Assembly: GCF_003062295.1 (NCBI RefSeq)
Contig: NZ_PYCN01000007.1
Span: 62,001-126,000 of the forward strand
Source of the DNA: Bradyrhizobium algeriense
GTDB lineage: Bacteria > Pseudomonadota > Alphaproteobacteria > Rhizobiales > Xanthobacteraceae
Direction of reading: 5' to 3'
DNA length: 64,000 nt
The notes below the pieces were generated by a model. The model was not told the origin of the DNA and searched no databases. It was given only the letters and a program-made list of their open reading frames with translations. Position numbers and translations under genes: made by a program. Every line of letters starts with the position of its first letter. Position 1 is the first letter of the stretch. Below are positions 1 through 64,000 of the stretch, one piece after another.

Positions 1-1
1 G

Positions 2-853
2 GCCGGCACCCGTCCGACCTTCTCGGTCGTCTCAGGCGTGAGCACCGGCGGCCTGATTGCGCCCTTTGCGTTTCTCGGCTCCCAATACGACGACACGCTG
101 AGGGAGGTCTACACCAGCGGCATAGCTTCGAGCCTGCTCGATGATCCCAGCATCATCCGCGTGCTGTTCGGATCCGGCCTGTTCGGCAACAAGCGACTGC
201 GCGAGCTGGTGGCCCGCTATGTCGGGCCGGAGATCCTGACCGCCGTTGCACGCGAAAATGCCAGGGGCCGAAAACTGCTCGTGGTGACGACCGATCTCGA
301 CACCCAACGCACGGTCGTTTGGGACATGGGGAAAATCGCCGCGGTCGGTTCGCCCGAGGCGCTGCGCCTGTTTCGCGACGTGATGGCGGCCTCCGCCAGC
401 ATTCCCCTGGTCTTCCCGCCCATCCTGATCGAAGCCGAGGGCCAGGGCCGGCGCTTTGAGGAGATGCATGTCGATGGCGGCGTGACCGCTCCGGTCCTGA
501 CGCTGCCGGATGCCCTGCTCTTCCAGGGCCATCTGCCCGGAAACAGCCGGATGAACATCTACATCCTCGTCAACAAGAAGCTGGAACGAACGTTTGAGCT
601 CGTGTCCAACAGCACGCTCGATGTTGCCTCACGCAGCCTGTCGTCGATCACCCAGTCCCAGACGCGCTCGGTGATCTTCTCGACCTACGATTTCGCCAAG
701 CGCAATCGGTGGGGCTTCCATCTGTCCTATATCGAGCGCGACTATCCCGCGTCGCGCTCAGAAGGCTTCGACACCGCCTATATGCGCGCGCTTTATCAGC
801 ATGGTTATGAGAAGGCTGCGTCGGGCCGGGCCTGGACCTCGACGCTTCCGTGA
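2..853 (+). CDS. Patatin-like phospholipase, 5' end outside window
   Basis: The reading frame is already open at base 2, so the N-terminus lies outside the window. The first visible residues include G-V-S-T-G, the GxSxG nucleophile elbow of patatin-like serine hydrolases. About 150 residues later HVDGGV supplies the Asp of the Ser-Asp dyad (DG[GA] motif). These enzymes release fatty acids from lipids; the substrate cannot be told from the sequence. An apparent GTG start at base 38 is the Val of the GVSTG motif and is not a start. About 97 bases separate its stop from the next gene, a TetR regulator on the same strand. Family assignment is firm; the function is generic. Confidence 0.85.
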   Translation, partial: AGTRPTFSVVSGVSTGGLIAPFAFLGSQYDDTLREVYTSGIASSLLDDPSIIRVLFGSGLFGNKRLRELVARYVGPEILTAVARENARGRKLLVVTTDLDTQRTVVWDMGKIAAVGSPEALRLFRDVMAASASIPLVFPPILIEAEGQGRRFEEMHVDGGVTAPVLTLPDALLFQGHLPGNSRMNIYILVNKKLERTFELVSNSTLDVASRSLSSITQSQTRSVIFSTYDFAKRNRWGFHLSYIERDYPASRSEGFDTAYMRALYQHGYEKAASGRAWTSTLP

Positions 854-950
854 GCCACGCAGGAGCGGAACGGCCTTCCTGGACCGTTGACGATATGGCC
901 AATTCGGCCAGATTGGCGATGACGCCCCTCTTACTGCGCGTTATAGAGCA

Positions 951-1721
951 ATGAGGAGTTTCACGACCGCGCAGGAATCAACGGGCATGGGATTGACTGC
1001 GACCAAAGCCAGACCGGCCAAACGAGACGTCCCGAAGTCGCGCGGCGGCCGGCCGACGAAGAGCGCCGCCGTCGAGCGCGATCAGCGGCTGATCGACGTT
1101 GCCACCCGTCTTTTTTTGGACCGGGGCTACGACGCGACCTCGCTTGATGCGGTTGCGGAAGCAGCCCGGGTCAGCAAGCCCACCGTCTATTCGCGCTACG
1201 GCGACAAGCGCGGGCTTTTTGCGGAAGTGCTGAGGCGCGAGATTGCGCGCTGGCTTGCTCCGCTTGCTGAAGCGGCAGAGGCGCAGATCACGCGTTCCTC
1301 GGACATTTCGGTCGAGCAGCGCCTGATAGAGGTCGGGCGCGAGATGCTGACGTTCACCTGCGGACCCGATGCCGTCGCGTTCAGCCGCATGATGACGTCA
1401 CAGGCCATCAACTTTCCCGACATTGCCAAACTTGGCAAAGAAGAAGGCTGGTTGAAAGCCGTTTCCACGACCGCGCGCTTCTTTGATCGTTTGGTCGCAC
1501 AAGGCGCTATGGACGTCGAGGATACCGGCATCGCGGCGGAGGTCTTTCTCGACGTGGTCGTTGGTCACACGCACCGCATGGCGACGTTCGGAACGCCGCT
1601 GGAAATGAAGTCCGCCGAAAAACGCATGCGCTTGGCGATCAGGTTGTTCCTGGCCGGAGCGCTTGGGCCATCGAGCCGCGTTCAGTCCAAAGGAACCATC
1701 AGGCGGCGCCCTTCCCGCTGA
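951..1721 (+). CDS. TetR/AcrR family transcriptional regulator
   Basis: A TetR-type HTH spans roughly residues 38-85 (RLIDVATRLFLDRGYDATSL, then VSKPTVYSRYGDKRGLF). The C-terminal ligand-binding region resembles the AefR-like class. The first 35 residues are basic and low in complexity. An internal ATG at 987 is an alternative start, with AGGA about 10 bases upstream; neither start has a strong Shine-Dalgarno. Upstream lies GCCAAT-N8-ATTGGC (898-917), a possible autoregulatory site. A much stronger palindrome at 1779-1805, just after the stop, is the likelier operator. The ligand is unknown. Confidence 0.9.
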   Translation: MRSFTTAQESTGMGLTATKARPAKRDVPKSRGGRPTKSAAVERDQRLIDVATRLFLDRGYDATSLDAVAEAARVSKPTVYSRYGDKRGLFAEVLRREIARWLAPLAEAAEAQITRSSDISVEQRLIEVGREMLTFTCGPDAVAFSRMMTSQAINFPDIAKLGKEEGWLKAVSTTARFFDRLVAQGAMDVEDTGIAAEVFLDVVVGHTHRMATFGTPLEMKSAEKRMRLAIRLFLAGALGPSSRVQSKGTIRRRPSR

Positions 1722-1770
1722 CAATTCCGTGAGAACGGAGTTTCACGTGGGTTGCGGCACGGCGGCATCC

Positions 1771-1805
1771 TTGACCGAAACAAAACGATACGGTATGGTT
1801 TTGTT
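1771..1805 (+). promoter_or_regulatory. Promoter overlapping a near-perfect TetR-type palindrome
   Basis: AACAAAAC (1779-1786) and GTTTTGTT (1798-1805) are the outer arms of a 27-bp palindrome centred on base 1792. Twelve of 13 base pairs match, and the core is ATAC-G-GTAT. A sigma70-like promoter overlaps it: TTGACC (1771-1776), 17-base spacer, TATGGT (1794-1799). The tetR gene ends 57 bases upstream, so that repressor probably acts here. The promoter fires towards two hairpins and the PepSY gene. The palindrome is seen directly; the regulator is inferred. Confidence 0.65.
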
Positions 1806-1864
1806 ATAAGCGAAGTGCGGGTCCTGTTTTCCAGTCCCAGCGGGGCTCGCGCCGCTTCGATCGC

Positions 1865-1934
1865 CGCAAACGGCGGTACAGTCCCGTTTGCGACGTTCTG
1901 CGGCCGACCCGTATGCCTCCAAGGGGTCGGCCGC
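1865..1934 (+). other. Two consecutive stem-loops; leader or small-RNA terminator
   Basis: The first hairpin pairs CGCAAACGG (1865-1873) with CCGTTTGCG (1884-1892). The second pairs GCGGCCGACCC (1900-1910) with GGGTCGGCCGC (1924-1934) and is followed by the T-rich run CTTTCTTT. A transcript from the promoter at 1771-1799 would be about 130 nt long if it stopped here. The structure may be an intrinsic terminator for a small RNA, or a structured leader for the PepSY gene at 2000. No coding sequence is convincing between 1722 and 1999. Confidence 0.45.
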
Positions 1935-1999
1935 GCTTTCTTTCGAGACGATCCGGCCCGTGCGCCGGCAGAGACAGGCTCAAGGATGGAGACGCAAAC

Positions 2000-2602
2000 A
2001 TGCGTGCGCCCTGGTGGAGACAGTTGCTTGCAGCCGCCCTGGTGGCGGTCATTCTCCCTGCCCCGGTCTATGCTGTCGCGTCGTCGAGCGGCGAGCCGAC
2101 CTCGCTCCGCAATGAGGCCGAGGGGAGCGCTGCATCCGGCCAGCAGGCGGTCAACCGGGAGCTTGAGCTCTTCCGTGGCTCGGCGATCTCGCTCAGCCAG
2201 GCGATGGCCATTGCCGAAGCCCTGCATGCCGGCGCGACGACCGCCGATGTCAGCTTCGACGGCGCATCGGATTCACCGGTCTACCGGGTAAAGACCCTTC
2301 ACAACGACCGCATCTGGCACCACGCCATCGACGCCACGACCGGCAAGATCGTCGGCGGCGAAGCCGCCCTGCCCCTGAAGGAGCTCGATGCCGAGGACCG
2401 CAGCAACCTCGTTGCACTCAGAACGATCCGGCACCGCCTGGCGGATGCCGTTCGCGTGGCCGAGCAGGCGGCAGCCGGCAAGGCCATCAGCGGCGGCCTG
2501 ATCCGCGAACACAGCCGGCTGAATTTCGCGATTGTCGTCATGAGTGGCAGCGACCTGAAGGAGGTAATCCTCAAGCCTCCTGGCGCCGCAAGGCGGCGAT
2601 GA
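2000..2602 (+). CDS. Exported PepSY-domain protein
   Basis: Starting at ATG 2000 the product is 200 residues long, with a signal peptide (MRAPWWRQLLAAALVAVILP, cleavage near YAVA). PepSY-like segments contain ISLSQAMAIAEA, VYRVKTLHNDRIWHHAIDATTGKIVGG and a second ADAVRVAEQAAAG stretch. PepSY domains are typically extracytoplasmic and are thought to modulate peptidases or redox partners. An upstream in-frame ATG at 1913 would bury the signal sequence and is rejected. The gene sits downstream of the TetR operator and may belong to that regulon. The domain call is good; the role is unknown. Confidence 0.75.
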   Translation: MRAPWWRQLLAAALVAVILPAPVYAVASSSGEPTSLRNEAEGSAASGQQAVNRELELFRGSAISLSQAMAIAEALHAGATTADVSFDGASDSPVYRVKTLHNDRIWHHAIDATTGKIVGGEAALPLKELDAEDRSNLVALRTIRHRLADAVRVAEQAAAGKAISGGLIREHSRLNFAIVVMSGSDLKEVILKPPGAARRR

Positions 2603-2648
2603 CGGGGCTCGTCTGACCCCGCTGCAGCCCGGATAGGGCCAAAACCCG

Positions 2649-2677
2649 TTGACGGCGACGCTTGTCTGCCGCATAAG
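2649..2677 (+). promoter_or_regulatory. Promoter of the asd leader transcript
   Basis: TTGACG (2649-2654), a 17-base spacer and CATAAG (2672-2677) form a good sigma70-type promoter. The predicted transcription start falls at about 2683-2686, so the leader peptide ATG at 2686 would be at or next to the RNA 5' end. This recalls the leaderless trp leader peptide known from Sinorhizobium. Confidence 0.6.
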
Positions 2678-2685
2678 TCCGCGCC

Positions 2686-2757
2686 ATGACGACTTCGACC
2701 AAAGCGACCGCGAAAACCAAAGCACCCTCCGGGGGCTCGGGAGCCGTGCGCGCGTAG
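2686..2757 (+). CDS. Thr/Lys-rich leader peptide of asd (candidate)
   Basis: A 23-codon frame begins MTTSTKATAKTKAP and ends at TAG 2755-2757. Five Thr codons (2, 3, 5, 8, 11) and three Lys codons (6, 10, 12) fall in the first 12. Both are end products of the aspartate pathway that the next gene, asd, feeds. An intrinsic terminator at 2783-2814 lies between leader and asd, the usual layout of ribosome-mediated attenuation. GGGGCT (2732-2737), inside the leader, is complementary to AGCCCC (2784-2789) in the terminator arm and could form an antiterminator when a ribosome stalls on the Thr codons. It is too short to be confirmed by coding statistics. Confidence 0.55.
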   Translation: MTTSTKATAKTKAPSGGSGAVRA

Positions 2758-2782
2758 TCGAACGATCGCATTATCTGAACCG

Positions 2783-2814
2783 AAGCCCCGCCTGAAAAGG
2801 ACCGGGGCTTTTTT
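2783..2814 (+). terminator. Intrinsic terminator between leader peptide and asd
   Basis: AAGCCCCG (2783-2790) pairs perfectly with CGGGGCTT (2803-2810) around a 12-base loop and runs into six T's (2809-2814). It lies 25 bases after the leader peptide stop and 42 bases before asd. It could simply end the upstream transcript, but with the leader peptide it is a plausible attenuator. Confidence 0.8.
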
Positions 2815-2856
2815 ATTGCCCGCAAGCCATGATGCTCAACCAAAGAGGATAGACCC

Positions 2857-3882
2857 GTGAGCCACGAACCCGTTGTAGCCATTGCCGGTGTAACCGGCGC
2901 GGTCGGCGCCGAATTCATCGCCACCATGGACAGGCGCGCCTTCCCGGTCCGCAAGCTCAAGGCGCTGGCCAGCGCCCGCTCGGCGGGCAAAACCATCGAC
3001 TTCCGCGGTGAGAGGATCGTGATCGAGGAGCTCACCGAAAAGTCGTTCGAGGGCGTCGACATCGCGCTGTTCTCGGCCGGCGGGGCCATTTCGCGCAAGT
3101 TCGCCCCCGCAGCGGTGAAGGCCGGCGCCGTCGTGGTAGACAACTCCTCGGCCTTCCGGATGGATCCGAACGTGCCGCTGGTGATCCCCGAGATCAACGC
3201 GGGCCGTATCCGCGAGCACAAGGGCATCATCGCCGTTCCGAACTGCTCTGCGATCACGGCGCTGGTACCGCTGTGGCCGATCCACAAGCAAAACCGCATC
3301 AAGCGCATGATCGTGTCGACCTATCAGGCGGCGAGCGGCGCCGGTGCGGCGGCGATGGAAGAGCTCTTGGAATCGACGCGCGCTTATCTCGACGGCCGGC
3401 CGTTCACGCCCAAGGTCATCCCGCTTCCCTACGCGTTCAACGTCTTCAGCCACAACACGGCAATCGATCCCGAGACCGGCTACAACGACGAAGAGACCAA
3501 GGTGATCAAGGAGACGCGCAAGATCTTCGAGGATGAGAAGATCGCGATCGGCGTCACCTGCGTCCGCGTCCCGGTGCTGCGCGCCCATTGCGAGGCGATC
3601 ACCTTCGAATGCGAAAAGCCGATCACCGAGCATGACGTGCGCGCGATCCTGGCCAACGCACCGGGCGTCAAGATCGTCGACGACCGCGCCAGGAACTACT
3701 TCCCGATGCCGATCGATGCGTCAGGCCAGGACGACGTCCTGGTCGGCCGTATCCGTCGGGATCTCAGCGATGCTAGCGGCCACTCGATCTCGATGTTCGT
3801 GTCGGCCGACCAGCTCCTGAAGGGCGCGGCGCTCAACGCGATCCAGATCGCGGAATTGCTGCCGCAACCCGCGATGGCGTAA
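2857..3882 (+). CDS. asd: Aspartate-semialdehyde dehydrogenase
   Basis: Asd reduces L-aspartyl-4-phosphate to aspartate semialdehyde with NADPH, the branch point to Lys/diaminopimelate, Thr and Met. The 341-residue product has the nucleotide-binding GVTGAVG loop at residues 11-17 and the catalytic Cys130 in VPNCSAI. EINAGRI and the QAASGAG segment are also typical of the USG-1/Asd family. The GTG/ATG-like start at 2857 gives MSHEPVVAIAGV, the usual N-terminus. Expression is probably controlled by the Thr/Lys-rich leader and terminator directly upstream. A palindromic repeat follows 13 bases after the stop. Confidence 0.97.
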   Translation: MSHEPVVAIAGVTGAVGAEFIATMDRRAFPVRKLKALASARSAGKTIDFRGERIVIEELTEKSFEGVDIALFSAGGAISRKFAPAAVKAGAVVVDNSSAFRMDPNVPLVIPEINAGRIREHKGIIAVPNCSAITALVPLWPIHKQNRIKRMIVSTYQAASGAGAAAMEELLESTRAYLDGRPFTPKVIPLPYAFNVFSHNTAIDPETGYNDEETKVIKETRKIFEDEKIAIGVTCVRVPVLRAHCEAITFECEKPITEHDVRAILANAPGVKIVDDRARNYFPMPIDASGQDDVLVGRIRRDLSDASGHSISMFVSADQLLKGAALNAIQIAELLPQPAMA

Positions 3883-3895
3883 GGCGGCGGGATCG

Positions 3896-3975
3896 GTAGG
3901 GTGGGCAAAGCGAAGCGTGCCCACCATCAAGCACTCGGCTCGTGGTGGTGGGCACGCTTCGCTTTGCCCACCTAC
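3896..3975. repeat. Palindromic repeat, GGGTGGGCAAAGCG family
   Basis: Two arms of about 30 bases (GTAGGGTGGGCAAAGCGAAG and its complement ending TTTGCCCACCTAC) flank a short centre. A relative lies at 34371-34463. It sits between the convergent ends of asd and the sorbosone-dehydrogenase-like gene, and could also act as a bidirectional transcript end. Confidence 0.85.
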
Positions 3976-3980
3976 GGCAG

Positions 3981-5282
3981 CTACGCCCCCGTCACGCGCC
4001 AAATGACGTTGCCGACATCGTCAGCCACCAGCAGCGAGCCGTCGGGGCCGAGCGTGACGCCGACCGGTCGTCCGTAGGAGACCTTCTCGTCGGGCGCGAG
4101 AAACCCGGTCAGAATATCCCGCGGCGGACCCGAGGGACGCCCGTTCTCGAATGGCACGAAGACGACGGCGTAGCCGCTCAGCGTGCTGCGATTCCAGGAG
4201 CCGTGCTGACCGATCACCATGCCGTCCGGAAAACCGGGAAGCGTGCCTGACGGCATCCAGCACAGACCGAGCGAGGCGGTATGGCCGCCGAGCGCATAGT
4301 CCGGTTGGATAGCCTTCGCGACCATGGCCGGATCCTGCGGCACGCGGTCATCCACCGTCTGGCCCCAGTAGCAATAGGGCCAGCCATAGAAGCCGCCGTC
4401 GCGCACTGAAGTCAGATAGTCGGGCGGCGTCTCGTCGCCGAGGCCGTCGCGCTCGTTGACGACGGTCCAGAGCATGCTTGTGTTGGGCTCCCATGCGAGG
4501 CCCACGGCGTTACGAAGCCCGCTGGCGAAGATGCGGCTCGTGCCGCCAGCCAGATCGAGCTCATAGATCGCGGCGCGGCCCTCCTCCACTTCCATACCGT
4601 TCTCGGCGATGTTGCTGAGCGAGCCGACGCCGGCATAGAGTTTCTTGCCGTCCGCGCTCGGCAGCAGGCTCCGCGTCCAGTGTCCGTTCGGCTTGAACGA
4701 CACGAGTTTGCGTCCCTCGGCGGTGATGCGGTCCGCGCCCGCCACATACGGAAAGGCGACCACGCCATCGGTGTTGCCGACATAGAAGGTGTCGCCGACC
4801 AGCGCCATGCCGAACGGCTGGCTCAGCCCTTCCATGAAAATTCCGCGTCCTTCGGCAACGCCGTCACCGTTACGATCCCTCAACAAGGTGATACGGTCGG
4901 CGCTGACGCCGAGCGCTGCGGCGCGCCGCATCGTCGCCTGCATCGCATAGTGGAACACGCTCCTGGGCGGTCCGGCGATCTGCGTCGATTCTGCGATGAG
5001 CACGTCGCCATTGGGCAGCACGTTGATCCAGCGCGGGTGGTCCAGGTCTTTCGCAAACACATTGACCTTGAGCCCGGGTGCTGCGGTGGGTTTCTGCCCT
5101 TCGCTCCAGCCCTGAGCCGTCGGCATCTTGAGCGTCGGGATGGCGCCCTGCGGCTTCGCCTCCGGAATCGCCGGCGCGTTGCCCCAGGCGGGCGCGGGCG
5201 CTGCTCCCTGCAGTCGCCGCCACTGAAGCGCAACGGCGCCGATCAGCGCGACGACGCGCGCAAAAATACCCGACATGTTCAT
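3981..5282 (-). CDS. Sorbosone dehydrogenase-like beta-propeller protein
   Basis: The protein is a six-bladed propeller of the glucose/sorbosone dehydrogenase (PQQ-type) family. Diagnostic segments are LDHPRWINVLPNGDVLIAES, NERDGLGDETPPDYLTSV, GGFYGWPYCYWG and GQHGSWNRSTLSGY. Starting at 5282, with GGAG just upstream, it has 433 residues and a hydrophobic N-terminus (FARVVALIGAVAL), so it is exported or membrane-anchored. An in-frame ATG at 5390 would add 36 unlikely residues. Members oxidise aldoses or related sugars in the periplasm using PQQ; the substrate here is unknown. It is alone between a palindromic repeat and a gene-free stretch. Confidence 0.85.
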   Translation of the reverse strand: MNMSGIFARVVALIGAVALQWRRLQGAAPAPAWGNAPAIPEAKPQGAIPTLKMPTAQGWSEGQKPTAAPGLKVNVFAKDLDHPRWINVLPNGDVLIAESTQIAGPPRSVFHYAMQATMRRAAALGVSADRITLLRDRNGDGVAEGRGIFMEGLSQPFGMALVGDTFYVGNTDGVVAFPYVAGADRITAEGRKLVSFKPNGHWTRSLLPSADGKKLYAGVGSLSNIAENGMEVEEGRAAIYELDLAGGTSRIFASGLRNAVGLAWEPNTSMLWTVVNERDGLGDETPPDYLTSVRDGGFYGWPYCYWGQTVDDRVPQDPAMVAKAIQPDYALGGHTASLGLCWMPSGTLPGFPDGMVIGQHGSWNRSTLSGYAVVFVPFENGRPSGPPRDILTGFLAPDEKVSYGRPVGVTLGPDGSLLVADDVGNVIWRVTGA

Positions 5283-5512
5283 GAAGTTCTCCAGATGATG
5301 CGCGCACCCTATCCGACGACAGGAACCGTTGGAACCTCGCCGTCGAGGCACGAAGACGCCGACGCATGCCGCGCACCCGCATGGTTGCAACGGCGCAACA
5401 GCGCACGCGATATGCTTGGAAGCCGGTAGTTATACGATCTTGGCGGCAGCAACCGAATCGAAGAGACAGATAGTGGCGCTTTATTGTCAGAGCGCCTCCT
5501 CCCTGAACCTTT
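5283..5512. other. Gene-free stretch before an orphan terminator
   Basis: No convincing coding frame is present. On the plus strand the stretch GCGCCTCCTCCCTG (about 5491-5504) carries anti-Shine-Dalgarno-like CCTCC motifs just ahead of a strong terminator, a layout typical of trans-acting small RNAs. A clear promoter could not be identified; the best pieces are TTGGCG (5440) and TATACG (5431), neither well spaced. Confidence 0.3.
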
Positions 5513-5538
5513 AGCCCGCCGCATCGGCGGGCTTTTTT
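5513..5538 (+). terminator. Strong plus-strand terminator without an upstream gene
   Basis: AGCCCGCCG (5513-5521) pairs with CGGCGGGCT (5525-5533) around a CAT loop and is followed by a T-run. It works only on the plus strand, yet both flanking genes are on the minus strand. It therefore either ends an unannotated plus-strand RNA or blocks antisense transcription. Confidence 0.75.
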
Positions 5539-5600
5539 TCCAGCGTGGCTGCGGGCCGTCCGTGTTGGCGGCACTGCAGCAGGACGCCCGGCATTTTGCC

Positions 5601-6677
5601 TCAATGGGACCTGCGAAACAGCAGGCAGGCGTCCCCATAGGAATAGAACCGGTACCCCGCCGCAATCGCATGCGCATAGGCCTGCTTCATCGTGTCGAGC
5701 CCTGAGAAGGCCGACACCAGCATGAACAGCGTCGAGCGCGGCAAATGGAAATTGGTCAAGAGGATATCGACCGCGCGAAAGCGATAGCCCGGCGTGATGA
5801 AGATCGAGGTCTCGCCGTCGAACGGCTGGATGGTGCCGTCCTCGGTCGTGGCGCTCTCCAATAGCCGCAGCGACGTGGTGCCTACGGCGATGATGCGCCC
5901 GCCTTTGCCGCGCGCGGCGTTCAAGGCGCTGGCGGTATCGGCCGATATCGAACCCCACTCGGCATGCATCCGGTGCTCGGAGGTCTCCTCCACTTTGACC
6001 GGCAGGAAGGTCCCTGCCCCGACATGCAAGGTCAGCCGGTGCAGTTCGACGCCGCGGCCGCGCAGCGCCGCCTCCAGGCCGGGCGTGAAATGCAGCCCCG
6101 CGGTCGGCGCCGCGACGGCGCCTTCATTCGCCGCGAACATGGTCTGGTAGTCGGCGGCATCGCGATCGTCGGGCGTGCGCTTCGACGCAATGTAGGGCGG
6201 CAGCGGCGGCGTGCCGAGATCGGCGATGGCCTGATCCAGCGCCGGTCCATGAAACGAGAACGACAGCGTAATCTCGCCCTCGTCGCCCTTGGCTTCGACC
6301 TCGGCGTCGAGATGGCCGAGCAGGCAGACCTTGCCTTCATTGCCGAAGCGTACGATGTCGCCGGGCGCGAGCTTCTTCGCCGGCTTGACCAGCGCGCGCC
6401 AGCGCGAGCCGTCCAGCCGCTTGATCAGCGTCGCCTCGATCTTCGGCTCGGTCTCGCGGCCGATGCGGCGGCCTTTGAGTTGGGCTGATATCACCTTGGT
6501 GTCGTTGACAACGAGCTGGTCGCCGGGCTGCAGCCATTGCGGAAGCTCGGAGATGGTGCGGTCGCACAACACGCCATCCGGCTGCACGACCAGCATGCGC
6601 GCAGCATCACGCGGGCTCGCGGGCCGCAGCGCGATGCTCGTGGCGGGGAGTTCGAAGTCGAAGAGATCGGTGCGCAT
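5601..6677 (-). CDS. queA: tRNA preQ1(34) S-adenosylmethionine ribosyltransferase-isomerase
   Basis: QueA transfers and isomerises the ribosyl group of SAM onto preQ1 in tRNA, giving epoxyqueuosine at the wobble position. The 358-residue product starts [20 protein letters not shown], the family N-terminus. It contains TAGLHFTP (near residue 195), [14 protein letters not shown] and [19 protein letters not shown] near the C-terminus. An in-frame ATG at 6704 lies against a palindromic repeat and is rejected. It is the last gene of the run coaD - cyclophilin - TonB-C-like - cyclophilin - queA, with the repeat in the gap before it. Confidence 0.96.
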
Positions 6678-6699
6678 GGCGCGGTGCGCCTCACCTAGC

Positions 6700-6799
6700 G
6701 TCATTCCGGGGCACGCGAAGCGTGAACCTCAGATGCGCAATTGCGCATCGGGGAATCTCGAGATTCCGGGTTCGCATCTTCGATGCGCCCCGGAATGAC
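6700..6799. repeat. Palindromic repeat with nested palindromes (GTCATTCCGGGGC family)
   Basis: The outer arms are GTCATTCCGGGGC and GCCCCGGAATGAC. Inside are two further palindromes, GATGCGCAATTGCGCATC (about 6732-6749) and GAATCTCGAGATTC (about 6753-6766). It fills the gap between the cyclophilin gene and queA. Confidence 0.8.
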
Positions 6800-6808
6800 A
6801 AGCAGCGA

Positions 6809-7273
6809 CTACGCCGCGTCGACGGCCATCCGCGCCTTGACGATCTTGTCCGGATTCTGCACCGGCTCGCCGCGCTTGATCTTGTCGACGTTCTCCATGC
6901 CCGAGGTGACCTTGCCCCAGACCGTGTACTGGCCGTTGAGGAAGGAGGCGTCGTCGAAGCAGATGAAGAACTGGCTGTCGCCGGAATCCGGGCTCGCGGC
7001 GCGGGCCATCGAGGTGGTGCCGCGCACATGCGGTTCCTTGTTGAATTCGGCCTTCAGCTTCTGGCCGGAACCGCCGGTGCCGGTGCCGTGCGGGCAGCCG
7101 GTCTGCGCCATGAAGCCTTCGATCACGCGGTGGAACACGATGCCGTCGTAAAATCCCTCGCGCACCAGTTCCTTGATACGGGCGACATGGCCCGGCGCCA
7201 GATCGGGGCGCATTTCGATGGTGACGGGGCCCTGGGTGGTTTCAAGAATCAAAGTATTTTCTGTATCAGCCAT
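6809..7273 (-). CDS. ppiB: Cytoplasmic cyclophilin peptidyl-prolyl isomerase
   Basis: Cyclophilins catalyse cis-trans isomerisation of Xaa-Pro bonds. The 154-residue product has the core FHRVIEGFMAQTGCPHGTGTGG around residues 48-70 and SQFFICFDDASFLNGQYTVWG near residue 100. No signal peptide is present. Its first 25 bases overlap the end of the upstream gene, so the two are translationally linked. It is a paralogue of the exported cyclophilin at 7688-8230. Confidence 0.93.
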   Translation of the reverse strand: MADTENTLILETTQGPVTIEMRPDLAPGHVARIKELVREGFYDGIVFHRVIEGFMAQTGCPHGTGTGGSGQKLKAEFNKEPHVRGTTSMARAASPDSGDSQFFICFDDASFLNGQYTVWGKVTSGMENVDKIKRGEPVQNPDKIVKARMAVDAA

Positions 7274-7683
7274 GCTCTTTTCTCTTCAGGTTTGGGTGGA
7301 CGTTTGCGGGTTCTGAAAGTGACCGCGAAAGGCCGGCCGGCGACCGCACCGCCCAGTCCCTCGGTAAATGGCAACGGCGCACAGCGTTGCAATGTTTCCA
7401 TTACGGCAATTCGGTACGCGATCCGGTCGTTATCGCCGGCATTTGCGGATTCATAGGTAATCCTTGGTTGACCGAGAATGGCGCCTTCGCGGTTGAAACT
7501 GACAATAACCGTAATGTCCATCGGGTTGGCGCGCGAGGCCGGCGGGGGCCGCCAGCACGAATACAATTTGGCAAAGACGTCCTTGATGGTGTCGAGCTGC
7601 TCCGGCTGGGCCTGCGCTGCCGATGCAAGCCACACGAGAGCGGCGGCAAACCAGACAGACGGTTTGCGGCGCGCCGAAATCAT
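7249..7683 (-). CDS. Exported protein with TonB/TolA C-terminal-like domain
   Basis: A signal peptide (FAAALVWLASAAQA) is followed by a domain of about 100 residues. ITVIVSFNREGAILGQPRI, an intervening helix and TLQRCAPLPF recall the C-terminal domain of TolA/TonB-type periplasmic proteins. No membrane anchor or proline-rich spacer is present, so it would be a stand-alone periplasmic domain. It sits 4 bases after the exported cyclophilin and overlaps the cytoplasmic cyclophilin by 25 bases. The existence of the gene is firm; the domain call is by pattern only. Confidence 0.7.
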   Translation of the reverse strand: MISARRKPSVWFAAALVWLASAAQAQPEQLDTIKDVFAKLYSCWRPPPASRANPMDITVIVSFNREGAILGQPRITYESANAGDNDRIAYRIAVMETLQRCAPLPFTEGLGGAVAGRPFAVTFRTRKRPPKPEEKRAWLIQKIL

Positions 7684-7687
7684 CGCC

Positions 7688-8230
7688 TCACTTGACGTCG
7701 GATGCGACCTGCACCTTCACCATCTTGTCGGGATCGGCCACAGGTTCGCCGCGCTTGATCTTGTCGACCACATCCATGCCCGACGCCACCTCGCCGACCA
7801 CGGTGTACTTCCCGTTCAGCGAGGCGCCTTCGGCGAACATGATGAAGAACTGCGAATTGGCGGAGTTGGGATCGCTCGCACGCGCCATCCCGACGATGCC
7901 GCGCTTGAACGGCACGTTGGAGAACTCGGCCGCCAGGTTCGGATGTTTCGAACCGCCGGTGCCGTTGAAATTCTTGCCGTCGCCGGTCTGCGCCATGAAG
8001 CCCTCGATCACGCGATGGAACGGCACGTTGTTGTAATAGCCCTCGCGCGCCAGAAGCTTGATGCGCTCGGCATGCTGGGGCGCGATGTCGGTCCGCAGCT
8101 TGATCACGATGCGGCCCTTGGTGGTGTCGATCACGATCGCATTCGCCTTGTCGAGATTGGCGGGCAGTGGCTGGGCGATCGCGGGAGCCACAAGGAACAG
8201 CGCGGCGAGAACGGCGAGAATTCGGATCAT
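7688..8230 (-). CDS. ppiA: Exported cyclophilin peptidyl-prolyl isomerase
   Basis: The 180-residue protein has a signal peptide (MIRILAVLAALFLVAPAIAQ) and a cyclophilin domain with FHRVIEGFMAQTGDG and SQFFIMFAEGASLNGKYTVVG. It is the periplasmic counterpart of the cytoplasmic cyclophilin two genes downstream and should help fold exported proteins. It follows coaD by about 60 bases. Confidence 0.93.
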   Translation of the reverse strand: MIRILAVLAALFLVAPAIAQPLPANLDKANAIVIDTTKGRIVIKLRTDIAPQHAERIKLLAREGYYNNVPFHRVIEGFMAQTGDGKNFNGTGGSKHPNLAAEFSNVPFKRGIVGMARASDPNSANSQFFIMFAEGASLNGKYTVVGEVASGMDVVDKIKRGEPVADPDKMVKVQVASDVK

Positions 8231-8291
8231 GAAAGCTCCGGATCGAGAGGTAGTGGACGACGGATGCGGTGAGCGCGCTATTGCGAGAACA

Positions 8292-8789
8292 CTATTGCGA
8301 GAACTTGGCCTTCAGGCTCGCGGCAATCTGGGGCGGCACGAAGGCGGAGAAGTCGCCGCCCATTCCGGCGATCTGGCGCACCAGCGTGGCGGTAATCGGG
8401 CGGACCGCCGGCGACGCCGGAACGAATACCGTGTGCACCTCCGGCGCCATGGCCTCGTTCATGCCGGCGAGCTGCATTTCGTAATCCATATCGGTTCCGT
8501 CGCGCAGCCCGCGAATCATGATCGTAGCGCCGACCTGCCGCGCAGCGGCGACGGTGAGGTTGTCGTAGGTGGTGCAGTCGAAGGCGCAGCCTGCCTGTTG
8601 CGCAATCGGCTCACATACCGCCCGAACCATGTCCAGCCGCTCCTCGGTCGAAAACAGCGGCTTTTTGCCGGAATGGACACCGATGGCGACAATCAGGCGG
8701 TCGCACAACGTCACGGCGTGCCGGAGCACGTCCAGATGGCCGTTGGTGATGGGATCAAATGAACCGGGATAGAGCGCGATACGGGGCAT
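8292..8789 (-). CDS. coaD: Pantetheine-phosphate adenylyltransferase
   Basis: CoaD adenylates 4'-phosphopantetheine to dephospho-CoA, the penultimate step of coenzyme A synthesis. The 165-residue product opens [20 protein letters not shown], with the nucleotidyltransferase motif (the TNGH form of HxGH). [15 protein letters not shown] supplies the phosphate-binding Arg segment. Length and both motifs are standard. It heads the minus-strand run that ends in queA. Confidence 0.97.
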
Positions 8790-8902
8790 AGACCCCCTCT
8801 ACCCCGACCCGGGCGGCCCGGCAAGCCGAACCCGGTTCCCTGCCGGCCCGGATCGGCCAATGAACCATGAGCCCCGGGCGTCTCCCTGGGCGAGCCGCCA
8901 AT

Positions 8903-9013
8903 GTTTCGTCAGCCACTGGCCGACGAAACAAAACTCGGCCCCGACGAAACCATTTTCGCGGCCGGTGAAGACGGCCGGAAACTTGCGCTGGCTACAAGTC
9001 CACCCAACGAAAC
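8903..9013 (+). promoter_or_regulatory. Cluster of GACGAAAC repeats
   Basis: GTTTCGTC (8903-8910) is the inverted copy of GACGAAAC (8922-8929), which recurs at 8943-8950, 21 bases further on (two helical turns). A near copy, AACGAAAC, lies at 9006-9013. All are upstream of the small exported protein at 9048, which suggests an operator array. A short hairpin, GGGCC-GCAAA-GGCCC (about 9017-9031), precedes its ribosome site AGGGGA. Confidence 0.4.
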
Positions 9014-9047
9014 GACGGGCCGCAAAGGCCCGTGACAGGGGACCGTC

Positions 9048-9305
9048 ATGATCAAGGCTTTTTCCGCAGTCGCTGCTGCTGCCTTCATTGCTGCCGCGCT
9101 GACCGTGCTGCCCGGCTTTGCCCCCCAGGTCGAAGCCAGCGTGCCGCAGGCGCTTGCCAAGGGTGACCGCCTGGATATCCGCACCGTCGGCAAGGATTGC
9201 TCGCAGCAGGCCTGGCCGAATTTCGAGGCATCCTGCCTCCGCGCCGCCGGCTCCAAGTCGGTGGTCCGGGAAGCCCGCCTGGTTACCGCCGACCGCACCC
9301 CGTAA
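9048..9305 (+). CDS. Small exported protein of unknown function
   Basis: The 85-residue product has a signal peptide (residues 1-30, cleavage near VEA-SVP) and a mature part of about 55 residues with two cysteines (KDCSQQ and ASCLRA), probably a disulfide. AGGGGA lies 7 bases before ATG 9048. The mature domain, with GDRLDIRTVGKDC, is not recognised as a named family. A strong hairpin follows at 9347-9379. The repeats upstream suggest dedicated regulation. Confidence 0.7.
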   Translation: MIKAFSAVAAAAFIAAALTVLPGFAPQVEASVPQALAKGDRLDIRTVGKDCSQQAWPNFEASCLRAAGSKSVVREARLVTADRTP

Positions 9306-9346
9306 CGGCGCAGATTTCGTTCCGACTACCTCCAAGGAATCGCAGT

Positions 9347-9379
9347 AATGGCGAGCAGGGATGCCCCCTGCTCGCCATT
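9347..9379. terminator. 14-bp perfect stem-loop between convergent genes
   Basis: AATGGCGAGCAGGG (9347-9360) pairs perfectly with CCCTGCTCGCCATT (9366-9379) around a 5-base loop. It has no T-run, but its place between the converging ends of the small exported gene and the CapA gene suits a transcript end. Confidence 0.5.
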
Positions 9380-9415
9380 GGCGTTCTAACGCCGTTACCG
9401 CTCAATCGGTGGCGC

Positions 9416-10558
9416 TTAACCCGTAGCTGAAGCCACTACGAGCTGCCGTTCGGCATCAAAGATGACCCTTGTCCCGAACTTCTGACATTCCCGATCGAGT
9501 CTCTGCTGGATCCATTCAACGTCCCGCCACGGTGGAATGGAGAGCCGAAAGTTCTTGATCTGCAGAGGAACCAGTTTGAGCGCATGGAGGCATCCGCTAG
9601 CCGGATCCAGATCGGCGAAATACATCAGCGCGAGGTCGTCACGGTAGCGCTCGTAACCAGGAATCCCTTCATAGTCGTTCAGAAAATCGCCACAGCCATA
9701 GAGAATGAGACGATCTCGATAGATTTCGATCGCTCTCGGATGATGCGAAGAATGCCCGTGAACGATCGACACGCCTGCCTTGTCGATGAGGGCCCGGGCC
9801 AAAATCGCCTGCTGATCCGGAATGTGATATCCCCAATTGGATCCCCAATGGATCGAAACGACGACGAGATCGCCCGGCCTCCTCCGCGCCATGACCTGGT
9901 CAGCGACCTCCAACGCGCTCGCCTCGCACAGGTCAGGCAGCAAGTTGATGCCTGGAGCGTCTGGCGTCGCAGCCCACTCGAGCGGAATGCCGCTCGATGT
10001 CGATCCGAACGAAAAGATCAGGAGCCGCGCTTTGACAAGGTTAAGCACCGCGGGTGCGCGCGTTTCGCGATCGTTGCGTCCTGCGCCTGTCGCCTTGACG
10101 TTGAGTTTCTGCAGGGTCGTCAGCGTCTCAAGCAGGCCGGCGCGGCCCCAGTCGAGCACATGGTTGTTAGCCAATACACAGCAGTCGATCTTGGCGGCCG
10201 CGAGACATTCTGCATTCTCGGGGCTCATGCGGTAGTTGATGCCCTTGCGCGCGCGGTCGTTGCTGCGGGTGACAGCCGTTTCGAGATTGATGATCCGCGC
10301 GTCAGGCTGCATCCGCTCCAGTTGGTCCAATGCAGCACCCCAAACATAGGACGACCCGTTGCGCCGTGGAATGGGCCCGTTTGCCTGCTCGGCGAGCAGC
10401 ACGTAGCTCTCCGCCGATCGCATGTAATGTTCGTAAATCTCGGGGCTGCAGGGATGCGCCAGCACCTGGTCGATACCGCGGCCGCACATGACATCTCCGC
10501 ATAGAAAGAGCCGCACCGAGTTCCGGTGCGCAGCCGGTAATTGTCTTTCCGCGGGCAT
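9416..10558 (-). CDS. CapA-family metallophosphatase-like protein
   Basis: The 380-residue product carries the CapA (PGA_cap) signatures FLCGDVMCGRGID, IINLETAVT, VLANNHVLDWG and IVHGHSSHHPRAIEI, a calcineurin-like fold with metal ligands. CapA proteins take part in poly-gamma-glutamate capsule export in Bacillus, but many homologues have no known substrate. No signal peptide or membrane segment is visible here, unlike classic CapA. It lies 23 bases after the metallo-beta-lactamase-fold gene and is probably co-transcribed with it. Confidence 0.88.
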   Translation of the reverse strand: MPAERQLPAAHRNSVRLFLCGDVMCGRGIDQVLAHPCSPEIYEHYMRSAESYVLLAEQANGPIPRRNGSSYVWGAALDQLERMQPDARIINLETAVTRSNDRARKGINYRMSPENAECLAAAKIDCCVLANNHVLDWGRAGLLETLTTLQKLNVKATGAGRNDRETRAPAVLNLVKARLLIFSFGSTSSGIPLEWAATPDAPGINLLPDLCEASALEVADQVMARRRPGDLVVVSIHWGSNWGYHIPDQQAILARALIDKAGVSIVHGHSSHHPRAIEIYRDRLILYGCGDFLNDYEGIPGYERYRDDLALMYFADLDPASGCLHALKLVPLQIKNFRLSIPPWRDVEWIQQRLDRECQKFGTRVIFDAERQLVVASATG

Positions 10559-10581
10559 GAAATACTGCTCCGGTGTCCGCG

Positions 10582-11589
10582 TCAGGCGTGGGATCCCGCG
10601 AATGCTGCCATCACCTCGGCCAGCATCCGCTCCTGCTCTCCCGAATAGCGCGGAGAAAAGTGAAACGGCTCGACGCGGCGCACATCGGCCTCCCGCGCAA
10701 TTTCTCCGGCAGCCGTGGTTGTAAGGTGGCCCCGGTCCCTCGCCAATCCGGCGTCCGCTCCGGCAAAGGCGGCCTCAATAAAGAGGATGTCGGCGTGCTC
10801 AACGAGCGCTACGATGGCGGCACGATTGGCCGGCGTGTCGGCGACATCGGTAACATAGGCAATTTTCTGACCGGCAGCGACCGTCAAGAGATCGCGCAGG
10901 CTGCCAAGCGGTACAAGACGATCATCCGACGTCGCCGGTCCGTCGATATGGACCAAATGATCGTCTGCGCGATGCTCGACAACGGCCTTCTTGAGGGAGC
11001 GCAACCACGGACCAACGGGAAGTCCGCGCTCCGACAATCGGTTCTTCCAGATGTTCACATGCGCCGCTTCCTGCAGGGCAAAGGCAAGGCAGGGCGTGCC
11101 GTGTTCAAGGATCGCGGCCGACACGCGATGGGTCGGCTCGTCGCAGAGCACGCCGGCAAGGTTTTTGTGCGAGACTGATGGCTCCGCGGCAAACGCCTTC
11201 TTCAGGCGGAACCGCGTGGAGGACATGGAACTCGGCGTTTCGAATTCGCTCACAACGAAAACAAGATCGCAAGGATAGGTTTCGACCAGATTCCATCGAT
11301 AGGCCTGAAGCTTGTGAAAGACCCGCTCCGCGAAGCCGGGCGGACCGTAGAGCTGCACCGTTTTCTCGCGCCCGACCAGCAAACGGAGCAGATGGTCGAA
11401 GCCAACGAAATGATCGATATGCGCATGCGAGACGAAGATTTGGTCGACACGTCGTATCTTCCGCGCTGACAGAGAAGAGATTTCTCCGACATCGAACAGC
11501 AGGCTGTGCTTTTCGAACAGCGTCTCCACATAGATCGTCGGGTCGCCATAGCGACCGTTGACGAGGCTCGGATGGAAGATCGGTCGCAT
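10582..11589 (-). CDS. MBL-fold metal-dependent hydrolase (RNase Z-like)
   Basis: The HxHxDH metal site is clear at residues 55-60 (SHAHIDHFVGFDHLL), with further ligands in YVTDVAD and the C-terminal PFHFSPRY. The order of motifs recalls RNase Z/ElaC-type enzymes, but the protein has a distinct insert near residues 100-190. No signal peptide is present. It is upstream of, and tightly spaced with, the CapA-family gene, so the two form a hydrolase pair of unknown substrate. It is not assigned as the tRNA 3' processing enzyme. Confidence 0.85.
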   Translation of the reverse strand: MRPIFHPSLVNGRYGDPTIYVETLFEKHSLLFDVGEISSLSARKIRRVDQIFVSHAHIDHFVGFDHLLRLLVGREKTVQLYGPPGFAERVFHKLQAYRWNLVETYPCDLVFVVSEFETPSSMSSTRFRLKKAFAAEPSVSHKNLAGVLCDEPTHRVSAAILEHGTPCLAFALQEAAHVNIWKNRLSERGLPVGPWLRSLKKAVVEHRADDHLVHIDGPATSDDRLVPLGSLRDLLTVAAGQKIAYVTDVADTPANRAAIVALVEHADILFIEAAFAGADAGLARDRGHLTTTAAGEIAREADVRRVEPFHFSPRYSGEQERMLAEVMAAFAGSHA

Positions 11590-11792
11590 CGCAAGCTACT
11601 CCGCCGCAGCGGGTTTTCCACGCATCTTGTGCGTCACTCTGGTTTAACCGCGCAAAGCCCCTTTTGTTTGCGGGCCCGATTTTGGTCCATGTGCGATGAA
11701 CTTCCCGGATCTAGTAAGAGTTACCTGATTTTGCATCTGGGAGAGCTCGCCAGGCCCGAGCCGGTATCTCCTGCAGCCTGATGGAGACAGCC

Positions 11793-12242
11793 ATGAAGCT
11801 CGTTTCAAACGCCTTCGCCGACAAAGCGGCCATTCCTCGACGCTTCACCTGCGATGGAGAAAACTTGTCGCCGCCCTTGCAATGGTCCGGCGCGCCGGCC
11901 GGAACGCGAAGTTTCGTCCTGCTGTGCAACGATCCCGATGCGCCCGCTGGCACATGGCATCATTGGGCGGTCTACGATCTTCCGCCAGTGCTAACGGAGC
12001 TTGCGGACGGCGCCGCGCAGAACATGAAAATGAAGCAGGCGGTCAACGATTTTCGGAAAGTGGGCTATGGCGGCCCGTGTCCACCTCATGGCCATGGACC
12101 TCATCATTATCATTTCCGGTTGCTCGCCCTCTCGACGGACCATCTTCCGGCAAAAGCCGATGCGTCCTGCCGTGAAATTGAGCGAGAGGCGCGTCAGCAC
12201 ACGATCGCAGAAGCTATCCTCGTCGGTCAGTACGAGAGATAG
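11793..12242 (+). CDS. YbhB/YbcL-type phosphatidylethanolamine-binding protein
   Basis: The 149-residue product belongs to the PEBP (Raf kinase inhibitor-like) family. DNA-encoded motifs are LSPPLQWSGAPAGTRSFVLL, DPDAPAGTWHHWAVYDLP and GPCPPHGHGPHHYHFRLLAL (the GxxxPxxxxxHRYxF-type block). ATG 11793 has GGAG 6 bases upstream, so it is preferred over 11781. Bacterial members are cytoplasmic with poorly known roles. It is divergent from the MBL-fold gene, with a 200-base gap between them. Confidence 0.9.
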   Translation: MKLVSNAFADKAAIPRRFTCDGENLSPPLQWSGAPAGTRSFVLLCNDPDAPAGTWHHWAVYDLPPVLTELADGAAQNMKMKQAVNDFRKVGYGGPCPPHGHGPHHYHFRLLALSTDHLPAKADASCREIEREARQHTIAEAILVGQYER

Positions 12243-12325
12243 GCCGGCAGAATTGGCGTTCTGACCATCGTTCCCGTTTCCCGTCGGCCCCGATACTTAT
12301 GCTTGCGCGAATTCTTCCGCCTGCC

Positions 12326-13108
12326 TCAGGGGCGCGATTTCGTCTTGCCGGACGGTCGCGTCGCGCTTCTGCCTGCTGCTTCCGGCTTGCCGACACGCTT
12401 CAGCACCGATGTCACCACGTATCGGCCGGCTGGATGGGTGCTTTCCGATATCTCGAACAGGCGGCCCTGCGAATCCAGGTATCGCCTGATAACTTCGAGC
12501 GCGGGCGACCCCGCTTCCGCTCCCAGCGCCTTGGCAAACTCGTTCGGGATCACGGTCGCCGCAACGGTTTGGTGCACTTCGGAGGCGATCACGCCGTAAC
12601 TGTCCGCGATCATGTCGCAGACCAGGCGGCGATCCTTCCGGATATCGCTCACGGCATCCGCATAGCTTTCTTCGACATAGCAATCGACCCAGGCCAATGG
12701 CGGACTCTTAGGCTTTGTCGATGCGCGGACGTAGGCGATCCGCAGCCAGCGCGAGCCCGGCTGACAACCAAAACGCCGCGCCGCCTTGCGATCCATCACG
12801 ACGGTGTCGATGCTTCTGATGTCGCGATCCGTCGCCGCAGCCAGCGCCACGAGATCGCTCAATGAGCCGAGCGTCTGCTGAAAACTCTCCTGCGGACGTT
12901 CGCGCGTCTCAACCCGCGTGCCGGAACCTTTGCGGCGCGAAACCGCCCCGAGTTCGGTGAGCCGCCGCATCGCCGCACGCACGGTCTGCCGGCTGACATC
13001 GTAGCGCGCGGCAAGCTCCAGCTCGGTCGGTATCATGCCGCCGACGGGGTATTGGCCCCGGTGGATCGCCTCCAGCAGATCGCGGGCGATATCCTCGTAA
13101 ATTGGCAT
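12326..13108 (-). CDS. GntR-family regulator with UTRA domain
   Basis: An N-terminal winged helix (IYEDIARDLLEAIHRGQYPV, then ELAARYDVSRQTVRAAMRRL) is followed by a UTRA ligand-binding domain (HutC/FadR-like, about 160 residues). An in-frame GTG at 13165 would start inside a genomic repeat, so MPIYEDI at 13108 is taken as the start. It is divergent from the lyase/Bug transporter pair and very probably controls them through the palindrome at 13281-13307. The effector is unknown and is likely a metabolite of that pathway. Confidence 0.88.
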   Translation of the reverse strand: MPIYEDIARDLLEAIHRGQYPVGGMIPTELELAARYDVSRQTVRAAMRRLTELGAVSRRKGSGTRVETRERPQESFQQTLGSLSDLVALAAATDRDIRSIDTVVMDRKAARRFGCQPGSRWLRIAYVRASTKPKSPPLAWVDCYVEESYADAVSDIRKDRRLVCDMIADSYGVIASEVHQTVAATVIPNEFAKALGAEAGSPALEVIRRYLDSQGRLFEISESTHPAGRYVVTSVLKRVGKPEAAGRSATRPSGKTKSRP

Positions 13109-13140
13109 GTCGAACAGTTCTCGGCGTGGGGCGTTCCCTA

Positions 13141-13242
13141 TAGCGTTTTCGAGCGAAGTGGACACCGGTTGGCGTCAAGAAAACGCGTCAAAACAAGAAT
13201 CTAGAGCCCGGTTCTGACCCATCAGAACCGAAAAGGCTCTAG
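13141..13242. repeat. Dispersed repeat: TAGCGTTTTCGAGCGAAGTGG unit plus TCTAGAGCC palindrome
   Basis: The first half (13141-13195) begins TAGCGTTTTCGAGCGAAG and ends GAAAACGCGTCAAA; related pieces occur at 39944-39975 and, inverted, at 43448-43520. The second half is a palindrome with outer arms CTAGAGCC / GGCTCTAG and inner arms CGGTTCTGA / TCAGAACCG (13201-13242). It covers the apparent upstream extension of the GntR gene. Confidence 0.7.
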
Positions 13243-13270
13243 CACGGCTTCGGCGGCCCCGCATCCGCGC

Positions 13271-13313
13271 TTGACAAATTTGTACGTATTAATCATATGG
13301 CCGTACATATTAA
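13271..13313 (+). promoter_or_regulatory. Promoter and GntR operator of the lyase gene
   Basis: TTGACA (13271-13276), 17 bases, then CATATG (13294-13299) make a strong promoter facing the lyase gene. The inverted repeat TGTACG (13281-13286) / CGTACA (13302-13307) brackets the -10 element. The larger unit GTACNTATTAA is also directly repeated at 13282 and 13303, 21 bases apart. The divergent GntR protein is the obvious candidate to bind here. Confidence 0.6.
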
Positions 13314-13332
13314 CGGCGAGTGAAACAGGCGC

Positions 13333-14682
13333 ATGGCCAGCACCATCTTCGACAGCGTCCTCTATCGCGACGTGTTCTCGACGCCGGCCATGCGGGCAGT
13401 GTTTTCCGACGAGGCTCAGCTCAGGGCCTATGTGCAGGCCGAAGTGGCGCTTGCCGTGGCCCAGGGCGAAGCCGGCGTGATTCCGCAGGAGGCGGCACGG
13501 GAGATCGCGCGCCAGGCTCCGATGATCGTGCTTGATAGCGAGCAGTTGAAACGCGACACCGAGAACGTCGGCTATCCCATCGTCGGCCTGGTGCGCCAGC
13601 TCTCGCAGCACTTGGGCGAAGCCGGCCGCTACGTGCATTGGGGCGCGACCACCCAGGACATCATGGACACGGCGACGGTGCTGCAACTGCGCGAAGCGGT
13701 GGCGCTGATCGAAGCCCAGCTCGCCGAGGTCATGGCCACGCTCGCCGGTCTCGCCCGCCTCCATCGCGACACGCCGATGGCAGGGCGAACCCATCTTCAG
13801 CAGGCCCTCCCGATCACGTTCGGGCACAAGGTTGCGATCTGGCTCTCGGCGCTGCAGCGCTCGGCCGATCGGCTCGAACAAGCCAAGCCTCGCGCGCTTC
13901 AGGCGCAGCTCGGCGGCGCAGTGGGTACGCTGGCCTCACTCGGCAAACGTGGACTGGATGTGCGCGCCGGCTACGCGCGCGCCCTCGGTCTCATTGAGCC
14001 TGACATCACCTGGCACGTCGCCCGCGACGGGCTGGTCGAACTGGTTCAGACGCTTGCCGTGATCTGCGGCGCGCTCGGCAAGATCGGCTATGACGTCATG
14101 ATCTTGATGGCGACCGAGATCGGCGAGGTATTCGAGCCCTTCTCCTCGCATCGCGGCGCGTCCTCTACCATGCCGCAGAAGCGCAATCCGATCTCGTCGG
14201 AAATTCTGCTGGCCAACGCAAAGATGTCCCGCGACGCCGCTTCGCTGATGCTCGACGCCATGGTGCAGGATCTCGAGCGCGCCACGGGCCCCTGGCACTG
14301 CGAATGGCTCGCATTGCCCCAAGTCTGTCTTCTCACGTCCGGATCGCTGGCGCAGGCGCAATTCATGCTTTCGGGCCTGATCGTCGATCAGGCGGCGATG
14401 AAGCGAAACCTCGATTCCACGCGCGGGCTGATCGTCGCCGAGGCGGTCATGATGGGGCTCGCGCCCGTGCTTGGCCGCCAGCTCGCGCATGATGAGGTCT
14501 ATGCCGCCTGCCGCGACGCGTTCGACCGTGGCGACGCGCTCCTTGAGGCATTGCTGCGGCGTCCGGCGATCGCATCCGCCCTGCCCCACGATCGGCTCGC
14601 CGCCTTGTGCGAACCGTCCAACTATCTCGGAACGGCCGGGGCGATGGTGGACCGCGTGCTCGCGCGTCAAATCAAACGATAA
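13333..14682 (+). CDS. Fumarase/adenylosuccinate lyase superfamily enzyme (PcaB-like)
   Basis: The 449-residue product has the superfamily signature SSTMPQKRNPISSE (near residues 275-288) and HWGATTQDIMDTA (near residues 97-109). The fold is that of adenylosuccinate lyase and 3-carboxy-cis,cis-muconate cycloisomerase. The general resemblance is closer to the cycloisomerase (PcaB) branch, but no protocatechuate genes are nearby. Its neighbours, a GntR regulator and a Bug-type binding protein, suggest breakdown of an imported organic acid. The exact substrate is not determinable. Confidence 0.85.
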   Translation: MASTIFDSVLYRDVFSTPAMRAVFSDEAQLRAYVQAEVALAVAQGEAGVIPQEAAREIARQAPMIVLDSEQLKRDTENVGYPIVGLVRQLSQHLGEAGRYVHWGATTQDIMDTATVLQLREAVALIEAQLAEVMATLAGLARLHRDTPMAGRTHLQQALPITFGHKVAIWLSALQRSADRLEQAKPRALQAQLGGAVGTLASLGKRGLDVRAGYARALGLIEPDITWHVARDGLVELVQTLAVICGALGKIGYDVMILMATEIGEVFEPFSSHRGASSTMPQKRNPISSEILLANAKMSRDAASLMLDAMVQDLERATGPWHCEWLALPQVCLLTSGSLAQAQFMLSGLIVDQAAMKRNLDSTRGLIVAEAVMMGLAPVLGRQLAHDEVYAACRDAFDRGDALLEALLRRPAIASALPHDRLAALCEPSNYLGTAGAMVDRVLARQIKR

Positions 14683-14713
14683 ACAAAACAATCAACACTG
14701 GGAGGATCTCTTC

Positions 14714-15709
14714 ATGGCGTCGCGAACTCTCGACCGCCGCGCAGTTACTCTTGGTCTGGCAGGCGCACTTTGCATTCCATCGATCCTGCGCGCCCAGACG
14801 AACTACCCGGACAGGCCGATCACCGTCATCGTGCCGTTTGCCGCCGGCGGGCCGACCGATGCCATCGCGCGCATCTATGCCGAATTCCTTTCGCGCGACC
14901 TCGGACAAACGCTGGTGATCGAAAACGTCGCCGGCGCGGGCGGAACGATCGGGTCGACCAGGGCCGCGCGCGCGACGCCCGACGGCTATACGATCCAGAT
15001 CGGCCAGGCCGGCACGCACGTGTCGAGTGTCGGGCTTTACAAGAACCTGCGCTACAACCCGATCACGGACTACGAACATCTCGGACTGCTCGGCGACCTT
15101 CCGCAGGTGCTGATCGTCAAGCGCGACCTTCCGCCTGATAACTTCAAGGCATTCGTGGAGTATGTCCGCGCCAACGAGGCCAAGCTCAATGCCGGCACGG
15201 CCGGGCCCGGCTCGTCGGCCCACATGGGCGCAGCGATGCTCAATGTACGGCTCGGCACCAAGGTCAATCTGGTCTCCTATCGCGGAACGGGCCCTGCGAT
15301 GAACGATCTCATCGCGGGTCAGATCGATTACATGGTGGAAGTGTCGCTCACGGCGCTGGCCCAGATTCAGGCGAAAACCGTGCGGCCGCTGGCGGTGTTC
15401 CGGTCGGCGCGGATTTCCACTCTGCCTGATGTGCCTTCCACCAACGAGTTCGGCGTCGACGGCCTCGACTTCCCGGTCTGGCTCGGATTCCTGGCGCCGA
15501 AGGGAACGCCGCAACCGATCGTGGAGCGCTTGAACGCCTCGATCCGCAAGGCCACCCAGGATGCGAACCTGCGCGGGCGCCTCGCCCCGCTCGGCCTGGA
15601 AATGCCAGAAGAAGCGACCAACACTCCAACCGGCTTCCGCAACTACGTCCAGTCGGAAATCAATCGCTGGGTGCCGCTGATCCAGAAGGCGGGCTTGACC
15701 ATCGAGTGA
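14714..15709 (+). CDS. Bug/TctC-family periplasmic substrate-binding protein
   Basis: ATG 14714 has GGAGGA 7 bases upstream and gives a 331-residue protein. The signal contains LDRRAVTLGLAG, a twin-arginine-like motif. The Bug signature follows: YPDRPITVIVPFAAGGPTD, LVIENVAGAGGTIG, and later GSSAHMGAAML and FLAPKGTPQP. These proteins bind carboxylates or amides for TTT-type (TctABC) transporters or for sensing. No TctA or TctB gene is in the window, so it would share membrane partners encoded elsewhere. It starts 31 bases after the lyase gene, so they are probably one operon. Confidence 0.92.
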   Translation: MASRTLDRRAVTLGLAGALCIPSILRAQTNYPDRPITVIVPFAAGGPTDAIARIYAEFLSRDLGQTLVIENVAGAGGTIGSTRAARATPDGYTIQIGQAGTHVSSVGLYKNLRYNPITDYEHLGLLGDLPQVLIVKRDLPPDNFKAFVEYVRANEAKLNAGTAGPGSSAHMGAAMLNVRLGTKVNLVSYRGTGPAMNDLIAGQIDYMVEVSLTALAQIQAKTVRPLAVFRSARISTLPDVPSTNEFGVDGLDFPVWLGFLAPKGTPQPIVERLNASIRKATQDANLRGRLAPLGLEMPEEATNTPTGFRNYVQSEINRWVPLIQKAGLTIE

Positions 15710-15715
15710 TGCCTG

Positions 15716-15802
15716 TGCGCAGCCCGGGCGAAGCGAAATCCGGGACCCGTCATCGGGCACGCGCATTCGCGCGACCCGTTGCTCCAGCCAGGCTGCGGCT
15801 AG
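15716..15802. repeat. Degenerate half copy of the GTAGCCCGG repeat family
   Basis: AGCCCGGGCGAAGCGAAATCCGGG resembles one arm of the repeats at 34493 and 51676, and GCGCATTCGCGCGACCCGTTG matches part of the copy at 17546-17668. The opposite arm (AGCCAGGCTGC) is eroded. The rest of the 287-base gap shows nothing else. Confidence 0.5.
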
Positions 15803-15996
15803 CTGTTGGCGTTCCTCCAATGCAACGCGCCCTGCCAAAAGCGAACCAGGACACACGAGCTGCATGCAGGACGGCACCCTGGCCTCAATCTGGTTCCATA
15901 CCAGAATGAATCCGTCCCCTTGCCGGATTTGAGCCGCATTGTGACCCAGGTCACGGCCAAAGATCGTTTCCGCGGGGGCGCAACTCCGGGGTTCTC

Positions 15997-16785
15997 ATGG
16001 CCGGTCATCTGCGATTTTGCATCGCCACCTTTGTCCTTCTCGCAGGTCTCCCGACTTCGCCTGCGTCTTCGAATCCTCTTGCAGACTTGTTCAATGTCTC
16101 TCCTCCCCCGCCGGCCCCTGAGCCTGCTTCCGCGGAAAAGGAGAGGGAGTGCTTGCCGCGACCCGGTACGTCAACGGCGGAGGGTCAGCGCTGGGTCTAT
16201 CGTTCTGAGGGACGCCGCAAATGCTGGTTCCAGGCTGCCGAGGGGACCGCGACGGTGAAGCAGGCTCGTGATCGCGCCGCGAAGCCTCGGATCGCAGCTG
16301 TCGAGGAGAATGAGGCCGCGCGGCGCAAGGCGGTCATGGATGCGCGCGCGGAGCTGTTGCGCTCCGCACCAGCGGAAACGTCTCAGCCGACACAGCCCGC
16401 ACCCGAGCTTAGGATGGTCGATGCCGCTTCCCTCCCGACTACGGAGGCCGCAGCCTTCGTGCCGCCACCACCGGTCGCCAACCGCGCGACCGATAAGTTT
16501 ACGCTTGACCAACCCACGTCGCGCCAGCTCGACGCAGAGACGCTTCTGGCAGCCGCACCAGCCGCCAGCGACGCTGTTGCCGCCTCCGTGCCTCCTGCCG
16601 CTGCAGCGCCGGTCGCCTTTCCGAACGCCGAGGCGGCCGATGACGGCCCGGGCTGGATGGCAACCTGGCTTGGCGTGCTGCTGATGGCGCTGGGCCTCGT
16701 CTTCGTCTTAGGCTCGAGCCGGCCCCTCCGGGAAGCCATGCTGTTTGCGCGATTTAATGCGAGGGCGAGTCGGCGTGCATTGTAG
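15997..16785 (+). CDS. Envelope protein with signal sequence and C-terminal TM segment
   Basis: The 262-residue product has an N-terminal signal (FCIATFVLLAGLPTSPAS) and a Cys-containing segment (ECLPRPGTS, then RWVYRSEGRRKCWFQ). A long Ala/Pro-rich linker follows, then one membrane helix near residues 222-243 (MATWLGVLLMALGLVFVLGS). The middle is low in complexity and likely extended in the periplasm. The family is not recognised; the WVYRxExxRKCWF stretch is the most conserved-looking part. It is monocistronic. Confidence 0.65.
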   Translation: MAGHLRFCIATFVLLAGLPTSPASSNPLADLFNVSPPPPAPEPASAEKERECLPRPGTSTAEGQRWVYRSEGRRKCWFQAAEGTATVKQARDRAAKPRIAAVEENEAARRKAVMDARAELLRSAPAETSQPTQPAPELRMVDAASLPTTEAAAFVPPPPVANRATDKFTLDQPTSRQLDAETLLAAAPAASDAVAASVPPAAAAPVAFPNAEAADDGPGWMATWLGVLLMALGLVFVLGSSRPLREAMLFARFNARASRRAL

Positions 16786-16940
16786 TGAGGAGCGCCAGTT
16801 CGAAGGCGAGCAAGTGACTTCCTGTCTACATCAACAAGCACACCATTTCAGAGATAAGCCGGACTGAACATTCAGGTCAGAAATGGCAGAGCCGGAATGA
16901 TGTGCAGGTTTGTGCCAGCCCGGCACGTCGGCAAGTCGGA

Positions 16941-17450
16941 TCAATTCCGTGACTGGGCTACCGGGTCGGCGCTCTCGCGAGGGTTGGAGGCGACTTGTGG
17001 CAGCGCAAGGGTGAAAGCATCGATCAGCCGACGTCGCCAAGGTTGCGTCAGCATCGATAGCTTCCCTTCGAGCAGGGCGGCCTTTTCCCGGGCTCCCACG
17101 CTTTCCGTGCTGACTTTGAGCAGTTCGGCCAGGAGCTTGTTCGTGCGTTCGCATTCTCTCTCAAAGTCGCCCCGATAGCCGCTGGCGATCACCTTCATCT
17201 CTGCCAGCTCGGTCTGCAAGGTCTCAATATGTTGCTTTAAGGCGGTGACCACCTGGTGACCGGCCTGAGCTTGCGGCGGACGGGATATTGGGGAATGGCT
17301 GAATTCGCTGAGATCGACCTGGACAAGCGTTTTGCCGTCGTTGGAGCGGGAGCGCGGCCAGCGGTGTCGTTTCACCAGAGCACGGGCCGCCTCCGGGGAA
17401 ACCGTGAGCCTTTCCCCCAGTTCGGCATACGTCAGCATCTCGACGGGCAT
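16941..17450 (-). CDS. Putative DNA-binding protein with HTH and coiled coil
   Basis: Residues 5-45 (LTYAELGERLTVSPEAARAL, then RHRWPRSRSNDG) form a helix-turn-helix followed by a basic tail. Residues 68-135 are a predicted coiled coil (VVTALKQHIETLQTELAEMK...), and the C-terminus contains QPWRRRLIDAF. The layout, an HTH with a long coiled coil, recalls KfrA-like or plasmid-type accessory DNA-binding proteins, but no homology can be claimed. It lies alone between an unannotated gap and a palindromic repeat. Confidence 0.6.
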   Translation of the reverse strand: MPVEMLTYAELGERLTVSPEAARALVKRHRWPRSRSNDGKTLVQVDLSEFSHSPISRPPQAQAGHQVVTALKQHIETLQTELAEMKVIASGYRGDFERECERTNKLLAELLKVSTESVGAREKAALLEGKLSMLTQPWRRRLIDAFTLALPQVASNPRESADPVAQSRN

Positions 17451-17545
17451 GATATCCGCTCCCGTTTGGCCGGACGGTCACCACCCGGACACAGCAAATG
17501 GTAACAATCTATGGTTAAGGGCAGGTTTACCGTGAGCGGGAGCGC

Positions 17546-17668
17546 GTAGCCTGGATGGCGCGCAGCGCAATCCGGGAACAGTCTCGCCAGCGGTCATCAC
17601 TGTGCGAGCGCAATTGCGCTCGTCGCCGGGCGCGCATTCGCGCGACCCGTTGGCGTCGCCCGGGCTAC
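17546..17668. repeat. Palindromic repeat, GTAGCCYGG family with inner palindrome
   Basis: GTAGCCTGGATGGCGCGCAG at one end and GTCGCCCGGGCTAC at the other are the outer arms. Inside is GCGAGCGCAATTGCGCTCGT (about 17604-17623). It sits just after the gyrA stop, in the gap before the HTH protein. Confidence 0.75.
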
Positions 17669-17689
17669 TCGTTACACGGGACGGCGGCG

Positions 17690-20419
<2,730 letters not shown>

Positions 20420-20623
20420 AGGGGAAATCCGGTCAATTCTCAGTCGAGAATCATATAGCGCATCGGGGGTCCGATAACCACCCCGAAGCGCTCCGGATCG
20501 GCTCTTTTTCCGCTCGTTTTTTCATGGACTTACGGGGATCGGAAGCGCCTTGCATGGGGCTCGCGGGAGCGAGCTTTTTCGGAGCCGCAAACAGCGGGTC
20601 CAAGCGACGCTTTTTGCGACGGC

Positions 20624-20923
20624 TTAATGGCCGAAAACCACCGCATGCATGATCCGCCCCGGAAGGAATGTGAACAGCCCGGCAATGACCAGCGCGCCCA
20701 CAAAAATCATCGTCATGATCCGACGATTATCGGCGATCCGATGGCGCCTGGCTCTCCACACCGCGATCGGCAGCACGATCAGCGTGAAGATCGACAGCAG
20801 ATGGATCGGGCTCCATGGGCCGAGCAAGCGGATCTCGTGGATCCAGAACGAGCTGGCGGCGACGACAGCCATCAGGCCGCGGGCCCGGATCGCGACGCGT
20901 CTGCCCCCGGCGCAAGACAACAA
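20624..20923 (-). pseudogene. 5'-truncated DUF2306 membrane protein gene
   Basis: The C-terminal about 83 residues are typical of DUF2306 proteins: GLMAVVAASSFWIHEIRL, GPWSPIHLLSIFTLIVLP and a last helix GALVIAGLFTFLPGRIMHAV. The usual first half, with another membrane helix and a PKGT-H-R segment, is absent. It is replaced by an unrelated arginine-rich start (MLSCAGGRRVAIRARG). Full-length family members, as I know them, have about 130-170 residues, so the 99-residue frame looks like a remnant or an alternative short form. It lies between gyrA and ssb on the same strand. Confidence 0.55.
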
Positions 20924-21044
20924 ATGGCTTTTCAGCCCAATGCGGCCGGTTCTTGCGCCGGCACATCAGTCGTAACGCAGGTGTAGATGCCAGTTCTCGC
21001 AAGAGAATTTCTTGCGAGCCAATATGCCGGGCGAAGGCCCCGAT

Positions 21045-21533
21045 TCAGAACGGGATGTCGTCGTCCATGTCGCTGTTGCGGGCACCGGCCGCCACGGCCC
21101 GGCGCGGCGCGGAACTGGCCGGACTGCTGGAGCCGAAATCGCCTGAATCGTCGGAGCCGAAACTGCCGCCACCGCCGCCGCTGCGGCCGTCCAGCATCGT
21201 CAGGGTCGAGTTAAAGCCCTGCAGCACGACTTCGGTCGAGTATTTCTCGACGCCGCTCTGGTCGGTCCATTTGCGGGTCTGCAGCGCGCCCTCGATGTAA
21301 ACCTTGGCGCCCTTCTTCAGATACTGCTCGACAATCTTGCAAAGCGGTTCGGAGAAAATCACGACGCGGTGCCACTCGGTCTTTTCCTTGCGCTCGCCGG
21401 TGCCCTTGTCGCGCCAGGTCTCCGACGTCGCGATGCTCAGATTGGCAATCGGCCGCCCGTCCTGTGTCCGCCGGATTTCAGGATCCTTGCCGAGGTTGCC
21501 GACCAGAATCACCTTGTTCACGCTTCCCGCCAT
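21045..21533 (-). CDS. ssb: Single-stranded DNA-binding protein
   Basis: SSB coats single-stranded DNA in replication, repair and recombination. The 162-residue protein has the OB-fold start [31 protein letters not shown] and [15 protein letters not shown] Gly/Ser-rich linker follows, then the acidic tip DMDDDIPF that recruits partner proteins. The conserved C-terminal tip is intact. A promoter with a LexA box lies about 200 bases upstream, consistent with SOS control. Confidence 0.97.
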
Positions 21534-21731
21534 CGCCGCTCTCCACTCGATATCGCCGGCAAAAAATCACTGGCAAAAATTACTGGTCGGACCCGCCAGG
21601 TGCCGGCCGCCTTCAATTCTTGACCTGTCGCTTGTCCGCCTTCTGCGTCCGTTTCCGGACATTCGAACGACCCTATACACTCGCAGGCTCCGCCGACTTA
21701 GCGATCCCTCGGCAACCCAGCGGTTATCCAC

Positions 21732-21768
21732 ATATAGCATCGCCCCCGCGACCGTTCCAGCTTTGTTC
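21732..21768 (-). promoter_or_regulatory. LexA box over the -35 of an ssb promoter
   Basis: GTTC-CAGCTTT-GTTC (21754-21768) fits the alphaproteobacterial LexA consensus GTTC-N7-GTTC exactly. On the minus strand the box overlaps a possible -35 TGGAAC (21754-21759), followed after 16 bases by -10 CTATAT (21732-21737), directed at ssb. The box match is exact; the promoter pairing is inferred. Confidence 0.6.
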
Positions 21769-21825
21769 CCGCCAGCACCTACTATCTGGCCCGGTTCTCA
21801 CGATGCAACCCAAGCGCGATTACCG

Positions 21826-21875
21826 GGAACTCACGGGGAACCCAAAAGCTTCCGAAATGGAACCCGAAAGTTCCG
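21826..21875. promoter_or_regulatory. 11-bp-phased GGAAC/GTTCC array
   Basis: GGAAC occurs at 21826, 21837 and 21859 and GTTCC at 21870, all in steps of 11 or 22 bases; the missing step is filled by the near match CTTCC (21849-21853). The first pair gives GAAC-N7-GAAC (21827-21841), a LexA box read from the other strand. GGAACCC-A/G-AAAG is an imperfect direct repeat (21837 and 21859). The rest of the 530-base ssb-porin gap holds the ssb promoter and no visible gene. Confidence 0.45.
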
Positions 21876-22063
21876 CACGGTATCGTGAATATAGCAGGTA
21901 AATCATTAGCTTGGGTAAATACACTTCGTTTGTGCATGTTGCATTCCGGCGACACCATTTCCGGGCGAGTCGCGATATAGAAGTTGTCGAACGGCGCGAA
22001 TGCCCGCGTCATTTCGAAACGCTTCGGGACCAACGGAAAGCGGAAGAGCTGGAGATAGACCCC

Positions 22064-22813
22064 ATGAAAAAGGTTTTCTTGAGTACGGTTGCCCTCATCG
22101 CGTTCGCCGCCCCTGCGGCGGCGGCTGACCTCGCAGCACGGCCTTACACCAAGGCCCCGCCGGCGCCGGTCGCCGTCGTGTACGACTGGAGCGGCTTCTA
22201 CATCGGCGCCAACGGCGGCTGGGGTACGAGCCGCAAGTGCTGGGACTTCGTGGACGTGGCCGGCGCGTTCGTCGGAGCCGAGGGTTGCCATGACGCAGAC
22301 GGCGGTACCGTCGGCGGTCAGATAGGTTATCGCTGGCAGGCCGGCACCTGGGTGTTCGGTATTGAAGGCCAGGGCAACTGGGCCGACTTCCAGGGCAGCA
22401 ATGTCAGCCTGATCGATCCGACGCTCCGCAACGAGTCGCGCATTGATGCATTCGGCCTGATCACGGGCCAAGTCGGTTACGCGGCCAACAACGTTCTGTT
22501 CTATGTCAAAGGTGGTGCGGCCGTTACGGCGGATCGTTACCGCATCTTTGATGTTCCCACGGGCCTCGCGGTCGGCACCACCGGTGATGACACCCGCTGG
22601 GGTGCCGTGGTCGGCGCTGGCATCGAATTCGGCTTCGCTCCGAACTGGTCGGTCGGCGTCGAGTACAATCACCTGTTCATGCAAGACCGCACCCACACCT
22701 TCGTCGACACGACTGGCGCCTTCTTCGGCAACGACCGGATTAGCCAGGACGTGGATATCGTCACCGCTCGCATCAACTACCGCTTCGGCGGCCCGGTCAT
22801 CGCCAGGTACTGA
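22064..22813 (+). CDS. Outer-membrane beta-barrel porin, Omp31/Omp25 type (copy 1)
   Basis: ATG 22064, with GGAG about 9 bases upstream, gives 249 residues. There is a signal peptide ([23 protein letters not shown]) and the hallmark mature start ARPYTKAPP. The barrel pattern includes [53 protein letters not shown] and the closing strand ARINYRFG. It is about 60% alike by eye to the next gene, so the two are tandem duplicates. Such proteins are abundant surface barrels of rhizobia. A terminator follows at 22838. Confidence 0.92.
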   Translation: MKKVFLSTVALIAFAAPAAAADLAARPYTKAPPAPVAVVYDWSGFYIGANGGWGTSRKCWDFVDVAGAFVGAEGCHDADGGTVGGQIGYRWQAGTWVFGIEGQGNWADFQGSNVSLIDPTLRNESRIDAFGLITGQVGYAANNVLFYVKGGAAVTADRYRIFDVPTGLAVGTTGDDTRWGAVVGAGIEFGFAPNWSVGVEYNHLFMQDRTHTFVDTTGAFFGNDRISQDVDIVTARINYRFGGPVIARY

Positions 22814-22837
22814 TCGCTGCGAGCACACAGAATGCGG

Positions 22838-22865
22838 AAAGGCCGGCGTCACGCCGGCCTTTTTG
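22838..22865 (+). terminator. Terminator of porin copy 1
   Basis: AAAGGCCGGCG (22838-22848) pairs with CGCCGGCCTTT (22852-22862), followed by TTTG. The same design follows the second copy. Confidence 0.9.
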
Positions 22866-23040
22866 TTTGTTTGGTTGTACCGCGGCATGGTCGACACCCG
22901 CGTCGGTTGCATTGTACCTACATTTGCCCCAGATGTGGTTTTTCGGCGACAGCATTCTGCGATGACTTCGCGCTATATGCGCAGGCAACCTCAAATTGAC
23001 GACTCCCGCAGTTGCGTTGGAAATGCCGAAAGGAAGAAAC

Positions 23041-23784
23041 GTGAAGAAGATTTTGTTGACGACGACTGCCCTGATCGCGCTTGGGATGGCCCCCGCAGCG
23101 GCCGCGGACCTTGCTGCCCGGCCCTATACCAAAGCGCCACCGATGGCAGTTGCGGTGTACAACTGGAGCGGCTTCTACGCCGGCGTTAACGGCGGCTGGG
23201 GATCGAGCCGCAACCGTTGGGACGAGACCAGCCTCGGCATCGCTCTCTCGGAGGGAAGCCATGACGCAACCGGCGGCACAGTCGGTGGTCAGATCGGCTA
23301 CCGCTGGCAGGCTGCTTCGTGGGTATTCGGCGTGGAAGCGCAGGGCAACTGGGCTGACTTCCACGGCAGCAATGCGATCCCGCTGCTTCCGGCGTTCACC
23401 AACGACACTCGTGTCGATGCCTTCGGACTGTTCACCGGTCAGGTCGGCTACGCCGCGAACAACGTCTTGTTCTATCTCAAGGGCGGCGCCGCCGTGACCT
23501 CCGATCGCTACCGTGTGCTCGCGACCGGCACCGGTGTCCAGCTCGCCAACAGTGTCGATGAGACCCGTTGGGGTGGCGTAGTCGGCGTTGGCCTGGAATA
23601 TGGCTTCGCCCCGAACTGGTCGGCCGGCATCGAATACAATCACATGTTCATGCAGGACAAGACCTATAACTTCGTGAGCAACGGCGTCGTTTTCCCGGCT
23701 GGCACATTGGTGGCCCAGAGCCGCATCCGTCAGGACGTTGACGTGGTCACCGCTCGCATCAACTACAGGTTCGGCGCGTACTGA
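23041..23784 (+). CDS. Outer-membrane beta-barrel porin, Omp31/Omp25 type (copy 2)
   Basis: GTG 23041 is chosen because it yields [20 protein letters not shown], parallel to copy 1, with AAGGAAG about 6 bases upstream. The 247-residue product shares the mature start [12 protein letters not shown] and the barrel blocks [29 protein letters not shown] and RINYRFGAY with copy 1. The two copies differ mostly in the surface-loop segments between strands. The pair separates ssb from uvrA, which are often adjacent and divergent in relatives. A terminator follows at 23816. Confidence 0.92.
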
Positions 23785-23815
23785 TCTCCGCGTCACCTGA
23801 GTTCCCAAGATTGAG

Positions 23816-23845
23816 AAAAGGCCGGCCTTGCGCCGGCCTTTTTTT
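23816..23845 (+). terminator. Terminator of porin copy 2
   Basis: AAAAGGCCGGC (23816-23826) pairs with GCCGGCCTTTT (23832-23842), followed by more T's. It resembles the terminator of copy 1. Confidence 0.9.
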
Positions 23846-23933
23846 GTGCGGCACTGCTGACTGCTGCTGCCAAAAATATCTCGGCGAAAACAATCCGTTG
23901 ATGATTCGCGCGCGGCACTGGATATTTTCTGTC

Positions 23934-23948
23934 GTTCTTCCTATGTTC
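23934..23948 (+). promoter_or_regulatory. LexA box upstream of uvrA
   Basis: GTTC-TTCCTAT-GTTC matches GTTC-N7-GTTC exactly and lies 91 bases before uvrA, a classic SOS gene. Confidence 0.8.
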
Positions 23949-24038
23949 CGACTTTCAATCATCGGCGCCTGATCCCGGTTTCCAGCGGGCAATGCGCGCC
24001 CAACTCGGCGCGCGACCTGCGCGCCTGGAAATGCCGAT

Positions 24039-27023
<2,985 letters not shown>

Positions 27024-27076
27024 TCGCTGGTCCCTTCGTCTGTGCGGTCTAACCTCGCTGTCAGAGAGGGGTGGCG

Positions 27077-27349
27077 ATGTTTCCAAGAGCGGCGGCGCAT
27101 TGTCTAATTTTGATGCTCTATTGCCCGACTTGTCGAGCAGATCCTCTCGTTGGAGATGGAACGATGAGGGGATTTTTTCGAGAACTGGCAAGTCCCGGCT
27201 CCCTGCAGAAATCCAGAGAGGCTGCGGATGACGCAAAGTGTCGCGATCTTGGATTTAAGCCACAGACCGAGCCATACGGTAACTGTCGACTCAAATTGGA
27301 AGAAATACGAGCGATTAAAGAATCTGGCGTCTCGTCCAGGCGACAGTAA
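27077..27349 (+). CDS. Small exported Cys-containing protein
   Basis: ATG 27077, with GAGAGGGG shortly upstream, gives 90 residues. A hydrophobic N-terminus (FPRAAAHCLILMLYCPTCRA) looks like a signal sequence. The C-terminal half, DDAKCRDLGFKPQTEPYGNC then RLKLEEIRA, has two Cys spaced by a Gly-Tyr segment. That pattern (C-x-x-xGxxPxTxxYxxC-R) is common in small envelope proteins of this group. The exact family is not named. It lies 54 bases after uvrA. Confidence 0.6.
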   Translation: MFPRAAAHCLILMLYCPTCRADPLVGDGTMRGFFRELASPGSLQKSREAADDAKCRDLGFKPQTEPYGNCRLKLEEIRAIKESGVSSRRQ

Positions 27350-27448
27350 CGTAGCAAGCGTAAGGCGGATTAGCGAAGCGCTATCCAATCCACCGCTTCC
27401 CTCTAAGCGCGAGCAACGGGTCGCCTTTAGCTAACCCCGCCTTCGCCC

Positions 27449-27781
27449 CTACACCGTCCAATAATGCGGATGCGGGTAGGATCGCGAGCGGTCGCCCCAG
27501 TCAAAATCGTCTTCATCGAACTCGGACGGGCCGGCGCGCAGGTCCTCCAGCGTCAGTTCGGCCACGAAGGCGTGGCGCGCGGGATCGAACCTGAGTGCGT
27601 CCCACCGCACGGGATAATGGTGGTGGCTGGCGAGGATCCCGCCGGTTTTTATCACGGCATACGCGACGGTTCCGGTCACCTTGTCCAGCATCAATCGCTC
27701 GATCGTACCGAGTTTTGCGCCGTCTAGCCCGTAGACATTCGCGCGCTCGACGCGATCACTGGGCACCAGGGTATGAGGCAT
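27449..27781 (-). CDS. PRC-barrel domain protein
   Basis: The 110-residue product fits one PRC-barrel: VERANVYGLDGAKLGTIERL, DKVTGTVAYAVIKTGG and HHYPVRWDALRFDP. The domain occurs in photosynthetic reaction centre H subunits and in RimM, and alone in stress-associated proteins. The C-terminus is acidic then His/Tyr-rich (FDEDDFDWGDRSRSYPHPHY). Its function is unknown; it is monocistronic and ends near the preceding small gene. Confidence 0.85.
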   Translation of the reverse strand: MPHTLVPSDRVERANVYGLDGAKLGTIERLMLDKVTGTVAYAVIKTGGILASHHHYPVRWDALRFDPARHAFVAELTLEDLRAGPSEFDEDDFDWGDRSRSYPHPHYWTV

Positions 27782-27877
27782 GGCGTCCTCCCTGTTTTTC
27801 TTTCCTTTTCCCAGTAATTATAGCACAAGCGCGCCCGGCATGCGCGGGCGTCCGATCGCCGCGGCGCTCGGACGCAT

Positions 27878-27959
27878 GTAGGATGGGTGGAGCGAAGCGA
27901 TACCCATCAATCCCGCGCGCGGAGGGACGATGGGTATCGCTTCGCTCCACCCATCCTAC
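27878..27959. repeat. Palindromic repeat, GTAGGATGGGTGGAGCG family
   Basis: Two arms of 31 bases match perfectly (5' GTAGGATGGGTGGAGCGAAG, 3' complement ending CCACCCATCCTAC) around a GC-rich centre. A degenerate relative is at 29587-29730. It lies 7 bases past the end of the YVTN-propeller gene. Confidence 0.9.
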
Positions 27960-27966
27960 GGGCCGG

Positions 27967-28914
27967 CTACCGCCGTAGAAACGCCCCGAACGCCCGCGGC
28001 CCGTCGCCGACCTTGATCTCGCCGGTCACCTTCAGCTCGATCGCATCGATCACGCTGATCGAGTTGCTCTCCCAGTTCGCCACGATGATGCGCCGGCCGT
28101 CTGCGGTCGCCGCGATCCCTTCCGGGTAATCGCCTACAGTGATGCGCTTGACCGGCTGAAGCGTGGCAAGATCGAACACGCTGACGGTGCCGTCATATTG
28201 GTCGGAGACGAAGCCGCGCCCTTGCGCGAGTGCGACCGCATAGGGGCGCAAGCCCGTCTTCACCCGCCCGATCTCGCTGTTATCGGCGATGTCGATCACG
28301 GAGACGTCGTTCGATCCGACATTGGCGGTGAAGGCCCGCCGGCCCTCGGCATCGATGGTAATGCCAAACGGGCGCTCCCCGACCTTGATCGTGGCCCGCC
28401 GCTGGCGCGTCGCGGTGTCGATAACGGACACGCTATCGGCGTCACGGTCCGCCGAGAGCAGGAGCCGCCCGTCCGGCGTCACGGCGAGGCCCGACGGCGA
28501 GGCGCCGACCGCGATATCGGCGATCACGCGTTGTTCTTTCGGATCGATCACCCGCACCGCCGCGGCGTACCAGTCGGCGACATAGACGGTGGCGCCATCC
28601 GGCGCCACGGCGACACCGAGCGGACCGCCGCCGGTGTTGATCTTCCCGATGACCCGGCGTGCGGCGGCATCGACCACCGTCAGCGCCTTGGCGTCGGGGC
28701 TCGTCACATAGGCGAAGCGTCCATCCGGCGTGATGGCGACGCCCGCAGGCTTGCCGCCGATCGCGATGGTCGCGACCGGCTGCAAGGATGTGAGATCCAC
28801 GACCGTGAGATTTTCGCTGAGCTGATTGGTGACGAAGGCTTCCTCGGCCCGCGCCTGCCCGGCCCAGGCGATGCCGATGCCGGCGACGAGCGCCGCCAGT
28901 ACGATCGCCCGCAC
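27967..28914 (-). CDS. Exported YVTN-type beta-propeller protein
   Basis: The 315-residue protein has a signal peptide (MRAIVLAALVAGIGIAWAGQ) and about seven repeats of the pattern IAIGGKPAGVAITPDGRFAY / VTxxxxxSVxVIDxA, the YVTN/YncE propeller. Such propellers bind DNA or cofactors or serve as cell-surface scaffolds. It starts 2 bases after the SRPBCC gene, so they form an operon. A palindromic repeat follows its stop. Confidence 0.85.
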   Translation of the reverse strand: MRAIVLAALVAGIGIAWAGQARAEEAFVTNQLSENLTVVDLTSLQPVATIAIGGKPAGVAITPDGRFAYVTSPDAKALTVVDAAARRVIGKINTGGGPLGVAVAPDGATVYVADWYAAAVRVIDPKEQRVIADIAVGASPSGLAVTPDGRLLLSADRDADSVSVIDTATRQRRATIKVGERPFGITIDAEGRRAFTANVGSNDVSVIDIADNSEIGRVKTGLRPYAVALAQGRGFVSDQYDGTVSVFDLATLQPVKRITVGDYPEGIAATADGRRIIVANWESNSISVIDAIELKVTGEIKVGDGPRAFGAFLRR

Positions 28915-28916
28915 GC

Positions 28917-29459
28917 TCAGCTTCCGCTTTCGACCTTCTTCTTCAGCGCCTCGAGGCCCGCCTTATAGAGCCCGCTGACCGCTTTCACGGCGGCCTCGTC
29001 GCTCAGCTCGGGCGGCGGATCGTTGTTGGGAAAACCGCGATAGAATGCGCCGGCCCACTCCAGGCTGCTGCCCTTGCCGTCGGCGCTGGGCGTCACCGTC
29101 AGGGTCGACGAATAGTTGGTGACCGGCAGCACCTTCACATCCACGGCGGTGATCCGGTATGAATAGGTCATCTTCTCGGCATCGTATTTGTAGAGTTCCT
29201 CATCGACGGTCGCACCGGTCGCCAGCGTCAACCGCCGCGTGGCCTCGATCGCGTTGCCCTTGTCGCCCTCGGTCTTGCTGACCGGCGGCAGCCAGCTCAT
29301 GTCCTGAAAATTGCCGATCGCGGCCCACACCTTTGCAGGCGGCGCATTAATCTCGATCGATTCCCGTACCTTCTGGCGGGTTGGTCCATGCGCCCAGGCT
29401 GCCCCTATCACTGCCAGCGCCGCCACCACGGCCCCTACCCTCGCGAGCGTCAATCTCAT
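28917..29459 (-). CDS. Exported SRPBCC (START-like) protein
   Basis: The 180-residue product has a signal peptide (LARVGAVVAALAVIGAAWAH). Its SRPBCC fold includes ESIEINAPPAKVWAAIGNFQ, WLPPVSKTEGD and a C-terminal helix GLYKAGLEALKKKVES. Such domains bind hydrophobic ligands; few are exported. It is the upstream partner of the YVTN propeller. The pairing of an exported SRPBCC with a propeller suggests a periplasmic ligand-handling unit, but this is inference. Confidence 0.85.
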   Translation of the reverse strand: MRLTLARVGAVVAALAVIGAAWAHGPTRQKVRESIEINAPPAKVWAAIGNFQDMSWLPPVSKTEGDKGNAIEATRRLTLATGATVDEELYKYDAEKMTYSYRITAVDVKVLPVTNYSSTLTVTPSADGKGSSLEWAGAFYRGFPNNDPPPELSDEAAVKAVSGLYKAGLEALKKKVESGS

Positions 29460-29586
29460 GTCGTTTCCTCATCGTCTTTCTTGGCCCGCGCAAACCGCGC
29501 AGCGGCGTTATCGTAACGCATTTTCAGACCAAAGGAGGCTGGTTTGTGGCGCCGCCGCGACGCGCGGCGTTGCGTCGGACAATACC

Positions 29587-29730
29587 GTAGGACGGGTGGA
29601 GCGACTTGTCGCGCCGTAGCTCGAAGAGCGAAGGCGGAAGCGATACCCATCACTTCTTGAAATGGTGGGTTTCGCGGAGTTTATCATCGGGCCGGCCGGA
29701 GGCCGGACCCGTTGGCTCTACCCACCCTAC
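29587..29730. repeat. Degenerate long relative of the GTAGGAYGGGTGG repeat
   Basis: It begins GTAGGACGGGTGGAGCGAC and ends CTACCCACCCTAC. The centre is expanded to about 100 bases and includes AGCGATACCCATCA and GGCCGGCCGGAGGCCGG. Similar elements are at 27878-27959. Confidence 0.6.
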
Positions 29731-29737
29731 AAATGCT

Positions 29738-30514
29738 TCAATCCACGATCGCCGCGTCGACAAATCCCTTCGGGTCCTCGCAAAACTCCCGCATGACCTT
29801 GTAGTGGTCGGTGTCCTTTACCGTCACCGGCTCTAGCCCGTATTTCGTCAGCCGCAGCAGTGTCGCGTTTGGGTATGCCATCAGCATCGGCGAATGCGTG
29901 GCCATGATGATCTGGCAATGGCCGATGTCCTCCATCCGCCGCATCAGCTTCAGGAACGCGATCTGGCGCGAGGGCGACAGCGCGGATTCCGGTTCGTCGA
30001 AGATGAAGATGCCCTGCTTCCGGCAACGCTCCTCGAAGAAACGCAAAAACCCTTCACCGTGGGAATGGGACAGGAAGTCCGGCGGAGGGCCTCCTCCCAT
30101 TGGATATTTCTGGGCCATCTCGTCCAAGTACCGGGCAACCGAGAAAAAGCTTTCGGCGCGGAAAAACCAGCCATTGGTGATTTTGGGTAGCCAGCTCGCC
30201 CGCAACGCGTTGGACAATTGTCCCCCCATTTTTTCCAACGCCCATGAGTGGTCGACCGTCATGTACCCCTTGCCGCCGCCGGCTTCGTCATAGCCGGCGA
30301 GCACGGCGATGCCCTCGAGCAAGGTGGATTTGCCGGTGCCATTCTCGCCGACGATGATCGTGATCGCCTTATCAAAGCTCAGCTCAAAATCGTCGCGCAG
30401 CAAGGGCAAGCAGAACGGATAGGCCTCGCGGCTGGTGATCCGCGAGGGCTCGAGCCAGATGCGCTTGAGATACGGCGCCGGCAGATTGATCGGGCGATTG
30501 CGTCTGGAAGCCAT
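29738..30514 (-). CDS. AAA ATPase of the ABC/RecF-like type
   Basis: ATG 30514 gives 258 residues. Walker A is IIVGENGTGKSTLLEGIAVL (near residue 55) and Walker B is IFIFDEPESALSPSRQIAFL. A histidine switch follows (IIMATHSPMLMAYP). These are hallmarks of OLD/AbiEii-like or putative ABC-type ATPases without membrane domains. The signature region FLSHSHGEGFLRFF is a variant of the ABC signature. No nuclease domain or partner gene is adjacent. The role is unknown; many relatives are in defence or regulatory contexts. Confidence 0.85.
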   Translation of the reverse strand: MASRRNRPINLPAPYLKRIWLEPSRITSREAYPFCLPLLRDDFELSFDKAITIIVGENGTGKSTLLEGIAVLAGYDEAGGGKGYMTVDHSWALEKMGGQLSNALRASWLPKITNGWFFRAESFFSVARYLDEMAQKYPMGGGPPPDFLSHSHGEGFLRFFEERCRKQGIFIFDEPESALSPSRQIAFLKLMRRMEDIGHCQIIMATHSPMLMAYPNATLLRLTKYGLEPVTVKDTDHYKVMREFCEDPKGFVDAAIVD

Positions 30515-30581
30515 GGGCTCGGATCCCGGGGGAAACAAAGTCGTTCGTTACGGTTATACGGGGAATGCCGTACAATCCTAG

Positions 30582-30920
30582 ATGGCGAGCCGCCCGATGC
30601 AAAGCGCCACCTACACCCTCTTCCGCAACGCCGTCCTCGGCGAGCAGCAGGTCGTCTGCCTTTATGACGGCCGCGTCCGCGAACTGTGTCCGCACATCAT
30701 CGGCAGCAACAAACGCGGCGAAGAGGTCGTGCTGGCCTGGCAGTTCGGCGGCGAGAGCTCAGGCCCGCTGCCGCAATGGCGCTGCCTGAAGCTGGCTAAC
30801 GTCAGCAACGCCCGCGCCCGCGAGGGCCATTGGCATGAGGGCGGCTCGCACCGCACGACGCAGACCTGCGTGAGCGACATCGATTTGGACATCAATATTC
30901 ACGTGCGAAAGCTGCGATGA
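30582..30920 (+). CDS. Conserved hypothetical protein, WYL-like pattern
   Basis: The 112-residue product contains FRNAVLGEQQVVCLYDGRVR and ELCPHIIGSNKRGEEVVLAW. It resembles the pattern of the SH3-like WYL fold (R-x-x-Y-x-G-R...EP...G...L.AW) but lacks the diagnostic WYL tripeptide. A later Cys/Trp-rich segment contains LPQWRCLKLANVS. Its start is divergent from the AAA ATPase and its end is convergent with the next gene. The function is unknown. Confidence 0.55.
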   Translation: MASRPMQSATYTLFRNAVLGEQQVVCLYDGRVRELCPHIIGSNKRGEEVVLAWQFGGESSGPLPQWRCLKLANVSNARAREGHWHEGGSHRTTQTCVSDIDLDINIHVRKLR

Positions 30921-30936
30921 CCGATCACCTGACGTT

Positions 30937-31293
30937 TCACCTGGCGTTCGGCAGGCTGACGTCCGGGCCGACTGAGGCCTCTTCGACGCTCGGCCATCCG
31001 CGGACGATGTCGACGAAATCCTGCGGCGATACGCCCTGCGGCAGGATCACCTGCATGTAGCGCCGCAACTCTTTCTCGGGTTGCGAAAGCCGTGACTCAT
31101 CCGCTGCGGCCAGGGCCGGCACCTTGTAGACGATAAGGGTATCTTTCGGCAGGTCGCGATGAGGATCGAAGCTCGTGCCGGAGCCTGACTCGAACATACG
31201 CTTGTGCGAGTCATACTTGTAATTGCGCTTGAGTTTCAGTTCGACCGGAACGCGGATCGCTGCGCTCTTCGGCGCCGGCACGGCTGGCATCAT
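30937..31293 (-). CDS. Small protein paired with a subtilisin-like protease
   Basis: The 118-residue product begins MMPAVPAPKSAAIRVPVELK and has no signal peptide. Its C-terminal half (RRYMQVILPQGVSPQDFVDI, then VRGWPSVEEASVGPD) resembles in outline the propeptide/inhibitor domains of subtilisins, which end near an exposed loop. It starts 12 bases after the protease stop, so the two are almost certainly co-translated. It may be a chaperone or inhibitor of the protease. The resemblance is by pattern only. Confidence 0.6.
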   Translation of the reverse strand: MMPAVPAPKSAAIRVPVELKLKRNYKYDSHKRMFESGSGTSFDPHRDLPKDTLIVYKVPALAAADESRLSQPEKELRRYMQVILPQGVSPQDFVDIVRGWPSVEEASVGPDVSLPNAR

Positions 31294-31305
31294 TTCTCAA
31301 GTTTA

Positions 31306-32805
31306 TTACACCTTCTTCATCGCTTCAACCAGGTTGGGCAGCGGTCCGATATGCTGCGTCAAGGGAACGCCGGGTCCCCCCTGCTGCGGTGTTCCCGTCG
31401 TCATCAATATGTTCCTCACCTTCTTGGGTGTCATCGGTGCGCCGTTTTTCGCTCTCGCCCGCCCCTGCAGGCACGCCACCGCGCCGGTAACGATCGGCGA
31501 AGCGCTCGATGTGCCGGAGAAGCGCAGCGTGTACCAGGTATTTTCCGACGCGCCGCCCTGCGCATCGCCATAGCCCAGCGTGGTCACATGCCAGCCCCAG
31601 CCCTGCACGTTGACGATCTTGCCGTAGTTGGAAAAGAAGATGCGCGACCTTGGAACGCCGAGCGAGGCGTAGGACGGCAGCCCCGCGCCAAAGCCGTCGA
31701 AGTCGACATGGTTGGTCGGCGGCACGCCGGCGCCGACGACGATGGCGCCGCTGTCCTTCTGCAGGCCGGTGTTGTTGAACACAGCCAGGTCGAAATTCTC
31801 GTTGCCGTTGCCGGCGGCCTCGACGACCGTGATGCCCTTGTCAACCGCCGCCTTGATCGCGGCGAATATATCGGACCAGTACTGCATGGCTACGTAATTT
31901 CCGTTCGGGCCGGTCGCCTGCAGTTCGATCAGTATGACGTCGCCTTTCTTGAGCTGCGCCGCCGCGTTGCTGATGGCGCCGGCCGTGTTGAACACGCCAT
32001 TGATGACCGCAGAATGGACCGCGCCCTTCGCCTGATGGCTGATGCCGACACAGCCCCTTGCGTCGGGGATCGAAATCATTTCGCCGAGCACGGCCGTTCC
32101 GTGATTTCGCCATCCGAGATCGTCGATCACAGTACCGCCGAGCAATGGAATGCCGCTCGGCAGATCCTCATGCTGCCGATTCCAGTTGCCCTCGATATCG
32201 CAGATGGTGATGCCGCTGCCCTTGGCCCCTGCAAGGCCCCATACCGCCGCAGCGCCGATCCCGTTCGGCGCGTCGTAGAGATAGCCTTGCGAAGGTTCGA
32301 AGTTGCGGCTTCCGGCAGCCGATCCGGCCGGCATGGCCGGCACGGGGCGCGGCGCCACATAGGCGTCCCACACCGCTTTCTGCCGTTTCAGCGCGGTGAC
32401 AATCTTCTTCGCCTCCGCGCCCGACTTCGGCACCACCTGCACAAAGCCGCTTTGGATGAAATCAGCATCCATTCCCCGCTTCGCAAACCGCGCCGGCTGC
32501 GGCTCGGATGGCAGCTTTGCGGCGACCTCGACACGGGATCTGATCGTGTCCGCGGGCAGGTGAAACTGCGAACGCATGGTCTTGATGTCGAATTTGGAGA
32601 GAACCTCGTTGAGGGAAGCCGCCTGCGGTTCGGCGGCGGCCGGAGCGGCAAATCGCGTGGCGGTGAAGGCCACCGGCGCTTCATAGCGAAGCTCGACCAC
32701 GACATAGTCGGGAATATCTGTATCCGCCGTTGCGGTCGATACGAAGCCGGCCCTGGTTTTGGTCGCGCTGGTCGATCTGGATTTCCTTGCTTTCTTTGCT
32801 GCCAT
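31306..32805 (-). CDS. S8 (subtilisin-like) serine protease, no signal peptide
   Basis: The 499-residue protein has the triad Asp203 (ITICDIEGNW), His235 (WRNHGTAVLGEM) and Ser433 (FSGTSSASPIV), plus the oxyanion Asn333 (EAAGNGN). The N-terminal 160 residues contain a propeptide-like segment ending FVQVVPKSGAEAKKIVTALK. The start MAAKKARKSRSTSATKTRAG is lysine-rich, with no signal peptide. Subtilisins are normally secreted, so this one is cytoplasmic or leaves by another route. It forms a two-gene unit with the small downstream protein. Confidence 0.9.
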   Translation of the reverse strand: MAAKKARKSRSTSATKTRAGFVSTATADTDIPDYVVVELRYEAPVAFTATRFAAPAAAEPQAASLNEVLSKFDIKTMRSQFHLPADTIRSRVEVAAKLPSEPQPARFAKRGMDADFIQSGFVQVVPKSGAEAKKIVTALKRQKAVWDAYVAPRPVPAMPAGSAAGSRNFEPSQGYLYDAPNGIGAAAVWGLAGAKGSGITICDIEGNWNRQHEDLPSGIPLLGGTVIDDLGWRNHGTAVLGEMISIPDARGCVGISHQAKGAVHSAVINGVFNTAGAISNAAAQLKKGDVILIELQATGPNGNYVAMQYWSDIFAAIKAAVDKGITVVEAAGNGNENFDLAVFNNTGLQKDSGAIVVGAGVPPTNHVDFDGFGAGLPSYASLGVPRSRIFFSNYGKIVNVQGWGWHVTTLGYGDAQGGASENTWYTLRFSGTSSASPIVTGAVACLQGRARAKNGAPMTPKKVRNILMTTGTPQQGGPGVPLTQHIGPLPNLVEAMKKV

Positions 32806-33707
32806 CGAAATTCTCCATCAAAGTGAATGTTTGAAATCGAAAGTCCTGTCGCTGCGGCGACAGGCAGGCAAAAATGACTACACTTAGGGGAAACGATTCT
32901 AGTTGCGTTCTAGCATCTCAACAACTATTAATTTAGTCGCACCGAACGCCGGGCGATACTGCATCCGGACTGCGATCCTGCGTGTGGTGCGCTTCACAAA
33001 ACGCGATCGGACTTGTCCGACAGGCAAGTCCCGGCTGCGCGGTGAAGCAACACCGAGGGCACATCTCGGCCCCAGCGACCCAAATCGGCGCTGCTGGCGT
33101 CAAGTTCTCGAGAAGCAAGCTTCTTGGGAGCGACGGTGGCAAAAGAGGCACTCACCGCGGAGAGCTCGCGACAAGCCTGCGCCCTCAATTTCGAAGAGGG
33201 CCAAACGAAGATGCAAACCTCGGGCGATCAGCGCCGCGAGAATGCGAAACTGTATCCACCGTCATTGCGAGCGAAGCGAAGCAATCCATTCTTCCTTTCT
33301 TTGCGCCGACGCATGGATTGCTTCGCTTCGCTCGCAATGACGTGGAGAAGCCGCTGCGTACCGAACACCCGCACACGCGAGCATCGCAATCTCGATTGCA
33401 CGAACGCAGCCACCTCTCTCTTCGCAGATCGAACAATTCCGCGCCGCACCCCGCCGCACTGCCGTCGAAATAGCAACCTGCCTGCGTCAATGCGCGGACG
33501 CGCTTCGGTCCAACTTTTGCCGGCATACGCATCGTATGGTTAACCCGCAAGCGAACGTTTTCACATCCGCGCAAACGTCGCTTGCAGACGGCTCTTTGGG
33601 GCGCGTTCGCGCCCGCTTCCACAACGATGCGTCACCATGCCGGTGCGATCGGTTCGCTATCGAGCCCGCAGGGGGTTATACGAATGTTCAACTTTAGGGG
33701 ACAAAAT
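32806..33707. other. 900-base stretch without a recognisable gene
   Basis: No frame in either direction has the pattern of a protein. The only structured element is the palindromic repeat at 33261-33341. Near 32880-32940 the sequence is AT-rich (AACTATTAATTTAG), perhaps a promoter region of the divergent protease and porin genes. The segment 33540-33700, ahead of porin copy 3, probably contains its leader. Confidence 0.5.
33261..33341. repeat. Palindromic repeat, GTCATTGCGAGCGAAGCG family
   Basis: Arms GTCATTGCGAGCGAAGCGAA and its complement TTCGCTTCGCTCGCAATGAC flank a centre of about 25 bases. The same family recurs at 46108-46191. Confidence 0.9.
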
Positions 33708-34352
33708 ATGAAACGACTACTTCTAGCTGGTGTGGCCCTCTCGGTCGCGACCGCGGCTTCGGCCGCCGACATGCAGGCGCGGCCCTACAGCAAGGCTCCT
33801 CCGGCGGTGGTGTCTCCGGCGTATAACTGGTCCGGCTTCTATATCGGCGCGATGGGCGGTTTCGGCTGGGAGACCGACGCCGGCAGCGGCGGCTTCGGTG
33901 GCGGCACGGTCGGCTACAACTGGCAACTTCCGGGCAGCCAGTTCGTCTTCGGTGTCGAAGTCGACGCCGCGGGCGCCAGCATCAAGGACAGCTTCCTCGT
34001 GGACGTCGGCGTCACGCAGGAAAACAAGATCAATGCATTCGGCAGCGTGACCGGCCGCGCCGGCTTCGCCATCGATGCAGCCCTCCTCTACGCCAAGGGC
34101 GGTTGGGCGTGGACCAACGCCAAGACGTCCTTCACGGACGGCGTCATGACGATTTCGGACAGCCAGACTCATACCGGCTACACCATCGGCGGCGGCCTCG
34201 AATATTTGTTCACGCCGAGTTGGTCGGCCAAGGCCGAATACATGTACACCAGCCTCGGCAGCGAGACCTACAATTTCGGCGGCCAACCGCTGGACTCCGG
34301 CAGCTTCGACTTCCACACCATCAAGGTCGGGGTGAACTATCACTTCAGGTGA
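33708..34352 (+). CDS. Outer-membrane beta-barrel protein (copy 3, shorter)
   Basis: ATG 33708, with AGGGG 7 bases upstream, gives 214 residues. The signal (MKRLLLAGVALSVATAASAA-DM) is followed by ARPYSKAPPAVVSPAYNWSG and barrel blocks GGFGWETDAGSGGFGGGTVG and WSAKAEYMYTSLGSETYNFG, ending VGVNYHFR. It is related to the tandem porins at 22-24 kb but shorter. It has a different first loop (no WGTSR) and belongs to another sub-family of the Omp25/31 group. It is followed by a palindromic repeat. Confidence 0.9.
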   Translation: MKRLLLAGVALSVATAASAADMQARPYSKAPPAVVSPAYNWSGFYIGAMGGFGWETDAGSGGFGGGTVGYNWQLPGSQFVFGVEVDAAGASIKDSFLVDVGVTQENKINAFGSVTGRAGFAIDAALLYAKGGWAWTNAKTSFTDGVMTISDSQTHTGYTIGGGLEYLFTPSWSAKAEYMYTSLGSETYNFGGQPLDSGSFDFHTIKVGVNYHFR

Positions 34353-34370
34353 GACGGCTCGCGTAGCTGC

Positions 34371-34463
34371 GTAGGGTGGGCAAAGCGTAGCGTGCCCACC
34401 ATTCAACATGACGCTCTTCGAGAGATGGTGGGCACGGCGCTAACGCGCCTTTGCCCACCCTAC
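34371..34463. repeat. Palindromic repeat, GTAGGGTGGGCAAAGCG family
   Basis: GTAGGGTGGGCAAAGCGTAGC and CTTTGCCCACCCTAC are the outer arms. One arm carries an insertion (GCTAACGCGCC), so the pairing is broken there. A closer-to-perfect copy is at 3896-3975. Confidence 0.8.
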
Positions 34464-34492
34464 GGAGTCTCAATCACCTCAAGCACCGGTTC

Positions 34493-34568
34493 GTAGCCCG
34501 GATGAGCGCAGCGATATCCGGGGCCTCTCTCACACCGCCCCGGATGTCGCTTCGCTCATCCGGGCTAC
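34493..34568. repeat. Palindromic repeat, GTAGCCCGGATGAGCG family
   Basis: GTAGCCCGGATGAGCGCAGC and the complement GCTCATCCGGGCTAC enclose a 30-base centre. It lies 30 bases after the repeat at 34371, so two families are stacked between the porin and the PPC gene. Confidence 0.85.
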
Positions 34569-34582
34569 AATCGTTATCTCCT

Positions 34583-35440
34583 TCACACCACCTCGAGCAC
34601 CAGCTCCATCGTCATCAGCACCGGATTGTCACCGCGCATCAGCCGACCCTCGGCGATGCCGCCGAGATAATCGACGAGAGCAATATCGAGCTCCGCCTGC
34701 AGCGTGCCGTCGGCGCCGGGCGCAATGGTGCCGGCCTTGATCGCAAGCTCGGTCGCAAATGGCACGACGGTGCTGCCGTCGCTGAAATGCGCGCCGATGG
34801 TGGAGCCGACACCGCCGTGAATCCGCGCGCGCAAAATTCCGTGCTGCCGGCAGAAGGTCTCCAGCGCCGCGGCAAAATCCTGATTCGGCCGCAGCCGCAG
34901 CGCGAAGGCGCGGCTGTCGGCCTTCACATCGGTGCCGGCGCGCGCGACGGGACCGAACAATTTGAAATTGGTCTCGGGATCGGGCTCGGCCGCAAACATC
35001 GCACCGTCGATTCCGAACGCTTCCACCGCGAACGATTCGGCGACGATGCTCTCCTCGGGAAGGATGTGGCCGCCGTGCAGTCGTCCATCGGTCTCGGTCC
35101 ACAGCCCGTGGCAATGAAAGAACGGCGCACCGTCGCGCTCGCCAAGCGTCATCGCGCCAAGCTTCAGCCGCGTGATACCGGAGGGCCGAAAGGTGTCGCT
35201 GTAGAACGCCGCATTGGCGCCGGTCTTCGACAGCGCCGGCATCACATAGGCAAAGGGCCCAAGCGCCCCTCCCCGCATGCTCAGCACGCCGCCTGAAAAT
35301 CCCGCCTCGGCAAAGCCGCGGCGCGTGGCCTCGAGCAGCGGCAGGCCGGCGGCAAGCGTGAATGAAAACGCCCGTCCCCGCGCCTCGACCCATTGGATGC
35401 GTTCGGGCGCGGGCGCGCCGGGCTGGTCAATGCTGCGCAT
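34583..35440 (-). CDS. Protein with two PPC/DUF296-type domains
   Basis: The 285-residue product appears to be two tandem PPC (DUF296) folds. The first has GVLSMRGGALGPFAYVMPAL and the hallmark HCHGLWTETDGRLHGGHILP near residue 115. The second has ILRARIHGGVGSTIGAHFSD near residue 200. In plants PPC domains occur in AT-hook proteins; bacterial ones are single-domain with unknown function. The His-rich motif would bind a metal. It lies 3 bases after the acyl-CoA synthetase stop, so the two genes are one operon. Confidence 0.8.
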   Translation of the reverse strand: MRSIDQPGAPAPERIQWVEARGRAFSFTLAAGLPLLEATRRGFAEAGFSGGVLSMRGGALGPFAYVMPALSKTGANAAFYSDTFRPSGITRLKLGAMTLGERDGAPFFHCHGLWTETDGRLHGGHILPEESIVAESFAVEAFGIDGAMFAAEPDPETNFKLFGPVARAGTDVKADSRAFALRLRPNQDFAAALETFCRQHGILRARIHGGVGSTIGAHFSDGSTVVPFATELAIKAGTIAPGADGTLQAELDIALVDYLGGIAEGRLMRGDNPVLMTMELVLEVV

Positions 35441-35443
35441 CCC

Positions 35444-37093
35444 TCAGGTACCCGTCGACTCCGCAACGAGCTCAAGCAACCCTCGCGCCTCGAGTTCATC
35501 GCGGACCAGCCGCTTCGGAATCTTGCCGTAGCCGGACTTCGGCAACGCCTCCCAGAAGAAGAAGCGCTTCGGCATCTTGTAACGCGGTACCTTTGGCGCC
35601 AGGAATGCGGCCAGCTCCGCCTCGCTCACTTCAGCCGCGCCCTCGCGCGCGACGCAGACGGCGACGCCGACCTCTCCCCAGAACGGGTCGGGCACGCCGA
35701 GCACGGCGACCTCGCCGATCGCCGGGTGCGTGAGAATCTTCTCCTCGACCTCGCGCGGATAGATATTGGAGCCGCCCGAGATGTACATGTCCGAGGCACG
35801 GCCGGTGATGTAGACGAATCCTTCCTCGTCCATATGGCCGAGATCGCCGGTACGAAACCAGCCGTCGCGAAACGCCTTCGCGTTGGCCTCGGGGTTGTCG
35901 TAATAGCCGGCGAACACGGCGGGACCGATCACGCAGATCTCGCCGGTCTCGAAGGACTTGAGCTCGCGCCCGTCGTCGCCCTGGATCGAGACCTGCATGC
36001 CCGTGCGCTCGAAGCCGCAGGTGCCGATGCGGGCCTGGGGCCCGTCCTCGGGATCGTGCAGATAGGCCGGCATGACCGTGATGTTGCCGGTGACCTCGCC
36101 GAGTCCGAAATATTGCACCAGCACCGGGCCGAGCTTGTTCAGCGCCGCCTTCTGGTCTTCGCGATACATCGGCGCGCCGGCATAGATCACGAAGCGCAGC
36201 GAGGAATGGTCGTATTTGTCGACGGAAGGATGCTCGACCATCATCTTCAGAATGGTCGGCACGGTGAAAATGTTGCTAACGCGATGCGCCTCGATCAGCC
36301 GGAACGCTTCCGCGATATCGAATTTTTCCGACGGCAGCAGGATGGTCGGCACGCCGCGCGCGGCCTGCACGAGCTGGTGCACGCCGGCGCCATGCGACAG
36401 CGGCGCGACCACCAGCGAGGCATCCGTCTCTGTCGTGCCCGGCATCAGGTCGGCGAGATGATTTGTCACCACAAAGGCCATCTGGCCATGGGTGAGCACC
36501 GCCGCCTTGGAGCGGCCGGTGGTGCCGGAGGTGAAGAAGAACCAGCAGGGATCGTCGTAATCGACCGCCGCATTATCGATCCTGGCGCCGGCCTGCGACG
36601 CGATCACCTCGCTCACCGCCTTCTCGCCAAACGTGCCCTCGCCGATCCGCCAGATGAATTCGAGCGCCGGATTGGCCGCAGCTTTGGCGTGATCGGGGAA
36701 ATCGCCATGGCACAGAAACGCCTTCGCACCGGAAGCGGTGGCGAGATAGGCGACCTCGTCCGGCATCAGGCGGAAATTGGTCGGCACCCAAACCGCGCCG
36801 AGGCGAAAGGCCGCGAACATCGACCAGAACATCTCGTCGCAATTCTTGGAATGGACCAGGATGCGGTCGCCCTTGACGACGCCCCGCGCGGTGAGGCCCG
36901 CTGCCAGCGCGGAGACGGAACGATCGATCTCGCGCCAGGTCCAGGATTTGTCGCCCCAGATGAAGCCCGTACGGTCGCCATGGCGGCGGGCATTCTGGGT
37001 CAGCATATGCGCCAGATTCATCACCCGGCGCGACATCCGCGCCATGCCGCCGCGCGGAGTGGGAATAGTCACGGTTTCAGTCACTGGGAACAA
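35444..37093 (-). CDS. AMP-dependent acyl-CoA synthetase
   Basis: The 549-residue ANL-family enzyme has A3 (FFFTSGTTGRSKAAVLTHG), A5/A7 (GYYDNPEANAKAFRDGWFRT, then GDLGHMDEEGF) and the A10 Lys in SGYGKIPKRLV. It activates a carboxylic acid to acyl-AMP then acyl-CoA; the chain length cannot be read. It is upstream of and tightly coupled to the PPC-domain gene, an unusual partner. Alternative starts (MARMSRR, MSRR, MNLAHML) shorten it by up to 25 residues. Confidence 0.92.
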   Translation of the reverse strand: MFPVTETVTIPTPRGGMARMSRRVMNLAHMLTQNARRHGDRTGFIWGDKSWTWREIDRSVSALAAGLTARGVVKGDRILVHSKNCDEMFWSMFAAFRLGAVWVPTNFRLMPDEVAYLATASGAKAFLCHGDFPDHAKAAANPALEFIWRIGEGTFGEKAVSEVIASQAGARIDNAAVDYDDPCWFFFTSGTTGRSKAAVLTHGQMAFVVTNHLADLMPGTTETDASLVVAPLSHGAGVHQLVQAARGVPTILLPSEKFDIAEAFRLIEAHRVSNIFTVPTILKMMVEHPSVDKYDHSSLRFVIYAGAPMYREDQKAALNKLGPVLVQYFGLGEVTGNITVMPAYLHDPEDGPQARIGTCGFERTGMQVSIQGDDGRELKSFETGEICVIGPAVFAGYYDNPEANAKAFRDGWFRTGDLGHMDEEGFVYITGRASDMYISGGSNIYPREVEEKILTHPAIGEVAVLGVPDPFWGEVGVAVCVAREGAAEVSEAELAAFLAPKVPRYKMPKRFFFWEALPKSGYGKIPKRLVRDELEARGLLELVAESTGT

Positions 37094-37140
37094 CCATCAC
37101 GCTTCGAAAAACAGACATAGAGCACCTCATCGCAACGATA

Positions 37141-37181
37141 GCAGAAAGCCTCGTAGCAGAAAGCCTCGTAGCAGAAAGCCT
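37141..37181. repeat. 15-bp tandem repeat, about 2.7 copies
   Basis: GCAGAAAGCCTCGTA is repeated at 37141 and 37156, with a partial third copy at 37171. No spacer structure, so it is not a CRISPR. It lies in the gap before the acyl-CoA synthetase start and holds no gene. Confidence 0.85.
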
Positions 37182-37251
37182 TGCGCCTGCCAGCGCGCGG
37201 CGGGTCATCCACAGCGACCGCGGGCCACGCGTCGTGGCGGCCGGGCGGCAT

Positions 37252-37381
37252 TCACCGCACGCCGGTCCCCTTGCAGCGCTGGCATTTTACGACCTTGTCG
37301 CCCTTCTTCAGCAGGCCCCTTGCCCTCGCAATTCTTGCATTTCTGCTTCTTCTTGATGTTGGGGCCCTTTTCATTGGCCAT
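37252..37381 (-). pseudogene. Frameshifted 42-residue double-CxxC protein
   Basis: ATG at 37381, with GGGAG 7 bases upstream, starts MANEKGPNIKKKQKCKNCEG. The frame then shifts at a C-run (37316-37319, four bases where three would be in frame). Without the extra base, translation continues LLKKGDKVVKCQRCKGTGVR to TGA at 37252-37254. The intact product would have 42 residues with CKNC and CQRC, a small zinc-ribbon like the DnaJ cysteine repeats. The two matching frames make a one-base insertion the simplest explanation. It may be a real mutation or a sequencing error. Confidence 0.65.
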
Positions 37382-37469
37382 GCTAATCTCCCGGCAAGCG
37401 TTGCGGGCATCACCATAGCCAGCCCCGCCTTCCCGTCCATAAGCAGCTCAAACGATTTAAGGGGTCACC

Positions 37470-37994
37470 ATGGTTACCCGTCGAAAGCTGATATTATCAG
37501 GCGCAGCCGCCTTGCTGGCCGCTATGCTGCCGCGCCGCGCGGGCGCGGCCGACGACCCCGCCGGCATCCTGACCGCCATCTACACCCGCGTGGCCAAGGG
37601 TAAGGGCGATGGCGGCGGCACGTTTGTGATCCAGACCAAGGCTAGCAGAACCAAATACCTGTCGAATTCGCTGGTCGCACTCTGGGCCAAGGCGGACGCC
37701 CGCACGCGCAAGGGCGACGGCGGGCCGGTGGATTTCGATCCCGTCTCCAATTCGCAGGATCCCGACGTGAATTCCTTCAAGGTGGCTGCCGAGAAGCAGG
37801 GAGCCGACAAGGAGACCGTCGCCGTCACGATCGAAAATCATCAGCAGAATGCGCGCGCCAACCCGGCCGACAAGACCATCCGCTACGATTTTATCCATGA
37901 GGCCGGCCAGTGGAAGATCGACGACATCAAGGGAGCCGTCGACGGCAGCCCGTGGTCGGTCCGCGCCCTGCTCGTCGATTCATTGAAGTACTAG
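37470..37994 (+). CDS. Exported protein, DUF3828-like
   Basis: The 174-residue product has a Tat-like signal (MVTRRKLILSGAAALLAAM, cleavage near AGA-AD). The mature part contains ILTAIYTRVAKGKGDGGGTF, SKTKYLS-like and VAVTIENHQQNARANPADKT, then YDFIHEAGQWKIDDIKG. The pattern (a small alpha/beta domain ending in W-x-I-D-D-I) resembles DUF3828/NTF2-like exported proteins. Its function is unknown. It is alone, downstream of a frameshifted gene on the other strand. Confidence 0.7.
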   Translation: MVTRRKLILSGAAALLAAMLPRRAGAADDPAGILTAIYTRVAKGKGDGGGTFVIQTKASRTKYLSNSLVALWAKADARTRKGDGGPVDFDPVSNSQDPDVNSFKVAAEKQGADKETVAVTIENHQQNARANPADKTIRYDFIHEAGQWKIDDIKGAVDGSPWSVRALLVDSLKY

Positions 37995-38049
37995 GATTTG
38001 AGTCGAAGGCCCGCCGGTCACGGATGGGGCCGGCGGGCCCTGCCCGCAA

Positions 38050-38451
38050 TTACTGCGGATGGTCGGCCAGTTCCTGGTCGCTCAAGCGCCAATCCTGCCA
38101 GAGCTGAAGCGCACCCAGCAGGACGACGATTGCACCGAGGGCGACATGCCAGGCCCGAAGTATGTCGTCACCGGAGTAGCCGAGGATGAACGGTGAGGCA
38201 ATCAGCCAGAGGCCGAGCGCGATCTCGCCGATCTCCTCCCAGCGCTGCAGTGCGACATATTCGAGCTGAGCCAGACCGAACACCAGCATGCCGATCACGA
38301 ACGTGTTGAGGATCATGGTGCTGCGTTCGGAGTCCATCACGTCGTGGCTTGAGAAAGGAAACCACGGCGATACCACGATCAGCACGCCAAGGAGCATGCC
38401 GAACCAGTCTTCCCACGTGCGATGTTTGCTGAAGAAACCAAAGCCCGACAT
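38050..38451 (-). CDS. SPW-repeat membrane protein
   Basis: ATG 38451, with GGGGAGG 6 bases upstream, gives 133 residues and four predicted membrane helices. Two SPW repeats are visible: LIVVSPWFPFS and LIASPFILGYSG, each in a helix pair. An upstream ATG at 38499 adds 16 unlikely residues. The family is widespread in rhizobia and its function is unknown. Confidence 0.88.
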   Translation of the reverse strand: MSGFGFFSKHRTWEDWFGMLLGVLIVVSPWFPFSSHDVMDSERSTMILNTFVIGMLVFGLAQLEYVALQRWEEIGEIALGLWLIASPFILGYSGDDILRAWHVALGAIVVLLGALQLWQDWRLSDQELADHPQ

Positions 38452-38824
38452 TGTAACCTCCCCTTGAAAAAAGAGGCATACGTCAACGGCCGCGATCACA
38501 GCATTTACCGATATCGAACCCAGACCCGGCCGCTTCGGCGGCGTATGTCATCCGAAAGACGTAGGAACCCTGCCCTCCGTTGCAAGGCCCATCTGCAAAG
38601 ATCCCCGAGGGAAACCGCAGGTGCTCCTATTGCGCCGCACCAAGCCGTTGCAGGGCCTCGGCAGGCGGTTGCGCAAGTATTACGGCAGCGCCCAGCAATG
38701 CAGCAGTCAGGCAGGTCAGAACCACGCATATCAGCCAATCCCCAGCGAGCCACCGGTTCGCCGCAGGTTTGCATCGTCGGGTTCATGTCCCTAAATGAAC
38801 GGTGAATCATCAGGGAATCGCTGC
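38452..38824. other. 370-base gap with a possible broken small membrane ORF
   Basis: On the minus strand one frame ending at TAG 38627-38629 reads WLICVVLTCLTAALLGAAVI and LAQPPAEALQRLGAAQ, a convincing single membrane helix. It has no ATG start in frame; a GTG within the helix is the only start. The frame beside it does begin with ATGs (MNPTMQTCGEPVARW...) and would join it by a one-base shift. It may be a frameshifted 50-60 residue protein. Nothing else is seen. Confidence 0.3.
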
Positions 38825-39097
38825 ATGGCCGCCGTCCGCGACAACAAGGCTCAAAACCGCTTCGAACTCGACGTCGACGGCGACATGGCGTTTGCGAATT
38901 ATCGCATCACGCCATCGGCGGTCATCATCACGCATACCGAAACGCCCCGCACGCTGCGCGGCCGCGGCATCGCTTCCGAACTGGTCAGGGGCGCGCTCGA
39001 ACTGATTCGCGCCGACGGCCGCAAGGTCATCGCCGGCTGCGGCTTTGTCGTGGATTATCTGCGCAGAAACCCGGAATTTGCCGATCTGGCGGAATGA
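38825..39097 (+). CDS. GCN5-related N-acetyltransferase (YjdJ type)
   Basis: ATG 38825 gives 90 residues. The short GNAT core reads FELDVDGDMAFANYRI, TETPRTLRGRGIASELVRGA and GRKVIAGCGFVVDYLRRNPE. The R-G-R-G-I-A loop binds the acetyl-CoA pyrophosphate. Members are small single-domain acetyltransferases with unknown substrate. It converges with the FAH-family gene. Confidence 0.9.
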   Translation: MAAVRDNKAQNRFELDVDGDMAFANYRITPSAVIITHTETPRTLRGRGIASELVRGALELIRADGRKVIAGCGFVVDYLRRNPEFADLAE

Positions 39098-39106
39098 CGT
39101 GCGACC

Positions 39107-39898
39107 TCACGTAATCCGGATCGACATATCCGGCAGGCCTTCGAGCTTGCACAACAGCACATCGCCCTTCACGACCGGGCCGACATTTTCCGGCGTGCCC
39201 GAATAGATGATGTCGCCCGGCTTGAGTTCGAAGGCTTCCGAAAGCTTGGCGATCTGCTCCGCCACGCTCCAGATCATATTGCGCAGATCGGAGTTCTGCT
39301 TGACCGTGCCGTTCAACGCCAGCGAAATCGCGCCCTTGGTGAAATGTCCGGTCTTGGCAGCGGGGTGAATCGGCCCGAGCACGGCGGAGCGATCAAAGCT
39401 CTTGCCGATTTCCCATGGCTTCTTCTCATCCCCCATCGCACGCTGCAGATCGCGCCGCGTCATGTCGAGACCGAGCGCATAGCCGTAAACGTGGTCGAGC
39501 GCTTTCTCCGCGGAAATATTGGTACCGCCGGATTTCAGCGCCGCCACCAGTTCGACCTCGTAATGGTAGTTCTTGGTGAGCGAGGGGTATGGATGATCGG
39601 CGACCGTGTCGAGCGCGACATTTTGGATCGCGTCGGTCGGCTTCTGAAAGAAGAACGGCGGCTCACGATTGGGGTCAGAACCCATTTCGCGCGCATGCGC
39701 GGCATAGTTTCGCCCGATGCAATAGATCCGCCGCACCGGAAACACGTCGGTCTCACCCACAATCGGGATGGTCGTCGTGCCGACCGGAAAAATCGATTTC
39801 GGGCCGGCCTGCGCTGCGGCCGTACCGCCTTGTACGGCCGTACCAGCCAGCGCGAGCGCGCCGGTTGCCAGAATGGTCCTGCGATCGACATTGCTCAT
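39107..39898 (-). CDS. Tat-exported fumarylacetoacetate hydrolase-family protein
   Basis: The 263-residue product has a fumarylacetoacetate hydrolase-like domain: IYCIGRNYAAHAREMG, YEVELVAAL (metal ligands Glu/Glu) and LKPGDIIYSGTPENVGPV. The first 33 residues, MSNVDRRTILATGALALAGT, contain a DRR twin-arginine motif and a hydrophobic core ending AAAQA. FAH-family enzymes usually hydrolyse C-C bonds in the cytoplasm. A Tat signal implies a folded, metal-containing enzyme sent to the periplasm. The substrate is unknown. It ends 9 bases beyond the GNAT gene. Confidence 0.88.
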   Translation of the reverse strand: MSNVDRRTILATGALALAGTAVQGGTAAAQAGPKSIFPVGTTTIPIVGETDVFPVRRIYCIGRNYAAHAREMGSDPNREPPFFFQKPTDAIQNVALDTVADHPYPSLTKNYHYEVELVAALKSGGTNISAEKALDHVYGYALGLDMTRRDLQRAMGDEKKPWEIGKSFDRSAVLGPIHPAAKTGHFTKGAISLALNGTVKQNSDLRNMIWSVAEQIAKLSEAFELKPGDIIYSGTPENVGPVVKGDVLLCKLEGLPDMSIRIT

Positions 39899-39943
39899 TG
39901 GCTTCCTCCTTGTTCTGCGAGTCTTCTTGTCCGCTGCGTGTCT

Positions 39944-39975
39944 ACAGCGTTTTCTCTACGAAGTGGATACCGCGC
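39944..39975. repeat. Fragment of the AGCGTTTTC...GTGGATACCG repeat
   Basis: ACAGCGTTTTCTCTACGAAG then TGGATACCGCGC matches the first half of the element at 13141-13195. It is a truncated copy. Confidence 0.5.
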
Positions 39976-40051
39976 GTTGCTGTATTGCAATCGCGCCAAA
40001 AAGAAGGCCCGCGTCGCCGCGGGCCTTTGCGTGTGTGAACCCGGCGAAGCG

Positions 40052-40432
40052 TCAGTGCTTGATATCGGGTGGCAGCTTGCCGCCATTGGCGGCCAGCTTG
40101 GCCATGACCTGCTTGTGCAGCCAGATGTTCATGCTGGCGGAGTCGTTGCTGTCGCCGGTGTAGCCGAGCTCTTTCGCGAGATCCTTGCGGGCAGCAAAGC
40201 TGGAATCGATGTCGAGCGCTTTCATCAGGTCGACGATCGAGGTGCGCCACGCCAGTTTCTCGCCTTTGGCAGCGACCGCCTTGTCCAGGATCGGCGCGAC
40301 GTCGACGGTCGCGGCGGCTGGTGCAGCGGCCCCACCGGACGATCCGGCCTCCGCGGCCGCGCCGCCGCCAGCCGGCGCAGCGTCTGCCTTGGTGCCGAAA
40401 ATCGCGCTCATGATCTTTCCGAAAATGCTCAT
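40052..40432 (-). CDS. DUF3597 domain protein
   Basis: ATG 40432, with GGGAG 7 bases upstream, gives 126 residues. The start MSIFGKIMSAIFGTKADAAP and the end HKQVMAKLAANGGKLPPDIK are typical of DUF3597, with an Ala-rich linker in between. In the middle WRTSIVDLMKALDIDSSFAA and RKDLAKELGYTGDSNDSASM form the conserved domain, probably a peptidoglycan-linked (LysM-like context) fold. Its function is unknown. An upstream ATG at 40555 lacks support. Confidence 0.88.
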   Translation of the reverse strand: MSIFGKIMSAIFGTKADAAPAGGGAAAEAGSSGGAAAPAAATVDVAPILDKAVAAKGEKLAWRTSIVDLMKALDIDSSFAARKDLAKELGYTGDSNDSASMNIWLHKQVMAKLAANGGKLPPDIKH

Positions 40433-40725
40433 TGTTCGCTCCCAATGACTTGAGGATGGGGTGAGTCTCTGGTGGCACTGTTTGACCGGCAGCACCACGC
40501 CGGGATCGCTGGTAAGTCTAGCCAGCCGGATGAAGCTTGCCAATGAAACATTCACCGAAGCGTGAGTGCGTTTGTCGCTGTTTGGGAGTACGCTGCTGTC
40601 TCAGTTCGCGACATCGCCAGTTCCCAATCCGTCTTCGCGTCTGGCCTGATCGTGATCGTTTTATGAAATGGCGCGTTGGCGTCCTTCGGTTGGCGCGTGA
40701 TGCGACCGCGAGGGAGACAGCGACC

Positions 40726-41637
40726 ATGGCGACCTATCACGGCAATGTCACATCGATGGCGCAGAGTGGACCAGACGCCGCCGGTGCGCCCGTCATCCGA
40801 ACCATCGGCCTATCAGACCTCCATCGGGCCTTGCAGCGCGGCTGGGAAGATTTCAAAGCCGTTCCAAGCCACGCCATCATCCTGTGCATCATCTATCCAG
40901 TGCTCGGACTGATGCTGGCGCGCGCCGTGCACGGCTATTCGGTTCTGCCGCTGTTGTTTCCACTGGCCGCGGGCTTTGCCCTGCTCGGCCCGTTTGCTGC
41001 GCTCGGCCTCTACGAAATGAGCCGCCGTCGCGAACGCGGCGAGCCGGCGAGCGCCTGGGATGCGCTCGAAGTCGTACGCTCGCCATCGTTCGGCGCGATG
41101 CTCGGGTTAGGTGTATTGTTGCTGGCGCTGTTCGTGACATGGGTAGCAACCGCGCAAGCGATCTACATCGCCGCGTTCGGCTATGCGGGCGCGACCGGTG
41201 CTTCCGATTTCGCCGAACGCGTGCTGACGACGCCACAGGGTTGGTGGCTGATCGTGGTTGGCTGCGGTGTCGGCTTCCTGTTCGCCCTCGCCGCGCTGTG
41301 CATCAGCGTGGTGTCGTTCCCCTTGATGCTCGACCGCCATGCCGGCGCCGGCGATGCGATGGTGACCTCGCTGCGCGCGGTCGCGCGAAATCCCGTACCG
41401 ATGGCGGCCTGGGGCTTGATCGTCGCGGTGCTGCTGGTGGCGGGATCGTTGCCGGCCTTCCTCGGCCTTGCCGTCGTCATCCCCCTGCTCGGGCACGCCA
41501 CGTGGCATCTCTATCGGAAGACGATTGAGCCGGAACTCAATCCGCAGCCGCTTCCGCCCCGCGCGCATCGCGAACGCAAGCCTGCGGCCGATTTCCCGGC
41601 CAATCTGTTCCCCTGGCGGCGCAAGGATAGCGCATAG
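40726..41637 (+). CDS. DUF2189 multi-helix membrane protein
   Basis: ATG 40726, with AGGGAG 9 bases upstream, gives 303 residues. The N-terminus (RTIGLSDLHRALQRGWEDF, then KAVPSHAIILCIIYPVLGLM) is the DUF2189 signature. Five or six membrane helices follow; the last ends LGHATWHLYRKTIEPE. The tail contains the proline-rich PELNPQPLPPRAHRERKPAA. Its function is unknown; many are near cytochrome oxidase genes, but not here. An upstream start would add a basic N-terminal stretch and is rejected. Confidence 0.88.
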   Translation: MATYHGNVTSMAQSGPDAAGAPVIRTIGLSDLHRALQRGWEDFKAVPSHAIILCIIYPVLGLMLARAVHGYSVLPLLFPLAAGFALLGPFAALGLYEMSRRRERGEPASAWDALEVVRSPSFGAMLGLGVLLLALFVTWVATAQAIYIAAFGYAGATGASDFAERVLTTPQGWWLIVVGCGVGFLFALAALCISVVSFPLMLDRHAGAGDAMVTSLRAVARNPVPMAAWGLIVAVLLVAGSLPAFLGLAVVIPLLGHATWHLYRKTIEPELNPQPLPPRAHRERKPAADFPANLFPWRRKDSA

Positions 41638-41656
41638 GCTTGCACGGAACTCGATC

Positions 41657-41693
41657 GATCACACCGCCGGCCGAGCCGGCTGGCGGTGTGATC
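41657..41693. other. Perfect stem between DUF2189 and the transglycosylase gene
   Basis: GATCACACCGCC (41657-41668) pairs with GGCGGTGTGATC (41682-41693), with a self-complementary centre. It has no T-run but is 20 bases after the DUF2189 stop, so it may end that transcript. Confidence 0.5.
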
Positions 41694-41847
41694 GTTCACC
41701 GCTCACTAACGATGAATTGAGCATCTTCAACGGAAAGCCATTGAAGGCAACGACATCAGCCTTGTTTTGGCCGATCTTGCTTCGAACATTCGACGTGACG
41801 TGGACACTAACCATCGATGATGCATCGATTGTGGAGCGAACGGCACG

Positions 41848-42663
41848 ATGATTTCTCGCCTTTCCCTGCGCGCCCTTACCCTGGGCGCCCTGTTGCTGAC
41901 TTCTGCGGCGTCCGCATTGGCGGCGCCCTGCGGCACGGGCCCGTTCGAAACGTGGCTGGAAGATTTCAAGAAAGAAGCTGCCGCCAAAGGGATCGCGGCT
42001 TCCGCCATCCAGGCTGGCCTGAGCGGCGTTACGCTCGACAAGAGCGTGCTGGCCCGCGACCATTCGCAGAAAGTGTTCAACCAGACGTTTGAGGAATTCT
42101 CCGGCCGCATGATTCCGCCCCGGCTGACCCGCGGCGCCAACATGCTCAAGCAGTACGGCTCGGTGCTCGGGCGCATCGAACAGGCTTATGGCGTGCCCGG
42201 CGAAGTGCTGGTGGCGATCTGGGGCCTGGAAACCGATTTCGGCGTCAACATCGGAAAATTCCCGACGCTGCGCTCGTTGGCGACGCTGGCCTATGACTGT
42301 CGCCGCACCGACCTGTTCAAGGCCGAGCTGATGGACGCGCTGCGCATCGTCGAGCGCGGCGATATCGCGCCGCAGGATTTGCGCGGCGCATGGGCGGGCG
42401 AAATCGGCCAGACCCAGTTCATGCCGTCGTCCTACATCAAGTTCGCGGTCGATTTCGACAGCAACGGACGCCGTGATCTGCTGCGCAGCCCCCCGGACGT
42501 ACTGGCCTCGACCGCCAACTTCCTCGCCGGCCACGGCTGGCAACGCGGCAAGGACTGGGAGCCCGGCAGCGCCAATTTCGCCGCGATCAAGGAGTGGAAC
42601 AAGAGCGAGGTCTACGCCAAGACCATCGCCCATTTCGCGACGCAGCTTTCGCGGGCGCCTTAG
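41848..42663 (+). CDS. Lytic murein transglycosylase, MltB type
   Basis: The 271-residue protein has a signal peptide (MISRLSLRALTLGALLLTSA) and the SLT_2 domain. The catalytic Glu128 is in WGLETDFG; other landmarks are GRIEQAYGVPGEVLVAIWGL and AGEIGQTQFMPSSYIKFAVD. It cleaves glycan strands of peptidoglycan, forming 1,6-anhydro-MurNAc. It lacks the C-terminal peptidoglycan-binding domain of longer relatives. The fragments it releases are substrates of NagZ (encoded at 60806). Confidence 0.94.
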   Translation: MISRLSLRALTLGALLLTSAASALAAPCGTGPFETWLEDFKKEAAAKGIAASAIQAGLSGVTLDKSVLARDHSQKVFNQTFEEFSGRMIPPRLTRGANMLKQYGSVLGRIEQAYGVPGEVLVAIWGLETDFGVNIGKFPTLRSLATLAYDCRRTDLFKAELMDALRIVERGDIAPQDLRGAWAGEIGQTQFMPSSYIKFAVDFDSNGRRDLLRSPPDVLASTANFLAGHGWQRGKDWEPGSANFAAIKEWNKSEVYAKTIAHFATQLSRAP

Positions 42664-42678
42664 ACTTGGCAACCACTC

Positions 42679-42707
42679 AAGGGGCCGGCCACAGCGATCG
42701 GCCCTTT
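42679..42707 (+). terminator. Terminator-like hairpin after the transglycosylase
   Basis: AAGGGGCCG (42679-42687) pairs with CGGCCCTTT (42699-42707), nine pairs with one G-U. It lies 16 bases after the stop. Confidence 0.55.
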
Positions 42708-43221
42708 GCCCTCAGGTCTGCGCCCGTTGTTGGCTTCGCGCGAGCGTATCCACCATTAGCCGGCCATCGCTGGCGCCTTTTGGGCGATGAAATCAGAAAC
42801 TGATCGTCACCCGTAAAAATGAATATTTGTTCATTCATAATCAGCGCGTCACATGCGATTCGCGCATAAGAAGATTCCAAAAAGCTCGCTTTGAAGCATA
42901 TTTTGTGCGCTGCACGCACTCACGGACTTGCGGTCGAGCCCTCCTGATCGCTATTTGGCCGACAGCGAGGTTAATTTGGAAATGACGGTAAGCCTCTAAA
43001 TTTACGGCATTATTTTCAATGGGTGAAACACCGATGGGGCGGACGAGCCGACCAATCTTTCAGCCATACTGAAAAGTTAAGCGGCTCTTACCGTCGTCAT
43101 GCGTTTTAGGATTAGCTGCATCGCAACATAGGAACTTCCGCACTGCAGTATTCAGCTCTATATTCATTTCAACGATGAGGCCGCACCCTAAAGGCTGAAT
43201 CGCAAATTCAAGGAGACTACG
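42708..43221. other. AT-rich gene-free stretch before DUF1127
   Basis: From about 42790 to 43220 the base composition drops well below the neighbouring genes (for instance AAAAATGAATATTTGTTCATTC). No frame is convincing. It probably contains the promoter and a long leader of the DUF1127 gene. Low GC in a gene-free region can also mark acquired DNA or a silenced segment. Confidence 0.4.
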
Positions 43222-43374
43222 ATGTTACTTTCGCTCATCCGCATGATCCAGGCGTTCCGGGATTATCAGCGCAATGTCAGCGAACTGTCCCAGCTCAGCG
43301 ATCGCGAACTGGCCGATATCGGCCTCGATCGTTCGGACATTCCGCGCGTTGCCGCCGGGAACTACACCAGCTGA
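43222..43374 (+). CDS. DUF1127 (YjiS-like) small protein
   Basis: ATG 43222 has AGGAGA 5 bases upstream and encodes 50 residues. It begins MLLSLIRMIQAFRDYQRNVS and contains ELSQLSDRELADIGLDRSDI, the DUF1127 hallmark. DUF1127 proteins in rhizobia are short, arginine-rich, and affect RNA turnover and phosphate or stress responses. The AT-rich leader may be regulatory. A terminator follows at 43403. Confidence 0.92.
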   Translation: MLLSLIRMIQAFRDYQRNVSELSQLSDRELADIGLDRSDIPRVAAGNYTS

Positions 43375-43402
43375 TTTTCGTTCAGCCGCCTGACGAACGG
43401 AT

Positions 43403-43427
43403 AACGCCCGCCCCCGCTGCGGGCGTT
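43403..43427 (+). terminator. Terminator of the DUF1127 gene
   Basis: AACGCCCG (43403-43410) pairs with CGGGCGTT (43420-43427), then GTCGTTTC. It lies 28 bases after the stop. Confidence 0.7.
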
Positions 43428-43447
43428 GTCGTTTCTGGCCACTCGTT

Positions 43448-43520
43448 TGACGCGTTTTCTTCGCGCGAACCGGTATCCACCCGGATCAAGTCCGAGGCCA
43501 TGCTTCGCTCGAAAACGCTA
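43448..43520. repeat. Inverted copy of the AGCGTTTTCGAGCGAAG repeat
   Basis: GACGCGTTTTCTTCGCGCGAAC near one end and TTCGCTCGAAAACGCTA at the other match the element at 13141-13195 in opposite orientation. It lies just before trmFO. Confidence 0.7.
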
Positions 43521-43562
43521 TGGTAGGTGCGCTTGGCGCGAAAACGCGCTAACCCTTCGCAC

Positions 43563-44996
43563 ATGATTTCCTCCACTCCCCAAACTGACACCGTCCATGT
43601 GATTGGCGGCGGTCTTGCCGGTTCGGAAGCCGCCTGGCAGGTCGCCAATGCGGGCGTTCGCGTCGTCCTGCACGAGATGCGCCCGTTGCGGATGACCGAA
43701 GCGCACCGCACCGAGGGCCTCGCCGAGCTCGTCTGCTCCAACTCGTTCCGCTCGGACGATGCCGCCAACAACGCCGTCGGCCTGCTGCATGCCGAGATGC
43801 GCCGGCTGGGCTCGCTGATCATGCGCTGCGCCGATGCCAATCAGGTGCCCGCGGGTGGGGCGTTGGCGGTCGACCGCGACGGGTTTTCCGCAGCCGTCAC
43901 CCGGGCCCTGCACGACCATCCACTGATCGAGATCGACCGGACCGAAATCGCCGGTCTGCCGCCCGCCGAATGGGCCAACGTGATCGTCGCGACTGGCCCT
44001 CTCACCTCGGCGCCGCTGGCCGAGGCTATCCGCGAGCTGACGGATGAGAACGCGCTGGCGTTCTTCGATGCGATCGCGCCGATCGTGCACAAGGATTCCA
44101 TCGACATGTCGGTGGCGTGGTTTCAGTCGCGCTACGACAAGATCGGGCCGGGCGGCACCGGCGCGGACTACATCAACTGCCCAATGACCAAGGAGCAATA
44201 CGACGCCTTCGTTGCCGCGCTGCTGGCCGGCGAGAAGGTCGACTTCAAGGACTGGGAGACCAACACGCCCTATTTCGACGGCTGCCTGCCGGTCGAAGTG
44301 ATGGCCGAGCGCGGTCACGAGACGCTGCGGCACGGGCCGATGAAGCCGGTCGGGCTGACCAATCCGCATAATCCGACGGTCAAGCCCTACGCGATCGTGC
44401 AACTGCGGCAGGACAACAAGCTCGGCACGCTCTACAACATCGTCGGCTTCCAGACCAAACTGAACTACGGCGCGCAGCAGCGCGTATTCCGCACCATTCC
44501 GGGCCTCGAAAACGCCGAATTCGCCCGGCTCGGCGGCCTGCACCGCAACACCTTCCTGAACTCGCCAAAACTCCTCGATGGGCAGTTGCGGCTGCGGGCG
44601 CAGCCACGGCTGCGCTTTGCCGGGCAGATGACCGGCTGCGAGGGCTATGTGGAATCCGCCAGCATCGGCCTGATCGCAGGCCTTTACGCCGCGGCGAACG
44701 CCCGGGAGCAGTCGCTCGAACCGCCGCCGGTGACCACGGCGCTGGGGTCGCTGCTCGGGCATATCACAGGCGGCCACATCGAGACCATTGAAGCCGGAAC
44801 GCGCTCATTCCAACCCATGAATATCAATTTCGGACTGTTCCCGCCGCTTGCGAGCTTGCCGACCAAGAAAGCGGATGGCACGCGGCTGCGCGGCAACGAG
44901 AAGACGGTGGCAAAAAAGCAGGCGCTCAGCGCTCGGGCGCTGGCTGATCTCGATCGCTGGATCGCCGATCATCTTCGTGTAGCGGCGGCGGCTTAG
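43563..44996 (+). CDS. trmFO: Folate-dependent tRNA uracil-54 methyltransferase
   Basis: TrmFO makes 5-methyluridine at position 54 of tRNA using methylene-tetrahydrofolate and FAD. ATG 43563 gives 477 residues starting [20 protein letters not shown], with the FAD-binding [11 protein letters not shown]. The family blocks [19 protein letters not shown] and LLGHITGG follow. An in-frame start at 43527 would add 12 unsupported residues. It lies 4 bases before the kinase-like gene, so the two are co-transcribed. Confidence 0.97.
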
Positions 44997-45000
44997 CACC

Positions 45001-46098
45001 ATGAGTTTGACCAAGGACGACGCCGAGATCCTGTCGGCGCGATGGACCGAAGGCGTGCTGCTGAAGCGCGACGTGTTCTCGACCGTCGAACGCGGCCGCT
45101 TTCGCGAAGATGCCGGCGAGGTTGACGCGGTGTTGCGCCGGCTCGATCAGGTACCGCTGTGGTCCTATCCGCTCGCCCGCCATCTGTTCGCCCGCGAGCG
45201 CCGCGCGCTGGCGCTGGCGCGCGATCTCGACGCCGGCCCGAAGCTGCTCTGGGCCGGCCGAAGCGCGCTGGTGCGCGGCTTCATCGACGGCGTCGCGCTG
45301 CATCTGGCCAAGCCCCATGGCGACCTCGCCTATTTCCGCTCCGCCAAGCTCGCGCTTCGCAAGCTGCACCGCGCCGGCATCTGCCACAACGACCTTGCCA
45401 AGGAACAGAACTGGCTGCGTGGAAGCAACGGCCGCGCCTATGTGACCGATTTTCAACTGGCCGCCTGCTTCAAGACAAGAAGCCGCCTGTTCCGGATCGC
45501 GGCCTATGAGGACCTGCGGCATCTGCTGAAGCACAAGCGCAGTTATGCGCCACAGGCGCTGACGCCGATGGAGCGCAAGATTCTCGCGCGCAAATCCTTT
45601 GTCGCCAGTATCTGGCTCAAGACCGGCAAGAAGGTCTACCAAGCCATCACCCGCGGCCTGTTCAACTTCACCGATCGCGAAGGCGGCGGCCGCCGGCTGG
45701 TCAATGACGCGCCCGTCCTGATCGACCTGATCAGGAAGAACCCTGAAGTGCGCGACACCGCCATCGTCGCATTCGCCGACCGCCGCACCGGCGTCGGGCT
45801 GTACGCCTTCGTGGAGGCCGACAAGGTCGCGCTGGAAAAGCAGTTGCGCAGCGAACTCGCCGCAGCCAAGGGCGTTAAGCCGCCGGAGCATATCCAGGTG
45901 GTGCACGCCCTACCGCGCGATGCCGCCGGCAAGCCGCGCACCGAGATCCTGCAACTCGTCGCGATGAACCAGCTCGACCTGATCGAGCCGCTGATCACGA
46001 GCGAGGCTGATCGCGCGTTCCTGAAGGATATTCTGGAGAGCCGGAAGAACTTGCGCGATCGGTTTAACTTTGAGAGTGCCGAGTTGAATTCGCGGTAA
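45001..46098 (+). CDS. Kinase-like protein fused to AMP-binding C-terminal-like domain
   Basis: The 365-residue protein has an atypical kinase fold (RIO/lipopolysaccharide-kinase-like): catalytic HND at 129-131, Asn137 and a DFQ (instead of DFG) at 150-152. A short linker (LARKSFVASIWLKTGKKVYQ) leads to about 100 residues that mirror the C-terminal domain of acyl-CoA synthetases. That part includes LIRKNPEVRDTAIVAFADRR, a beta-hairpin, and ALPRDAAGKPRTEIL, where Lys311 aligns with the catalytic A10 Lys. No ANL N-domain is present. It follows trmFO by 4 bases. The fusion is seen directly; its role is unknown. Confidence 0.8.
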   Translation: MSLTKDDAEILSARWTEGVLLKRDVFSTVERGRFREDAGEVDAVLRRLDQVPLWSYPLARHLFARERRALALARDLDAGPKLLWAGRSALVRGFIDGVALHLAKPHGDLAYFRSAKLALRKLHRAGICHNDLAKEQNWLRGSNGRAYVTDFQLAACFKTRSRLFRIAAYEDLRHLLKHKRSYAPQALTPMERKILARKSFVASIWLKTGKKVYQAITRGLFNFTDREGGGRRLVNDAPVLIDLIRKNPEVRDTAIVAFADRRTGVGLYAFVEADKVALEKQLRSELAAAKGVKPPEHIQVVHALPRDAAGKPRTEILQLVAMNQLDLIEPLITSEADRAFLKDILESRKNLRDRFNFESAELNSR

Positions 46099-46107
46099 GC
46101 CGCACCC

Positions 46108-46191
46108 GTCATTGCGAGGAGCGTAGCGACGAAGCAATCCACTCTTTCGCGGCTGCGGCGAGATGGATTGCTTCGCTTCGCTCGCAATGAC
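46108..46191. repeat. Palindromic repeat, GTCATTGCGAGGAGCG family
   Basis: GTCATTGCGAGGAGCGTAGC and GCTTCGCTCGCAATGAC are the arms around a 20-base centre. Same family as 33261-33341. Confidence 0.85.
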
Positions 46192-46203
46192 AGTCTGGGT
46201 TGA

Positions 46204-47067
46204 CTACCCGCCAAACTCCCTCGACCGCGACGCCCGCCACAGCGTCCACAGCGTCCGCAGCCGCGATGTCGCCTGCGGCACGAAGGGATCGAAGTCAGCA
46301 CGTGACATGCGCTTCAGATCGCGGTGGACCAGCGCCAGCGAAAGGAACACCGGCCGCGCCTGCGGCGGCAGATGTATGAGCAGATCGAAGGCCGTGCGGA
46401 GATGCTTTCGGGCGTCTCCAACCAACTGGTCGATCGCGGCTCGCGCATTTGGCGTCTGCTTGCCCGAAAACACTTCCTCCATCCCGCTGCCGTGTTGCTG
46501 CAGCAATTGCAGCGGCAGGAATAGCTGTCGCCGCGCGGCATCGAGCGGCAGCGTTGCGATCACATGCGTCATGCCCTGGGCCAGCCCGGCATGGCGCGCG
46601 AGATGGTCGATCACGGCCGACGGCTGCGCCATGATCCGCGCGCCGAGCGAGAACAGCGCCGCGGAGGTGTCGGTGACGTACCCTTCCAGCGCCGCCATCG
46701 ACGGCATCGGATCGTTGTAGAGGTCGAACTGATGCTCCTCGATCAGCCGCGACAGCAGTTCGATCGGCAGGCGAAATTCTTCGATCGTCTGCAGGAGTTC
46801 GGCCGCGACCGGATTGCCTTCGACGCCGCCATGGCCGGCGCCTTCCAGCATGTCGGTCCACCATTGCAGCCGCATCTCGCCCGGCAGCGGCTGGCTGACC
46901 TGCTCGCGCACGCGCGATATCTCGACATTGAAGGCGAAGACCGACAGCAACGCGCGGCGCTGCGCCGCCGGCAGGAACAGTGTCGACGCATAGCGGGCAA
47001 AGTCGTGCGTGCGCACCAGATCGGCGCAGAACGCGGCGGACTCTTTCGGCGTCGCGGCCCCGCTCAT
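46204..47067 (-). CDS. Squalene/phytoene synthase-fold protein, NDUFAF6 type
   Basis: The 287-residue product has the trans-isoprenyl synthase fold: FARYASTLFLPAAQRRALLS, AFNVEISRVREQV, MRLQWWTDMLEGAGHG and LYNDPMPSMAALEGYV. The aspartate-rich motifs of true synthases are absent: the first site reads FNVEIS. This degenerate form matches the complex I assembly factor NDUFAF6. It overlaps the Mth938-type gene by 4 bases, and secF-secD lies upstream. That neighbourhood, known in alphaproteobacteria, supports a role in NADH dehydrogenase biogenesis. It is unlikely to make isoprenoids. Confidence 0.85.
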   Translation of the reverse strand: MSGAATPKESAAFCADLVRTHDFARYASTLFLPAAQRRALLSVFAFNVEISRVREQVSQPLPGEMRLQWWTDMLEGAGHGGVEGNPVAAELLQTIEEFRLPIELLSRLIEEHQFDLYNDPMPSMAALEGYVTDTSAALFSLGARIMAQPSAVIDHLARHAGLAQGMTHVIATLPLDAARRQLFLPLQLLQQHGSGMEEVFSGKQTPNARAAIDQLVGDARKHLRTAFDLLIHLPPQARPVFLSLALVHRDLKRMSRADFDPFVPQATSRLRTLWTLWRASRSREFGG

Positions 47068-47447
47068 GGCACCGCGATCAACGCCGCCGCGACGCGCCGG
47101 CGCTCGCCCAGCATGATGTTGTAGGTGCGGATCGCTGGCCCCGTCTGCATCGCATCGAGCACGACGCGTACGGCGCGCAGCGCCTCGCGAAGGCCCCGCG
47201 GCGGCATCCAGACTTCAGTGCCGGTGCCGACGATCAGCGTGTCGATGGAATTGGCGGCCTTGAAGACGCGCGCCAGCGAATATTCGTCGATCTCGGCCGG
47301 TTTCGTAACCTGCCAGGCCCATATCCCGTCCGGCAGGCACAGCAGCGAGCCGCGATGCGACATGTCGGCGAAGGCGAAGCCCCCTTTGCCGTAGGCTTCG
47401 ATCGGCGCCGACCTCGGAAGATGCGGAGCGTCCGAGGATGTGGCCAT
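47064..47447 (-). CDS. Mth938-like (NDUFAF3-type) protein
   Basis: The 127-residue product has the Mth938/DUF498 fold: IEAYGKGGFAFADMSHRGSL, DTLIVGTGTEVWMPP and AIRTYNIMLGERRRVAAALI. NDUFAF3, the human homologue, assembles complex I with NDUFAF4. Here it overlaps the NDUFAF6-type gene by 4 bases and starts 2 bases after secF, so secF and both factors are translationally coupled. Confidence 0.9.
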   Translation of the reverse strand: MATSSDAPHLPRSAPIEAYGKGGFAFADMSHRGSLLCLPDGIWAWQVTKPAEIDEYSLARVFKAANSIDTLIVGTGTEVWMPPRGLREALRAVRVVLDAMQTGPAIRTYNIMLGERRRVAAALIAVP

Positions 47448-47449
47448 GT

Positions 47450-48451
47450 CTACTTCTTCGTTGGCTTATCCGGCGCGTCGCGGTGCTCGCCGACGCCAAG
47501 ATAGATCAGGATCGGCGCGGCGATGAAGATTGAGGTGTAGGTACCGACCAGCACCACGCCGAACATCATGACCGCCGTGAAGCTGTGGATCGCGTGGCCG
47601 CCGAACAGCAGCAGCGCGAGCAAGGCCAGCGTCACCGTGACGTGGGTGATGATCGAGCGCGACAGTGTCGAATTGATGGACTCGTTCAGAAGCTGCGGCA
47701 TCGGCATTTTCTTGTACCGGCGCAGCATTTCCCGAATGCGGTCGTAGATCACGACCGTGTCGTTCAGGGAGTAGCCGAGAATGGTCAATAGCGCCGCGAT
47801 GCTGGTGAGGTCGAAATCGACCTGGGAGATCGACATGAAGCCGATCGTCAGCACGATATCGTGGACGTTGGCGATCATGGCGCCCAATGCGAACTGCCAT
47901 TCGAATCGGAACCAGAGATAGATCAGGATCGCGATGATCGCGAGCATCAGGCCGACCATGCCATAGGCCAGCAGTTCGCCGGAAACACGCGGTCCCACCA
48001 CTTCGACGCGGCGGTATTCGACGGTGTCGCTGAGCGCGCCGCGGACCTTCTGCACCGCAGCCTGCTGCGCGGCATCGCCGCCGGGCTGTTCGGCAACCCG
48101 GATCAGCACGTCCGAGGGACCGCCGAACTGCTGCAACTGGATGTCGCCGAGTCCGAGCGTGCTCAATTTCGCACGCATCGCACCGATATCGGCGGGGCCG
48201 GACTTGTTCTGCACCTCCAGGAGCGTACCGCCCCTGAAGTCGATGCCGAAATTCAGCCCATGGGTGAAGAACAGCACGATCGCGACGATCGAAAGCGCCG
48301 CCGAAATCGGAAAGCTGATGCGGCGAAAGCGGGTGAAATCGAAATGCGTGTCGTCAGGGACGATGCGCAACGGCGGCAAGAGATCGAGCACCGCAACCAC
48401 GGTCAGCACGACAATCAGAATGCCAAGCCCAATGAGAACGTATTGAGTCAC
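47450..48451 (-). CDS. secF: Protein translocase subunit SecF
   Basis: SecF with SecD couples proton flow to late steps of Sec export. GTG 48451 is chosen: it is 11 bases after the secD stop and gives 333 residues beginning VTQYVLIGLGILIVVLTVVA. The remaining six-helix pattern includes GLNFGIDFRGGTLLEV (periplasmic P1 start) and GYSLNDTVVIYDRIRE. The ending LIYLGVGEHRDAPDKPTKK is short. The stop is 2 bases before the Mth938 gene. Confidence 0.95.
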   Translation of the reverse strand: MTQYVLIGLGILIVVLTVVAVLDLLPPLRIVPDDTHFDFTRFRRISFPISAALSIVAIVLFFTHGLNFGIDFRGGTLLEVQNKSGPADIGAMRAKLSTLGLGDIQLQQFGGPSDVLIRVAEQPGGDAAQQAAVQKVRGALSDTVEYRRVEVVGPRVSGELLAYGMVGLMLAIIAILIYLWFRFEWQFALGAMIANVHDIVLTIGFMSISQVDFDLTSIAALLTILGYSLNDTVVIYDRIREMLRRYKKMPMPQLLNESINSTLSRSIITHVTVTLALLALLLFGGHAIHSFTAVMMFGVVLVGTYTSIFIAAPILIYLGVGEHRDAPDKPTKK

Positions 48452-48462
48452 GAACCAGATTC

Positions 48463-50061
48463 CTAGATCGGCACGGTTTTGGGCCGCTTCCACCGCACCC
48501 AGCCGGCGACGATCAGGCTGGTGAGAGTAAACGCGGTGAAGACCGTGGTGATGATGCCGATGCCGAGCGTAACGGCGAAGCCGCGGACCGGGCCGGTGCC
48601 GATATAGAACAGCACCGCGGCGGCGATGAAGGTGGTGATGTTGGAGTCCAGAATTGTCGCCAATGCGCGACGGAATCCCGCGTCGATCGCCGAAATCGGG
48701 GTTCGCCCGTGACGTAGCTCTTCGCGGATGCGCTCATAGATCAGCACGTTGGAGTCGACGGCGATGCCGACCGTCAGCACGACGCCGGCGATGCCGGGCA
48801 GCGTCAGCGTGGCGTTGAGCAGCGACAGGATGCCGAAGATCATCGCGACGTTGATGGCCACCGCGATGTTGGCGAATACGCCGAACAGGCGGTAGGTCAC
48901 CAGCATGAACACGATGACCATGATCGAGCCGATGTAGGCGGCAAGTTTGCCCTTCTCGATCGAGTCCTGGCCGAGGCCGGGACCGACGGTGCGCTCCTCG
49001 ATCACGGTCAGCGGCGCCGGCAGTGCGCCGGCACGCATTAGCAGCGCGAGTTCGTTGGCCGCCTGCACCGTGAAGCTGCCGGAAATCTGCCCCTGGCCGC
49101 CGGTGATCGGCTCGCGGATCACGGGTGCGGATATCACCTTGTTGTCGAGGACGATGGCAAAGGGTTGCCCGACATTTTCCGACGTCGCCTGCGCGAATTT
49201 ACGCGAGCCCGAACTGTTGAACTTGAAGTTCACGATCGGCTCGTTGGTGCGCTGGTCGAAGCCCGGCTGCGCGTCGGTCAGGTCGCCGCCCGACACCAGC
49301 ACCTGCCGTTTGATGACGTAGGGAACCTTGGGCGATTGCTCGCTCATCAAGACTTCCGAATCCGCCGAAACCCGCCCCGACTGAGCCTGATCCGGCGACA
49401 CCGACGGATCGACCATGCGGAATTCCATCTTGGCGGTCTGGCCAAGGATGCGCTTCAGGTCGGTTGGATCCTGCAATCCCGGTACTTGGACCAGGATGCG
49501 ATCGGTGCCTTGCCGCTGGATTAAGGGCTCGACCGTGCCCAATTCGTTGATACGGCGCTCGACGATCTGGATCGACTGTTCAATCGTTTGCCGGATGCGT
49601 TCGGTAATGGCGGCTTGCGGCACGGTGAGACGGAACAGGCCGCCGCCGGCGTCCGAAACTTCGAGGCTGCGCTGCCCTGAGGAGCCGAGCAGACCGCCGA
49701 GCGGCTGCGACAGCTCGCGCAGCTTGGTGAGGGCCGCCTGCTGGTCACTCTCCTTGACGCGGACTTCGGCGGCGTCGCCGCGGACGGAAAGGCCGGTATA
49801 GCCGATCTTGGCGTCGCGCAGTACGCGGCGGACCTCATCGCGCACCTGGTCGAGCTTTTCCTTCTTCACGTAGTTGGAATCGACTTCGAGCAGCAGGTAC
49901 GAGCCGCCCTGCAAATCGAGGCCGAGCACGATGTGGCGCTGCGCCCAGAGCGGCCAGGTCTTCACTCTCTCCTGGGAAAAGAAGTTCGGAACCGCGAACA
50001 GGCAGACGACGAGCGCGGTCATTATGATCGCCAGCGCCTTCCACCGCGAGAAATACAACAT
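48463..50061 (-). CDS. secD: Protein translocase subunit SecD
   Basis: The 532-residue protein has an N-terminal membrane helix (ALAIIMTALVVCLFAVPNFF), the LGLDLQGGSYLLLEVD motif and a large periplasmic P1 domain. The five-helix C-terminal half ends in GIAVDSNVLIYERIREELRH. It forms the Sec accessory complex with SecF and YajC. It follows yajC by 53 bases and is followed 11 bases later by secF. Confidence 0.96.
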   Translation of the reverse strand: MLYFSRWKALAIIMTALVVCLFAVPNFFSQERVKTWPLWAQRHIVLGLDLQGGSYLLLEVDSNYVKKEKLDQVRDEVRRVLRDAKIGYTGLSVRGDAAEVRVKESDQQAALTKLRELSQPLGGLLGSSGQRSLEVSDAGGGLFRLTVPQAAITERIRQTIEQSIQIVERRINELGTVEPLIQRQGTDRILVQVPGLQDPTDLKRILGQTAKMEFRMVDPSVSPDQAQSGRVSADSEVLMSEQSPKVPYVIKRQVLVSGGDLTDAQPGFDQRTNEPIVNFKFNSSGSRKFAQATSENVGQPFAIVLDNKVISAPVIREPITGGQGQISGSFTVQAANELALLMRAGALPAPLTVIEERTVGPGLGQDSIEKGKLAAYIGSIMVIVFMLVTYRLFGVFANIAVAINVAMIFGILSLLNATLTLPGIAGVVLTVGIAVDSNVLIYERIREELRHGRTPISAIDAGFRRALATILDSNITTFIAAAVLFYIGTGPVRGFAVTLGIGIITTVFTAFTLTSLIVAGWVRWKRPKTVPI

Positions 50062-50114
50062 CGAGTTGACCCGTCAGATCCAGGAAATGCGCCGCGGCAA
50101 GCGGCGCGGAAAAC

Positions 50115-50477
50115 TCAGCTCGCGGACGTCTCGTCCTTGCTCTCACTCTTTTCCTTGGCCGGCTCGCCCTTGGCGCGGACGCCCGAAATCATCTGCCGCA
50201 TCTGCCGCACACGGACGCCGTCCGAAATCTCGAACTCGATCTGGTCGTCGTCGACCACCTTGGTCACCTTGCCGACCAGGCCGCCCGAGGTGACGACGGT
50301 GTCGCCGCGCCGGATGTTTTTGACCAGTTCCTGATGATCCTTCACCTTCTTCTGCTGCGGGCGCAGAATCAGGAAATACATGATCACGAAGATCAGCGCG
50401 AACGGCAGCAGTGACATCAACATGCTGTTGGCATCGCCGCCGGCCGCAGCCTGGGCGTACGCAGGGGTAATCAGCAT
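50115..50477 (-). CDS. yajC: Sec translocon accessory protein YajC
   Basis: ATG 50477 gives 120 residues. MLITPAYAQAAAGGDANSML precedes the single membrane helix LPFALIFVIMYFLILRPQQK, and GDTVVTSGGLVGKVTKVVDD is the cytoplasmic domain. The Lys/Glu-rich tail is normal. Farther in-frame starts would add non-conserved residues. It is the first gene of the yajC-secD-secF unit. Confidence 0.95.
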   Translation of the reverse strand: MLITPAYAQAAAGGDANSMLMSLLPFALIFVIMYFLILRPQQKKVKDHQELVKNIRRGDTVVTSGGLVGKVTKVVDDDQIEFEISDGVRVRQMRQMISGVRAKGEPAKEKSESKDETSAS

Positions 50478-50674
50478 CGAACAATCCTCGTGAGACGGAA
50501 AAGAACCGGCCATGCCTGGGCTTAGCGCCTTGGGCAAATCGCCCGGTCCCCGGGGCAAATTCGCGCGGACTATAGCGGCGGCGGGCCCAATTGCAACGTG
50601 GCCGGCCCTCTCATTTAGGCCGCTTGCGGGACCTTCCAAGGCCCGTTAAGGCTGCGCGGTCAGGAACTGCAAAA

Positions 50675-51658
50675 ATGTCGAAAAAAGCCAAGAAAACCGC
50701 GGCTCAAACAGCGGCGCGCACCACCCCCAAAGTGGCCTCGCGAGCGGTCGCGAAAACCGCGACAAAACGTCCGGCAAACAGCCTCAACGGCGCCACCGCC
50801 GAGCGGATCGCCACGGCGCTGGAAGCCATCGCCGTCCACCTTTCCGCGGCCTCCCCGGCGACGGCCACCCTTGAGCAGTTCGGTTCTGCGGACGCCTTTG
50901 TCTGGCATCCGGACGGACGGCTTTCGCCGGTGCCGCGGGTCAGCCGCGTCGACCTTGGGCTGCTTAGGGGTATCGACCAGGTGCGCGACATCCTGATCGA
51001 AAACACCGAGCGCTTTGCCGACGGGCTGCCCGCGAACAACGCGCTGCTGTGGGGCGCGCGCGGCATGGGCAAGTCGTCGCTGGTGAAGGCCACTCACGCC
51101 AACATCAACATCGACCGCAAGCCGGCCGACCGGCTGAAGCTGATCGAGATCCACCGCGAGGATATCGAGAGCCTGCCGGGCTTGATGGATCTCCTGCGCA
51201 GCTCCGATTTCCGCTTCATCGTGTTCTGCGACGACCTCTCCTTCGACGGCAACGACGCCTCCTACAAATCGCTGAAGGCGGTGCTGGAAGGCGGTATCGA
51301 GGGACGCCCCGACAACGTCATCCTCTACGCCACCTCGAACCGGCGGCACCTGCTGGCGCGCGAGATGATCGAGAACGAACGCTCGACCGCGATCAACCCG
51401 GGTGAAGCGGTCGAGGAGAAAGTCTCGCTGTCGGATCGCTTCGGGCTTTGGCTCGGCTTCCACCGCTGCAGCCAGGATGAATATCTGGCGATGGTGCGGG
51501 GCTATTGCGGCCATTTCGGCATCGCGATGGCCGACGAAGAGCTGGAGCGCGAAGCGCTGGAATGGTCGACCACGCGCGGCTCCCGTTCGGGCCGCGTGGC
51601 CTGGCAGTTCACGCAGGAACTGGCGGGACGGCTGGGCGTGCGGCTCTCGGGGAAGTAG
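50675..51658 (+). CDS. DUF815-type P-loop ATPase
   Basis: ATG 50675 gives 327 residues. A basic Lys/Ala-rich N-terminus (MSKKAKKTAAQTAARTTPKV) precedes the ATPase core: LRGIDQVRDILIENTERFAD, Walker A GARGMGKSSLVKA, Walker B RFIVFCDDLSFDG and LEGGIEGRPDNVILYATSNR. DUF815 is a family of AAA-like ATPases with unknown function. The Walker B double Asp and sensor regions appear intact. It is divergent from yajC with a 200-base gap. Confidence 0.93.
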   Translation: MSKKAKKTAAQTAARTTPKVASRAVAKTATKRPANSLNGATAERIATALEAIAVHLSAASPATATLEQFGSADAFVWHPDGRLSPVPRVSRVDLGLLRGIDQVRDILIENTERFADGLPANNALLWGARGMGKSSLVKATHANINIDRKPADRLKLIEIHREDIESLPGLMDLLRSSDFRFIVFCDDLSFDGNDASYKSLKAVLEGGIEGRPDNVILYATSNRRHLLAREMIENERSTAINPGEAVEEKVSLSDRFGLWLGFHRCSQDEYLAMVRGYCGHFGIAMADEELEREALEWSTTRGSRSGRVAWQFTQELAGRLGVRLSGK

Positions 51659-51675
51659 GCGACGCGCGAGAACCC

Positions 51676-51764
51676 GTAGCCCGGATGGAGCGCAGCGCAA
51701 TCCGGGATCAGTCTGACCACTGGCGAGAGCGGCCCCGGATTTCGCTTCGCTCCATCCGGGCTAC
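51676..51764. repeat. Palindromic repeat, GTAGCCCGGATGGAGCG family
   Basis: GTAGCCCGGATGGAGCGCAG and the complement CGCTTCGCTCCATCCGGGCTAC flank a centre of about 45 bases. It lies between the convergent ends of the DUF815 and nlpD genes and may serve as a transcript end for both. Confidence 0.9.
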
Positions 51765-51771
51765 GCTCGCC

Positions 51772-53142
51772 TCACGCCCCGTTCAGGAATTGAAGCGGGT
51801 CAACCGGTGAAGATCCCTTGCGGATCTCGAAGTGGAGCTGCGGCGACCCCACCTCGCCCGATTGACCCGATTTGGCAATGATCTGGCCGCGCTTGATCGT
51901 ATCCCCGCGCTTCACCATCAGTTCACTCGCATGGGCATATGCGGTGACGTAACCGTTGGAGTGCCGCACCAGAACCAGATTGCCGTAACCCTTGAGCTCG
52001 TTGCCGGAATAGGCGACCACGCCATCTTCCGCGGCTTTCACCGGCGTACCTTCCGGCACCGCCAGGTTGATACCGTCATTCGATTTGCCGTTGGTCTTGG
52101 CGCCGTAGCTCGTGATCACCTTGCCGCGCACCGGCCAGCGGAAGGTCGGCAGAGCGCCGGTGGCTTCGCTTGATTTGACCGACGCGGCTTCGACGACGGG
52201 CTTTTCTTCGGCAACATTGGTGGTCGCCTGTGCCAGCCGCGCGGCCTGCGGCGGACCGCCGGCTGCGGCCAGCTTGGTGGCAGGCGCCGCAACCGGGGCG
52301 ACCGGCTGGGCAGGTACGGCGGCGACGACGGGCTGCGCCACTGGCGCGACGGCCGCGGACTTCGAACCGGGCACGGTGAGCTTCATGCCGAGGCTGAGCT
52401 TGGCGGACTGATCGAGATTGTTGGCCTTGGCGAGTTCGGCAACCGGGACATGATTGCGGCGCGCGATGCTCATCAGCGTATCGCCGCGATTGACGATATG
52501 GACGCTCGACGGCGCAGCCGCGGCGGCAACCGGCTTGCTGGCCGCCGGCGCGGCCGCAGCCGCAGCCACCGCCGTCTGCCGCGGAATGATCAGTTGCTGG
52601 CCGGGCGACAGGACCCGCGGGCCCTTGTAGCCGTTGGCCTGCAGGATCGCGGCGGCTGAAACGTTGTAGCGCTTGGCCAGAATGTCCAGCGTGTCGCTGG
52701 TGCCGACGATGATCGAGGTGCCGTTCGGCGCAGCCGGGCGCGCGGCCGCGACCGAGCGCGGCGGTACCGTGGCGGTGGTCTCGATCGGCGGCTGGGATGG
52801 CGGCGCATAGGAGGAAACCCCGCGCCCTCCTCCCGACACCCCGCCAGGGCTGGCCGGATAAGCCTGCGGTGTAACGACGGCGGGCGGCGGCAGAGCCTGG
52901 GACTGGAATTGCGGCGCAGACGCCTGCGGCCGGCCGTATTGCGGCAGCTCGCGGCGTTCAGCGGCGGGCGGGCGCACCGAACCGGTGGCTTCGGGCTGCG
53001 AGGCAAAGGGATTGGAGAACGAGCTATCGGAAAAGCGCGTCTGCATATCGGCGCTGCAGCCGGCAAAGCCGACCGACATCAGCGTCAGCACCGCGACCTG
53101 CGGCATCCGACGCGAGCGAAGCAACTCGGCGACACGGGACAT
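51772..53142 (-). CDS. nlpD: NlpD/EnvC-type lipoprotein with two LysM and a LytM domain
   Basis: The 456-residue protein has a lipobox (VGFAGCSAD, Cys29) and two LysM domains (about residues 140-190 and 215-260). The first contains IIVGTSDTLDILAKRYNVSA and the second HIVNRGDTLMSIARRNHVPV. A C-terminal M23/LytM domain follows. In the LytM domain the usual HxxxD and HxH metal ligands are replaced (NDGIN for HxGID, QLH for HLH), so it is probably a catalytically inactive amidase activator like EnvC/NlpD. It is downstream of pcm, the usual surE-pcm-nlpD order. Confidence 0.92.
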   Translation of the reverse strand: MSRVAELLRSRRMPQVAVLTLMSVGFAGCSADMQTRFSDSSFSNPFASQPEATGSVRPPAAERRELPQYGRPQASAPQFQSQALPPPAVVTPQAYPASPGGVSGGGRGVSSYAPPSQPPIETTATVPPRSVAAARPAAPNGTSIIVGTSDTLDILAKRYNVSAAAILQANGYKGPRVLSPGQQLIIPRQTAVAAAAAAPAASKPVAAAAAPSSVHIVNRGDTLMSIARRNHVPVAELAKANNLDQSAKLSLGMKLTVPGSKSAAVAPVAQPVVAAVPAQPVAPVAAPATKLAAAGGPPQAARLAQATTNVAEEKPVVEAASVKSSEATGALPTFRWPVRGKVITSYGAKTNGKSNDGINLAVPEGTPVKAAEDGVVAYSGNELKGYGNLVLVRHSNGYVTAYAHASELMVKRGDTIKRGQIIAKSGQSGEVGSPQLHFEIRKGSSPVDPLQFLNGA

Positions 53143-53251
53143 GGTTACTCACTCGTACGCAACAAAATACTGTTTTGAGTAAACACTGACCGAGTAAATA
53201 ACCGCTTAACCCTTGGAATAAGATGTTGGAGGGAACCGCCAATCCGGGATT

Positions 53252-53896
53252 CTACAGCTCTCGCGCAATTCCCGGCAGCGCCGGGACGAAGCGGACATCG
53301 ACCAATTCCTTGCGCTCGAAACCGCTATCTTTCCTGGTCACCCTGACCAGCGTCTGGGTGCCGTGATGCGGACCGACCGGTGCGATCAGGATGCCGCCGG
53401 GCTCAAGCCGCCGCTGCAGGGTATCGGGGATTTGCTCCATCGCGGCGGTGACGATGATGCGATCGAAATCGCCGGCGCCCGGCGGAATGTCGAAGCCGTC
53501 GCCATACATCACCTCGATATTGAAATAGCCGAGCGCTTCGAGCCGGTCGCGGGCCGTGTCCGCCAGCGTCCGATAGCGCTCGATGGTCAGGACATGCGCG
53601 CACAGCCGCGACAGCACCGCGGCCTGATAGCCGGAGCCGGTACCGATCTCGAGCACCTTGTGGTCCTTCCGCAGCTGCAGCTGCTCGGTCATGTAGGCCA
53701 CCACGAAGGGCTGGCTGATGGTCTGCCCGCAGGCGATGCCGAGCGCACTGTCGCGATAGGCGTGACCGCGGTCGCCAGCCGCCACGAAAACCTCCCGCGG
53801 CACCTCTTCCATGGCGCGCAGTACCGCCTGGTCGCTGATCCCCCGCCGCCGCAGGGTGAGCTGAAACATCATCTTCTCGGGCGGTTCTTGCGACAT
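53252..53896 (-). CDS. pcm: Protein-L-isoaspartate O-methyltransferase
   Basis: Pcm methylates isoaspartyl residues in damaged proteins. The 214-residue product has the SAM-binding block [19 protein letters not shown], the motif [20 protein letters not shown] and [11 protein letters not shown]. Length and motifs are standard. It lies 109 bases upstream of nlpD. Confidence 0.96.
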
Positions 53897-54133
53897 TGCG
53901 GTCTCGCGGCGGGCTCAGGCCCCGCCGAGATGTAATAGCGTCCGCGCACTTAAGGAAGAATTTCCTCAAGATTTCGGTTCCGGCTACCGGAACTGTTGTT
54001 GCGCCCCCGGCGTTAGGGCACGGCAAATCCACAGCCGGAGTCTTTGCTTAAATGCGTGCCGGTTCATGTCGACGTTGCGCCAAGGGGTGTTTTTTGCGAA
54101 CCTCAAAGCCTTGGAAGGGCAAGGATTCCCCTC

Positions 54134-54511
54134 ATGATAGCGACACGGCCGGCAGGCTGTTCTGTTTTCCTCGTCGAAGACGAGGTGATGATCCGGATGA
54201 TGGTCGCTGACATGCTGGAAGAGCTGGGCCACAGCGTAGCTGCCGAGGCCGGCGAAATCGGCGAAGCGGTCAAGCTGGTGCAATCGACCGAATTCGATCT
54301 CGCCATTCTCGACGTCAACGTCAACGGCAAGGTGATCACGCCGGTCGCCGAGCTTATCACGGCGCGCAACCTCCCGTTTATCTTTGCGACCGGCTACGGC
54401 TCCTCCGGCCTGCCCCAGGAATATCGCGACCGCCCCGCACTGCAGAAGCCGTTCCAGCTGGAAACGCTGGCCCAGGTGATCGCCGCTACGATGAAGAGCG
54501 CCCCGGTTTAA
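54134..54511 (+). CDS. Single-domain response regulator
   Basis: ATG 54134 gives 125 residues. A CheY-like receiver has the acidic pair in VFLVEDEVMIRMMVADMLEE, the phosphorylation Asp in LAILDVNVNG and the Lys in PALQKPFQLETLAQVIAA. No output domain is present. It lies between pcm and surE but on the opposite strand, breaking the classical run. No histidine kinase is nearby. Its kinase must be encoded elsewhere. Confidence 0.88.
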   Translation: MIATRPAGCSVFLVEDEVMIRMMVADMLEELGHSVAAEAGEIGEAVKLVQSTEFDLAILDVNVNGKVITPVAELITARNLPFIFATGYGSSGLPQEYRDRPALQKPFQLETLAQVIAATMKSAPV

Positions 54512-54532
54512 GTGTTATCCGCGTGCTCAGCT

Positions 54533-54629
54533 GTCATCATCCGCGTAGGCGGATGATCCAGTATCCCAGAGACCTGCGATTGAACCGAGAAGCCGCGGCG
54601 TACTGGATACCCGCCTTCGCGGGTATGAC
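54533..54629. repeat. Palindromic repeat, GTCATCATCCGCG family
   Basis: GTCATCATCCGCGTAGGCGG near one end and CCTTCGCGGGTATGACG near the other are the arms; CCAGTAT and TACTGGATAC form an inner pair. It lies between the response regulator and surE. Confidence 0.75.
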
Positions 54630-54644
54630 GAGTTCGGCCGGAGC

Positions 54645-55412
54645 CTACTTCAACGTCGTCGTCAGCTCTTCCGAAAACGCCTCGTCCGTGCGATCGAGCC
54701 GCAGCGGCGTGACCGATACGTAGCGCGCCGCAAGTGCGGCAAGATCGGTGCCTTCGGCCGGCGTATCCATCATCGCCGCGCGCTCAAAGCCGATCCAGAA
54801 ATACGGATTGCCGCGGCCGTCGTGGCGCTTGTCGACCTTGAGGAAGCCGAGGTTGCGCTTGCCCTGACGCGTCACGCGCACGCCCTTGACCTGGTCGGGC
54901 GTGCAGGCGGGAAAATTGACGTTGATCACAGTATTTTTCGGCACGCCCGCATCGATCACCTTGCGCAGGATATCGGGGCCGAATTTCAGCGCGGTGTCCC
55001 ACAGCGGCGCGTGACGAGTCTCGATGGAAAATTCCTGGCTCAACGCAAACGACGGGATTCCCAGGATCGTGCCTTCAAGGGCACCGGCGATGGTGCCGGA
55101 ATAAACCACGTCCTCGGCGACGTTGCGGCCCTTGTTGACGCCGGACAGCACCAGATCCGGCATCTTCTCGCCGAGGATGTGACGCGAGCCCATGATCACG
55201 CAATCGGTCGGCGTGCCCCGCACCGCGAAATGGCGCGGACCGACTTCGCGCAGCCGCAGCGGATCGTTCAGCGACAACGAATGCGAGACGCCGGACTGAT
55301 CGAGCTCCGGCGCCACGATCCAGACGTCGTCGGACAGCGCGCGGGCGATTTCCTCGACGATCTTCAACCCCGGCGCATGAATGCCGTCGTCGTTGGTGCA
55401 GAGAATTCGCAT
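54645..55412 (-). CDS. surE: 5'/3'-nucleotidase SurE
   Basis: SurE is a metal-dependent nucleoside monophosphate phosphatase involved in stationary-phase survival. The 255-residue product has [19 protein letters not shown] (the NDDG metal motif at the start), [20 protein letters not shown] and the conserved NVNFP block. Length and motifs are standard. It belongs to the surE-pcm-nlpD neighbourhood. A small hypothetical gene lies 96 bases upstream. Confidence 0.97.
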
Positions 55413-55508
55413 CCGTCAAAATGCCTTCTGGTTCAGGTCGGGGCAGGCGCTTACCTTTGGGCGTCGTCTTATCCGGCTATCGCGGCTGAGGCAAACCGGC
55501 CGATTTCC

Positions 55509-55871
55509 TCATGTTTTCTTCATCCAGACCCGCCAAGGGCGCGCGAATCTGGCGCTGCCATCGATTTTCATCTGCAGGTCCGGCGATTGCTGCTCGGGCG
55601 GCGCGATGGGAACAGGCGGCGGCGGTGCAACTATCGATGTCGATCCCGCCTGCGGCTGCGGATGTCGCGTTCGCGCAACCGCCAGCCCCTTGTCGAAGTC
55701 CGCGGCGTTGAGCCATTCCTTGGCATGCATACGCTCGATCAGGTCATCGTCCCACAGGCCGGCCACTTCGATATCGAAGGCGCCCTTCAGCCGCTGGTCG
55801 ACCAATTGCATCCCGTGGCCGGTAACAGCCCATTGCCTCCCGATCCAAAAGATGTCGCGATGCAATGCCAT
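55509..55871 (-). CDS. Conserved hypothetical protein, 120 aa
   Basis: ATG 55871 starts 11 bases after the serS stop and gives 120 residues. MALHRDIFWIGRQWAVTGHG, MQLVDQRLKGAFDIEVAGLW, and EWLNAADFDKGLAVARTRHP form a conserved N-terminal domain. A Pro-rich low-complexity tail follows (VAPPPPVPIAPPE). I recognise the pattern from Bradyrhizobium genomes but know no function. It is translationally coupled to serS. Confidence 0.7.
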   Translation of the reverse strand: MALHRDIFWIGRQWAVTGHGMQLVDQRLKGAFDIEVAGLWDDDLIERMHAKEWLNAADFDKGLAVARTRHPQPQAGSTSIVAPPPPVPIAPPEQQSPDLQMKIDGSARFARPWRVWMKKT

Positions 55872-55882
55872 TTTGCCTTGCG

Positions 55883-57313
<1,431 letters not shown>

Positions 57314-57367
57314 GAATCATTGGCAGCACGGCGCGATGATAGAAAAAAAGGCGGCGAACGCGCCCCC

Positions 57368-58189
57368 CTACTCGGCCGGGTTGGCTTCCGGGGGCGGGCT
57401 GGCGGGCGGAGGCGTGGTCGAGGCCTGCGCGGCCGCGGCCTTCTTTTCCACCATGCGGACGGCAACGATGGCGCCCTCGTAGAGCAGCAGCAGCGGTATC
57501 GCGAGCGAGGCCTGGCTGATCACGTCGGGCGGCGTCAGGACGGCTGCGATCACGAAGGCGATGACGATGAAATAGCGCCGCTTCTCGCGCAGCATCTGCG
57601 AGGTGACGATGCCGATCCTCCCCAAAAGCGTCAGGATCACCGGCAGCTGGAACGCGATGCCGAAGGCGAAGATCAGCGACATCATCAGCGACAGATACTC
57701 GCCGACCTTCGGCAACAACTGGATCTGCGCGGACTCGTCACCGCCGGTCTGCTGCATGCCGAGCGAGAACCGCACCAGCATCGGCAGCACGATGAAGTAG
57801 ACCAGCAGCGAACCGAGCGCGAAGAAGAACGGCGTGGCGACCAGGTAAGGCAGGAACGCGCCGCGCTCGTGCTTGTAGAGGCCGGGCGCCACGAACATGT
57901 AGATCTGCCCGGCAACGATCGGGAACGAGATGAAGGCAGCGCCGAACATCGCCAGCTTCAACTGGGTCAGGAAATATTCCAACAGCGCGGTGTAGATGAA
58001 TTTCGAATTTTCGGCGCCCGCGACCCAGACGAACGGCCAGACCAGCACGTTGTAGATCTGCTTGGCGAAGAAGAAGCAGAAGATGAACGCTATGCCGAAG
58101 GCCAACAGCGCCTTGATCAGCCGCGAGCGCAGCTCGATCAAGTGATCCATCAATGGCGCCTTGCTGGCCTCGATATCCTCAATGGTCAT
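57368..58189 (-). CDS. tatC: Sec-independent translocase protein TatC
   Basis: TatC recognises twin-arginine signals with TatB. The 273-residue product has the N-terminal [20 protein letters not shown] motif, six membrane helices, and the [20 protein letters not shown] loop. A Pro/Ala-rich tail ends it. It overlaps tatB by 4 bases. Confidence 0.96.
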
Positions 58190-58701
58190 GACGCTTTGGC
58201 GTCCTTGAGAACGTCAGGCGCCACCGGCGCGATATCCTGCGCCGCCGCCTGAACCTCACGCGTGATCACAAGCGGCTCGGACGCCGCCGCATGCGCCTCG
58301 GCTTCGACGAAGGTCTCCGGCGTCGGTGCGGCCGGCGTAGTCGGGGTGACGGGTTCGCCGATCGCGGACGCCACTTGGGCATCGTTGGGAGCGGTGGCGG
58401 GCTTGTCGATATCGCCGATCTGCAGGGCGTCGCCGACATCCTTCTGCAGCGAGGTCATGAGGCTGCCGGGGGAAAGCGCCGTCGCGGAGTCCTTGACCTC
58501 GTCGAAGCTTTTCTTCAGGTCGGCCATTTCGGCCTCGCGCATGGCTTCCTGGAACTGGCCCTGGAATTCAGAGGCCATTTTGCGCGCCTTGCCCATCCAT
58601 TGCCCGACCATGCGCAAGACGCCCGGCAGTTCTTTCGGGCCGATGGCGATCAGCGCGACAACCGCGATGACGACCAGTTCACTCCACCCGATGTCGAACA
58701 T
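58186..58701 (-). CDS. tatB: Sec-independent translocase protein TatB
   Basis: ATG 58701 gives 171 residues beginning [20 protein letters not shown] and [20 protein letters not shown], the TatB N-terminus and amphipathic helix. A low-complexity C-terminal tail follows. The start at 58737 would add 12 residues before the conserved N-terminus and is not used. The stop overlaps tatC. Confidence 0.95.
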
Positions 58702-58821
58702 GAATTCTTCCGCTCGCGCGAGACGTCCGCGCCCCAATCCATCATAGCCAAGATTTGGAGCCGCCCGCGCCGTTTCTCAACCGGCATCCTCTAAACTGAC
58801 GCCTGGTTCAAGATGCCTGGT

Positions 58822-59064
58822 TCAGACAGCCTTGCTGCCGACATCGGTCCGCGCCGCGGTGGGCGCCGGCGCCGCATTGTGATCGATGGTCTTCACCGGC
58901 TCAGCGGGCTTTTCGGGTGCCTTGTCATCGTCCTGCAAGCCCTTCTTGAAGGACTTGATGCCCTGCGCGACGTCGCCCATCAGATCCGAGATCTTGCCGC
59001 GGCCGAACAACAGCAGGACCACTGCGATCACGACGATCCAGTGCCAAATGCTAAGCGAACCCAT
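58822..59064 (-). CDS. tatA: Sec-independent translocase protein TatA
   Basis: The 80-residue product begins [20 protein letters not shown], then [20 protein letters not shown], a TatA membrane helix and amphipathic helix. ATG 59064 has GGAGGAG nearby. It oligomerises into the protein-conducting unit. The tail is charged and low in complexity. Confidence 0.95.
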
Positions 59065-59211
59065 CCTGCAACTCCTCCAAAAGAGACGGCCGGCTTCCGG
59101 CCAAGCTTTGGCGGAAGGTAGGCCCGAGAGGTGTCAAAAACAAGGACCCCTGCCGCGGCAAATCGCTGTCGCGGCTACGTATTATGGCTATCATTAACCC
59201 CGCTTGCGGGG

Positions 59212-59964
59212 CTAGCCGGCTGAGCCTTCAGAACCAGCTCCACCGCCCTCTTCGGGCTCGGCGGCCGGGGCCAGCAGGAGTTCCAGAGTATCGCCGGCGT
59301 CGAGCGGATCCTCGTCCTCACGCAGTGCCGCGTCGTCCGACGGCGTCGGAACGCTGAAGCCGGAAGGCAGCCGCGAATCCAGTAGCCCCGTCCCCTTCAG
59401 CTCTTCCAGGCCCGGCAGGTCGCCGAGCGCTTCCAGGCTGAACTGCGACAGGAACGCTTCCGTTGTGCCGAAGGTTAGCGGCCGGCCCGGCGTCTTGCGG
59501 CGGCCACGGGGGCGGATCCAGCCGGTTTCCAGGAGCACGTCGAGTGTTCCCTTGGATGTGATCACGCCGCGGATATCCTCGATCTCGGCACGCGTCACCG
59601 GCTGGTGATAGGCGATGATCGCGAGCACCTCGATCGCCGCCCGCGACAGGCGCCGCGTCTCCGTGCTCTCGCGCGTCATCAGCCACGACAGATCGCCGGC
59701 GGTGCGAAACGTCCATTTGTTGGCGACGCGCACCAGATTGACGCCGCGCGGGGCATATTCCGCCTGCAGTTGCGCCAGCGCTACCTTGACGTCGACGCCA
59801 TCGGGCATGCGCTTGGCAAGCGCCGCCTGATCGATCGGCTCGGCAGAGGCAAACAGCAGCGCTTCGAGAAGACGCAATTCCTCCGGCCGCGCCTCAACTT
59901 CGGTATTCTGGTCGATGGGATGATCCTCGGCATCTTCCATGCGTTTTTCCGCCAGGCTTGCCAT
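59212..59964 (-). CDS. scpB: Segregation and condensation protein B
   Basis: ScpB partners ScpA and Smc in chromosome condensation. ATG 59964 has AGGAGA 8 bases upstream and gives 250 residues; a GTG at 59982 overlaps the scpA stop and is less likely. Winged-helix features include RLLEALLFASAEPIDQAALA, RAAIEVLAIIAYHQPVTRAE and the VLLETGWIRPRGRRKTPGRP block. The C-terminus is acidic and extended. Confidence 0.94.
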   Translation of the reverse strand: MASLAEKRMEDAEDHPIDQNTEVEARPEELRLLEALLFASAEPIDQAALAKRMPDGVDVKVALAQLQAEYAPRGVNLVRVANKWTFRTAGDLSWLMTRESTETRRLSRAAIEVLAIIAYHQPVTRAEIEDIRGVITSKGTLDVLLETGWIRPRGRRKTPGRPLTFGTTEAFLSQFSLEALGDLPGLEELKGTGLLDSRLPSGFSVPTPSDDAALREDEDPLDAGDTLELLLAPAAEPEEGGGAGSEGSAG

Positions 59965-59981
59965 GGCTAGGTCTCCTTCCA

Positions 59982-60809
59982 CTACTCGACCGTCATATCC
60001 GGCGCGGGCATCGCTGCCTGCGGCGGACGCTTACGAAAATACAGCGGCGCGAACGCCTCTTTCTGGTTCAATTCCATCTCGCCTTCGCGCACCAGTTCGA
60101 GTGCTGCAGCGAAGCTCGACGCGAACACCGTCGCCCGCTGCGAGGGATCGACCACGTAGCTGAGCAGGTAATCGTCGAGGCAGCTCCAGTCTTCGGCTTC
60201 GGTCATGCCGACCAGCCGCTCCAGCGAGGCGCGCGCTTCAGCCAGCGACCACACCGTGCGCTTGGCCAGATGCACCGTCGCCAGCACGCGCTGCTGACGC
60301 TGCACGGCATAGGCCGTGAGCAGGTCGAACAGCGTGGCGGTGAATTTGGGATGCTTGATTTCGGCGATCGATTCCGGATTACCGCGCGGAAAGATATCGC
60401 GCTGGAACTGCGGCCGGTTCATCAGCCGGTTGGCGGCTTCGCGGATGGCCTCGAGCCGCCGCAGCCGGTTGGCGAGCGCGGTCGCCATTTCCTCCGCGCT
60501 CGGTCCGTCCGGCGTCGGCGGTTCGGGCAGCAGCAGGCGCGATTTCAGGTATGCCAGCCAGGCGGCCATCACGAGGTAGTCGGCCGCCAGTTCAAGACGG
60601 ATCTTTCGCGCGGCCTCGATGAACGTCAGATACTGATCGGCCAGCGCCAGGATCGAAATCTTGGCGAGATCGACCTTCTGCTGCCGCGCCAGCGTCAGCA
60701 GCAGGTCGAGCGGGCCCTCATAGCCCTCGACGTCGACAACCAGCGCCGCCTCGCTGTCGGCGATTTCGGCGGGCCGTCCGGTTTCAAACGATAGAATTTC
60801 CGCGGTCAT
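59982..60809 (-). CDS. scpA: Segregation and condensation protein A
   Basis: ScpA bridges the Smc heads (kleisin) with ScpB. The 275-residue protein has the GPLDLLLTLARQQKVDLAKI N-terminal motif and DYLVMAAWLAYLKSRLLLPE in the kleisin domain. It overlaps nagZ by 4 bases upstream and nearly touches scpB downstream. Confidence 0.94.
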   Translation of the reverse strand: MTAEILSFETGRPAEIADSEAALVVDVEGYEGPLDLLLTLARQQKVDLAKISILALADQYLTFIEAARKIRLELAADYLVMAAWLAYLKSRLLLPEPPTPDGPSAEEMATALANRLRRLEAIREAANRLMNRPQFQRDIFPRGNPESIAEIKHPKFTATLFDLLTAYAVQRQQRVLATVHLAKRTVWSLAEARASLERLVGMTEAEDWSCLDDYLLSYVVDPSQRATVFASSFAAALELVREGEMELNQKEAFAPLYFRKRPPQAAMPAPDMTVE

Positions 60810-61828
60810 GCCGTTCCTACCCGATCCGTCAACGCTTCCAGTTCAGCCCGTGCCGCCTGCCGGTCGAAGGGCTCAGGCTGTTTTCGCGAGGCCAATGCCC
60901 GCCTGGCGCGATCCAGCGCTTCGCCCGCCAGCTCCGGCGTCTCGCGCGCCACATCGCGCATCTCGTCGAGCTTGCCGTTGCAATGCAGGACCATGTCGCA
61001 TCCGGCGTTGACGATGGCGCGGGTCCGCTCGGCGATCGATCCCGCCAATGCATTCATGGACACGTCATCACTCATCAACAAGCCTTGGAACCCAATTACG
61101 CCGCGAATCACCTGCCGGATGATTGTCGCAGAAGTCGTCGCCGGTTGGGCGGGGTCTAATGCGCTAAACACAACATGTGCGGTCATGGCCATCGGCACGT
61201 CCGACAGCGGTTGAAAGGCCGCGAAATCGGTCCGTTCCAGCTCTTCTCGCGACGTATCAACGGTCGGGAGCCGCAAATGGCTATCCGCAGTGGCCCTTCC
61301 ATGGCCGGGAATGTGCTTCAGGACGGGCAGGACGCCACCCTGCTCCAGCCCCTCGGTGACAGCGCGGGCGATCGCTGCGACCTTGCCCGGCTCGGTTCCA
61401 TAGGCCCGGTTGCCGATCACGGCGTCGGCCCCGGCCACCGGAACATCCGCCAGCGGCAGGCAGTCGACGGTGACGCCGAGGTCGATCAGGTCGGCCGCGA
61501 TCAGGCGCGAGCTGAGCCGCGCAGCCTTCAGCCCCAGCGCCTTGTCGAGGTCGTACAGCGCCCCGAAGGCGGCGCCGGGCGGATAGACCGGCCAATGCGG
61601 CGGCCCCAGCCGGGCCACCCGCCCGCCTTCCTGGTCGATCAGCACCGGAGCATCCGCTTCATCCAGGCAATTCCGCAATTCCCCAACAAGCGCAGATACT
61701 TGATCCGGCGTCTCGACATTGCGTTTGAATAGGATGAAGCCCCATGGGCGCTCGGCACGGATGAACTCGCGCTCCGTGGCGCTGAGTTCCAGTCCCGATA
61801 CGCCCGTGATGAATGCGCGGCTGCTCAT
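60806..61828 (-). CDS. nagZ: Beta-N-acetylhexosaminidase NagZ
   Basis: NagZ removes GlcNAc from 1,6-anhydro-MurNAc peptides in the peptidoglycan recycling pathway. The 340-residue protein has the GH3 signature LKHIPGHGRATADSHLRLP and MSDDVSMNALAG. It overlaps scpA by 4 bases. Its substrates are made by lytic transglycosylases such as the one at 41848. Confidence 0.95.
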   Translation of the reverse strand: MSSRAFITGVSGLELSATEREFIRAERPWGFILFKRNVETPDQVSALVGELRNCLDEADAPVLIDQEGGRVARLGPPHWPVYPPGAAFGALYDLDKALGLKAARLSSRLIAADLIDLGVTVDCLPLADVPVAGADAVIGNRAYGTEPGKVAAIARAVTEGLEQGGVLPVLKHIPGHGRATADSHLRLPTVDTSREELERTDFAAFQPLSDVPMAMTAHVVFSALDPAQPATTSATIIRQVIRGVIGFQGLLMSDDVSMNALAGSIAERTRAIVNAGCDMVLHCNGKLDEMRDVARETPELAGEALDRARRALASRKQPEPFDRQAARAELEALTDRVGTA

Positions 61829-61881
61829 GGGGGCCGATTAGGCCCCTCACGGCTCCGCGGTCAAGGAAACCGGAGATAATT

Positions 61882-63366
61882 CTACGGGATAAAGCACTGC
61901 CCCCCGGCAGACTTCAGCTCGGTGCAGAACTGCACGGCCTCCTGCCGCGTGCGGTACGGGCCGACCATGGCGCGATACTTGGTCTTCCCATCAGCCAGAT
62001 CCACCCGCCTGATGACAGGCGAACGGGAACCGAGCACGGACGCATACTTGCCCTGCGCCGCGCGGAACGACTCCCTGGCCGCGGACTCGCTGTCCTGCGA
62101 CGTCACCGATACCAGAAAACTGCCTCCACCCTCGGAAGCTGCAGCCGGCGCGGTTTGCGTCGGGTTGGTCGCAGCCACGCGGGTCGACGGCTCCGATTCG
62201 CCCGCCTGAGGCGCGAGCGACATCGGCGTGTTGGCGCTGGCATTGGCGGAAGCCGGGTTACGCGCCGGCGGTGCTCCGGGAGCCGGAGCAGCGACGCCGC
62301 GCGTCGGCGGCTTCGGCGGCGGCGCGCTGGCGCCTGCCGGGATGCCGCCATTGTCAGCGGCGTCGCCCTTGACGGCGAGCGTCTTGATCCTGCGCGGCTC
62401 GTTGTTCGGCATCGTACCGGTGGCGGCAGGCATCGGCGCCGACGGCGATACACTTGAGGCCGGCGGCGGGTTGGCGTTCTGGTTCAACGGCGGAAACACC
62501 ACGCGGGGTGCCCCCGAGCGGGAATTGACGTCGACCGGCGTTTCTTCGCGCGACACCAGCTTCTCGCCGCCATCGCCCGACAGCATGCGGTCAGGGTTCT
62601 TGGCGGCACTTGCGTCGGACTGCGCCGGCACCACCTTGGTCGGGCTGTTGTCGGCCCTGATGATCGGCGGCTCGCCCGAGCGGGGCGAACCGACAAAGGT
62701 GCGATAGGCAAAGGCAGCCCCCGTCCCCACTACGGCCAGCGCCAGCACGGCGGCAACCGTCATCAGGCCGCTCGAGCGCTTCTTCGGCGCAGGCTCTTCC
62801 TCATATTCGCCCTGGTAGGCGTAGGGATCGTCCGGATAGGCCGGATCGCGCTGATAGTCGTGCTCGCCGGTCTCTAACCGTCCATACAGCGCATCGTCGT
62901 AGCGCGACGGGTCCTGCTGCGGCTCGTCGGCATATTGCTGAGGCTGCTCGTCGTAGTCCTGCGCGGGCGGCGCTTGATACGCGGGCACCTGCGGCGGCTG
63001 GGCTGCGTAGCGATGCAAGGGATGCACCGGCGCCGGCTGGTACTCCGGCTCGTCATCGTATTTCTGCTCGTCATCGTATTTCTGATTGTATTCCTGCGGC
63101 AGCGGCGGCGGAGGCAGCGGGGTTTCGTGGCGCGCGCGCTGCATCCATGCCGGCGGGCTCGGAGGAGCATCGGGCAGCTCTTCCGGCGGATCATATTGCT
63201 GTGGGCGCACGTTGGCCCGCGACTGCAGCGGGCGCGGCGCGGGCTTGGCCGCGGCCCCGAGCGGATCATTCTGCCCGATCAGCCTCGCGAGCTCGGCAAG
63301 CGGATCACTCTCGCCGCGATCTTCGTCGGCGGAGGGAAAAGGTCGGTCCTGATATCGATTAGCCAT
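61882..63366 (-). CDS. SPOR-domain membrane protein
   Basis: ATG 63366 gives 494 residues. A long Tyr/Pro/Gln-rich cytoplasmic part precedes one membrane helix (about residue 210, SSGLMTVAAVLALAVVGTGA). A disordered periplasmic linker leads to the C-terminal SPOR domain (GSFLVSVTSQDSESAARESF to FIP, about 75 residues). SPOR domains bind denuded glycan at division sites. It lies between argS and nagZ, the common order. An in-frame start at 63399 would add 11 residues and lacks support. Confidence 0.92.
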   Translation of the reverse strand: MANRYQDRPFPSADEDRGESDPLAELARLIGQNDPLGAAAKPAPRPLQSRANVRPQQYDPPEELPDAPPSPPAWMQRARHETPLPPPPLPQEYNQKYDDEQKYDDEPEYQPAPVHPLHRYAAQPPQVPAYQAPPAQDYDEQPQQYADEPQQDPSRYDDALYGRLETGEHDYQRDPAYPDDPYAYQGEYEEEPAPKKRSSGLMTVAAVLALAVVGTGAAFAYRTFVGSPRSGEPPIIRADNSPTKVVPAQSDASAAKNPDRMLSGDGGEKLVSREETPVDVNSRSGAPRVVFPPLNQNANPPPASSVSPSAPMPAATGTMPNNEPRRIKTLAVKGDAADNGGIPAGASAPPPKPPTRGVAAPAPGAPPARNPASANASANTPMSLAPQAGESEPSTRVAATNPTQTAPAAASEGGGSFLVSVTSQDSESAARESFRAAQGKYASVLGSRSPVIRRVDLADGKTKYRAMVGPYRTRQEAVQFCTELKSAGGQCFIP

Positions 63367-63483
63367 CGTGATGATGCATCCCCTACGGGACAGCGCCAAC
63401 TCGCCATGTCAAACAAACCATGACGAGCGTGGCCCCTGCCAGATACCCCACGAACCCCCATTCGTGAAGGCCTTCGCCCCTGC

Positions 63484-64000
63484 CTACCGCATCTCGGTCG
63501 GGGCGTGGACGCCGAGAACGGCTAAGCCCGATGCCAGAACCGAGACGACGCCCTGAACCATCGCCAGTCGCGCCCTCGTGATCTCTGCATCATTAGTTAT
63601 AATGAAGCGTAAATAGGGCAAATCCCGCCCTTTCGTCCATAACGCATGAAATTCACTGGCCAAATCATATAGATAAAACGCGATTCGGTGCGGCTCATGC
63701 GCCACCGCCGCAGCCTCGATTATTCTGGGATAGAGCGCCAGCCGTTTCAAAAGGTCCAGTTCGGCCGGATCGGTCAGCAGGGCCACCGGGGCGTCCCCCA
63801 GCCAAGCCGACCGGGCGGCATCGTCCTCAGGCAGTTCCGGAACCACCTCGCGGGCATTCTTGAAGATCGAATGGCCGCGGGCATGCCCGTACTGGACGTA
63901 GAAGACGGGGTTGTCCTTCGATTGTTCGAGCACCTTGGCAAGGTCGAAATCGAGCACGGCGTCGTTCTTGCGGAACAGCATCATGAACCGCACCGCATCG
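63484..64000 (-). CDS. argS: Arginine-tRNA ligase, 5' part outside window
   Basis: The frame is open at base 64000 and continues beyond the window. The visible 172 residues are the C-terminal anticodon-binding part of Arg[41 protein letters not shown], and [20 protein letters not shown] then [20 protein letters not shown]. The C-terminus ends normally at HAPTEMR. The catalytic core is not in view. Confidence 0.95.

Follow-up and report, generated by a model that had tools for sequence, protein, structure and literature searches.

A Probable Threonine- and Lysine-Codon Attenuator Upstream of a Second asd Gene in Bradyrhizobium

Introduction

The asd gene leads to a branch-point metabolite for lysine, threonine, and methionine, and its product feeds both lysine and threonine synthesis. 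An RNA motif named 'asd' in Rfam is located upstream of asd in streptococci and lactobacilli, and the enterobacterial leader thrL carries isoleucine codons as well as threonine codons. In thrL, which controls thrABC, threonine (ACC) codons are read by the ribosome in a choice between terminator and antiterminator (PMC4132733). In the alphaproteobacterium S. meliloti, the trpLE(G) attenuator (rnTrpL/peTrpL) has a tryptophan-codon leader ORF at the 5′ end of the RNA, transcription is reported to start at its ATG, and attenuation of transcription is ribosome-dependent (sections on the trp leader in PMC7298713 and PMC10117765).

SEP5, another small ORF of S. meliloti, is located in a 5′ UTR and has six threonine and three lysine codons; the section that treats it gives Ribo-seq and Western evidence, suggests briefly that it may be a leader peptide, calls the downstream gene 'aspartate dehydrogenase', and calls the small ORF conserved only in Sinorhizobium (PMC10117765). 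A preliminary description of the locus analyzed here knew of no account of attenuation for asd, a statement that SEP5 qualifies; no other description of an asd attenuator in the Alphaproteobacteria was found in the open PMC literature (mostly titles and the beginnings of abstracts), and the word asd is absent from the main texts of PMC4842269, PMC5082802, and PMC2965389.

The window analyzed here is a 64,000-nt stretch of the Bradyrhizobium algeriense genome, and all features are given on its forward (+) strand. The preliminary description had proposed a threonine/lysine attenuator upstream of an asd gene in this window; comparison of relatives and modeling of RNA folding support that proposal, which is very probably right as to mechanism.

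Results

The leader opens with a promoter whose −35 hexamer, TTGACG (2649–2654), and −10 hexamer, CATAAG (2672–2677), are separated by a 17-nt spacer. Eight nucleotides separate the −10 hexamer from an ATG at 2686, the start of a 23-codon leader ORF (2686–2757; MTTSTKATAKTKAPSGGSGAVRA, stop TAG). Five threonine codons (2, 3, 5, 8, and 11) and three lysine codons (6, 10, and 12) lie within codons 2–12 and form a putative regulatory block (2689–2721), in which the last threonine codon is 2716–2718. A perfect stem follows, with AAGCCCCG (2783–2790) pairing to CGGGGCTT (2803–2810) across a loop of 12 and with six T at 2809–2814; the 3′ arm and T-run (2803–2814) make up region 4 of the scheme described below. 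The promoter, the peptide with its eight threonine and lysine codons among the first 12, and the terminator stem with its T-run had all been named in the preliminary description, and each is present in the sequence at the positions stated. The segment 2684–2820 folds with a z of −2.78 against shuffled sequences, of which 1 in 200 was equally good. A simple consensus scanner called neither the promoter nor the terminator of the leader, because it accepts only −10 boxes that end in T and loops no longer than 8.

Downstream of the terminator is an asd gene with a GTG start (2857–3882), whose product matches the NCBIfam models PRK14874 (430.7 bits, cut-off 223) and asd_B (404.1 bits, cut-off 324.2). 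The assignment made earlier is correct but incomplete, since a protein search found two asd genes in the genome. The ordinary copy (G000:C132:83837–84868) is 46% identical to the window copy and has no threonine/lysine leader; the leader would therefore control a second isozyme, here called asd2. Genes of the window type were found in 111 of 117 sampled Bradyrhizobium genomes, its own genome counted (E ≤ 1e-100). Outside the genus, a single copy exceeded 51% identity in a sample of 149 genomes of the family (G189, 80%; E ≤ 1e-80), and a copy 62% identical to the window asd was found in the sample of 199 genomes of the order (G344). The ordinary type occurs in 188 of these 199 genomes (E ≤ 1e-120).

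The asd2 leader resembles the S. meliloti trp attenuator in its alphaproteobacterial host; its ORF would likewise stand at the 5′ end of the RNA, to go by promoter spacing, and it would share ribosome-dependent attenuation of transcription; it differs in having threonine and lysine codons before asd in place of tryptophan codons before trpE(G). The likeness to thrL would lie in ribosome-read threonine codons and a choice between terminator and antiterminator. Whereas thrL acts on thrABC, hom and thrC of the window genome have no such leader in the 350 nt that precede the first start considered for each, and the idea that these two genes share the leader was rejected on that ground. SEP5, if it is the ORF of strain Ak57 described below (...KTTAKTTTKTV at its end), shares a putative threonine/lysine-codon leader ORF before asd, but it precedes the ordinary type of asd, its codons are at the 3′ end of a 56-aa ORF, and no terminator with a T-run was seen there.

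The window leader matches no Rfam family, and in the seven loci that were scanned none attained its gathering score; a known Rfam element as the identity of the leader was rejected for this reason. Elsewhere in the window, an inverted repeat 3′ of asd (3900–3972) has 30-nt arms that are 97% complementary and 13 nt apart; the arms gave sub-threshold matches to miRNA families in Rfam, and the repeat is probably a dispersed palindromic one. A sub-threshold match to the suhB/mmgR RNA (RF00519) was also found at 5471–5548 on the + strand (30.1 bits, against a gathering score of 41).

Conservation was assessed in 81 loci, namely the window and the 80 best-ranked of 453 relatives. The label Bradyrhizobium applies to 75 of these relatives and not to the other five (L043, L049, L054, L066, and L098). 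A strict pattern (TTGAC., 16–18 nt,.ATAA., 5–12 nt, ATG, an ORF of less than 60 aa, GCCCC..GGGGC, and T) matched the whole arrangement of promoter, short ORF, and terminator before asd in 80 of the 81 loci. The exception, L070, differs by eye only in its −10 box, CATATA. All matching loci have a 17-nt spacer, and the gap between −10 box and ATG is 7–11 nt, mostly 8, which as spacing alone is compatible with a leaderless start; in three loci with a gap of 11 (L035, L084, and L101) a further ATG is found one codon upstream of the one chosen by the pattern. Mean column identity over the 81 loci is.998 for the −35 hexamer,.996 for the −10 hexamer,.994 for the 5′ arm of the stem, and 1.0 for the 3′ arm and T-run, and it is.59 in the upstream flank and.505 between terminator and asd. 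A list of 79 distinct leaders left 13 minus-strand loci of the genus unmatched. When leaders were scored by the number of threonine and lysine residues in 12 codons, all 30 genus loci L002–L031 had an ORF scoring 7–10.

Codon conservation was followed in an alignment of 55 leaders chosen by the author, 54 of them distinct (L029 equals L055, which is one base short). Five positions of the block are near-invariant, with Thr5 and Lys6 kept in all 55 leaders, Thr8 and Thr11 in 54, and Lys10 in 52. The other positions among codons 2–13 vary between threonine, phenylalanine, isoleucine, asparagine, methionine, alanine, serine, arginine, leucine, lysine, glutamine, and valine; codon 13, alanine in the window, is threonine in 21 of the 55. 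Mean third-position entropy is.805 for codons 2–13 against.234 for codons 14–24, and because third positions are freer in the block, the threonine/lysine block appears to be conserved for its codons and the tail for its RNA. A mainly protein-coding role of the ORF was rejected on this pattern. The GGG of codon 16 (2731–2733) is invariant in the 55 leaders. As the preliminary description would lead one to expect, threonine and lysine codons and pairing are conserved while other bases drift.

Lysine at codons 6, 10, 12, and 13 across the 55 leaders is encoded by AAA 133 times and by AAG 9 times, and the three lysine codons of the window leader (within 2701–2721) are all AAA. Five long ORFs of the window favor AAG (43, with 17 AAA).

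Folding of the free window RNA pairs 2721–2723 and 2725–2727 with 2732–2737, so that a strand at 2721–2727 (region 1) would act as a protector of the antiterminator strand. This hairpin is predicted in 52 of the 55 leaders, and in all 52 the region-1 strand ends no more than 14 nt from codon 11; by this geometry, a stall at codon 11 would place the ribosome over region 1 and leave region 2 available for pairing. Region 2 is the antiterminator strand GGGGCTCGG (2732–2740), which lies within the coding tail, and region 3 is CCGAAGCCCCG (2780–2790), which serves the predicted antiterminator with 2780–2789 and the terminator, as its 5′ arm, with 2783–2790.

The earlier scheme, in which a stall on the last threonine codon frees GGGGCT (2732–2737) to pair with AGCCCC (2784–2789), agrees with these folds and is extended by them. 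The two hexamers are exact complements. In a model with the ribosome on codon 11 and the RNA made only as far as the 5′ arm of the terminator, pairing of regions 2 and 3 was predicted in all 55 stalled transcripts (mean z −1.92; 23 of 55 at p ≤ 0.05 against shuffles). The stalled window fold contains 2732–2737/2784–2789, continues with 2738–2740/2780–2782, and encloses an inner helix of GTGCG (2746–2750) with CGCAT (2767–2771), both in invariant or nearly invariant columns. The antiterminator is thus longer than had been proposed (2732–2740/2780–2789 plus the inner helix), and the protector hairpin (2721–2727/2732–2737), whose first strand a codon-11 stall could cover, is a further addition to the scheme.

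The terminator is predicted in 52 of 55 full free-RNA folds. When the whole terminator was included at equilibrium with a 12-nt ribosome edge, it prevailed in 8 of 12 leaders listed, including that of the window, and the model therefore depends on co-transcriptional order, as trp does. For four leaders modeled as stalled at a threonine codon 13 (L056, L060, L096, and L100), the GGGG of region 2 was covered, and L056 also failed the duplex test described below (p.412); if stalls at codon 13 matter in such species, their antiterminators would have to be built from different pairs. RNAalifold on the 55 leaders gave 19 pairs with one covarying pair and a covariation term of −0.67. The changed pair is in the small hairpin and varies on both sides (CG in 34 rows, GC in 21). 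Covariation within the genus is close to nil because antiterminator and terminator share the invariant GGGG/CCCC.

Comparable leaders were sought outside the genus. A class-wide search of 385 genomes (E ≤ 1e-95) found asd2-type genes in 28, two of them in the genus, and with G189 and G344 a total of 28 extra-genus loci were scanned. Four loci were left out (L116 and L117, of unclear Asd type; L115, a genus member; L189, with 198 bases), and L231, in which the match starts at residue 52 and the upstream stretch is consequently misplaced, was counted as a miss. An ORF scoring at least 7 was found in 16 of the 28 loci, compared with none of the 28 reverse strands and 5 of 5600 dinucleotide shuffles; 10 of the 28 had no ORF scoring at least 6. 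Examples of the encoded peptides are MRFATKTTTTKTTTFGGPARTCA, MFKKTTTTTKTTAGGACAELFG, and MTQATKRATTTKTKPSGAGIARA, and in Azospirillum argentinense MNRSLAITTTTTKTTRSGGPSDGGVR is encoded upstream of an asd whose product is 49.5% identical to that of the window.

Twenty leaders were taken forward: the 16 scoring at least 7, three chosen by eye (L222, L233, and L227, with scores of 6, 6, and 4), and L242 from Azospirillum, one of seven Azospirillum plasmid matches. By eye, a C-run/G-run hairpin with GCCCC or a similar arm lies beyond the stop codon in all 20; a run of at least three T follows it in 8 and not in 12. In a duplex test, the coding tail was paired with the 16 nt ending at the C-run and compared with shuffled tails. 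Nine of the 20 leaders had antiterminator pairing that outperformed shuffled tails (p ≤ 0.05), with a Fisher value of 3.7e-8 over partly non-independent rows that include one-genus groups (L214/L215, L236/L237, and L230/L232/L235); L222 and L225, in which the wrong C-run was taken as the arm, were kept with their poor p. Six of seven leaders from the genus reached p ≤ 0.05 in the same test. Pairs that differ from the window on both strands occur in L217 (CTGGG/CCCAG), L232 (CTGGT/ACCAG), and L235 (GCTGG/CCAGC), and a pair differing on one strand, CTTCGG/CCGAAG, occurs in L213 and L233; by eye, these pairs beyond GGGG/CCCC appear to supply the covariation that is missing within the genus.

In L214, L221, L224, and L230, inverted repeats of the GTCTCC..GGAGAC type were seen by eye in the last 50–100 nt before asd. 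Such repeats would include the likely ribosome-binding site of asd in several asd2-type loci.

Ordinary asd genes were scanned in one or more loci per sampled family. In the order outside the family of the window genome, 26 of 53 loci, in 22 of 42 families, have a threonine/lysine ORF scoring at least 7 (controls: 12 of 10600 dinucleotide shuffles and 0 of 53 reverse strands); such ORFs were found in 1 of 16 loci in the rest of the family, 0 of 5 in Bradyrhizobium, and 2 of 20 in other orders. In these leaders of other Hyphomicrobiales families, the threonine and lysine codons are mostly at the 3′ end of the ORF. In S. meliloti Ak57, an ORF annotated as a hypothetical protein of 56 aa (L239:1169–1339) ends in SLARKTTAKTTTKTV and precedes the annotated asd; from its codon content and place, it appears to be SEP5. 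A closely similar C-terminal threonine/lysine cluster is found before asd in a Shinella record and a Rhizobium record, and in L126, L127, L118, L120, L124, L128, L165, L180, and others the ORF ends about 70–150 nt before asd.

At ordinary asd, complementarity between the surroundings of the leader stop codon and the ribosome-binding region of the gene reached p ≤ 0.05 in only 7 of 32 loci (mononucleotide shuffles), so that attenuation of translation there stays a guess. A G+C hairpin with at least five T directly after it was seen by eye in none of the 32 stretches that follow the leader stop; runs of T5 in L120, L163, and L201 lie elsewhere in those stretches.

Discussion

In all likelihood, the second asd of Bradyrhizobium is subject to ribosome-mediated transcription attenuation of the trp/thr type, as judged from sequence comparison and folding models. 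What is observed directly is that the elements are present and conserved, that the codon block is retained, and that antiterminator complementarity is maintained with other bases outside the genus. RNA polymerase would start at or next to the ATG of the 23-codon peptide; both the use of this promoter and the exact RNA start are what we infer from its place and spacing. With charged tRNA-Thr (and probably tRNA-Lys) plentiful, the ribosome would reach the stop codon, the antiterminator helices could not form, and the stem 2783–2790/2803–2810 with its U-run would then end transcription after about 129 nt. Starvation for threonine or lysine is the presumed signal: a ribosome stalled on codons 5–12 would cover region 1 (2721–2727) or hold it open, freed region 2 (2732–2740) would pair with region 3 (2780–2789), and with the terminator blocked asd would be transcribed.

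The lysine codons need not report lysine alone. The tRNAs for threonine and lysine (AAA) codons contain t6A, a modification synthesized from threonine (a point covered in part by PMC4132733), so the lysine codons of the leader could serve as additional reporters of threonine.

It is improbable that the leader ORF regulates asd mainly through translation, processing, or access of Rho, with the hairpin and T-run mattering less. Such control would suit the extra-genus leaders that keep the C-run/G-run hairpin with fewer than three T (12 of 20, by eye), as well as the leaders of ordinary asd, whose codons cluster chiefly near the ORF end and whose 32 stretches show by eye no hairpin–T5 arrangement; within the genus, however, the 3′ arm of the stem and the six T are identical in all 81 loci, and the complementarity expected of translational control reached p ≤ 0.05 in 7 of 32 cases only, all of them ordinary asd. 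We consider it a slim chance that the locus acts chiefly as a small protein or trans-acting sRNA with cis control of asd secondary. The trp leader RNA and peptide of S. meliloti do have functions in trans, according to the passages on rnTrpL and peTrpL (PMC7298713, PMC10117765), and the asd leader would be comparable in being a leaderless mRNA, yet the third positions of its C-terminal codons are held as for an RNA (entropy.234 versus.805), and outside the genus peptide length and tail differ while threonine/lysine content and pairing remain.

The terminator lies downstream of a same-strand ORF (1913–2602) and might simply serve that gene, with the threonine/lysine ORF arising by chance. The comparative data make this very unlikely: a conserved promoter stands between the 1913–2602 ORF and the terminator, the element is conserved between drifting flanks (.59), and a score of 7 was reached in few shuffles in either the asd2-type set (5 of 5600) or the ordinary asd of the order (12 of 10600). 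The combination was rejected on conservation. Attenuation by a stalled ribosome is the account retained for asd2.

More tentatively, and with somewhat less than an even chance of being right, the leaders may derive from an old switch on asd, spread across the Alphaproteobacteria, that senses threonine and lysine jointly and exists in two builds. One would be leaderless and transcription-terminating, with the codons in the 5′ half of the ORF (asd2, Azospirillum, and others); the other would have the codons at the 3′ end of the ORF (ordinary asd, many Hyphomicrobiales) and act via translation or by another route. Once released, the leader RNA or its peptide might also have a role in trans, as rnTrpL/peTrpL has.

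The finding is wider than the preliminary description, in that it concerns a second isozyme and extends to comparable leaders elsewhere in the class, and a little less new in view of SEP5, whose brief suggestion in Sinorhizobium is here tied to a wider pattern. Little was found in the literature on how asd is adjusted in the Alphaproteobacteria, and the leader provides a concrete, testable candidate regulator on a gene present in nearly all sampled Bradyrhizobium genomes, with counterparts beyond the genus. The genome thus pairs an ordinary asd with a second one that carries a leader, and on the sequence evidence this second gene is very probably switched on when ribosomes stall for lack of threonine or lysine.
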